Shown here: positions 1 to 34,243 of the stretch, in pieces | Layout: the number at the start of each line of letters is the position of its first letter | How positions within the stretch are numbered: position 1 is the stretch's first letter | Origin: Asaia bogorensis | Lineage (GTDB): Bacteria > Pseudomonadota > Alphaproteobacteria > Acetobacterales > Acetobacteraceae | DNA: 34,243 bases | Assembly: GCA_945869965.1 (NCBI GenBank) | Contig: CAMBRC010000045.1 | Coordinates: 1 to 34,243 of the forward strand | Direction of reading: 5' to 3' | Position numbers and translations under genes: made by a program | The notes under the pieces: model-generated | Database searches by the model: none | What the model saw: the letters and a program-made list of their open reading frames with translations, nothing else | Told to the model about the DNA's origin: nothing

Positions 1-1
1 C

Positions 2-148
2 TGCTCTGTTGTCGAGCTACAGGCCGCGATCAAGCGCTTTCTGATGGAGACAAACGCCAACCCGCGGCCCTTTCGCTGGACCAAGGATCCGGCGAAAATT
101 ATCGCCGCCGTGAAGAGAGGGCACCAAGTGTTAGATTCGATCCACTAG
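2..148 (+). mobile_element. IS630-family transposase, C-terminal fragment
   Basis: The window opens inside a reading frame of 48 codons ending in TAG. Its residues include RFLMETNANPRPFRWT followed by KDPAKIIAAVKRG and a terminal HQVLDSIH. This is the characteristic C-terminus of IS630-type (Tc1/mariner-like DDE) transposases, which cut and paste DNA at TA dinucleotides. The catalytic domain lies upstream of the window, so intactness cannot be judged. The stop codon lies in a CTAG that also holds the stop of the convergent SDR gene, so the two frames overlap by 4 bases and there is no room for a separate right-end inverted repeat beyond the gene. Either the terminal repeat is coding or the element end has been lost. 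Confidence 0.8.
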
Positions 149-918
149 AACAACGAATACCCGCCATCGATCACAAAGGACTCACCGGTGTGATACGCGC
201 TGGCATCGCTCATGATGTAGACCGCGAGCCCGCCGAAATCGGCCCCCTTGCCCCAGCGCCGCATCGGAATGCGCGGCATCACGTTGCCGGCGAATTTCTC
301 GTTGCCGATGGATTTGGCCGTCATGTCGGTCTCGATCCAGCCCGGCAGGATGGCATTGGCGGTGATGCCGTGCCGCGCCATCTCTACCGCCAGCGATTGC
401 AGCATCGACACCAGCCCGCCCTTGGTGGCCGAGTAATGCTCGTTGCGCGCCGCGCCCTCGATCGCCGCCAGCGAGGCGGTGCCCGAGAGCCGCCCGCCGC
501 CGCCGCGCTCGATCATGTGCCGCGAGGCCGCGCGCAGGGTGTACATCGCGCCGTCGAGATTGACCCGCATCACCTTGCGCCAATCGCCGGTGTCATAGAG
601 ATGGAACGGCGTAGAGCGCCCGGCGCCGATGCCGGCATTGGCGAAACAGCCATCGACGCGGCCGAGAACATCCAAGGTGGTGGCGAAGGATTTCTCGACG
701 GCCGCCTCGTCGCCGACATCGCATTCCAGCGCCAGGATCTTGCGGCCGGTCTCCTCCAGGAACGCCTTCGCCGCGGCGTTCTTTGTCGGGTTGGTCCCCC
801 AGATCGCCACGTCGCCGCCGGCCTCGGCGATAGCGCGCGCCATGCCCAGCCCGATGCCGGAATTGCCGCCGGTGATCAGCGCGACCTTGCCGGTCAGGTC
901 GAAGGGTTTATAGGCCAT
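145..918 (-). CDS. SDR-family NAD(P)-dependent oxidoreductase
   Basis: A classical short-chain dehydrogenase/reductase of 257 residues, the usual length. The N-terminal cofactor motif is TGGNSGIG (residues about 14-21), the structural motif ANAG lies mid-protein, and the catalytic Tyr/Lys are in YSATKGG with the Ser 13 residues earlier in TASLAAIEG. The C-terminal FVIDGGYS is typical of the 3-oxoacyl-ACP reductase/glucose dehydrogenase-like branch. The substrate cannot be told. The start at MAYKPFDLTG is chosen over an upstream Met because GAGGAAAAC sits just before it. It stands alone, converging on the IS630 fragment with overlapping stops. The normal C-terminus is complete, so the insertion did not truncate it. 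Confidence 0.9.
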   Translation of the reverse strand: MAYKPFDLTGKVALITGGNSGIGLGMARAIAEAGGDVAIWGTNPTKNAAAKAFLEETGRKILALECDVGDEAAVEKSFATTLDVLGRVDGCFANAGIGAGRSTPFHLYDTGDWRKVMRVNLDGAMYTLRAASRHMIERGGGGRLSGTASLAAIEGAARNEHYSATKGGLVSMLQSLAVEMARHGITANAILPGWIETDMTAKSIGNEKFAGNVMPRIPMRRWGKGADFGGLAVYIMSDASAYHTGESFVIDGGYSLF

Positions 919-1071
919 GACGTTTTCCTCACGCGTTTGGTGCGGCCAGCGTGGCGCATGGGTCTGCATTGGGCAAGTCGCACTTGAACAAACGCAACGT
1001 ATTTCGAGTCGACATTCCGCTTACCTCGTGGCCTCGTGGACTGCTTCCTGACGATCAGTCGAGGCAGTAAT

Positions 1072-1776
1072 TCACCCGAGGTCTGGCTTGAGCTCTCCGG
1101 CTTGGAGTTTTTCCAATGCCTCTCGGCGGTCTTGGAATTCGACGTCATTCAAGAATCCATCTCGAAATAACTTCCGCAAAAAATCCTCTGCCGATAGAGC
1201 TCCCTTTCTGTTGTTGGCCTCTCGCGAGGCTGCCACGCAATTGCGATATGAGTTATCTCCCAAAGGACGAGATACGACGTGTTCAACGATAAAGTTATCG
1301 TTCGTAAGAGACCTAAGTGTATAAAAGCATTTGTAATTTTCTCTCTTTAGTAACAAAATCCGACTTTCGAGAACTTCAAAAAAATCCATTTCCTCGATGT
1401 CTATTTCTGCAACGTCCATGCGCTCTTTGATGAGTCCCGATATTTCTTGGGGCAAATGAAGGCGAATCGTTCGACCTCGATGCGTGGTTCCGGTGACTTG
1501 GATGTAACCCTTGGCTTGAAGGGACTCCATCTTGAGATAGGCTGTCCCCTCACTCATCGGCTTACCTCGTTCACCGATCCCAGCGGCCATTCGCGCGCGA
1601 GCAGATTTGAAACCAATAACGATCTCTTCCTTTCCAAGTAGCCGACCATGCCTGAAAATGTAGAGATATATCGCTTGTTCGTAGGTATCTAAAGTTGGCG
1701 CCATATGATCATGAAAGTCGCAGAGGAATTTGCCGACATCTAGAGGTACGGTGCTCGAGATCGGATTTTCCTCCAT
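1072..1776 (-). CDS. Winged-helix protein with degenerate HNH domain
   Basis: A 234-residue protein in two parts. Residues about 25-110 (YEQAIYLYIFRHG, then FKSARARMAAGIGERGKPMS and LKMESLQAKGYIQV) resemble winged helix-turn-helix modules of mobile-element replication or regulatory proteins. Residues about 150-215 resemble an HNH nuclease: KCFYT, then LTNDNFIVEHVVSRPLGDN, then YRNCVAASREANNRKG. The motif His (EHVV) and Asn residues are kept. Of the four Cys expected to hold structural zinc (CxxC twice), only the first is present; the others read T, S and A. It may be a non-catalytic derivative. The gene is visibly lower in GC than its neighbours, suggesting acquisition, and has no clear Shine-Dalgarno, so the start is uncertain (Met25 is an alternative). 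Confidence 0.7.
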   Translation of the reverse strand: MEENPISSTVPLDVGKFLCDFHDHMAPTLDTYEQAIYLYIFRHGRLLGKEEIVIGFKSARARMAAGIGERGKPMSEGTAYLKMESLQAKGYIQVTGTTHRGRTIRLHLPQEISGLIKERMDVAEIDIEEMDFFEVLESRILLLKRENYKCFYTLRSLTNDNFIVEHVVSRPLGDNSYRNCVAASREANNRKGALSAEDFLRKLFRDGFLNDVEFQDRREALEKLQAGELKPDLG

Positions 1777-1809
1777 GACTGGTGTGCGATTGCGACTAAG
1801 GAGAACCGT

Positions 1810-2541
1810 CTACGCCGCCGGCGCCACGCTCAACCCCACCACCTTGTGCTGCGCAATGAACCCCGCCACCAGCCCGCTTGCCTTCGCTTCCTCGACGAAG
1901 GCGCGCAGGAACGCCTCCCCCGCCGGCTTGCCCTTGCCGCAGCCAATCGCCTGCTGCACCGCCATGAACTTGCCGTCCATGATCACATGCCCCGGCGCCT
2001 TCGCGTGGTCGCCGATCAGCCCCGGCCGCAGCCCGGCCAATGCGTCGATCCCCTCGGCAAGATACTTGTCGAACGCGCCGCCCAGCCCACTCGCCCGGAT
2101 CAGGGTGGCGTGCTTGATGTTACGCTCCAGCCAAAGGTCATAGGCGCTGCGAGCGGAGACGCAGATATTCACCCCGGGCTTGTCCACATCCTCGATCGTC
2201 TTCAGCCGCGAGCCCGGCGGCACCATGTAGGTCGCCTCGATCTCGCAATAGGCCGCGGTGAAGGCGGTCTTCTCGCTGCGCAGCGGGTCCGCGCCGATCA
2301 GCCCGATATCCCAGGCATCGGTGCCCGCGGCATCGGCCAGCACGCCGGGATTGGGATAAGGCACCAGCTTCAACGTCACCCCGAGCCGCCGTGCCACCTC
2401 GGCCGCCATGCTGGGCGACACGCCCACGGGATTGCCGCTGTCGGTCTTGCCGGTGACCAGGAGAAAATTGCTCATGTTGATCCCGGCCCGCAACACCCCG
2501 GTCGGGGCCAGGTCGTTCCGGGCGGCGGCGATATCGGTCAT
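1810..2541 (-). CDS. Solute-binding protein family 3-like protein without signal peptide
   Basis: A 243-residue protein resembling periplasmic amino-acid-type substrate-binding proteins: GVLRAGINMSNFLLVTG at the N-terminus, PVGVSPSMAAEVARRLGV, then DIGLIGADPLRSEKTAF and later lobes. No hydrophobic export signal precedes the binding domain, which starts about 14 residues in, so it would remain cytoplasmic unless the start is misplaced. An alternative ATG five codons upstream (2556) adds only MDPTA. It lies 8-23 bases after the Rieske gene on the same strand and is probably the last gene of that operon. A sensor or enzyme-like role is possible, since leaderless members of this fold exist. No ABC permease or ATPase is nearby. 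Confidence 0.75.
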   Translation of the reverse strand: MTDIAAARNDLAPTGVLRAGINMSNFLLVTGKTDSGNPVGVSPSMAAEVARRLGVTLKLVPYPNPGVLADAAGTDAWDIGLIGADPLRSEKTAFTAAYCEIEATYMVPPGSRLKTIEDVDKPGVNICVSARSAYDLWLERNIKHATLIRASGLGGAFDKYLAEGIDALAGLRPGLIGDHAKAPGHVIMDGKFMAVQQAIGCGKGKPAGEAFLRAFVEEAKASGLVAGFIAQHKVVGLSVAPAA

Positions 2542-2564
2542 GGCGGTCGGGTCCATCTCAAGAG

Positions 2565-3590
2565 TTAGCCGAGCGGCACGCTGATCGCCGCCGGGGTGCC
2601 CGGGGCCAGCTTCCGCGGGTCTAGTTCCAGCATGCCATCGCGCAGCCGAAGCCGATAGGTGGCCAGCTTCTCGGTGAATGGCGCCGGGGCGCAGCCATCG
2701 GACAGGCGGTACTGGTAGCCGTGCCAGGGGCATACAATGCAGCCGTCGATCACGCGTCCCTCGCCGAGCGGGCCCTGCTGATGGGCGCAGAGATTGGTCA
2801 CCGCCGCCACCATGGCGCCGTCGCGGAAGATGGCGATGCGCTCGCCGCCGGCGGTGACGATGCGCGCGGCCTGGTCGGCAATGCTGGCCGGCGGGAACAG
2901 CGCCAGCCATTCCGCTGTGTCGTCGCGATCGGCGCCCCATTCGCGCCAGCCGGCCATCAGGTGCAGGGTGCCGACCACGCCGAGCGACAGGAAGGTGAGC
3001 GCCGGCATGAACACGCCCGCCGGCTTCTGCAACAGGCCGAGTGCCACGTGCATCACCACCAGGCCATAGGCGGCATAGACCGCCATATGCAGCCCTTTCC
3101 ACGCGCGCGGGCCGAGGTATTGCTGCCAGTAATCGTGGCTGGTTGCCGCCATCACGAACAGGATGGCCAGGGCGAGCATGCCCAGCAGCTTGAACGGAAA
3201 GCCGATGAAGCTGGCATAAGCGGCGGGGTTGCCCAGCTCCTCCAACAGGCTCGGCAGCACGCCGAGGCCGATATACCATTCGAACATCGACCAGCCGTGC
3301 AGGGCGGCCATCACCGCCATCGCCACGCCGAAATGCCGCCGGTTGTAGAGCAGCGGCAGGAACCTCGGCGACAGCCGGGCCAGCGGGCCGATGCACAGGA
3401 TGACGCTGAGCATCAGGAAGGCACCGCTGCCAAATGCCTTCAGCCGCAGGTCCGTCCAGTCGACCGGCGCCGGGCCACCGACTGAGGCGGCGAAGAACAC
3501 CCCGAGATACAGCGCAATGCAAGCAGCCAGCACCAGGTCATAGGTGATCTTTGCCCGGTTCCACTGCACCGCCTGAAACCCGATGCTCAT
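2565..3590 (-). CDS. Ferric-reductase-like membrane domain fused to Rieske 2Fe-2S domain
   Basis: A protein of 341 residues. The first about 220 carry six or so hydrophobic helices with His residues suited to heme or quinone chemistry (YNRRHFGVAMAVMAALHGW, KGLHMAVYAAYGLVVMHVALG), like ferric reductase/MsrQ-type transmembrane domains. The last about 100 residues are a Rieske domain with both cluster-binding boxes, CAH and, 17 residues on, CPWHGYQY. Inference: it passes electrons between a membrane cofactor and the 2Fe-2S cluster. The Rieske part follows the final helix; its side of the membrane is not certain. The start is fixed by AAGGAGG seven bases before ATG. It overlaps the upstream small membrane gene by 4 bases, so the genes are coupled. 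The substrate is unknown. Confidence 0.85.
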   Translation of the reverse strand: MSIGFQAVQWNRAKITYDLVLAACIALYLGVFFAASVGGPAPVDWTDLRLKAFGSGAFLMLSVILCIGPLARLSPRFLPLLYNRRHFGVAMAVMAALHGWSMFEWYIGLGVLPSLLEELGNPAAYASFIGFPFKLLGMLALAILFVMAATSHDYWQQYLGPRAWKGLHMAVYAAYGLVVMHVALGLLQKPAGVFMPALTFLSLGVVGTLHLMAGWREWGADRDDTAEWLALFPPASIADQAARIVTAGGERIAIFRDGAMVAAVTNLCAHQQGPLGEGRVIDGCIVCPWHGYQYRLSDGCAPAPFTEKLATYRLRLRDGMLELDPRKLAPGTPAAISVPLG

Positions 3591-3718
3591 CGCGGGGCCT
3601 CCTTGGCGAGCGGTTCCGGCGGCGGGCGCAGCGCCACGGCCATCCCAGCGCCGAGCACCAGCAGCGCCATCAGCACCGGCCAGATCGCGCGATGCAGCCG
3701 GCGCTGCCCGCCCGTCAT
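3587..3718 (-). CDS. Small single-pass membrane protein (43 aa)
   Basis: A short frame of 43 residues: basic N-terminus MTGGQRRLHR, one hydrophobic helix (about residues 11-30, IWPVLMALLVLGAGMAVAL), then a Pro-rich tail RPPPEPLAKE. Its start overlaps the stop of the upstream gene (ATGA) and its own stop overlaps the start of the ferric-reductase/Rieske gene. This tight packing, rather than homology, supports it being real. It is probably an accessory subunit of the redox membrane protein. I do not recognise the family. Confidence 0.6.
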   Translation of the reverse strand: MTGGQRRLHRAIWPVLMALLVLGAGMAVALRPPPEPLAKEAPR

Positions 3719-3933
3719 GCCCCCCGCACCCAGCGCCACAGCACCCAGCGCCACAGCACCAGCGGCCAGAGCGCCACGGCACCGGGGAACAGCAGCGCCC
3801 GGCCGCCCGGCGTGATCGCGGCCGCATGGCCCAGCGCGCGCGGGGCCGCGACGAGAACGAAGGCGGCGCCAACCACCAGTCCAATGCCGGCATAGGTCGC
3901 CAGACTCCAAACCACCAGCATCGGCTCCCCCAT
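3715..3933 (-). CDS. Small two-helix membrane protein, first gene of redox operon
   Basis: About 72 residues with two hydrophobic segments (LVVWSLATYAGIGLVVGAAF and LLFPGAVALWPLVLW) and a basic Trp-rich end, WRWVLWRWVRGA. Several Met codons are possible starts (4032, 3960, 3933, 3921); 3933 is chosen because hydrophobic sequence begins right after it. None has a strong ribosome site, although GGGGGAG lies before 3921. The C-terminus carries a perfect 15-base tandem duplication that repeats the LWRWV unit. It is coupled by ATGA to the 43-aa gene. The function is unknown; a partner of the downstream ferric-reductase/Rieske protein is likely. Confidence 0.55.
   Translation of the reverse strand: MGEPMLVVWSLATYAGIGLVVGAAFVLVAAPRALGHAAAITPGGRALLFPGAVALWPLVLWRWVLWRWVRGA
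3728..3757. repeat. 15-bp perfect tandem duplication inside a CDS
   Basis: The unit ACCCAGCGCCACAGC occurs twice back to back. Being a multiple of three, it keeps the frame of the small membrane protein and duplicates the Trp/Arg-rich residues near its C-terminus. It looks like a recent replication slippage event. Confidence 0.85.
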
Positions 3934-4052
3934 TGGCTGTGCCTGCGCGACGCTAGCCATGCCCGGTGCCGCGGCGCAACCAGGCAGTGTCGCCGACCTC
4001 TCGCCAAATCGCGTCCGAGCCGCCAGAGTCACGCGCCAGCGGAGGAAAGCGC

Positions 4053-4400
4053 ATGATCGCCGTCATCTTCGAGGTCCAGCCGGCCGAGGGGCAAACATCC
4101 GCCTATCTCGACCATGCCGCCCGGCTGCGCGACGAGCTCGCTGCCATGGACGGCTTCATCAGCGTGGAGCGCTTCCAAAGCCTGACCGACCCCACAAAAT
4201 TGCTCTCGCTGTCGTTCTGGCGCGACGAAGCGGCGGTCGCCGGCTGGCGCAACCACGAACGCCATCGCGCCACCCAGGTGGCTGGCCGCGCGGGCATCTT
4301 CGCCAATTACCGCCTGCGCGTCGCCTCCGTGCTGCGCGACTACGGCTTGCATGAGCGCGACCAGGCGCCCGCCGACAGCCAGGCGCGCCACCAGTCATGA
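4053..4400 (+). CDS. Antibiotic biosynthesis monooxygenase (ABM) domain protein
   Basis: A 115-residue ferredoxin-like alpha/beta-barrel domain: MIAVIFEVQPAEGQ, then AMDGFISVERFQSLTDPTKLL, SLSFWRDEAAVAGWRNHERHR and a C-terminal NYRLRVASVLRDYG. This is the standard ABM pattern (GF.SvE.f.s...p.k.lslsfW.de.a...Wr.h..H). Members act as small heme-degrading, quinol-oxidising or dimeric stress enzymes; the substrate cannot be assigned. GGAGGAAAGC gives a strong ribosome site. The stop overlaps the start of the MBL gene (ATGA), making it the first gene of a coupled series. It diverges from the redox operon on the other strand. Confidence 0.85.
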   Translation: MIAVIFEVQPAEGQTSAYLDHAARLRDELAAMDGFISVERFQSLTDPTKLLSLSFWRDEAAVAGWRNHERHRATQVAGRAGIFANYRLRVASVLRDYGLHERDQAPADSQARHQS

Positions 4401-5206
4401 CCCCCTTCATTTGCATCACCTGCGGCACCCAGCAAGCCGCCGGCGCAGCACCCCCACTGGCCTGCGCGATCTGTGACGACGAGCGGCAATATGTCGGCGC
4501 CGCCGGCCAACGCTGGACTACCCTGGCCGAACTGCGCCGCAACCATGCCAACACCTGGCGGATGCGCGAGCCCGGCCTGTTTGGGATTGGCACCACCCCC
4601 GCCTTCGCGATTGGCCAACGGGCGCTGCTGCTGGTGCGTCCGCAAGGCAACATCCTGTGGGACTGCATCTCGCTGCTGGACGACGCCACCGTGGCCCTGG
4701 TGCGCGCGCTTGGCGGCATCAGCGCCATCGCCATTTCGCACCCGCATTTCTATTCGACGATGGTCGAGTGGGCGCACGCCTTCGAGTGCCCGGTCTGGAT
4801 CCACGAAGCCGACCGCGCCCATGTCATGCGGCCGGACCCCGCGCTGCATTTCTGGACCGGCCCAACCCACGCGCTGGCCGACGGCATCACCCTGGTCAAT
4901 GCCCCCGGCCATTTCGATGGCGGCGCCATGCTGCATTGGCGCGACGGTGCCGAGGGGCGCGGCGCGCTGCTGACCGGCGATATCATCCAGCTGCTGCCGG
5001 ACCGGGGGAAAGTCGGCTTCATGCGCAGCTACCCGAACCTGATCCCGCTGCCCGCCCGCACGGTCACCGCGATCGAGGCGGCGGTGGCGCCGTTCGCCTT
5101 CGACCGGCTGTACGGCCCATTTTCCGAGCACGGCATGCAAGCGGGTGCCAAGCCGGCGATTGCCGCTTCCGCCGAGCGCTACCGGCGCTGGATCGCGGCG
5201 CCGTGA
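4397..5206 (+). CDS. MBL-fold hydrolase with N-terminal zinc ribbon
   Basis: A 269-residue protein. Residues 6-26 form a likely zinc ribbon (C6xxC9, C23xxC26). The rest is a metallo-beta-lactamase fold of a divergent subgroup: SHPHFYSTMVEWA replaces the usual HxHxDH, GHFDGG carries the next His, TGDIIQLL the bridging Asp, and FMRSYPNLIPLP is a subgroup hallmark. The missing HxDH Asp/His suggests altered metal binding or a single metal ion. The substrate is unknown. It overlaps the ABM gene by four bases upstream and the next gene by GTGA downstream, so the three are probably co-transcribed and translationally coupled. Confidence 0.85.
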   Translation: MTPFICITCGTQQAAGAAPPLACAICDDERQYVGAAGQRWTTLAELRRNHANTWRMREPGLFGIGTTPAFAIGQRALLLVRPQGNILWDCISLLDDATVALVRALGGISAIAISHPHFYSTMVEWAHAFECPVWIHEADRAHVMRPDPALHFWTGPTHALADGITLVNAPGHFDGGAMLHWRDGAEGRGALLTGDIIQLLPDRGKVGFMRSYPNLIPLPARTVTAIEAAVAPFAFDRLYGPFSEHGMQAGAKPAIAASAERYRRWIAAP

Positions 5207-5715
5207 ACGAAACAGACGAGGCGTGGCTCGCCTCGCCTCGACGGTTCGACATCGACCTGTTGATCATCCATCCGACACTGCCGCCCGCGGCCATCACGGC
5301 GGCAATGCGCTGGCGCCCGCGTGTCGTCCACGCGGTCGGTGCCGCACGCAGCACCCCGAGCGGCATGGCCCTCCCCGGCCATTACCGCGACACGTGCTGG
5401 CGCTACGAATGGCGCTACGTCACCCGCGAGCAATGGTTCGCCTTCGCGCTGGATTCGGCAGCACAGGCGCTGGAAAAGCGTGCGCTGTTCCTGCGACGCC
5501 TGCTGGACAGCGGTGGCGAGGTGCATCTGAGCGTGCAGTTCCTCGGCGACGGATATTTCGGCGACGCCATCGCGCCGGGCACGATGGCCCGGCTGGCACG
5601 GCTGGGGGTGCATTTCGGCATCGAGGTCTTCATGGTGCCGCAAAGCCAGCGTCGTGGGACCCGGCGCCGCCGCTACGTCCATCCCGCACCTGCGGACGCG
5701 CCCCATCAAAGCTGA
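5203..5715 (+). CDS. DUF4279-like protein
   Basis: A 170-residue protein starting at GTG, whose G overlaps the TGA of the MBL gene. The pattern (FDIDLLIIHPTLPPAAITAAM, RPRVVHAVGAARSTPSG, CWRYEWRYVT, LLDSGGEVHLSVQFLGDG, LARLGVHFGIEVF) matches the general layout of DUF4279, small alpha/beta proteins of unknown function. The tail RRGTRRRRYVHPAPADAPHQ is Arg-rich and probably disordered. No catalytic motif is visible. The assignment rests on pattern memory and should be treated as moderate. Confidence 0.7.
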   Translation: MNETDEAWLASPRRFDIDLLIIHPTLPPAAITAAMRWRPRVVHAVGAARSTPSGMALPGHYRDTCWRYEWRYVTREQWFAFALDSAAQALEKRALFLRRLLDSGGEVHLSVQFLGDGYFGDAIAPGTMARLARLGVHFGIEVFMVPQSQRRGTRRRRYVHPAPADAPHQS

Positions 5716-5798
5716 CCGGCCAGGCCGGCGCGCGATACGTGGCCATCCCGCCCGTGGTATCCGCCATAGCCGGCAAACGCCGGGCAGGGATGGCGCGC

Positions 5799-6377
5799 AT
5801 GAACGACGAAATCGACCGCCTGTTCGACAAGGTCCATGCCGTCGAGACGGAGATCGAACAGCGCCTGGAGGCACATCGCGCGCAGTTCCGCTACCAGGTC
5901 GCCAAGGGCCGCGCGGTGTTCGAGGCCGAGGCCGAGCGGATCAACCGTCAATTGCGCACCGGCCTGTTCAGCTACCTGCGCGCCACGCCCTGGCGGCATC
6001 TGGCGGTGGCTCCGGTGATCTACGGCATGGTGATCCCGTTCGCCCTGATCGACCTCAGCCTGAGCATCTACCAGCAGCTTTGCTTCCGCGCCTGGGGTAT
6101 CGCCCGGGTGGCGCGGCGTGACTACATCGTGCTGGACCGTCACCGCCTGAGCTACCTGAACGCGATCGAAAAGCTGAACTGCCTGTATTGCAGCTACGCC
6201 AACGGCGTCCTGGGCTATGCCCGCGAGATCGCCGGGCGCACCGAACAATTCTGGTGCCCGATCCGCCACGCCACCCAGATCCGCGGCCCGCATGCGCGCT
6301 ACAAGGCCTTCGTCGACTACGGTGATGCCGCGGGCTATCGCGCCCGGCTGGACGAACTGCGCGCCAGGCTGCGCTGA
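5799..6377 (+). CDS. Conserved hypothetical membrane-associated protein with Cys-rich C-terminal segment
   Basis: 192 residues. An N-terminal helical, probably coiled-coil stretch (residues 1-45, many Glu/Arg) is followed by one long hydrophobic segment (about 60-85, HLAVAPVIYGMVIPFALIDL) and a soluble C-terminal part with CLYCSYANGV and EQFWCPIRHA. These Cys/His residues could bind metal. I recall this layout (YCSYANG then RTEQFWCPI) from uncharacterised proteobacterial proteins but know no function. The second ATG is chosen because CAGGG lies about nine bases before it; the ATG at 5790 overlaps that site. It is 83 bases after the DUF4279-like gene, same direction. Confidence 0.75.
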   Translation: MNDEIDRLFDKVHAVETEIEQRLEAHRAQFRYQVAKGRAVFEAEAERINRQLRTGLFSYLRATPWRHLAVAPVIYGMVIPFALIDLSLSIYQQLCFRAWGIARVARRDYIVLDRHRLSYLNAIEKLNCLYCSYANGVLGYAREIAGRTEQFWCPIRHATQIRGPHARYKAFVDYGDAAGYRARLDELRARLR

Positions 6378-6491
6378 GCGCCACGCCCGGCTGGTCACGA
6401 TTGCGCCAGCCGCGGCGGCACGATAATCACGCCGATGGCCCAACGGCGCGGCCGGCGATAGACTTCGCCGGCCCGCAAACAGGAGCCGCCG

Positions 6492-7091
6492 ATGTCCACC
6501 CAAGCCCCGCCGGTGCTCGGCCAGGAGGTGACCTGGGCCGGCAATGTCACCCAGAACACCTGGGTTGGCCCGCGCAGCGCCCGCAACCTGGAACTGAGCC
6601 TGGGCTATGCCGAGGGCCGGCTGTCGCCAGGGTGGGCGGTGCTGGTGCTCAAGGAGAAGCTGTCCCCGCCTGATTTCGAGTTCGACGGCATCACTCTGCG
6701 CTCCGGTGGCCGCGAGGGTCTGCCCGCCGCGAGTTGGGAGGCCGAGGCGCTGCGGCCGCGCGTGCATAAAAACGTGCTGCGCGAGCGCGGCGTTGAGGGC
6801 TATCGCCTGTTGCAGCGCTGGAGCCTGGCCACCATTCCCGAAACCGGCCAGCAGCGCCTGGTCAAGGTGGTGCCGGTCACGCCGCACACGCAAGCGGTGC
6901 CGCCGGACCAGCAATACCCGATGGGCGGCGGGGGGCTGCAATGGAAGCTAAAGCGTCCGTGCCGCTTCCTGGTGGCGATGACCGTCGATGCCGGCCAGAT
7001 CGCCGCCATCCCGGGCTTCACCGCCTATATCGGCGAGGGCGGCAACTACGACAACCGCGCCCGGCTGGCGCGCTATCTTGACTCCGCCTGA
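6492..7091 (+). CDS. Hypothetical protein (199 aa)
   Basis: 199 residues preceded by a good ribosome site (AGGAG, eight bases before ATG). It is soluble, with no signal peptide, no membrane segments and no Cys cluster. Recognisable features are a central GYRLLQRWSLATIPETGQQ strand region and a C-terminal GFTAYIGEGGNYDNRARLARYL. GC3 is high and C-ending codons dominate, as in neighbouring plus-strand genes, so it is a real gene. I do not recognise the family. Its 3' end overlaps the convergent CoA-transferase gene by 19 bases. Confidence 0.75.
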   Translation: MSTQAPPVLGQEVTWAGNVTQNTWVGPRSARNLELSLGYAEGRLSPGWAVLVLKEKLSPPDFEFDGITLRSGGREGLPAASWEAEALRPRVHKNVLRERGVEGYRLLQRWSLATIPETGQQRLVKVVPVTPHTQAVPPDQQYPMGGGGLQWKLKRPCRFLVAMTVDAGQIAAIPGFTAYIGEGGNYDNRARLARYLDSA

Positions 7092-8209
7092 CCCGCGCCG
7101 CGCACCGCATTATCCGCCCCCAGCGTCGGCGCCCCATGCCGCACCGGCGGCCGCGCGCCATCGAAACTGATCGGCAGGCCCATCAGCGGCAGCGTCATCC
7201 CCGGCGGCGGCGCCAGCATCCCCAGGGCCGCGACCTGCGTGTCGGTATGCAGAACGCCCATGTCGTTGATCGGCGCACAGGGCACGCCGATCGCCTCGAA
7301 CCGTTCCTCCCAATACGCCGACGGCTGCTGCGTCATGATCGCCGAGATCAGCCCGATGATCTCGTCCTTGTTGCCCGCCCGCGCCGCATTGGTGGCATAG
7401 CGCGGGTCGGCCGCCCATTCCGGGTGTCCCAGCTCGGCCGCCATCTTGGCGAACAGCCGATCGGTGGCGGCGGCGACCACCAGTTCGCGGTCAGCGGTTG
7501 GCACTGCCTGGAACACCACTACGCGCGGATTGCCGCTGCGATCGCGCTGCGGGTGTTTTCCGGATTCGGCAAACGCCGCCCAATGCCCGCTCATCCAGCC
7601 CATCGCGGTTTCCAGCAGCGATGTATCGACGATCCCGCCAAGGCCAGTGTTCTGCCGCCGCAACAATGCCGCGAGGATGCCCATCGCCGCCCACATGCCG
7701 GTCCCAAGGTCCAGAACCTGCACCCCGATCCGGCTGGGTGCCCCCACGGGATCGCCGTTCAGCGCGAACAATCCGGAGAACGCCTGCACCATCGGCTCGA
7801 ACCCCGGCGACATCCGCCGCGGCCCGACCGAGCCGAGCGCCCATAGCGAGCAATAGACCAGCCGCTTGTTGGCCGCGACCATCGACCGCGCGCCCAGCCC
7901 CAGCTTCTCCAGCGCCCCGGGCCGCATGTTCTGCACCACCACATCGCTCTGGCCGATGCGCTCGACCAGCCAGGCGAAGTCGTCCTCGTTACGAAAATCC
8001 AGTGTAACGCTGCGTTTATTGAGATTCATCGCATGAAAGGTCGTTGCCATCCCGCCATGGAACGGTGGTCCCCAGCCGCGGGCATTGTCGCCCTCCGGCC
8101 GCTCCACCTTCAGCACGTCGGCACCCATCAGCGCCAGGATCTGCCCGGCATACGGCCCGGCCAGGTTCTCCGCGATCTCGACAACCTTGACCCCCGCCAG
8201 CGGCAGCAT
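7073..8209 (-). CDS. Class III CoA-transferase (CaiB/BaiF family)
   Basis: 378 residues, close to the family norm of about 380-400. N-terminal LAGVKVVEIAENLAGPYAGQILALMGADVLKVERPEGD is the CaiB/BaiF signature; NLNKRSVTLDF and QNMRPGALEKLGLG follow. The Asp in GIVDTSLLETAMGWM matches the catalytic residue that forms the mixed anhydride in formyl-CoA transferase. It moves CoA between acyl carboxylates; the acids cannot be named. Its ATG overlaps the TGA of the flavin oxidoreductase gene upstream (TGATG), so the two are an operon. The neighbouring crotonase suggests a shared acyl-CoA catabolic route. Confidence 0.9.
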   Translation of the reverse strand: MLPLAGVKVVEIAENLAGPYAGQILALMGADVLKVERPEGDNARGWGPPFHGGMATTFHAMNLNKRSVTLDFRNEDDFAWLVERIGQSDVVVQNMRPGALEKLGLGARSMVAANKRLVYCSLWALGSVGPRRMSPGFEPMVQAFSGLFALNGDPVGAPSRIGVQVLDLGTGMWAAMGILAALLRRQNTGLGGIVDTSLLETAMGWMSGHWAAFAESGKHPQRDRSGNPRVVVFQAVPTADRELVVAAATDRLFAKMAAELGHPEWAADPRYATNAARAGNKDEIIGLISAIMTQQPSAYWEERFEAIGVPCAPINDMGVLHTDTQVAALGMLAPPPGMTLPLMGLPISFDGARPPVRHGAPTLGADNAVRGAGQAESR

Positions 8210-9153
8210 CACGCCACCAGCCCCGCGACACGGACCGCCGCCGCGCGATACTCCGCCGCCATGCGGTCGACCAGTTCGGCCACGCTGGGAATGTCGGTGA
8301 TCGCCCCGGAACCCTGCCCGGCGCCCCAGATGTCGCGCCACGCCTGCGGCTTCTCCCGCTTGTGCCCGGCGACATAGGTGCGGCCGGTTTCCGGTACCGG
8401 CAGGTTGGCCGGATCGAGTCCGGCCGCGATCATGCTCTTGGACAAGTAATTGCCATGCACGCCCGAGAACATGTTGGTGTAGGTGACGTCCTTGCTGCCA
8501 CTATCGACGATCATCTGCTTGTAGGCATCGGGCGCGTTGGCCTCGCGCGTGGCGATGAAGCGGGTGCCCATATAGACCATGTCCGCGCCCATCGCCTGTG
8601 CCGCCAGCACCGACGCCCCGTCGCCGATCGCTCCGGCCAGGATGATCGTGCCGTCGAAGAACTTCCGAACTTCCGGCAACAGCGCAAACGGCGAGGTTGC
8701 CCCGCCATGCCCGCCCGCTCCCGCACAAACCAGGATCAACCCGTCCACCCCTTGCTCCACCGCCTTCTCGGCATGGCGCAGCGTGGTCACGTCATGAAAC
8801 ACCAACCCGCCATATTCATGTGCCCCTTGCACCACCTCGGCCGGCGGGCGCAGCGAGGTGATGATCACCGGCACGCGAAACTTCATGCAGGTGTCGAGGT
8901 CGCCGGCCAGCCGGTCGTTGCTGGCATGGCAGATCAGGTTCACGCCATACAGCCCATGCGTGCCCGCCAACCGCCCCTGCAACTGTTCCAGCCACACCGC
9001 GAATTCCGCCTGTGGCCGCGCGTTCAGCGCCGGGAAGGTGCCGAGAATCCCCGCCCGGCACTGCGCCTCCACCAGGTCGAGCCCGGAGACGATGAACATC
9101 GGCGAGCCGATCACCGGCAGGCGCAGGCGGCTGAACTGTTGCGGTATCGCCAT
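8209..9153 (-). CDS. NAD(P)H-dependent flavin oxidoreductase (nitronate monooxygenase-like)
   Basis: 314 residues of the FMN-dependent 2-nitropropane dioxygenase/enoyl-ACP reductase FabK-like TIM-barrel family. Markers: LRLPVIGSPMFIVSG, VNLICH, DGLILVCAGAGGHGG (phosphate-binding Gly loop with the His of the active site), IILAGAIGDGASVLAAQAMGADMVYMGTRF. True nitronate monooxygenase activity is not established; many relatives serve in lipid or aromatic metabolism. The start at MAIPQQFSRL has GAGGAGA upstream; longer frames run into the divergent crotonase promoter region. It is the first gene of a two-gene operon with the CoA-transferase and diverges from the crotonase at 9265. Confidence 0.9.
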   Translation of the reverse strand: MAIPQQFSRLRLPVIGSPMFIVSGLDLVEAQCRAGILGTFPALNARPQAEFAVWLEQLQGRLAGTHGLYGVNLICHASNDRLAGDLDTCMKFRVPVIITSLRPPAEVVQGAHEYGGLVFHDVTTLRHAEKAVEQGVDGLILVCAGAGGHGGATSPFALLPEVRKFFDGTIILAGAIGDGASVLAAQAMGADMVYMGTRFIATREANAPDAYKQMIVDSGSKDVTYTNMFSGVHGNYLSKSMIAAGLDPANLPVPETGRTYVAGHKREKPQAWRDIWGAGQGSGAITDIPSVAELVDRMAAEYRAAAVRVAGLVA

Positions 9154-9264
9154 GGTCGTCTCTCCTCGGTTGCCGCGACGCTGCGCGACGCCAGGTGCTT
9201 CGTCAACGCCGTCTTGGCGCCTACGCGATCCCAGGCCATGCTGCGGCCAAAGTGGAGGATCCCC

Positions 9265-10038
9265 ATGCAAGTCGAGACCAGCTATTCCGGTGCCGTCGCC
9301 ACCGTCACCCTGAACCGGCCGGAGCGAATGAACGCGCTGACCAAGGAGATGCGCGAGGAGCTGATCGAGGCGTTCCAGTCATTGCGCTTCAACGATGATG
9401 TCCGTGCGGTGATCCTGACCGCCAACGGCACCAACTTCTGCGCCGGCGCCGATATCGACCGCATGGCCGAGGACGACCTGCGCGCGCGGCGCGACCGGCT
9501 CCAGGGCCTGAGCCAAACCTATATGCGCATCCTGCATGCGATCGAAAAGCCGGTGATCGCCGCGGTGCGCGGCCATGCGGTCGGGATCGGCATGTCGCTG
9601 GTGCTCGGCTGCGACATCGTGCTGGCCAGCGACACCGCGCGCTTCGGCCAGACCTTCCGCCGCATCGGCTATGCGCCGGACGGCGGCGGCATCTGGTTCC
9701 TCGCCCGCCGCCTGCCGATGAACATCGCCAAGGAGCTGGTCTATACCGGCCGGGTGTTTGATGCCGAGGAGGGCCACAAGCTCGGCATCGTCAACCATGT
9801 CATCCCCGATGCCGAACTGATGGAGCGCGCGAACGCGATGGCCGCCGACATGGCCGAAGGCCCGACCTTCGCGCTCGGCCTTTCCAAGAAACTGTTCCAC
9901 GTCGCCGCCGGGCCCAGCCTGGAGGATTACCTGGAATATGAGGCCTTCGTGCAGCCGACGCTGGGGGCGACGCACGACCACAAGGAAGGCGTCGCGGCAT
10001 TCCGCGAAAAGCGCCGCCCGAAGTTCAAGGGCCGGTAG
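9265..10038 (+). CDS. Crotonase-family enzyme, PaaG-like isomerase type
   Basis: 257 residues with the crotonase fold. The first oxyanion loop is CAGADI and the second GHAVGIGMSLVLGCDI. The two Glu residues of classical hydratases are absent: the first position is Ser (GMSLV) and the second lies in FGQTFRRIG. Instead PDGGGIWFLARRL carries an Asp, the single acid used by PaaG-type isomerases. So it is more likely an isomerase of unsaturated or epoxy acyl-CoAs than a hydratase. Terminal EKRRPKFKGR is typical. GGAGG precedes the ATG. Its stop abuts, without a gap, the stop of the convergent Hint gene. Confidence 0.9.
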   Translation: MQVETSYSGAVATVTLNRPERMNALTKEMREELIEAFQSLRFNDDVRAVILTANGTNFCAGADIDRMAEDDLRARRDRLQGLSQTYMRILHAIEKPVIAAVRGHAVGIGMSLVLGCDIVLASDTARFGQTFRRIGYAPDGGGIWFLARRLPMNIAKELVYTGRVFDAEEGHKLGIVNHVIPDAELMERANAMAADMAEGPTFALGLSKKLFHVAAGPSLEDYLEYEAFVQPTLGATHDHKEGVAAFREKRRPKFKGR

Positions 10039-12576
10039 TCACACTATGCCCAGCCGCGTCCCGTCATGGGCGTGGCAGAGGGCAAGTCGGCCTGCCGCGT
10101 CCGGCAGCCGGATACGAAAGGCACAGCGCCCGCCTGCGAGTTCCGCCCGGTCGAGGTCGGTGCGATAGCGGTTGGCCAGCCCGCGCGCCACCACCGCCGC
10201 ACCGTCGCGCAGCTCCAGTTCAACCGGCGTGCCCGGCAGGTCCTGGTCGAAGGCCCAGCCCTCCAGAACCGCATCCGCGCGACGCTCGATGTTGAATCGC
10301 AGCGCGCTCGGGCGCGCGCTGGCCGGCGTACATCCGGCACGGCGAGCCAGGGCCAGGCGGATCGCCTCCACGCGAAAACCATCCTCCAACCGCGCGATCG
10401 CCAATGCCGCTGGCGGCGGCACTGGATCGATATCGAGTGCGGCATAGCTCGCGGCATTGTGGAACATCGCCCGGCTGTCCCGGTCCAGGAAGGTCTCGGC
10501 CGGTGCACCCTCGGCCAGGATCAACGCCTGGTCATCCAGTTCGATATGGCAATACTGCACGCCCCCGCCAGGCTCGGCGCGCAGGATGCTCGCACCGTTC
10601 ACCAGTGCGGCGGCGGGGATCAGCAACCCGCCGGCCAGCATTGCGTGCTGCGGCGATACATACAGGTCCCGCGCCGGCACGCCCGGCGCCAAGGCATCGC
10701 GGCGCAGCAGCACCGGGCGCAATTCCGGTGCCGCGGTGATCTCGGCGCCGGAAACCTCGCGCCGGCCGATCCAGCGAATGCGCCGCAATTGGCCGCCGCG
10801 CGTCAGCACGAGGTCGCCGATAGCAAGGCGCTCGACCGCGACCTCGCCGCCCGGCGTGGCGATCGCGGTGCCGTGGCGAAAGCAGGGGATCGCGCTGCCG
10901 GGTGCGGTCAAAAGTGCAAGCGAGGTGCCGCCGCCGGCATCGGCGCTGAGCACGATGCTGCGGGTGGCGAGATCAAAGGCGGGGTCGATGCGCAGCACCA
11001 GGCTGCGCGTCCCGTCGGTGACACGCAGCCGGTTGCCGGCCTCGACCGAAGCCTGGGCGGTGGCCGCCGTGATGGCGCGCAACGTGATGGTGCTGCCATT
11101 GCCGAGGCCCTGGAGCATGGCGCTTGGCGCATCGGGACCGTCGACGACCAGTATCGCCTGGGCGTCGCTGGTGAAGCGGATCGCGCCGGTGCCGGCGGAA
11201 CCGGCCCCGCCGAGGCGCAGTGCCGCGCCGTCCTGTAGCGTGATCCCGCCGGCGAAGCGGTTGGCGGCCGTCAGCGCGACGGTGCCGCCGGCAGCGATGA
11301 TCAGGCCGCCAAGCTGCGTGCCGCCGCCCGCACTGGCATCGGCGATGACATCGGCCACGGTCAGTGTGCCGCCGGGCAGGGCGGACAGGGTGATGAGCTG
11401 GTTGCCTTGCAGGAAGATGCCGCTGCCGATGCCCTGGCCGGCGCTGCCATGTTGACCGATGACTAGGCCCTCGCCGCCGGCGCCGCCAGCTGCACTTCCG
11501 CCGGCGATGCTGCCGCCGATGATGGCCAGGCTGCCGCCCTGCTGCACGAAAATCGCACCACCCGCACCGAGCCCGCCGCCGCCCCCTGCGCCATCGGCGT
11601 CGATCCCGCCGGCCCCGGCGCCAAAGCCCGCCGACAAGCCGCTGCCGCGTGCCGCACCGCCGCCGCCACCTCCAAAGCCGCCGCGGCCATGCGCGCCGAA
11701 GCTGCCGCCACCACCGCCGCCAAAGCCGCCGACGGTGCCGCCGTAGCTGCCGAGCGAGCCGCCGCCGCCACCGCCGAAGCCGCCAGTGCCCCAGCCGCGG
11801 CCGGGATTGGCGCTGCCGCCGTCATGTCCGCCGATGCCGCCGCCGCCGGCCATGCTGAGGAAATTGGCCAGCCGCCCGGCACTACCGCCGCCGCCTTCGA
11901 GGCCTGCCGGATCATAGTCGGTGCCGCGCCCGCCGGACGCCGCGCCCGGCACGATGCCGTCGCCGCCGGCCTTTGGTCCGTCCAGGGTGCCGCCGTCGGC
12001 GTTCTGGCCAATGCCGCCGCCGCCGCCGAAGCCGGTGGGGTCGTCGGCGCCGTAGTAGAGTTCGCTGGGTCCGCTGCCGGCGCCGCCGTCGCCACCGAGG
12101 CCGCCGCCGCCAGCGGCGCCGGTGCCGATGCCGTCGCCGCCGGTGCCGCCGATCGCGGCGGAGTCCAGGAAGGTTACTGCACGCAGGGTTACTGCGCCGG
12201 CCGCGCCGATGAACAATCCTCCGCCGAGGCCGGCGCCGGCGCCGCCGCCGAACACGCCGCTACCGCCATCGCCGCCGCGGGCGGTGGTGTGGGCGATGGC
12301 GAGGTTGGCGATCTCGACAGTGCCGGACAGGACGAACAGGCCGCGTTGGGTACCGAGGCCGTCGATGGTGGCGCCGTTGGCCTGGAGGGTCAGGTGGGCG
12401 CCGACGGCGAGGTTGATGGCCAGTAGTTCGGAGTCCAGGCGCAGGGTGCCGTCGGGGATGTCGAGCACGATGGTGTAGGCGGCGCCCTCGGCGGACGCAG
12501 TGCCGCCGATGTCGATCGCGCGGATCGCGGCGTTCAGTTCGGCGAGGTTGGTTGCGTGAAAGACGAGGTCGGACAT
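10039..12576 (-). CDS. Large Gly-rich protein with Hint domain
   Basis: 845 residues from MSDLVFHATN. Residues about 1-110 are beta-strand-like (LTLQANGATIDGLGTQRG, parallel-beta-helix style). About 110-370 is extremely Gly-rich with GGFGGGGGG-type blocks. About 370-560 is again beta-helix-like (GGTLTVADVIADASAGGG). At about 563 begins a Hint_2-type domain: IPCFRHGTAIATPGGEVAVE, then LAIGDLVLTRGG, DLYVSPQHAML and LIPAAALVNG. A C-terminal domain of about 80 residues follows. Hint domains self-cleave next to the Cys (here in IPCF). There is no Sec signal; related proteins are thought to be secreted by type I systems, not seen here. The start lacks a clear ribosome site and 12582 is an alternative. 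Confidence 0.85.
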   Translation of the reverse strand: MSDLVFHATNLAELNAAIRAIDIGGTASAEGAAYTIVLDIPDGTLRLDSELLAINLAVGAHLTLQANGATIDGLGTQRGLFVLSGTVEIANLAIAHTTARGGDGGSGVFGGGAGAGLGGGLFIGAAGAVTLRAVTFLDSAAIGGTGGDGIGTGAAGGGGLGGDGGAGSGPSELYYGADDPTGFGGGGGIGQNADGGTLDGPKAGGDGIVPGAASGGRGTDYDPAGLEGGGGSAGRLANFLSMAGGGGIGGHDGGSANPGRGWGTGGFGGGGGGSLGSYGGTVGGFGGGGGGSFGAHGRGGFGGGGGGAARGSGLSAGFGAGAGGIDADGAGGGGGLGAGGAIFVQQGGSLAIIGGSIAGGSAAGGAGGEGLVIGQHGSAGQGIGSGIFLQGNQLITLSALPGGTLTVADVIADASAGGGTQLGGLIIAAGGTVALTAANRFAGGITLQDGAALRLGGAGSAGTGAIRFTSDAQAILVVDGPDAPSAMLQGLGNGSTITLRAITAATAQASVEAGNRLRVTDGTRSLVLRIDPAFDLATRSIVLSADAGGGTSLALLTAPGSAIPCFRHGTAIATPGGEVAVERLAIGDLVLTRGGQLRRIRWIGRREVSGAEITAAPELRPVLLRRDALAPGVPARDLYVSPQHAMLAGGLLIPAAALVNGASILRAEPGGGVQYCHIELDDQALILAEGAPAETFLDRDSRAMFHNAASYAALDIDPVPPPAALAIARLEDGFRVEAIRLALARRAGCTPASARPSALRFNIERRADAVLEGWAFDQDLPGTPVELELRDGAAVVARGLANRYRTDLDRAELAGGRCAFRIRLPDAAGRLALCHAHDGTRLGIV

Positions 12577-12750
12577 GCACACCCGGGCCCGGTGGGGCGA
12601 GGTCAGGGAGGGGGGTGCGTCGTCCTGGCGCCGGTATCAAACTTGTGACCATGGCTCATAGCACGATACGGGGTACGAAGTGTTAATAGTGTGGGGTTGC
12701 GCCCGGGCGGTGAGTGTGGCGCAGTCGGGAAGCAAGGGGAGGACAACGTC
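12577..12750. promoter_or_regulatory. Divergent intergenic region between Hint gene and ompA-like gene
   Basis: 174 bases that must hold promoters for both divergent genes. It is AT-richer in the middle (12635-12690) than the surrounding genes. I see no DnaA box, operator dyad or convincing -35/-10 pair that I would assign. The window's change of strand composition lies here or up to 400 bases to the left. Confidence 0.35.
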
Positions 12751-13314
12751 ATGCGTGGCTTGGTAGTGCTGACTGTGTTTGCGGCGATGACGGCGGGGGC
12801 GGCGAATGCCCAGGTGGACCCTTGTGCCGGGGGGCTTGATCCCGCGCGGATCATCGAATGCCTGCGGCCGGGCGGGATCTCGAGTGCGACGCGGGGGATC
12901 CGGCCGGCGGCTGCAGCGCCCACGCCCGCGCCGGTGCGGGCAGCGGTGCTGCCGCGCCAGGTGCCGGCGACGTCGTCGGTGGATTTGACGGTGCCGTTCG
13001 GGTTTGATTCGGCGGAGCTGACGCAGGATGGGGCGGCGGTGCTGTCGGCACTGGGGGCGGCGTTGAAGGATCCGTCGTTGGCGGGGGCGAAGTTTCGGAT
13101 TGCCGGGCATACCGATGCCAAGGGGACGGACGGCTATAACGAGGCGCTGTCGTTGCGGCGAGCCGAGGCGGCGCGGCGGTTTCTGGTGGAACAGGGCGGG
13201 GTTGATCCGGCTCGGGTGTCGGCGGTCGGGTTTGGGCGGCGGCAGCTTTATGATGCGGCCAATCCGATGGCCGCTTCCAATCGGCGGGTGCAGGTCATCC
13301 GGCTTGAGAATTAA
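12751..13314 (+). CDS. OmpA-family (peptidoglycan-binding) outer-envelope protein
   Basis: 187 residues. A Sec signal peptide is clear: MRGLVVLTVFAAMTAGAANA, cleavage before Q. A Pro/Ala-rich linker (about 50-75) precedes an OmpA/MotB C-terminal domain: VDLTVPFGFDSAELT, GHTDAKGTDGYNEALSLRRA, VDPARVSAVGFG and NRRVQV. The Asp in GHTDAKG and the Arg in NRRV are the residues that bind the diaminopimelate of peptidoglycan. There is no lipobox Cys at the cleavage site, so it is periplasmic rather than lipid-anchored. GGGGAGGAC gives a strong ribosome site. It lies 11 bases upstream of a crotonase gene in the same direction, probably co-transcribed. Confidence 0.9.
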   Translation: MRGLVVLTVFAAMTAGAANAQVDPCAGGLDPARIIECLRPGGISSATRGIRPAAAAPTPAPVRAAVLPRQVPATSSVDLTVPFGFDSAELTQDGAAVLSALGAALKDPSLAGAKFRIAGHTDAKGTDGYNEALSLRRAEAARRFLVEQGGVDPARVSAVGFGRRQLYDAANPMAASNRRVQVIRLEN

Positions 13315-13325
13315 GGGGACGGGCC

Positions 13326-14105
13326 ATGGCGACGTATAAATTCTGCACGGTGCAAGACGAGGGGCGGGTTCGGATTGTGACCCTGAACCGGCCCGAGGTT
13401 TTGAATGCGCTGCATAGCGAGGCGCATCACGAGATGGAGGGGGTTTGGGACGAGTTCGCGGCGCGCGATGATTTATGGGTCGGGATCGTGACCGGGGCCG
13501 GGGAGCGGGCGTTTTCGGCGGGCAATGACCTGAAGGTGACGGCGGCGGGCAAGCGCGGGCCGGCGGCGCGGACGGGGTTTGCCGGGTTGTGCAATCGGTT
13601 CGATCTGGACAAGCCGTTGATCGCGGCGGTGAACGGGGTGGCGATGGGGGGCGGGTTCGAGATCGCGCTGGCCTGCGACATCATCATTGCGGCGGAGAAT
13701 GCGATCTTTGCGTTGCCGGAGCCGCGTGTCGGGTTGATCGCCGGGGCGGGCGGGGTGCATCGGCTGCCGCGGATGATTCCGCAGAAGCAGGCCTTGGGGA
13801 TGATCTTGACCGGGCGGCGGGTGCCGGCGGCGGAGGGCTTGGCGCTGGGGTTTGTGACCGCGGTGGTGCCGGAGGGGCAGGCGCTGGCGGAGGCGAAGAA
13901 ATGGGCGGAGATGATTTTGGAGTGTTCGCCGATGGCGGTGCGGACGAGCAAGCAGGCGGTGTATCGCGGGATGAACGAGGCGACGCTGCGGGATGCGTTG
14001 AATACGCGCTATCCGATGCAAGATGTGATGATGAAGAGCGAGGACATGATCGAGGGGCCGAAGGCGTTTGCGGAGAAGCGGAAACCGAACTGGAAGAACA
14101 AGTAG
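13326..14105 (+). CDS. Enoyl-CoA hydratase/isomerase family protein (two-Glu type)
   Basis: 259 residues. Crotonase loops: FSAGNDLK (first oxyanion loop) and GVAMGGGFEIALACDI (second). Both catalytic acids of classical hydratases are at the expected places: Glu in GGGFEIA and Glu in ALPEPRVG. It should therefore be able to hydrate trans-2-enoyl-CoA or a related ligand. The carnitinyl-CoA dehydratase/CaiD-like subgroup is possible, judging by GNDLK and PEPRVGLIAGAGG. C-terminal AEKRKPNWKNK is typical. It is followed with no spacer by two Lin0512 genes (stop TAG directly before ATG), forming an operon. Confidence 0.9.
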   Translation: MATYKFCTVQDEGRVRIVTLNRPEVLNALHSEAHHEMEGVWDEFAARDDLWVGIVTGAGERAFSAGNDLKVTAAGKRGPAARTGFAGLCNRFDLDKPLIAAVNGVAMGGGFEIALACDIIIAAENAIFALPEPRVGLIAGAGGVHRLPRMIPQKQALGMILTGRRVPAAEGLALGFVTAVVPEGQALAEAKKWAEMILECSPMAVRTSKQAVYRGMNEATLRDALNTRYPMQDVMMKSEDMIEGPKAFAEKRKPNWKNK

Positions 14106-14459
14106 ATGGCGATGAAGCGGATGGTGCTGGAGATCGGCATGGGGACCGATATCCGGGGCACCGACTACACCAAGGCGGCGGTTCGGGCGTTGCGCGATGC
14201 GCTGTGGCACAACTCGCTGAGTGTCACGGCGGCGTTGGGGTTGCCGATTGATTCGATGAAGGTGGAAGTCATCATCGGTGTGCCGAAGCCGGAACTGGTT
14301 GATACCGCTCAGGTTTTGGCGATTTTGCCGCATGGGTCGGGGACTTGCGTGGCGGTTGAGGGCGGGTTGGAGATTGCCAATGCGGCGGGGGATGGCTCGA
14401 CGGTGATGGCGACGGCGGCGGCGGTGGTTTGGCTCGATATTCCGGAGGATGTTTCGTGA
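14106..14459 (+). CDS. Lin0512-family protein, copy 1
   Basis: 117 residues matching the small Lin0512 family of unknown function: MVLEIGMGTDIRGTDYTKAA near the N-terminus, ALRDALWHNSLS, VEVIIGVPKPELVDTAQVL and a C-terminal MATAAAVVWLDI. The ATG follows the TAG of the enoyl-CoA hydratase with no bases between, so it depends on the upstream ribosomes. Its stop overlaps the start of a second family member. Family proteins resemble ring-shaped alpha/beta oligomers; no reaction is known to me. Copy 1 differs from copy 2 in having TRP/Asn (LWHNSLS) where copy 2 has LHHSSMS. Confidence 0.85.
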   Translation: MAMKRMVLEIGMGTDIRGTDYTKAAVRALRDALWHNSLSVTAALGLPIDSMKVEVIIGVPKPELVDTAQVLAILPHGSGTCVAVEGGLEIANAAGDGSTVMATAAAVVWLDIPEDVS

Positions 14460-14815
14460 TGGCACGGAAGGTGGCGTTGAAGCGGGTCATTCTTGAGATG
14501 GGGATGGGGAATGATCTGCATGGCAGCGACTATACCAAGGCAGCTTTGCGGGCGGTGCAGGATGCTTTGCATCATTCATCGATGAGTCTGATCGGGTCGT
14601 TCGGGCTGGATATCCACAAGATGCAGGTGGCGGTGACGATCGGGGTGCAGAAGCCGGATGAGGTGGATATTGGGCGGGTGAAGGCTTCGCTGCCGTATGG
14701 GATTGTCACGGTGAAGGTGGTGAAGGGCGGGTTGGATGTGGTGGGGGCCAAGGATACGGCGGTGATTGCCAATGCCGGGATCGAGGTTTGGCTGGAATTA
14801 CCGCAGTACGGTTGA
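14459..14815 (+). CDS. Lin0512-family protein, copy 2
   Basis: 118 residues, a paralogue of the preceding gene: VILEMGMGNDLHGSDYTKAA, VQDALHHSSMSLIGSFGLD, VAVTIGVQKPDEVDIGRV, then VIANAGIEVWLELP. Its ATG overlaps the TGA of copy 1 (TGATG) and has GGAGG about nine bases upstream, within the end of copy 1. It keeps the HH pair of the family consensus that copy 1 lacks, so the two may form a hetero-oligomer. The association with the crotonase is the only clue to the pathway. Confidence 0.85.
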   Translation: MARKVALKRVILEMGMGNDLHGSDYTKAALRAVQDALHHSSMSLIGSFGLDIHKMQVAVTIGVQKPDEVDIGRVKASLPYGIVTVKVVKGGLDVVGAKDTAVIANAGIEVWLELPQYG

Positions 14816-14858
14816 TGTTTTGACACCGGAATGAAATAGACGCGGGCTTGCGGGTGGG

Positions 14859-15503
14859 CTAGCGGTCGTATTTTTTCCAGGCTCTGGCGGCGGCGCGGAT
14901 TTCGGGCGGGAGCGGGCGGTCGGGGGTGCCGTGGGGTGTGGGGTGGTTTGTGGTCCGAGAGCCCCCCTCCGGCTCCCCCCGTGGAGGACGGGGGGAGAGA
15001 CGTCTAGGGAGGCGGAGGTATTCCGGCAGGGCGACGCCGAGCATGTGGGCGAGGGGGCGCAGGAGGCGGCCGGCTTGCGGGGCGGCTTGGACGAAATCGC
15101 GCATTTGCGGGGTGTTGTGCAGGAGGTGTTCGATGGCTCCGGCGCAGGGGGCGGCGGCGGCGATGCGGGCGCCGATCCAGCCGCGCCTGGTGGGGAGGCG
15201 GGGTTGCGGGGGGCGGATTTGCGGGATTCTGGCGCGCGACGGGCGCGGGGCGGGCAGGGTGTTTGATTCGTAGCGGGCGAAGAGGGTGCGCAGGCGGTGG
15301 GCGAGGCGGCCGAGGCGCTGGGTGAGGTGGTGCCAGGTTTCGGCGGGCAGGGGCTGGGCAAGGTTAGGCTGTGCGACTGCGGTGTATGCCTGTGCGCCGA
15401 TCCAGGTGATTTCGGTCGCGCGGCTTTGCATCGCCATGAAGGCGATGATGGCCTGAGTCAGCCGGCCGATCGTGGTGGTGAGGTAGGCGGCGATGTTTGT
15501 CAT
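14859..15503 (-). CDS. Hypothetical protein containing an in-frame repeat insertion
   Basis: 214 residues, unrecognised. The N-terminal half is helical (TTTIGRLTQAIIAFMAMQSR), the middle is Pro/Arg-rich (PAPRPSRARIPQIRPPQPR) and helices continue at IEHLLHNTPQMRDFVQAAPQ and LLRPLAHMLGVALPEYL. Residues about 168-178 (LSPRPPRGEPEGG) are encoded by the GC-rich hairpin repeat found twice more in the window outside genes, so the tail after LPEYLRLPRR is a repeat-derived extension. The native end ELPPEIRAAARAWKKY follows it, so the frame was kept. Proteins with this layout are, as far as I recall, confined to Acetobacteraceae. Upstream is AT-rich. Confidence 0.65.
   Translation of the reverse strand: MTNIAAYLTTTIGRLTQAIIAFMAMQSRATEITWIGAQAYTAVAQPNLAQPLPAETWHHLTQRLGRLAHRLRTLFARYESNTLPAPRPSRARIPQIRPPQPRLPTRRGWIGARIAAAAPCAGAIEHLLHNTPQMRDFVQAAPQAGRLLRPLAHMLGVALPEYLRLPRRLSPRPPRGEPEGGSRTTNHPTPHGTPDRPLPPEIRAAARAWKKYDR
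14961..14999. repeat. GC-rich hairpin repeat, copy 1 (inside a CDS)
   Basis: A 39-base copy of the sequence beginning GCCCCCCTCCGGCTCCCC. It contains a perfect 10-bp stem, CTCCCCCCGT (14973-14982) with ACGGGGGGAG (14988-14997), around a 5-base loop. It is identical over its length to copy 3 and lies in the reading frame of the hypothetical gene at 14859-15503. Confidence 0.9.
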
Positions 15504-15603
15504 TGGTAGTTAACATATAGCGCCGAGCGCGCCGCTACAAGGGGTGCACGCGGATTTTTTTCGTAAATTTTTTAAACGCCCGCGAATGGCATGGAAGCCA
15601 AGC

Positions 15604-15641
15604 GGATATAAGTTTTTTGGTTCTTTTTTTCAAAAAAGAAC
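15604..15641. repeat. AT-rich palindromic element A (single half-unit)
   Basis: One half-unit of the family: an arm GGATATAAGTTTTTTG followed by a hairpin with stem GTTCTTTTTT (15620-15629) and AAAAAAGAAC (15632-15641). No inverted partner follows; about 20 bases downstream the GC-rich hairpin repeat begins. The element lies between the hypothetical gene (start at 15503) and the end of secF. Confidence 0.85.
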
Positions 15642-15660
15642 AATGGCTTGCTGGCTGGGC

Positions 15661-15700
15661 GGCCCCCCTCCGGCTCCCCCCGCAAGCAGGGGGAGGGAAG
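15661..15700. repeat. GC-rich hairpin repeat, copy 2
   Basis: Shares GGCCCCCCTCCGGCTCCC with the other copies, but the loop side differs: stem CTCCCCC (15674-15680) with GGGGGAG (15689-15695) and loop CGCAAGCA. It directly follows AT-rich element A and ends about a dozen bases before the 3' end of secF. Confidence 0.85.
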
Positions 15701-15712
15701 CACGCGAGCGAG

Positions 15713-16672
15713 CTAGGGGCTCGTTTGTTCGGCGGGTTTGGTGGGGGCGACGGTGTCGCGGCGGAGGCGGTGTTCGCCGAGGAAGAGGAGGATGGGGGCG
15801 GCGATGAAGATTGACGAGGTGGTGCCGACGATGATGCCGAAGAGGTTCATCCAGGCGAAGCCGGCGAGCGACGATCCCGAGGCGAAGATGACCAAAGGCA
15901 GGCTGGCCAGGAAGATGGTCATCGAGGTGCCGACGGTGCGGTTGAGGGTTTCGTTGATGGAGAGGTCGATCAGGTCGCGGAGCGGCATGGTTTTGTATTT
16001 GCGCAGGTTTTCGCGCATGCGGTCGTAGACCACGACCTTGTCGTTGGTGGAGTAGCCGAGGATGGAGAGGATGGCGCCGACCATGACCAGGTCGAAATCG
16101 AGGCCGGTGATGACGAGGAAGCCGATTGCCTTGGTGATGTCCAGGATCAGGGTGACGACGGCGCCGACGGCGAATTGCCATTCGAAGCGGAACCAGATGT
16201 AGACCAGGATCATCAGCATCGAAACGCCGAGTGCGATCATGCCGTCGCGGAAGAGTTCCTTGGAGACGGCGGCCCCTACGGCGTCAGTGCGGACGACGCG
16301 GGTGCCCGGCTGGACGGATTCCAGCGCCTCGCGGACGCGGGTGACCATTTTCTGGGTTTCGGCTTCGGTGGGTTGCGGGCCGAGGCGGATCATCACGGCG
16401 TTGTCGTCGCCGAAGCGCTGCATGGCGGGTTCGCCGAGGCCGCGGGCGGCGATGCCGGATTTGAGGGCGGGGATGTCGGCGGGGACGGGGGTGCGGATTT
16501 CCATGACGATGCCGCCGGCGAAGTCGATGCCGAGATGCAGGCCGGGATAGAAGAACAGCACGACCGAGGCGGTGGAGAGGATCGCTGAGACGATGAGGCC
16601 GAGAAAGCGGCCGCGCATGAACTGGATGCGGGTGTTGTCCGGGACGATGCGGAACATCGGTTTTATGAACAT
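15713..16672 (-). CDS. secF: Protein translocase subunit SecF
   Basis: 319 residues, normal length. SecF pairs with SecD in the SecDF complex, which uses the proton gradient to help proteins leave the Sec channel on the periplasmic side. Visible features: first helix (LGLIVSAILSTASVVLFFYP), the conserved GIDFAGG turn, a short periplasmic P4-type domain (about 55-125), then five helices, with LGYSTNDKVVVYDRMREN (the essential Asp/Arg helix region) and SINETLNRTVGTSMT. Start at MFIKPMF, with a weak GGAA upstream; the second Met is possible. It lies downstream of secD on the same strand, but 237 bases of repeats separate them, so it may be weakly coupled. Confidence 0.95.
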   Translation of the reverse strand: MFIKPMFRIVPDNTRIQFMRGRFLGLIVSAILSTASVVLFFYPGLHLGIDFAGGIVMEIRTPVPADIPALKSGIAARGLGEPAMQRFGDDNAVMIRLGPQPTEAETQKMVTRVREALESVQPGTRVVRTDAVGAAVSKELFRDGMIALGVSMLMILVYIWFRFEWQFAVGAVVTLILDITKAIGFLVITGLDFDLVMVGAILSILGYSTNDKVVVYDRMRENLRKYKTMPLRDLIDLSINETLNRTVGTSMTIFLASLPLVIFASGSSLAGFAWMNLFGIIVGTTSSIFIAAPILLFLGEHRLRRDTVAPTKPAEQTSP

Positions 16673-16714
16673 GGCCGTGTTCCTAGCGGGAGCCGAGAGG
16701 CAGGAAGGAAGATT

Positions 16715-16813
16715 CTTCTTTTTCTGAAGAAAAAGAAGCAAAAAGACTTTTATCCATTTGGGCTGGGGCTGAATGGAAAGACAGTTTTTTGGTTCTTTTT
16801 TTCAAAAAAGAAC
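16715..16813. repeat. AT-rich palindromic element B between secD and secF
   Basis: Two half-units in inverted order. Stem CTTCTTTTTC (16715-16724) with GAAAAAGAAG (16729-16738), then arm AAAAAGACTTTTATCCATTT, a short centre, arm AATGGAAAGACAGTTTTTTG, and stem GTTCTTTTTT (16792-16801) with AAAAAAGAAC (16804-16813). Its position between two cotranscribed sec genes means that, if it terminates strongly, secF needs its own promoter. Confidence 0.85.
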
Positions 16814-16830
16814 GTGCTTGCTGGGGTGGC

Positions 16831-16870
16831 GGCCCCCCTCCGGCTCCCCCCGTGGAGGACGGGGGGAGAG
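16831..16870. repeat. GC-rich hairpin repeat, copy 3
   Basis: The same sequence as copy 1, with the perfect stem CTCCCCCCGT (16844-16853) and ACGGGGGGAG (16859-16868) around GGAGG. It follows AT-rich element B by 17 bases, matching the arrangement of element A and copy 2. The pair therefore behaves as a composite unit. Confidence 0.9.
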
Positions 16871-16909
16871 AAGCATAGTAAGGGCGTGGTTGCTGGGTCA
16901 TGGTGCGGG

Positions 16910-18481
16910 CTAGACCGGCAGGAGCTGGGGGCGGTAGCGGCCGTACCATTTCACCATCAGCAGGCGGGCGATGATGGTTGCGGTGAACATCGAGGTGACG
17001 ATGCCCACGCAGATTGTGATGGCGAAGCCGCGGACCGGGCCGGCGCCGAAGGTGAAGAGCATGACGTGGCTGAGGAAGGCGGCGGCGTTGGTGTCCAGGA
17101 TGGTGGCAAAGGCGCGTTCGTAGCCGTGCTGCATGGCGTTGAGCGGCGATCTTCCGGCGATCACCTCTTCGCGGATGCGTTCGTTGATCAGGATGTTGGC
17201 GTCCACCGACAGGCCCAGGGTGAGCAGGATGCCGGCCATGCCGGGCAGGGTCAGGGTGGCTTCCATCACCGAGAGGATGCCGATCATCAGGACCAGGTTG
17301 ACGATCATGGCGATGTTGGCGAACCAGCCGAATAGGCCATAGAAGACGGCCATGTAGGCCAGGACGAGGAAGAAGCCGACGATCAGTGAGAGGGCGCCGG
17401 CGCGGATGGCGTCCGCGCCGAGTTCCGGGCCGACGGTGCGTTCTTCGATGACGGTGAGCGGGGCGGGCAGGGCGCCGGCGCGCAGCAGGATGGCGAGCTC
17501 GTTGGCGCTGCCGGCGGTGAAATTGCCGCTGATCTGGCCGCGGCCGCCGATGATCGGCTCGTTGATGACGGGGGCGGAGATCACCTTGTCATCGAGCACG
17601 ATGGCGAAGGGGCGGCCGACATTGGCGCGGCTGATCTCGGCGAAGCGGCGGGTGCCGACGCTATCGAAAGTGAAGTTGACGACCCATTGGCTGGTCTGGG
17701 AGTTCTGGCCGGCGCGGGCGTCGGTCAGGTTGGCGCCGTCGACCTCGATGCGGCGGCGCACGGCGATGCGGCCGCCGCCGCGGCCTTCCAATTGCATGAA
17801 ATCGACGCCGGGGGGCGGGACGGCCTGGGCGATGTTGGCGGTTTCGTCGGTGAGGCGGAAGGTCATGCGGGCGGTTTTGCCGAGCAACTGCTTGATGCGG
17901 TTGGGGTCCTCGACGCCGGGGAGCTGGACGACGATGCGGGCGTCGCCCTGGCGGGTGATGATGGGGTCGACGACGCCGGTTTCGTCGATGCGGCGGCGGA
18001 CGATCTCGATTGATTGGGCGACGGCGGCCTGGGCGCGGTCGCGCAGGCCGATGGGGGAGAGAGTGACGGTGATCAGGCCTTCGGGCGTCTGTTCGAATTC
18101 GAGGTCGGGGCGCTGGCCGGGCTGCGCGGTGGAGAGTTCGCGCAGCTTGGTCATAGCCTGCGGCAGCTTGGTTTGGTCGTCGATGCGCACGGTCATGCGG
18201 TTTTGCGCGTGCAGGGCGGTGACGACGAAGCGCGGGATGCCTTCGCGGCGCAGCGACTGGCGCGCGAAGTCGGCCATGCTGTCGATGCGTTCCTTGATGA
18301 CGGCGTTCATGTCGACTTCGAGGAGGAGGTAGGAGCCGCCCTTGAGGTCGAGGCCGAGATGGATGGCGCGCCAGGGGACCCATTTGGCGGGGGCGGGGAG
18401 GAGATTGGGCAGGCAGAGGAGGGCGCCGAGCACGCAGATGCCGAGCACGATCAAGGACTTGGTGCGACTGAAAAACATCAT
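16910..18481 (-). CDS. secD: Protein translocase subunit SecD
   Basis: 523 residues, typical of alphaproteobacteria. One N-terminal helix (SLIVLGICVLGALLCLPNLL), then LGLDLKGGSYLLLEVD, the large periplasmic P1 domain with RRRIDETGVVDPIITRQG and VQLPGVEDPNRIKQLLGKTA, the P1 head, and a five-helix C-terminal bundle. GLSVDANILINERIREE carries the conserved Asp of proton transfer. It is the partner of SecF downstream. The start uses the first of two consecutive ATG codons, preceded by GGAG at about 10 bases. No yajC is next to it, although yajC often precedes secD. It diverges from the Gfo/Idh/MocA gene. Confidence 0.95.
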   Translation of the reverse strand: MMFFSRTKSLIVLGICVLGALLCLPNLLPAPAKWVPWRAIHLGLDLKGGSYLLLEVDMNAVIKERIDSMADFARQSLRREGIPRFVVTALHAQNRMTVRIDDQTKLPQAMTKLRELSTAQPGQRPDLEFEQTPEGLITVTLSPIGLRDRAQAAVAQSIEIVRRRIDETGVVDPIITRQGDARIVVQLPGVEDPNRIKQLLGKTARMTFRLTDETANIAQAVPPPGVDFMQLEGRGGGRIAVRRRIEVDGANLTDARAGQNSQTSQWVVNFTFDSVGTRRFAEISRANVGRPFAIVLDDKVISAPVINEPIIGGRGQISGNFTAGSANELAILLRAGALPAPLTVIEERTVGPELGADAIRAGALSLIVGFFLVLAYMAVFYGLFGWFANIAMIVNLVLMIGILSVMEATLTLPGMAGILLTLGLSVDANILINERIREEVIAGRSPLNAMQHGYERAFATILDTNAAAFLSHVMLFTFGAGPVRGFAITICVGIVTSMFTATIIARLLMVKWYGRYRPQLLPV

Positions 18482-18549
18482 GGCCGGCAGGCTCCGGGGT
18501 GGGCGGGGGCGGAGAATGACGATAGCGTCGGGCGATGGCAACCTGGGCC

Positions 18550-18640
18550 AAGCGGATGAAAGTTTTTTGGTTCTTTTTTTCAAAAATGAACAAGCGCTTC
18601 TTTTTGAAAAAAGAAGCAAAAACTTTTCATCTGTTTAGAA
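18550..18640. repeat. AT-rich palindromic element C (head-to-head half-units)
   Basis: Here the arms lie outside and the hairpins inside, the reverse of elements B and D-G: arm AGCGGATGAAAGTTTTTTG, an imperfect hairpin (GTTCTTTTTTT with AAAAATGAAC, one T-T mismatch), then a hairpin of GCTTCTTTTT (18596-18605) and AAAAAGAAGC (18608-18617), then arm AAAAACTTTTCATCTGTTT. It sits between two divergent genes (secD and the oxidoreductase). Confidence 0.85.
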
Positions 18641-18665
18641 GGCTGGCGTTTAGGGGGCTGGGGTG

Positions 18666-19604
18666 ATGTTGCGGGTTGGGGTGGTGGGTGCGGGGTATTT
18701 TGGGCGGTTTCATGCGCTGAAGGTGGCGGCGGGGGCGCGCAGCGTTTTGGGGGGGGTTTGTGACGCGGTGCCGGAGCGGGCGGCGGCACTGGCGGCGGAG
18801 TTGGGGTGTTTGGCGCTGGGGTGGGAGGCGTTGCTGGCGGGGTGTGATGCCGTGGTGATTGCTTCGCCGGCGGCCACGCACCATGTGGCGGCGGCGGCGG
18901 CGCTCAGGGCTGGGAAGCATGTGCTGGTGGAGAAGCCGATTGCGGCTTCGCTGGAGGAGGCGGATGGGTTGATCGGGCTGGCGCTTGCGGGGGGGCTGGT
19001 GCTGCAGGTGGGGCATTTGCTGCGGTATTCGGCGGAGCGGGCGGCGATTGTCGGGCGGGTGGCGAGGCCGGCCTTTATCGAGTGTACGCGGGTGGCGCCG
19101 TTCAAGGCGCGGGGGACGGATGTGAGCGTGGTGCTGGATCTGATGGTGCACGATCTGGATATGGTTTTGTCGCTGGTGGATGCGCCGCTGGAGGGGGTGG
19201 AAGCGGTGGGGATGGCGGTGGCGAGTGGCTATGTGGACCTGGCCCATGCGCGGTTGCGGTTCGGCAATGGGGCGGTGGCGATGCTGGTGGCGAGCCGGGT
19301 GGCGGGGCGGACGGAGCGGTCGATGCGGGTGTTTGGGGCGGAGGGGGTGCTGGAGCTGGATTTTGGCGCGCGGGTGCTGCGGCATGTGCGGCCGGGGGGG
19401 GCGGAGGAGGGGGGCGACTGGGCGGCGGTGGATTTGATTGCGGCCGAGCATGCGGCGTTTGCGGCTGCGGTGCTGGATGGGGCGCCAGTGCTGGTGGATG
19501 GCGCGGCGGGGCGGCGGGCGCTGGAGGCGGCGTTGATGGTGGAGGCGGCGATTGCGGCGAGCCGGGAGGCGGCGGTGGCGGGCGGGTTGTTGCCGCCCGC
19601 TTGA
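18666..19604 (+). CDS. Gfo/Idh/MocA-family NAD-dependent oxidoreductase
   Basis: 312 residues. The Rossmann motif VGVVGAGYFGRFHA is at the very N-terminus and the Lys-Pro signature is in GKHVLVEKPIA (about residue 90). LDLMVHDLDMVLSL carries the His/Asp catalytic region of the C-terminal domain. These enzymes oxidise or reduce sugar or cyclic polyol carbonyls. GnnA-like UDP-sugar dehydrogenases belong here, but no partner aminotransferase or lpx gene is next to it, so the substrate is open. AGGGGG precedes the ATG; a GTG one codon earlier is an alternative. Ala and Gly codons are strongly G-ended. It converges on the chemoreceptor gene. Confidence 0.85.
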   Translation: MLRVGVVGAGYFGRFHALKVAAGARSVLGGVCDAVPERAAALAAELGCLALGWEALLAGCDAVVIASPAATHHVAAAAALRAGKHVLVEKPIAASLEEADGLIGLALAGGLVLQVGHLLRYSAERAAIVGRVARPAFIECTRVAPFKARGTDVSVVLDLMVHDLDMVLSLVDAPLEGVEAVGMAVASGYVDLAHARLRFGNGAVAMLVASRVAGRTERSMRVFGAEGVLELDFGARVLRHVRPGGAEEGGDWAAVDLIAAEHAAFAAAVLDGAPVLVDGAAGRRALEAALMVEAAIAASREAAVAGGLLPPA

Positions 19605-19608
19605 GCTG

Positions 19609-22077
19609 TCAGGCCGCCTTGGCGGGGGTTTTGTGTTCGAGCCGGTCAAGGGCGGCGGTGAGGGCGGGGGAGATTGTGCCCTCGACGAACTGGATGCACA
19701 TGGAGCCCATTTCGTCGAAATCCATGGCGGTGGCGTCGGTGCGGCAATCGGGGCCCAGGCTGTCGGCGAAGAGGGTGCAGCGGGCGCCGATTTGGGTGTC
19801 GCGCAGGCCGTCGATGCGGGCGCCGCCGCGGGAGATGTCGCGCAGGCGGGCTTCGCGGCGGACGCCGCCAACGGCGAGGGCGCAGGGGCGGTCGATGGTG
19901 TGACGCTGTTGGAGGCGGCGGTCGGCATCGTCGGTGGCGGTGCGGATGGCGCGGATGATGTTGGCGTCGAGAGCGGCGATGACGTCGGCGATGGAGTGGG
20001 TTCCGGTTCGCACCAGGGTTGCCTGGGTGCCGGTGAGGGTGGCGTCGGCGGAGACTTCGGCGATGCGGACGGAGACTTCCTGGGCGACTTCGCCGGTCTG
20101 GGTGACGGCGCGGGCGATTTCCTGGGTGGCGCTGGCTTGTTCCTCGACGGCGGCGGCGACGGCGACGGAGACCTGGGCGAGTTCGGTGATGCGGTCGCCG
20201 ATGTCGCCGACGGCTTCGACGACGGCGGCGGTGGTGGCCTGGATCTCGGCGATCTGGCGGGAGATTTCCTCGGTGGAGCGCGAGGTCTGGGTGGCGAGGT
20301 TCTTCACTTCGGAGGCGACGACGGCGAAGCCCTTGCCGGCGTCACCGGCGCGGGCGGCCTCGATGGTGGCGTTCAGGGCGAGCAGGTTGGTCTGGCTGGC
20401 GATGGAGCTGATGAGCTGTACGACGTCGCCGATGCGGGCGGCGGATTCGGAGAGCGAGCGGATGCGTTGCTGGGCGCGTTCGCCGCCTTCGACGGCGCGC
20501 TGGGCGGTGTTGCTGGCCTGGGCGACCTGGCCGGCGATTTCGGTGATGGAGGCGGTGAGCTGTTCGCTGGCGGCGCTGACGGCCTGGGCGTTGGCCAGGG
20601 CCTGTTCGGCGGCGGAGGCGACGGAGACGGCGTTGGAGGAGACGCGGTCGGCGGAGGCGCTCATGTCGCGGGCCTGGTTGGCCATTTCGCTGGTCTGGCG
20701 GGCGACGTTTTCGACGGCTTCGCGGGTCTGGGCCTCGACGGAATTGGCCATCGCCTGGACGGAGGCGCGGCGTTCGACGGCGGCGACGCGGTCGCGTTCG
20801 AAGCGCTCCTCGATGGTGTAGGACAGGCGGGCGCGCATGGAGCGGAGCAGGCGGGTGATGGGGTGGAATTCGCGGGCGGCGGGAAGCGGGATGGGCTGTT
20901 TGAAGTCGGCGCGGGCGATAGCGTCGAAGTGGTGTTCCATCTCACGCATCGGGCGGCGGATGCTGGCCAGCAGCCAGAAGCCGAAGCCGGTGGAGGCCAG
21001 GGTGGAGAGGATGATCAGGCCGGCGGAGAGGCTCATGTGGAGCTTGAAGTCTTCGGCGGCCTCGTCCGCGAGTTCCTTGGCGACGCGTTCCTGGAGGGCG
21101 ATCAGGGCGAGGCCACCCTTGCGCGCATCGGCGAAGATGGGAGCCATGGTCTCGCGGGCGTGTTTGCGTAGCGCGGCGACGTCGCCTTTCTGGGCCAGGG
21201 CGACGCCGGGCTCCAGGCCTTCCTTGACGAACTTGGTTCGGGTGGCGATGAAGCTGGTGGCGAGGCCCTTCTCCTCCTCGGTGAGGTAGGTGGCCATGTA
21301 TTCGGCCCAGACCTTGGTGATCCGGTCGCGGTTGGCTTGCAGGGCACTGATGTCTTTGGCTACCTCGGTGGCGGCGCCGGCCTCGATGTCGTCGGCCATG
21401 TCGCGCACCAGTGCGAAATTTGTATGCATCAGGTCATTGATGGTGGCGATCTGGCCGGCGGGGACGGTGCGGTCCTCGTAGACCGATTTGAGCGCGGTGT
21501 TGGAATCCGACATGCCGGACAGGGTGACGGTGGCGGCGCCGAGGGTGAGGGCGATGGTCACCACGAAGGCGAAGGCCAGGCGGCCGGTGATGCTCTTGGC
21601 GGCGGATACGATGCCGGCGCCGAGGCCGGTCTTGCGCAGTTCGCCATCGCTGAGCGACACGGCGGATTTGCCGGCGCGCATGTCAGCATAGGCACGCTCG
21701 GCGGTGGCGACGGCTTCGCGGCTGGGGCGGGTGCGGATGGAGATTTAGCCGGTGGTCTGGCCGTTTTCGATGGTGGGGGTGACGTTGGCGTTGACCCAGT
21801 AAAAGCCGCCATCCTTGCGGCGATTTTTGACCAGGCCATCCCACGGGCGGCCGGCCTTGACGGTGTCCCACAGGTTGGCGAAGGCTTCCTTGGGCATGTC
21901 CGGGTGGCGGACGAGGTTATGCGGCTGGTTGATCAGCTCAGCGGTGGAGAAGCCGGAGATATCGATGAAGGGCTGGTTGGCGAAGACGATGTTGCTGTCG
22001 GGGTCCGTGCGGGAGACCAGGATCTGGCCCTCGGGCATTTCGACTTCGTGGTCGGTGACGGGGGTGTTCATGCGCAT
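19609..22077 (-). pseudogene. Aer-like PAS-MCP-PilZ chemoreceptor gene split by an in-frame TAA
   Basis: One reading frame carries a whole receptor but is cut by TAA at 21745-21747. The first part (from MRMNTPVTDHEVEMPEG) is an Aer-type PAS domain: ILVSRTDPDSNIVFANQPF, NLVRHPDMP, WVNANVTPTIENGQTTG. The codons after TAA read [22 protein letters not shown], in phase, where family members have Tyr: TTG-Y-ISIRT. The second part (690 residues from Met at 21681) has a TM helix, a four-helix-bundle sensor, a second TM helix, HAMP-like linker, the MCP signalling hairpin ([17 protein letters not shown]) and a C-terminal PilZ domain with RLQQR and DISRGGAR for c-di-GMP. Options are a pseudogene, two proteins made separately, or readthrough. 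The start is uncertain (22071 possible). Confidence 0.85.
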
Positions 22078-22261
22078 GGGATCGACGGCCTTGTCCAACG
22101 TTGCGTGCCAGGGAGGCGTTCGGACGGAGTGGTACGGCAGGAAAGTTAAGGTTTGCTTGCCGTTTGCACGCGGGGCGCAGGGTTGGCTTGTCCGTTACCG
22201 GCGTATTTGCGACGCTGTTGGCAAGCTGGCCCGATGAGGCGCGGCGGTACGGGAGGGTCGG

Positions 22262-23116
22262 ATGAGCTACGAGACGATTACCTATGAGCTGAAGGGCACC
22301 ACGGCGGTGATCACGCTGAACCGGCCGGAGCGGCGCAATGCGCTGAGCCTGCAGTTGCAGAAGGAGCTGGCGGCGGCGTTGATCGAGGCGGATGAGCACA
22401 ACGCGATTCATGCGGTGGTGCTGAAGGGGGCGGGGCCGCATTTCTGTGCGGGGGCGGATTTGAGCGAGTATTCCGCCGGGCGGGGGCCGGAGTATCGCGG
22501 GCGGGAGGAGATCGACGACGATATCTGGCGGCTGGAGCAGGGGCAGAAGCTGCGGATGACCTTGTTCGACATGCATAAGCCGGTGATCTGCATGGTGCAT
22601 GGGACGGTGATCGGGGTGGGGACCGATATCATGCTGTTGTGCGATATCGTGATCGCCGCGGACGATGCGCGGATCGGGTTTCCGCCGGTGCGCGACCTGG
22701 GGACGCCGCCGGGGCATATGTGGCTCTATAACATTGGGCCGCAGTGGGCGAAGCGGTTGATGCTGACGGGGGATTCGGTGACCGGGGCGGATGCGGCGCT
22801 GATCGGGCTGGTGCTGAAGGCGGTGCCTCTGGCGGATCTGGAGGGTGAGGTGATGCGGCTGGCGGGGCGGATGGGGATGGTGGATCCGCATCTGCTGTCG
22901 GCCAATAAGCGGTTGATCAATTTGGGGCTGGAGCTGATGGGGGCGCGGACGTTGCAGCGCCTGGCGGCCGAGATCGATGCGCGGGGGCACAATGCGCCGA
23001 TGGCACGGCAGTTCAAGAAGACGATGCGGGAGTTCGGGGTGAAGCATGCCTTCACCAAGCGGGATTCGGCGTTCGGGCGGGGGTATGCGAGCGTCGTTGG
23101 ACCGGATAAGGATTAA
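22262..23116 (+). CDS. Divergent crotonase-family enzyme
   Basis: 284 residues, about 20 longer than most crotonases, with a C-terminal extension ending KRDSAFGRGYASVVG. First oxyanion loop FCAGADLSEY, second HGTVIGVGTDIMLLCDI. The classical Glu pair is replaced: Asp122 (GVGTDIM) stands at the first site and Pro (GFPPVRDLG) at the second, while the usual GAGG turn reads TPPGHMW. Catalysis therefore differs from enoyl-CoA hydratase and the reaction cannot be stated. GGAGG lies just before the ATG. It stands alone, in the same direction as the quinone oxidoreductase but separated from it by palindromic element D. Confidence 0.85.
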   Translation: MSYETITYELKGTTAVITLNRPERRNALSLQLQKELAAALIEADEHNAIHAVVLKGAGPHFCAGADLSEYSAGRGPEYRGREEIDDDIWRLEQGQKLRMTLFDMHKPVICMVHGTVIGVGTDIMLLCDIVIAADDARIGFPPVRDLGTPPGHMWLYNIGPQWAKRLMLTGDSVTGADAALIGLVLKAVPLADLEGEVMRLAGRMGMVDPHLLSANKRLINLGLELMGARTLQRLAAEIDARGHNAPMARQFKKTMREFGVKHAFTKRDSAFGRGYASVVGPDKD

Positions 23117-23120
23117 GCGC

Positions 23121-23234
23121 GTTCTTTTTTGAAAAAAAGAACCAAAAAACTTTTATTCGTTTGGGCCGGGTGTTTGCATAGGCCCGGCCTTAATGGATGA
23201 AGTTTTTTTGCTTCTTTTTGTTCACAAAAAGAAG
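23121..23234. repeat. AT-rich palindromic element D
   Basis: A full element. Hairpin GTTCTTTTTT (23121-23130) with AAAAAAGAAC (23133-23142), arm CAAAAAACTTTTATTCG, a GC stem GGCCGGG (23164-23170) with CCCGGCC (23183-23189), arm AATGGATGAAGTTTTTTTG, and a second hairpin CTTCTTTTTGT (23211-23221) with ACAAAAAGAAG (23224-23234). It starts 4 bases after the crotonase stop and ends 23 bases before the next gene's GTG. Confidence 0.9.
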
Positions 23235-23257
23235 AATCTTTCTTTAGGAGTGCTGGC

Positions 23258-24229
23258 GTGAAAGCTGTTGTCTGCGAAGTTCTGGGCGGGCCCGAGGTTC
23301 TGGTGGTGCGGGAGTTGCCGGATCCGCCGCCGCCGGGGGCCGGCGAGGTGCAGGTTCGGATCCTGGCGCGCGGGGCGCAGTATGTGGATGTGTTGCAGGT
23401 GGCGGGGACGTATCAGACCAAGCCGGCGATGCCGTTTGTGCCCGGGGGTGAGGCGGCGGGGGAGATCGTTGTGGTAGGCGCCGGGGTGACGGGGTTTGCC
23501 GTGGGGGATCGGGTGATGAGCCGGCATTCCGGGGCGTTTTGCACGCTGGGCAATGCGAAGGCGAGTGCTTGCGATTTGTTGCCGGCGGCGCTGACGCTGG
23601 AGGAGGGGGCGGTTTTTCGCGGGGCGTATTCGACGGCGTATTACGCGCTGGTGCAGAAGGGACGGATGAAGGCGGGCGAGTGGGTGCTGATCCATGGCGC
23701 GGCCGGGGGGATCGGGATTTCGGCGATCCAGGTGGCCAAGCTGTATGGGGCTCGGGTCATCGCGACGGCTTCGACGCAGGCCAAGCGGGATGCGTGTTTG
23801 GCGCAGGGGGCGGATTTTGCGATCGACTATCGCGGCGGGTTTCGCGAGAAGGTGAAAGAGCTGACGGGGGGGAAGGGCGTTGATATCGTTTACGATCCGA
23901 TTGGAGCGGAGGTGTTTGACGAGTCGACGCGGTGTTTGAACTGGGGGGCGCGGTTGTTGATCCTGGGGTTTTTGGGGGGGGCGCCGGCTTTGGCGAAGAC
24001 CAATCATTTGCTGATCAAGGGGGCGGAGGCGATCGGGGTTTGGATTGGCGGGTTGGGGATGAACGAGCCGGAGGTGGCGGAGGCGAATATGCGGGTGCTG
24101 CTGGGGTTGGCGGCGGAGGGGAAGCTGAAGCCGGCGATATCGCATCGGTTTCCGTTGGAAGAGGCCTCGGGGTGTTTGCAGGCGATTGTGGAGCGGGCGG
24201 TGATTGGCAAGGCGGTTCTGGTCGGGTAG
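23258..24229 (+). CDS. Zinc-independent quinone oxidoreductase (MDR family)
   Basis: 323 residues of the medium-chain dehydrogenase/reductase family, NADPH:quinone oxidoreductase branch. N-terminal GroES-like domain (MKAVVCEVLGGPEVLVVREL), conserved PGGEAAGEIVVVG, then Rossmann motif HGAAGGIGISAIQVAK and DIVYDPIGAEVF. There are no catalytic or structural zinc Cys clusters, as expected for this branch. It reduces quinones or enoyl substrates with NADPH; the ligand is unknown. The start codon is GTG with AGGAG seven bases upstream. The ribosome site lies right after palindromic element D, so any promoter would be in or before that element. Confidence 0.9.
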   Translation: MKAVVCEVLGGPEVLVVRELPDPPPPGAGEVQVRILARGAQYVDVLQVAGTYQTKPAMPFVPGGEAAGEIVVVGAGVTGFAVGDRVMSRHSGAFCTLGNAKASACDLLPAALTLEEGAVFRGAYSTAYYALVQKGRMKAGEWVLIHGAAGGIGISAIQVAKLYGARVIATASTQAKRDACLAQGADFAIDYRGGFREKVKELTGGKGVDIVYDPIGAEVFDESTRCLNWGARLLILGFLGGAPALAKTNHLLIKGAEAIGVWIGGLGMNEPEVAEANMRVLLGLAAEGKLKPAISHRFPLEEASGCLQAIVERAVIGKAVLVG

Positions 24230-24455
24230 GGCGTGCGCGGGTAGGTGGTTGGGGTGATGGCGGAATGAAAACATTGCAGGGTATGACAGGGGTTTTCACA
24301 ACGACGTGAGAATTGTGGCTTGTGGTCTTTCTGCAATGATATCTGCTTGCATGGCGGTTGCCGAAGCGATCAGGTTTCGTCGGCCGGTTGTGGGCGGGAT
24401 GGTGTTTCACCCTTGATCGGCGTCGAGCTGAACGTTCAGGGAAGGATACGCCGCC
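24230..24455 (+). promoter_or_regulatory. Leader region of the MNIO cluster
   Basis: 226 bases without a gene. The first half (24260-24400) is clearly lower in GC than the neighbours, which fits a promoter. A good ribosome site, GGGAAGGA, ends eleven bases before the ATG. I could not assign a sigma-factor site or a known riboswitch fold. Small frames here have no coding signature. Regulation, for example by metals or an ECF sigma factor as in bufferin operons, is only a suggestion. Confidence 0.4.
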
Positions 24456-24716
24456 ATGGCTTCGACCGCTGTTTCCGCACGCGCCCGCACTGCCCAGATC
24501 CTGATTGGCGAGAAGGGTGCCAACCGGGCCGTCCGGGTGCTGCATCCCGGTAAGCTGTCGCCGGATGACATGGTTCGGATCAACAAGGTTCTGGTGGAGC
24601 AGGTGATCAAGGGGCTGACGGGTTGTGCGTGTCTGTCCGGGGTGATCGATGTGATCTGGGAGCGGGAATTCGACCAAGTGCTGGATGTGAAGCTTGGGGC
24701 GGGGTTCCAGGGCTGA
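24456..24716 (+). CDS. Small CxC protein, putative precursor or substrate of the adjacent MNIO enzyme
   Basis: 86 residues. A basic Ala/Ser-rich start (MASTAVSARARTAQIL) without a hydrophobic signal core, then HPGKLSPDDMVRINKVLVEQV, then LTGCACLSGVIDVIWERE and VLDVKLGAG. The only Cys residues are C57 and C59 in the GCACLSG motif. It lies directly before a DUF692/MNIO gene, whose relatives oxidise Cys or Asp residues of small peptides (methanobactin, bufferins, 3-thiaglutamate). By position, size and paired Cys it is the obvious substrate. The rest of the sequence looks like a folded helical/strand protein more than an unstructured leader, so a non-RiPP role cannot be excluded. I do not know a named family. 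Confidence 0.75.
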   Translation: MASTAVSARARTAQILIGEKGANRAVRVLHPGKLSPDDMVRINKVLVEQVIKGLTGCACLSGVIDVIWEREFDQVLDVKLGAGFQG

Positions 24717-24727
24717 GGGTTCGGGCC

Positions 24728-25630
24728 GTGTCTACCGGGCGTCCGTTGGTTGGGCTGTTGTATCATCCGGCGGTGCCGGGGGTGCTCGACGTGATGGGCG
24801 CCGGGGTGGACTTCGTCGAGGTCATACCGGATCGGCTCTGGTATGATTTCGGCGTGGGGGCCGAGCGGCGGTTTTCGCATTCGACTGCTGCGATCGATGA
24901 ACTTCGCCGGCATGCGCGGGGGCGGGCGGTGATCGGGCACGGCATCGGGTTGTCGCTGCCGAGTGCCATGCCGCTTGATGAGGCGCTGGTGGACGAGGTG
25001 GTGGCTTCGCACCGGATGCTCGATTATCGATGGTACAGCGAGCATTTGAGCATGTTCCTGGTGCCGGGGCGCAGCGTTCCCAATGCGCAGGCGGGGATGG
25101 GGCTGCCGGTGGTGCTGGACGAGGAGATGCTGGGGATTGTGGGGGGGAAGGTGCGGCTTCTGGGGGAGGCGTTGGGGACGCGCATCCTGATGGAGAACAG
25201 CACGATCTTTTCGCAGATCCCGGAGCAGGATATGACGGAGCCGGAATTTCTCAACCGGCTGTGCGCGGAGACCGGGTGCGGGGTGTTGCTGGACTTGCAC
25301 AATCTGTATGCCAATACGCGCAATCTGGGGATCTCGCCGGGGGAGTATCTGGCGGCGCTGGATCCTGGGTTGGTGGTGGAGATCCACCTGGCGGGCGGGG
25401 ATGAGTTGCGGGGGTTCTATACCGACTCGCATTCGCGGCCGACGCCGGAGGTGGTGTGGGATTGGGCGCGGGAGTGGGCGCCGCGGTTTCGGAACTTGGA
25501 AGCCATTACCTATGAGTATCATGAGAGCTATCAGAAGCGGATTGGGATGGACGGGGTGGCGCAGGAGTTGGCGCTGATGCGGGAGCTGGCCGAGGAGGTG
25601 GCGGTGCAGCGCGCGGGGGTGGTGGTGTGA
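24728..25630 (+). CDS. DUF692/MNIO multinuclear non-heme iron oxidase
   Basis: 300 residues starting at GTG; GAGGG seven bases upstream fixes this start over longer frames. A TIM-barrel metalloenzyme of the MbnB/TglH/BufB type. Metal-site motifs in order: GHGIGLSL (His71), WYSEHLSMF (His106), LMENSTIFS (Glu156), LLDLHNLYANTRN (Asp189, Asn192), VEIHLAGGDE (His220), TDSHSRPTPEVVWDW (Asp233, His235) and YEYHESY. All expected ligand positions are kept, so it should bind two or three iron ions and oxidise a peptide side chain. The LLDLHNLYANTRN wording marks a subgroup distinct from methanobactin or bufferin enzymes. It lies 11 bases after the CxC gene and overlaps the next by GTGA. Confidence 0.9.
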   Translation: MSTGRPLVGLLYHPAVPGVLDVMGAGVDFVEVIPDRLWYDFGVGAERRFSHSTAAIDELRRHARGRAVIGHGIGLSLPSAMPLDEALVDEVVASHRMLDYRWYSEHLSMFLVPGRSVPNAQAGMGLPVVLDEEMLGIVGGKVRLLGEALGTRILMENSTIFSQIPEQDMTEPEFLNRLCAETGCGVLLDLHNLYANTRNLGISPGEYLAALDPGLVVEIHLAGGDELRGFYTDSHSRPTPEVVWDWAREWAPRFRNLEAITYEYHESYQKRIGMDGVAQELALMRELAEEVAVQRAGVVV

Positions 25631-26091
25631 CGCTGGCGGCGTTTCAGATGGCGATGGCGGATTTCGCGGCGTCGCCGGCGCTGTGCCGGGAGGTGCGGGG
25701 GGATCCGGGGGTGTTGCGCGGGCGGTATGAGCTGACGGAGCGGGAGTGGCGGCAGTTGGTGGGGGTGGTTGGTGGGCGGGGGATGGAGGCGGTCTGCATG
25801 CTGTATCGGGCCAATCGGCTCGCGCCGGTGGCGTTGAATTTGCCGGAGACGTGTGCGGCGTTGGGGGATGATTTGAACCGGCTGATCTCCGCCTATTGGG
25901 AGAGCGAGCCGGTCACCAATGTGAATTTTTTGGTGGAGGCGGATCGGTTTTGCCGGTTCCTCGAAGGGCGCGTGGATGTGCCGGCGGCGGCGCGGGGGGC
26001 GCTGGCGCGGGAGCATGGGGTGTTGGCGGCGCGGGTGGCGTTTAGTGAGTCGCTGGCTGGTCGTGGGGGGCAGGAAGTAGCTGCAGGATAG
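25627..26091 (+). CDS. Putative partner protein of the MNIO enzyme (154 aa)
   Basis: 154 residues from GTG, overlapping the TGA of the MNIO gene by three bases. N-terminal FQMAMADFAASPALCREVRGDPGVL and RYELTEREWRQLVGVVGG, central MLYRANRLAPVALNLPETC, then TNVNFLVEADRFCRFLEG. Mostly helical, with no membrane segment. MNIO enzymes usually work with a second protein that recognises the precursor (MbnC, TglI, BufC); size, order and coupling make this the likely equivalent. The sequence does not obviously match those families by eye. The C-terminal 35 residues (AAARGALAREHGVL onward) are low-complexity. Confidence 0.75.
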   Translation: MTLAAFQMAMADFAASPALCREVRGDPGVLRGRYELTEREWRQLVGVVGGRGMEAVCMLYRANRLAPVALNLPETCAALGDDLNRLISAYWESEPVTNVNFLVEADRFCRFLEGRVDVPAAARGALAREHGVLAARVAFSESLAGRGGQEVAAG

Positions 26092-26116
26092 AGGCTGGGC
26101 TCTGCCGGGACGAAGA

Positions 26117-26142
26117 GTCGGATGGCGCTTCGCTTATCCGAC
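26117..26142. repeat. REP-like hairpin after the MNIO cluster
   Basis: Stem GTCGGAT (26117-26123) with ATCCGAC (26136-26142), and inside it GCG-CTT-CGC. The bipartite form, with AGCGAAGCGC in the loop strand, is a motif I recognise as a common intergenic repeat in several proteobacteria. It lies between the end of the MNIO cluster and a convergent crotonase gene, and could terminate or protect the transcript. Confidence 0.7.
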
Positions 26143-26159
26143 CTACAGGTGAATAAGGT

Positions 26160-26198
26160 CCAGGGGCTTGGCCCCTGGCGGGTCTGGGCGGAGCCCAG
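26160..26198. repeat. Two tandem GC-rich hairpins in convergent gap
   Basis: First hairpin CCAGGGGC (26160-26167), loop TTG, GCCCCTGG (26171-26178); second CTGGGC (26184-26189), loop GGA, GCCCAG (26193-26198). No T-run follows either. They lie between convergent genes and could act as a bidirectional transcription barrier, or be a short interspersed repeat. Confidence 0.75.
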
Positions 26199-26220
26199 GT
26201 CTTGCTTTGCGACTTCCTGG

Positions 26221-27009
26221 TTAGCCGCCGGTGTAGTTCGGTTTGCGCTTGCCCAGGAAGGCGGCGATGCCCTCGGCGAAGTCGGTGGTTTTCATGCTTT
26301 GGTGGAAGGCTGCGCGTTCGGCGTCCATCTGGGCGGGGAGGTCGCGGTCGAGGCTTTCGCGGAGGAGGCGCTTGATGCGGCCATAGGCCCGGGTGGGGCC
26401 GGTGGCGAGGCGTTCGGCCAGGGCGGTGGTGCGGGCAGCGAGGTCGGCGGTGGGGACGACGAAATTGACGAGGCCGAGGCGGAGGGCTTCTTGGGCGTCG
26501 ATGGTGTCGGCGAGGAGGGCGATTTCCAGGGCTTTGCGCAGGCCGACGAGGCGGGGGAGGTGCCAGGAGCCGCTGCCGTCGACGCTGGTGCCGACGCGGG
26601 CGTAGGCGAGGGTGAATTTGGCGTCGTCGGCGGCGATGGCGAGGTCGGCGGCCATGGCGACGCTCATGCCGGCGCCGGCGACTGGGCCGTGGAGGCTGGC
26701 GAGGACGGGCTGGGGTATTTCGGCGAGTTTGGCTAGGCCGCGGTGCAGCGGGAGCATGATGTGGTCGACGATTTGCGGGCCTTCGGTCAGGGCGCGCTGG
26801 ATGACGCCGAGGTCGCCGCCGGCCATGAAGCCGCGGCCGGCACCTTTGATCACGATGACGCGCAGGTCTGGCTTCTCGGCGAGGTGGTTCACCGCGGCTT
26901 CGAAGGCTTCGGCCATCTCGATGTCGAGCGCGTTGAGCTGGGCGGGGCGGTTGAGGGTGATGGTGGCGATGGGGCCTTCGGCGTCCAGGATTAGGGCGGG
27001 GTCTGGCAT
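26221..27009 (-). CDS. Crotonase-family enzyme, PaaG-like isomerase type
   Basis: 262 residues. First oxyanion loop FMAGGDLGVI, second GPVAGAGMSVAMAADL. The first catalytic Glu position is Ser (GMSVAM) and the second lies in TLAYARVG; an Asp in SVDGSGSWHLPRLVG takes the place used by PaaG-type isomerases. So double-bond isomerisation is more likely than hydration. The end GKRKPNYTGG is typical. GGAG precedes the ATG. The gene overlaps the 3' end of the phosphotransferase gene by 19 bases, on the same strand, so the two are translated together. Confidence 0.9.
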   Translation of the reverse strand: MPDPALILDAEGPIATITLNRPAQLNALDIEMAEAFEAAVNHLAEKPDLRVIVIKGAGRGFMAGGDLGVIQRALTEGPQIVDHIMLPLHRGLAKLAEIPQPVLASLHGPVAGAGMSVAMAADLAIAADDAKFTLAYARVGTSVDGSGSWHLPRLVGLRKALEIALLADTIDAQEALRLGLVNFVVPTADLAARTTALAERLATGPTRAYGRIKRLLRESLDRDLPAQMDAERAAFHQSMKTTDFAEGIAAFLGKRKPNYTGG

Positions 27010-28040
27010 GTGCGGTCTCCGTATGGGGGTGGGCCGTCGATCGCGGCGACCGCGTGGGCGGCGAAGGCGCGGCTGAGGGTCAGGGTGTTGGCGGCGTCGG
27101 CGGCGGCGGCGTTACCGGCACGGACACGGGCGGCGATGCCCTCGAAGATGACGGCGAAGCGGAACAGGGCGAAAGCGAAGTGGAAGGGCCAGAGGCCTGG
27201 GGTGGGTTTGGCGGCCGTGTAGTAGGTGGCGATGTACTCTTCCTCGCCGGGGATGCCGAGGGCGGCGAGGTCGAGGCCGAGCAGGCCGCCGTAGTCCTGG
27301 GGGCGGGAGCGCCAGGCCATGGCGTTGAAGGCGAGGTCGGAGAGCGGGTCGCCGATGGTGGAGAGTTCCCAGTCCAGGACGGCGATGACGCGGGGTTCGG
27401 TGGGGTGGAACATCATGTTGCCGAGGCGGAAATCGCCGTGGCAGAGGGTGGTGGTTTCGCCGGTTGGGATGTTGTTGGGCAGCCATTGGATCAGGCGTTC
27501 GATGTCGGGGATGGGGTCGGTTTTCGAGAGTTCGTATTGCTTGGTCCAGCGGGCGATCTGGCGCGGGAAGAAGTTGCCGGGGCGGCCGAAACCTTCGAGG
27601 CCGACGGACTGCCAGTCGACGGCGTGGAGCTTGGCCAGGGTTTCTGCCATGGACGCGTACATGGCGCGGCGGTCGGCGGGGGGGACTCCGGGGAGGTCGT
27701 AGCCGGGGAAGACGCGGCCTTGGAGGCGGTCCATGACGTAGAACGGGGTGCCGATGATGTCCGGGGAGTCTTCGTAGAACAGGCAGTTGGGGACGGGGAA
27801 TTCGGTCTGGGCGAGGGCGCGCATGACGCGGAATTCGCGGTCGATGGCGTGGGCGCTGGGGAGGAGGTCGCCGGTGGGTTGCTTGCGCAGGACGAGGGCG
27901 CGGGTGTCGTAGGTGGCGAAGAAGGTGGGGTTGGATTGGCCGCCGGAGATGCGTTCCAGGCGCAGGGGGCCGGCGAGGTTCAGGCGGTCCCGTAGGTATG
28001 CGTCCAGGCGCGCGGTGTCGAAACCGGTGGATTCGGTCAT
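26991..28040 (-). CDS. Phosphotransferase (APH/ACAD10-like) family protein
   Basis: 349 residues with the aminoglycoside-phosphotransferase/choline kinase fold. Gly-rich-loop equivalent RISGGQSNPTFFATY, then the catalytic loop LCHGDFRLGNMMF (Asp and Asn of the HGDxxxxN motif) and VLDWELSTIGDPLSDLA (the metal-binding D-W-E). Proteins of this branch often sit beside acyl-CoA dehydrogenase or crotonase genes and are thought to phosphorylate hydroxyacyl compounds, as in ACAD10/11. The overlap with the crotonase gene supports that. AAGGGGG lies about 12 bases before the start. It diverges from the FAD oxidoreductase gene across element E. Confidence 0.9.
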   Translation of the reverse strand: MTESTGFDTARLDAYLRDRLNLAGPLRLERISGGQSNPTFFATYDTRALVLRKQPTGDLLPSAHAIDREFRVMRALAQTEFPVPNCLFYEDSPDIIGTPFYVMDRLQGRVFPGYDLPGVPPADRRAMYASMAETLAKLHAVDWQSVGLEGFGRPGNFFPRQIARWTKQYELSKTDPIPDIERLIQWLPNNIPTGETTTLCHGDFRLGNMMFHPTEPRVIAVLDWELSTIGDPLSDLAFNAMAWRSRPQDYGGLLGLDLAALGIPGEEEYIATYYTAAKPTPGLWPFHFAFALFRFAVIFEGIAARVRAGNAAAADAANTLTLSRAFAAHAVAAIDGPPPYGDRTCQTPP

Positions 28041-28095
28041 TTGGCGGTGGTCCCCCTTGGGAGGAGAATAGCGGGAGGGCGGGCGGAAGGAAGGT

Positions 28096-28211
28096 GTTCT
28101 TTTTTGAAAAAAAAGAACCAAAAAACTTTCATCACTTGGCGGGGTGTTTGGGGGGAGGGACGGTTCCAATGGATGAAAGTCTTTTTGCTTCTTTTTCTTC
28201 AGAAAAAGAAG
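28096..28211. repeat. AT-rich palindromic element E
   Basis: A full element. Hairpin GTTCTTTTTT (28096-28105) with AAAAAAGAAC (28109-28118), arm CAAAAAACTTTCATCACTT, a centre without a strong GC stem, arm AATGGATGAAAGTCTTTTTG, then a hairpin of CTTCTTTTTCT (28188-28198) with AGAAAAAGAAG (28201-28211). It occupies most of the gap between two divergent genes, which is an odd place for a terminator. Confidence 0.9.
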
Positions 28212-28251
28212 ATTCTTCCTTGGCTTGGTGGCGTGCTCTATACCGCCGCGC

Positions 28252-29850
28252 ATGATTCGATTGACGGAAGTGCGGCTGCCGCTGGACCACGCTGAGGACG
28301 CGCTGCGGGCGGCTGCGGAGGCGCGGCTGGGGCCAGTGCGCGAGGTGCGGGTGTTTCGCCGGGCGCATGATGCGCGCAACAAGGCGGCGATCCGGTTCAC
28401 CTATACGTTGGATGTCGAGGTCGCCGACGAGGCGGGGGTTTTGGCGCGGCTGGCGGGCGATCGGCATGTCGGGGTGACGCCGGATGTCTCGTATCGGTTT
28501 GTCGGGGCGGCGCCGGCGCGGGGGTGGGCGCGGCCGGTGGTTATCGGGACGGGGCCGTGCGGGTTGTTTGCGGCGTTGCTGCTGGCGCAGATGGGGTTTC
28601 GGCCGATTGTGCTGGATCGCGGGCGGGTGGTGCGGGAGCGGACGAAGGATACCTGGGGGCTGTGGCGGCGGGGGGTATTGAACCCGGAGTCCAATGTGCA
28701 GTTTGGCGAGGGTGGGGCGGGGACGTTCTCGGACGGGAAGCTTTACAGCCAGATCAAGGACCCTGGGCATCGCGGGCGGAAGGTTTTGGAGAAGTTTGTG
28801 CGGGCGGGGGCGCCGGAGGAGATTTTGTGGGTGGCCAAGCCCCATATCGGGACGTTTCGCCTGGTGGGCATGGTGGAGCACATGCGCGCGACGATCGAGG
28901 CTTTGGGCGGGGAGTATCGCTGGCGGAGCAAGGTGGTCGATCTCGATCTTGACGCGCGGCATGGCGTGCGGGGGGTGGTGCTGGAGGGTGGGGAGCGGAT
29001 TGCGTGTGACCACGTAGTGCTGGCGGTGGGGCATTCGGCGCGCGATACGTTTGCGATGCTGCACGAGCGGGGAGTGGCGATGGTGGCCAAGCCGTTTTCG
29101 ATTGGGGTGCGGATTGAGCATCCGCAGTCGTTGATTGATCGGGCGCGGTTTGGAGCTTTTGCAGGCGATCCATTGCTGGGGGCGGCGGATTACAAGCTGG
29201 TGCATCACTGCGGCAACGGGCGCAGCGTCTATTCGTTTTGCATGTGTCCGGGGGGGACGGTGGTGGCGGCGACCAGCGAAGAGGGGCGCGTGGTCACCAA
29301 TGGGATGAGCCAGTATTCGCGCAATGAGCGCAATGCAAATGCGGGGATCGTGGTGGGGGTTGATCCTGCGGATTATCCGGGTGGGGCGCTGGCGGGGATT
29401 GCGTTTCAGCGGGAGTGGGAGAGCCGGGCGTTTGCGGCGGGGGGCGGGACGTATGCGGCGCCGGGGCAGTTGGTGGGGGATTTCCTGGCGGGGCGGGCTT
29501 CGACGACGTTCGGCAGTGTGATCCCGAGTTACAAGCCTGGGGTGCATTTGACGGATTTGGCGCTGTGCCTGCCGGAATTTGCGGTGGCTGCGATCCGGGA
29601 GGCGTTGCCGCACTTCGGGCGAACGATCCCGGGGTTTGATATGGCGGATGCCGTCATGACGGGGGTGGAGACGCGGACATCGTCGCCGTTGCGGATGCCG
29701 CGAGGGGCGGATTTGCAGACCCCGGGGACGCCGGGGTTGTTTCCGGCGGGCGAGGGGGCGGGGTATGCGGGAGGGATTCTGTCGGCGGGAGTGGACGGGA
29801 TCCGGGTGGCGGAGGCGGTGGCGGTGAGCATTGTTGCCGGGGCGAGGTGA
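28252..29850 (+). CDS. FAD-dependent oxidoreductase, COG2509-type
   Basis: 532 residues. An N-terminal domain of about 85 residues (LTEVRLPLDHAEDALRAAAE, EVRVFRRAHDARNKAAIRF) is followed by the FAD-binding motif VVIGTGPCGLFAALLLA (about 97-113), then GEGGAGTFSDGKLYSQIKD, which carries the flavin-contacting loop typical of this uncharacterised flavoprotein family. CDHVVLAVGHSARDTFAML and the C-terminal GLFPAGEGAGYAGGILSAGVDG complete the nucleotide site. The true electron acceptor is unknown. There is no Shine-Dalgarno before the ATG, and palindromic element E ends only 40 bases upstream. It overlaps the GST gene by TGATG. Confidence 0.85.
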   Translation: MIRLTEVRLPLDHAEDALRAAAEARLGPVREVRVFRRAHDARNKAAIRFTYTLDVEVADEAGVLARLAGDRHVGVTPDVSYRFVGAAPARGWARPVVIGTGPCGLFAALLLAQMGFRPIVLDRGRVVRERTKDTWGLWRRGVLNPESNVQFGEGGAGTFSDGKLYSQIKDPGHRGRKVLEKFVRAGAPEEILWVAKPHIGTFRLVGMVEHMRATIEALGGEYRWRSKVVDLDLDARHGVRGVVLEGGERIACDHVVLAVGHSARDTFAMLHERGVAMVAKPFSIGVRIEHPQSLIDRARFGAFAGDPLLGAADYKLVHHCGNGRSVYSFCMCPGGTVVAATSEEGRVVTNGMSQYSRNERNANAGIVVGVDPADYPGGALAGIAFQREWESRAFAAGGGTYAAPGQLVGDFLAGRASTTFGSVIPSYKPGVHLTDLALCLPEFAVAAIREALPHFGRTIPGFDMADAVMTGVETRTSSPLRMPRGADLQTPGTPGLFPAGEGAGYAGGILSAGVDGIRVAEAVAVSIVAGAR

Positions 29851-30452
29851 TGGGGCTGACGATCTATGGCTCGCCGCGGTCGCGGACGATGCGGGTGCTG
29901 TGGGCGGCGGCGGAATTGGACCTGACCTATGCCCATGTGCCGCTCGCGTTTGACGATCCGGCGTTGAAGGAGGCGGAGTTCCTGGCGCTCAACCCTGCTG
30001 GCGCGATTCCGACGATTGTCGATGACGGGTTCGTGTTGGCTGAGTCGCTCGCCATCAATCTGTATCTTGCGAAGAAATATGGCTTGGGCGGGCTGTATCC
30101 GGTGGATGCGGGCGCGGAGGCCGAGACCTGGCGCTGGTCGCTTTGGGCGCAGGGGCATCTGGAGCCGTGGGTGCAGCAGGACGCGTTGCTTGCCGAGATG
30201 CGGGCGGCGGTTTGGCCGCATGCGCAGGTGGTGATTGCGGCGGCGCTGGGGATATTGGATCGGGCGTTGGGCGGGCGACTTTGGCTGGTGGGTGTGGAGT
30301 TTTCGGTGGCGGATCTCAACGTGGCCGGGGTGCTGTCGCCGTCGCGGGCGCGGCATCTGGATGTCGCGCGGTTCCCGCATGTCGCTGCGTGGCTGGCGCG
30401 TTGCTACGCTCGGCCTGCGGCGGTGGCGACGCGGGGCCGGTTTGGCGGATAG
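29850..30452 (+). CDS. Glutathione S-transferase family protein
   Basis: 200 residues, standard length. Thioredoxin-like N-terminal domain: LTIYGSPRSRTMRVLWAAAEL (Ser/Arg at the active-site position), the cis-Pro in NPAGAIPTIVDD and the glutathione-contacting ESLAINLYLAKKYG. The helical C-terminal domain has GVEFSVADLNVAGVL. This type conjugates or reduces with glutathione; the substrate is unknown. Its ATG overlaps the TGA of the flavoprotein gene, so both enzymes are made together. Confidence 0.9.
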   Translation: MGLTIYGSPRSRTMRVLWAAAELDLTYAHVPLAFDDPALKEAEFLALNPAGAIPTIVDDGFVLAESLAINLYLAKKYGLGGLYPVDAGAEAETWRWSLWAQGHLEPWVQQDALLAEMRAAVWPHAQVVIAAALGILDRALGGRLWLVGVEFSVADLNVAGVLSPSRARHLDVARFPHVAAWLARCYARPAAVATRGRFGG

Positions 30453-30476
30453 CGCGGCGTTGGCAAGGCGGGGGGG

Positions 30477-30851
30477 TTACTCAGCGGGGTTCATGCGTTT
30501 GGCGAGCATGTTCTTGATCTCGCGGATGTCGGCTTTGATCTGTTCCTGTTCGTCGTGGGTGAACTGGTGCCGGCTGTCGATAATGCGGGTGATCAGGCGG
30601 GTGACGATGATCGGGGCGATGAACAGGGGCACCATGTGCATCAGGATGATGCCGTCGATGCGGCCGATCAGGGTGACAGGGAAAATGTCGCCATAGCCCA
30701 CCGTCATGGCGGTGACGAAGGCCCACCAGATTGAGTCGGCGAAAGATTTGTCTTCGGCATAAGCGAAGACCACAGCGCCAACGATGATCAGACCGGCGTA
30801 GATCATGACGAGTTCGCGGAAGGTGTCGGTGAACTTGTCTAGGCTCTTCAT
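30477..30851 (-). CDS. Two-TM potassium channel family protein
   Basis: 124 residues. First helix LVMIYAGLIIVGAVVFAYAE, pore helix WWAFVTAMTVGYGDIFP with the TVGYGD selectivity filter, and second helix IDGIILMHMVPLFIAPIIV. The C-terminal part (HDEQEQIKADIREIKNMLAKRM) is a short helix, probably a coiled coil for tetramer assembly. There is no RCK or cyclic-nucleotide domain, so gating is not evident. It works in the inner membrane for K+ flux. AGGAG precedes the ATG. It is a single-gene unit divergent from the TPP enzyme and convergent with the GST. Confidence 0.9.
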   Translation of the reverse strand: MKSLDKFTDTFRELVMIYAGLIIVGAVVFAYAEDKSFADSIWWAFVTAMTVGYGDIFPVTLIGRIDGIILMHMVPLFIAPIIVTRLITRIIDSRHQFTHDEQEQIKADIREIKNMLAKRMNPAE

Positions 30852-31000
30852 GGTGTCGCTCCTGCGTCGATGGCTGTTCGCTGGGGGGAAGTTTGTGCTG
30901 GTGCCGGCGCTTGGTCCAGGATTTCTCGGCGGGCTGGGGGTTGGCGCCTGGGCGCGGCGGACGCACAATCGGCCGGGTCAGAAACGGGAGACGTTTATCC

Positions 31001-32671
31001 ATGGCCCGAACCGTATCGCGCCTGTTGGCCGACAGCCTCGAAGCGCATGATATCGACATCATCTATTGCGTCCCCGGGGAGAGTTATCTCGGGCTGACCG
31101 ATGCGTTGGCGGACAAGAATTCCATACAGCTTGTGGTCTGCCGGCATGAGGGTGGGGCGGCGTTCATGGCGGTGGCAGATGGGCGGTTGCGCGACCGGGC
31201 CGGGGTGGCGGTGGTGTCGCGCGGGCCAGGGCTGGCCAATGCTATGGTGGCGGTGCACAGCGCGTTTCATGACGCGACGCCGCTGGTGCTGCTGGTGGGG
31301 CAGGTGGAGCGCAAGGATTTCGGGCGGCTGGCGCTGCAGGAGCAGAATTACTCGCGGCTGCTGTCCGACATCACCAAGCTGGTGATCGAGGTGAACGAAC
31401 CGGAGACGGCGAGCGAGGCGATTGCGCGGGCGTTCCATGTGGCGGAAAGCGGCCTGCCCGGGCCGGTGGCGGTGATCCTGCCGGAGGATCTGTTCGACGA
31501 GGCGACGGATGCGCCGGTGGATCTGCCGCGGCCGAAGGTGCATGGCGGCGCGCGGGCGGAGGATCTGGATCGGCTGGCGGCGATGATCGCGGCGGCCGAA
31601 AGGCCGTTGATCTATGTCGGCGGGGCGATGGCGGCGGATGCGGTGGCCGATCCCGCGGCGTTTGCGGATTTGGTGCGGTTTGCCGAGGAATGGGTTGTGC
31701 CTGTCAGTCCGACGCATCGGCGGCCGGCTTTGTTCGATGCGGCGCATCCGCACTACGGCGGGTATGTCGGGATTCGGATTCCGCCGGCGCAGATTGGCGA
31801 GATGAAGAAGGCTGATCTGCTGGTCAGTCTGGGCGAGCGAATGACGGATACGGTGAGCCAAGCGTACACATTCCCGACCGCGCCGCAGCCGCAATTGCCG
31901 CTGGTGCATGTGTTTCCGGACCCGAATGAGGTCGGGCGGGTGTGGCGGCCGGAGCTGGGGATTGTCGCTAATCCGCTTGTGGTGGTGCGGGCGCTGCTGG
32001 CGCGCGGGCGGCCGGCGGGGGCGGAGAAGCGGCGAGGCTGGGTGGAGGGGCTGAACGCGGTGCATCGCAAGCTGATGGCGCCGGAGTGGGAGGCGACGAC
32101 GGATGGGGTGAATTTCGCCGCCGTGGTCTGCGAGATCGCCAAGCACCTGGCGCCGAATGCGGCGGTGACGTCCGATGCTGGGAACTTCTCGTCGTTCCTG
32201 CATCGTTATATCGGCTTCAAGCCTGGGCAGAGCTTTCTGTCGTCGGTGGTTGGGGCGATGGGGGCCGGAGTGCCGATGGCGGTGGCGGCGTGTCTGCGCG
32301 ACCGGAACAGGCAGGTGGTGGGTTTCTGTGGCGATGGCGGGGCGCTGATGACCGGCAATGAGCTGGCCACGGCCCGGATGTATGGGGTGAACCCGATCAT
32401 CGTGGTGTCCGACAACAAGAGCTATGGCACGATCTCCATGCATCACATCGTGCGCTATCCCGGCCGGCCGTACAATGCGGCGACCGATCTGCGGAATCCG
32501 GATTTCGGGGCGTGGGCGCGCAGCTTTGGGGCCGAGGGGATCACGATTTCTTCGGAGGCCGAGGTGGGGGCGAAGGTGGCCGAGGCGTTTGCGGTTCGGG
32601 ATCGGCCGGTGGTTTTGCATGTGCATAGCTCCGCTGTGCAGATGAGTGCTTGGCGAAGGAAGAATGCGTAA
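31001..32671 (+). CDS. Thiamine pyrophosphate-binding enzyme (acetolactate synthase-like)
   Basis: 556 residues with three domains. The TPP-activating Glu is in VCRHEGGAAFMAVADG. The middle domain has PLIYVGGAMAADAVADP. The TPP/Mg motif is GDGGALMTGNELATARMYGVNPIIVVSDNKSYG (GDG then N about 25 residues on). SVVGAMGAGVPMAVAACL is typical of the decarboxylase group. This group includes acetolactate synthase catalytic subunit-like, sulfoacetaldehyde and oxalyl-type enzymes; no small regulatory subunit is next to it, so the substrate is not decided. GGGAGACG lies before the ATG, the last of several possible starts. It is followed after 2 bases by palindromic element F. Confidence 0.9.
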   Translation: MARTVSRLLADSLEAHDIDIIYCVPGESYLGLTDALADKNSIQLVVCRHEGGAAFMAVADGRLRDRAGVAVVSRGPGLANAMVAVHSAFHDATPLVLLVGQVERKDFGRLALQEQNYSRLLSDITKLVIEVNEPETASEAIARAFHVAESGLPGPVAVILPEDLFDEATDAPVDLPRPKVHGGARAEDLDRLAAMIAAAERPLIYVGGAMAADAVADPAAFADLVRFAEEWVVPVSPTHRRPALFDAAHPHYGGYVGIRIPPAQIGEMKKADLLVSLGERMTDTVSQAYTFPTAPQPQLPLVHVFPDPNEVGRVWRPELGIVANPLVVVRALLARGRPAGAEKRRGWVEGLNAVHRKLMAPEWEATTDGVNFAAVVCEIAKHLAPNAAVTSDAGNFSSFLHRYIGFKPGQSFLSSVVGAMGAGVPMAVAACLRDRNRQVVGFCGDGGALMTGNELATARMYGVNPIIVVSDNKSYGTISMHHIVRYPGRPYNAATDLRNPDFGAWARSFGAEGITISSEAEVGAKVAEAFAVRDRPVVLHVHSSAVQMSAWRRKNA

Positions 32672-32673
32672 GG

Positions 32674-32790
32674 GTTCTTTTTTGAAAAAAAAGAACCAAA
32701 AAACTTTCTATCCATTGGGGCTGGGTGCGCGACGCAGGCCCGGCCCAAATGGATGAAGTCTTTTTGCTTCTTTTTCTTCAGAAAAAGAAG
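32674..32790. repeat. AT-rich palindromic element F
   Basis: A full element beginning two bases after a stop codon. Hairpin GTTCTTTTTT (32674-32683) with AAAAAAGAAC (32687-32696), arm AAAAACTTTCTATCC, central stem CCATTGGGGCTGGG (32712-32725) with CCCGGCCCAAATGG (32739-32752), arm TGAAGTCTTTTTG, and hairpin CTTCTTTTTCT (32767-32777) with AGAAAAAGAAG (32780-32790). It separates two genes of the same direction. Confidence 0.9.
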
Positions 32791-32822
32791 ACTCTTGCTT
32801 GTGACCTTGGGGGTTAAAATCG

Positions 32823-33872
32823 ATGGCACTTCATACGGCGGACCGGCTGCGCGACATCGGCACGGCGTTGCTCATCGGCGCGGGGGCGCCGCCTGAGGAG
32901 GCTGCGACGGTCATGCGGCATTGCATCGAGGCCAATCTGGCGGGGCATGACAGTCACGGGATTATCCAGATTCCGGGGTACATCGACCGGATCAAGGCGG
33001 GGCATATCGTGCCGGGGGCGAAGTGGGACATCCTGCAGGAGAGCCCGACGACCACCGTGGTGGATGGCAATTGGGGGTTTGGTTACGTCGCCAATGAGCG
33101 GGCGATGAAGCTGACGATCGAGAAGGCGCGGACGGCGAATGTGGCCGCCGCGACGGTGAGCCGGCAGGGGCATATCGGGCGGCTGGCCGGGTATTCGCTG
33201 ATGGCGGCCGAGGCGGGGATGATCGGGTTGTGCACGGCGGATTCCGGACGGTCGCCCAAGCATGTGGCGCCGTATGGCGGGGCCGAGGCGCGGCTGGGGA
33301 CCAATCCGATTTCGATTGCGGTGCCGAGCGATCTGGACGGGCCGTTCTTCCTGGATATGGCGACTTCGGCAGTGGCGGCGGGGAAGATCTCGCTGGCGGC
33401 GGCGCGGGGGCAGGCGATCCCGGAGGGCTGGGTGGTGACCAAGGACGGGTCGGCGACGACCGATCCGAAGAGCTTTCGTCAGGGCGGGGCGCTGTTGCCG
33501 CTGGGTGGGAGCGAGGGGTTCAAGGGCACCGGGCTGGCGGCGATGGTGGAGGTGTTGTGCGGGCTGCTGACCGGTTTGGGGTTCGGGATCGACCCGACCG
33601 GGCGTCACAATGACGGCTGCTTCATGGCGGTGTTCAACGTTTCGGCGTTTCGGCCGCTGGCGACGTTCAAGCGCGAGGTGGCGGATTTTGCGCAGTACCT
33701 GAAAGAGACCAAGCCGGCGGCGGGCAGCCCCGGCGTGTTCTATCCCGGGGAGATCGAGCACTTGAAGCAGACCGAGCGCGCGGCCCAGGGGATCGAGGTG
33801 GAGGATGCCACCTGGGGCAAGCTGGTGGAGCTGGCGCAGGGGTATGGGGTGGCGGGGAAGTTGAAGCTTTGA
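32823..33872 (+). CDS. Ldh2/MDH2-family NAD(P)-dependent dehydrogenase
   Basis: 349 residues of the malate/L-lactate/ureidoglycolate dehydrogenase family, which is not related to classical LDH. AGHDSHGIIQIPGYIDRI carries the catalytic His of DSHG. FLDMATSAVAAGKISLAAARG, GWVVTKDGSATTDP and GTGLAAMVEVLCGLLTG are family blocks. It oxidises 2-hydroxy acids or reduces 2-oxo or imino acids with NAD(P); which one is not visible. GGGGG precedes the ATG, 32 bases after palindromic element F. It could act on products of the TPP enzyme upstream, which is only an inference from proximity. Confidence 0.9.
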   Translation: MALHTADRLRDIGTALLIGAGAPPEEAATVMRHCIEANLAGHDSHGIIQIPGYIDRIKAGHIVPGAKWDILQESPTTTVVDGNWGFGYVANERAMKLTIEKARTANVAAATVSRQGHIGRLAGYSLMAAEAGMIGLCTADSGRSPKHVAPYGGAEARLGTNPISIAVPSDLDGPFFLDMATSAVAAGKISLAAARGQAIPEGWVVTKDGSATTDPKSFRQGGALLPLGGSEGFKGTGLAAMVEVLCGLLTGLGFGIDPTGRHNDGCFMAVFNVSAFRPLATFKREVADFAQYLKETKPAAGSPGVFYPGEIEHLKQTERAAQGIEVEDATWGKLVELAQGYGVAGKLKL

Positions 33873-33878
33873 GTGAGT

Positions 33879-33994
33879 CTACTTTTTGTGAACAAAAAGT
33901 AGCAAAAAAATTCATCCGTTTGCCTGGGGAAGCACGGTGCTTCCCCAGGCAAATGGACAAAGTTTTTTTAGTTCTTTTTGTTCACAAAAAGAAC
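33879..33994. repeat. AT-rich palindromic element G
   Basis: A full element between convergent genes. Hairpin CTACTTTTTGT (33879-33889) with ACAAAAAGTAG (33892-33902), arm CAAAAAAATTCATCCG, a perfect 17-bp central stem TTTGCCTGGGGAAGCAC (33919-33935) with GTGCTTCCCCAGGCAAA (33937-33953), arm TGGACAAAGTTTTTTTA, and hairpin GTTCTTTTTGT (33971-33981) with ACAAAAAGAAC (33984-33994). It can act as a terminator on both strands. Confidence 0.9.
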
Positions 33995-33998
33995 GCGC

Positions 33999-34206
33999 TT
34001 ACTCCTTGACCGGCGCCTTTGCTGCCATCTTGCGCCGGCGGTCCTCGCCTTTCTGGCGTAGGTATTCGGCGTTTTCCGGCGTGACCCGGTTGTAGTGAGA
34101 ACGGCGGTGGAAAAGTTTGCCACGGTAGCGGCGGGATAGCCTCGCTGCGGGCGGCGTAAAAGTCGGCCAGTTTTGCCCTTTCTGTTTTTAGGGAGGGCGG
34201 GAGCAT
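33999..34206 (-). pseudogene. Small basic protein gene, apparently frameshifted
   Basis: Two overlapping frames together look like one gene. The first starts at ATG 34206 and reads MLPPSLKTERAKLADFYAARSEA, a well-formed helix, then turns into low-quality sequence. The second, shifted by one, has no start codon but reads RRYRGKLFHRRSHYNRVTP, then ENAEYLRQKGEDRRRKMAAK and stops at 33999. The crossing is somewhere around 34120-34150. The joined product would be about 70 very basic residues. I do not recognise the family. It may be a true indel, a sequencing error or an accident. Confidence 0.4.
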
Positions 34207-34243
34207 TTTCACCGTGGAACTGTATCGGAAGGTTCGCCTTGCG

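Follow-up and report, generated by a model that had tools for sequence, protein, structure and literature searches.

In the window, meaning the whole 34,243-nucleotide stretch analysed here (Asaia bogorensis contig CAMBRC010000045.1, positions 1-34,243), three genes at 24456-26091 raise the question of whether an MNIO enzyme and its partner protein act on the cysteines of a small protein encoded directly before them. The genes lie head to tail on the + strand. The first (24456..24716, +, ATG start) encodes an 86-aa candidate substrate with two Cys, the second (24728..25630, +, GTG start) encodes an MNIO (DUF692, PF05114) of 300 aa, and the third (25627..26091, +, GTG start) encodes a 154-aa partner, which was predicted to be all-helical and PME-type 2-like. 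The original prediction had described a compact packing with gaps of 11 and -3 bases. The packing and the 11-base gap between the small gene and the MNIO gene were confirmed, and the second gap was corrected to -4, four bases (GTGA) being shared by the end of the MNIO gene and the start of the partner gene. This MNIO was the single one found in the window's genome.

Co-occurrence of the three genes

The 86-aa protein is too short and too diverged for single searches: used as a query, it found only itself in 100 related genomes (the window's own among them) and had zero matches in genome_contigs and zero in plasmids. The enzyme was therefore taken as the entry point. Against 385 genomes of its class the window enzyme gave, besides itself, one match of 173.6 bits, the next being 99.7 bits, and no further match that strong was obtained against 398 genomes from the phylum (best 98.5 bits). 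At the 173.6-bit locus (L007, on the same contig as L035, from an Alphaproteobacteria MAG) the enzyme is preceded by a 77-aa GCLPCAASG protein and followed by a partner homologue. This locus was also the only new real match when 26 loci were scanned with the motif C-x(1-4)-C-x(0-3)-[SA]-G, a scan that gave many chance matches. A two-row enzyme alignment was searched against genome_contigs with two short peptide patterns, so this enzyme-only scan was not exhaustive; it returned nine loci. These came from a Pyrinomonadaceae MAG, two Phenylobacterium MAGs, two Burkholderiales, Gammaproteobacteria, Lysobacterales and Alphaproteobacteria MAGs, and Malikia spinosa. In 9/9 of them, including the one that was in the query (L035, contig shared with L007), the MNIO gene is immediately preceded by a gene for a GCx(1-2)C protein and followed by one for a partner homologue, which bears out the proposal of the CxC protein as candidate substrate of a three-gene MNIO system.

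From the other end, the small-protein profile A4 gave one match in each of the 10 seed genomes, always at the trio. Matches were present in at least 10/299 genomes (family of G810), at least 4/250 (order of G807), at least 3/372 (window's class) and at least 3/149 (family of G803), counts in which misses are possible since many genomes had only part of their first-look candidates scored. Fourteen new matches lay outside the seed genomes, eight directly upstream of an intact MNIO with its partner, one beside fragments of both (L047/L063) and five beside neither. Homologues located mostly away from MNIO genes would have told against the original prediction; this check was largely favourable to it, with a result that depended on the strength of the match. 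All six new matches with E < 1e-10 adjoined an MNIO, intact in five and decayed in one (L063, 2690-4224, where a GCRPCLSG gene is followed by MNIO and partner fragments only). Among the eight weak matches (E 2.5e-4 to 0.009), L053, L056 and L057 belonged to trios, and for the five others (L052, L054, L059, L060 and L061) the MNIO and partner profiles found nothing at E up to 1 within about 5 kb on each side. Four of these five contain a GCx(1,2)C-like stretch (GCSACRSG in L052, GCCCEASG in L059, GCRPCQSG in L060, GCRPCAICG in L061), and L054 has no Cys pair; the L052 and L060 matches cross stop codons, and L059 and L061 have a third Cys in the stretch. These MNIO-less matches, scored here as misses, may be chance, relics or free-standing relatives.

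With the family profile A6, the 18 trio enzymes scored 314-481 bits (10 of these enzymes were used to build the profile; the remaining 8 scored 314-462), and 24 other MNIO loci scored 120-172 bits. None of these 24 loci, most of which hold about 1.5 kb on each side, showed a match to the small protein with E up to 1. Plasmid MNIO matches were more distant, and the three examined (149-160 bits with A6) had no small-protein match. Gene order and strand were the same in 18/18 intact trios. The pairwise distances of the three proteins were correlated (Mantel r 0.88-0.96, reached by 0/2000 permutations), a result which, like the tree agreement described below, could also be explained by plain joint inheritance of linked genes. 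Judged by these genomic comparisons, the three genes belong together.

Features of the small protein

The only cysteines of the 86-aa protein are C57 and C59, and both fall within the single GCACLSG motif that had been predicted (G56 C57 A58 C59 L60 S61 G62, residues 56-62; 24621..24641, +). For comparison, 19 small proteins were collected from the 18 intact trios and the decayed L063, the latter being left out of the tree, the Mantel test and the gap counts. Apart from the start Met, the sole invariant positions were G, C, C and G of the pattern G-C-x(1,2)-C-x(2,3)-G, corresponding to G56, C57, C59 and G62 in the window (19/19). The conservation of the cysteines, put forward as a check on the original prediction, was thus observed throughout: every one of the 19 proteins has exactly two Cys, and the pair is internal in each. 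Five motif types were distinguished (n=19), namely GCACLSG (4), GCRPCLSG (7, including L063), GCAPCGLGG (4), GCPACTSG (3) and GCLPCAASG (1). Among the intact trios 14/18 have CxxC and 4/18, window included, have CxC; the residue following the first Cys in the CxxC types is R, P, L or A.

At E up to 1 the small protein had no match in Pfam or NCBIfam. The predicted lack of a signal peptide was supported by a hydropathy scan run without a positive control, in which the N-terminus of the window protein showed no hydrophobic stretch (top 11-residue Kyte-Doolittle mean 0.42) and none of the 19 small proteins showed a hydrophobic N-terminus of the signal-peptide type. The highest 11-residue mean among them was 2.05, at residue 26 of the L032 protein, a position that aligns with a helix predicted in the window protein. 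The small gene gave dN/dS of 0 to 0.22 in 8 pairs (dS > 1.6 in both pairs containing the window), and by this codon-based measure it is under purifying selection. Within the CxC group, identity was 63-65% along the whole small protein. The structural model of the window protein was weak (pLDDT 61, residues 56-70 below 50) and showed a strand-strand-helix-strand arrangement. A fold search with this model gave no match with E up to 0.001, and a PDB search with the small-protein profile gave no convincing relative. The suggestion that the protein is partly folded rests on this weak model and was not upheld in that form.

The MNIO enzyme

The window enzyme scored 162.3 bits against PF05114 (cut-off 25). 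Its scores with five NCBIfam models were far under the cut-offs, namely 130.3 against 310 for BufB (NF050167), 104 against 360 for HvfB, 79 against 400 for ApyH, 47 against 600 for ChrH and 35 against 325 for MbnB (TIGR04159); BufB identity was rejected on this score. Nine iron ligands have been described for TglH (PMC10880893). Their counterparts in the window MNIO, counted by eye in an alignment, are H71, H106, E156, D189, N192, H220, D233, H235 and E263, and the nine positions were invariant in 10/10 rows of the family alignment. The assignment as a DUF692/MNIO enzyme with its ligand motifs retained is thus well founded. The enzyme wording LLDLHNLYANTRN, which had been pointed out in the original prediction, is not unique, since TglH has the equivalent LDLHNIYTNHLN, and LDLHNLY of the window enzyme resembles LDLHNIY of TglH. 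The family enzyme profile gave nearly the same score for TglH (130.6 bits) and for 3bww (130.9 bits), an MNIO placed with the PME1 group in PMC12668002; therefore, the product cannot be read from the enzyme.

The partner protein

The partner was modelled as all helical with a pLDDT of 85. Foldseek gave no significant match; the top probability was obtained for TglI (8hi7 chain A; 0.44, TMq 0.55), at an E of 4.3. No Pfam or NCBIfam family was matched at E up to 1, DUF2063 gave no match, and a PDB search with the partner profile found no solved relative. Its gene position right after the MNIO and the lack of a DUF2063 Pfam match agree with a PME-type 2 partner, which would be expected to resemble TglI or the helical domain of NGO1945 in structure. 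Partners of the CxC group have 148-161 aa, and those of the 12 CxxC trios in which the end was reached have 177-225 aa; two partners run off their locus, and as the enzyme and partner starts were guessed by a simple rule, lengths and gaps may err by some residues. The stretch absent from the CxC-group partners is C-terminal. We infer that these partners have probably lost a C-terminal region, possibly an RRE-like one.

Phylogeny and distribution

In the enzyme tree the 18 trio enzymes formed a cluster of their own (100/99), separate from the 15 other MNIOs included. The tree was midpoint-rooted, and those 15, obtained with the window enzyme as query, do not cover the whole superfamily (TglH, ApyH and MbnB were not in the tree). 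The four CxC enzymes, including that of the window, formed one group (100/100), sister to the CPACTSG group (100/98). The other motif types clustered as well (GCAPCGLGG 100/100, CPACTSG 99/95, GCRPCLSG 94/95). Judged by this tree, CxC probably arose from CxxC through loss of one residue.

The trio has a sporadic distribution. Of 8 other genomes of the genus, none gave a match to the small protein, and one has an MNIO match (57 bits) of another group. Outside the genus, comparable trios turn up in bacteria that are only distantly related. In the Pyrinomonadaceae MAG the trio is carried by a contig of 4,045 bases with 57% G+C, which may reflect horizontal transfer or wrong binning of the contig.

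Comparison with known MNIO systems

The original prediction held that the precursor differs from the known types. This was correct in so far as no test assigned the small protein to the bufferin, methanobactin or TglA-type precursors, and it has to be qualified since the kind has a precedent in the adjamnio families (PMC12452194). Antoine et al. 2025 describe in that work precursor families without signal peptide (adjamnio-1, -2 and -7), with CxxC in adjamnio-7, and PME-type 2 partners are stated for adjamnio-1 and -2. The window precursor resembles these families in lying beside an MNIO, in its Cys motif and in having no signal peptide seen; it differs from adjamnio-7, to which it was likened by description and not by alignment, in having CxC instead of CxxC and a partner of only 154 aa. 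Compared in this descriptive way, we read the window trio as a new CxC form of an already described kind, an adjamnio-like precursor with a PME-type 2-like partner. No paper on the chemistry of an adjamnio/PME-type 2-like system was found among the literature matches listed, a survey of main texts.

Bufferins and captophorins (BufABC, FonABC, oxazolin) share with the trio the order precursor-MNIO-partner and a Cys target. For the bufferin systems this order is reported to be strict, with the small Cys protein before the MNIO as the substrate (PMC12452194). However, the window precursor has no signal peptide seen and no DUF2282 or DUF2063 Pfam match was obtained in the trio, and the motifs of bufferins and oxazolins are Lys-Cys or multi-Cys, compared with one CxC in the window. 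The methanobactin system (MbnABC) likewise has an enzyme of the MNIO superfamily and a Cys substrate, but the MbnB model scored far below its cut-off and the window partner has no Pfam or NCBIfam match. The C-terminal substrate Cys of the pearlins (TglABHI) was not seen, the Cys being internal in 19/19 small proteins.

Proposed function and alternative explanations

Co-occurrence, the conserved motif, the retained iron ligands, purifying selection and the grouping in the tree together suggest a cassette in which the MNIO and its partner modify Cys of the small protein. We assign this reading, which is drawn from sequence evidence, a probability of about 0.72; the figure covers the cassette and not the ring chemistry discussed below. 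We regard it as highly likely that the small protein would be the MNIO substrate, and the modified residue would probably be one or both of the Cys. Several points count against the cassette. Five weak small-protein matches lack an MNIO within about 5 kb, four of them having a GCx(1,2)C-like stretch, and both the model of the small protein and the likeness of the partner to TglI are weak. No conserved copper or stress gene was recognised among the 20 neighbour proteins scanned, and two gene groups preceding MNIO genes are considered more likely to encode enzymes than substrates (PMC12452194).

As envisaged, the catalytic MNIO and the helical PME-type 2-like partner would form a holoenzyme, as TglH does with TglI, which would bind the small cytosolic protein and oxidise Cys in the G-C-x(1,2)-C-x(2,3)-G loop. 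The iron centre would remove a C-beta hydrogen of Cys to give a thioaldehyde, and capture by the preceding amide of the invariant Gly56 would yield a 5-thiooxazole-type (or oxazolone/thioamide) group at C57, whereas C59 would remain a thiol or undergo a like modification. The conversion of Cys into a ring is modelled on the mechanism discussed in PMC12668002. A thiooxazole/oxazolone-type product at C57, beside Gly56, is the likeliest single product, but it is a tentative choice at somewhat less than even odds. The LDLHN motif is shared with TglH, an enzyme that removes the Cys beta-carbon and forms no ring, and a thiooxazole MNIO is described as preferring a small residue after Cys (PMC12668002), so the R, P, L or A found after the first Cys in the CxxC types is a point against this type of product. 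The Cys pair would then serve as an intracellular ligand of a soft metal, with copper the likeliest; metal binding as the purpose is suggested by analogy with the family and not by this locus, and we put it, too, at somewhat less than even odds.

The main rival is a TglH-like reaction, in which C-beta of Cys would be excised (-14 Da), the altered residue would later be set free or put to use as a small sulfur compound, and the 86-aa protein would serve as a scaffold. A product of -14 Da has been reported for TglHI (PMC10880893). The resemblance to TglA/TglH/TglI extends to an MNIO with the LDLHN...N wording and nine ligands, to a partner protein, for which TglI has the highest probability among fold matches that are not significant, and to a small protein without a signal peptide seen (PMC12452194 for the Tgl system). 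However, TglHI acts on, and needs, a critical C-terminal Cys added by a peptide ligase (PMC9016710), whereas the pair considered here is internal (C57 and C59 of 86) and genome-encoded. TglI has its RRE at residues 171-269 (PMC9016710), and the 154-aa partner is too short for such a region. Among the proteins scanned next to the trio, none was recognisable as a ligase or peptidase; a search for PF04738 ligase relatives found nothing in 6 genomes, but its controls were silent too, so it says nothing on the ligase. The enzyme profile, which scores TglH and 3bww equally, does not favour this chemistry, and we consider it unlikely.

Less probable again is that the small protein is not a substrate and works with the MNIO complex as a thiol (CxC/CxxC) redox, sensor or docking protein. 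CxC and CxxC are common redox and metal motifs, and conservation in the CxC group extends across the whole protein and is not restricted to a core; the weak model predicts strand-strand-helix-strand elements. Some genes preceding MNIO genes are, moreover, probably enzymes (PMC12452194). Against this, gene order and coupled inheritance match the bufferin systems, and the small Cys protein is the substrate there. The weakest explanation, an unrelated small ORF placed before an MNIO by chance, could appeal to two of the three proteins having no named family match; it is refuted by the 9/9 co-occurrence of the trio and purifying selection on the small gene, and its probability is negligible.

The modification cassette thus remains the preferred reading, and within it the proposal that the Cys chemistry differs from the known MNIO types is possible. 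In the cited work MNIO chemistry concerns exported Cys peptides or natural-product precursors. More speculatively, and in our view rather doubtfully, the MNIO may take as its target a loop within a small folded protein of the cytosol and build a Cys-derived metal or redox centre from CxC. This would be the maturation of a permanent protein cofactor and not the making of a peptide natural product, and with the C-terminal loss in the CxC-group partners the substrate fold would take over recognition. As a minimal three-gene system with exactly two Cys, the first of them preceded by an invariant Gly, and with both CxC and CxxC forms occurring naturally, the trio makes the site, the spacing and the need for the partner C-terminus directly testable.

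Neighbouring genes and a repeat in the window

The trio in the window is flanked by genes for a zinc-binding dehydrogenase on one side and an enoyl-CoA hydratase on the other. A Pfam scan of 20 neighbour proteins (10 from the window and 10 from L029, L030, L032, L033 and L036) revealed no shared fourth gene. A defence role is unsupported, as a PADLOC search found nothing with E up to 0.1, and a consensus scan for promoters and terminators yielded nothing telling. Single loci have neighbours of their own. For example, the Pyrinomonadaceae CxC trio (L029, 3-2222) adjoins genes for a CO-dehydrogenase-type flavoprotein and CoxG. At L033 (1390-4401) a cysteine dioxygenase (CDO_I) gene lies directly upstream of the trio, and genes for an OsmC-like protein and a MarR regulator lie 2 to 3.4 kb upstream; none of these three was found in the window. 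Similarly, a MarR regulator is encoded about 2.2 kb upstream of the trio at L030. At L036 and L037 (both GCAPCGLGG; 6376-8367) a 663-aa protein follows the trio, with a weak transthyretin-like match in L036.

An AT-rich repeat was also observed in the window, at 15597-15649, 16705-16821, 18541-18622, 23115-23246, 28091-28222, 32670-32801 and 33875-34000, mostly between genes. Its core, AAGTTTTTTGGTTCTTTTTT, is present in both orientations, with some copies arranged as inverted pairs. This 20-base core occurred 107 + 126 times in the 4.7 Mb genome, compared with 0 for the reversed control pattern.
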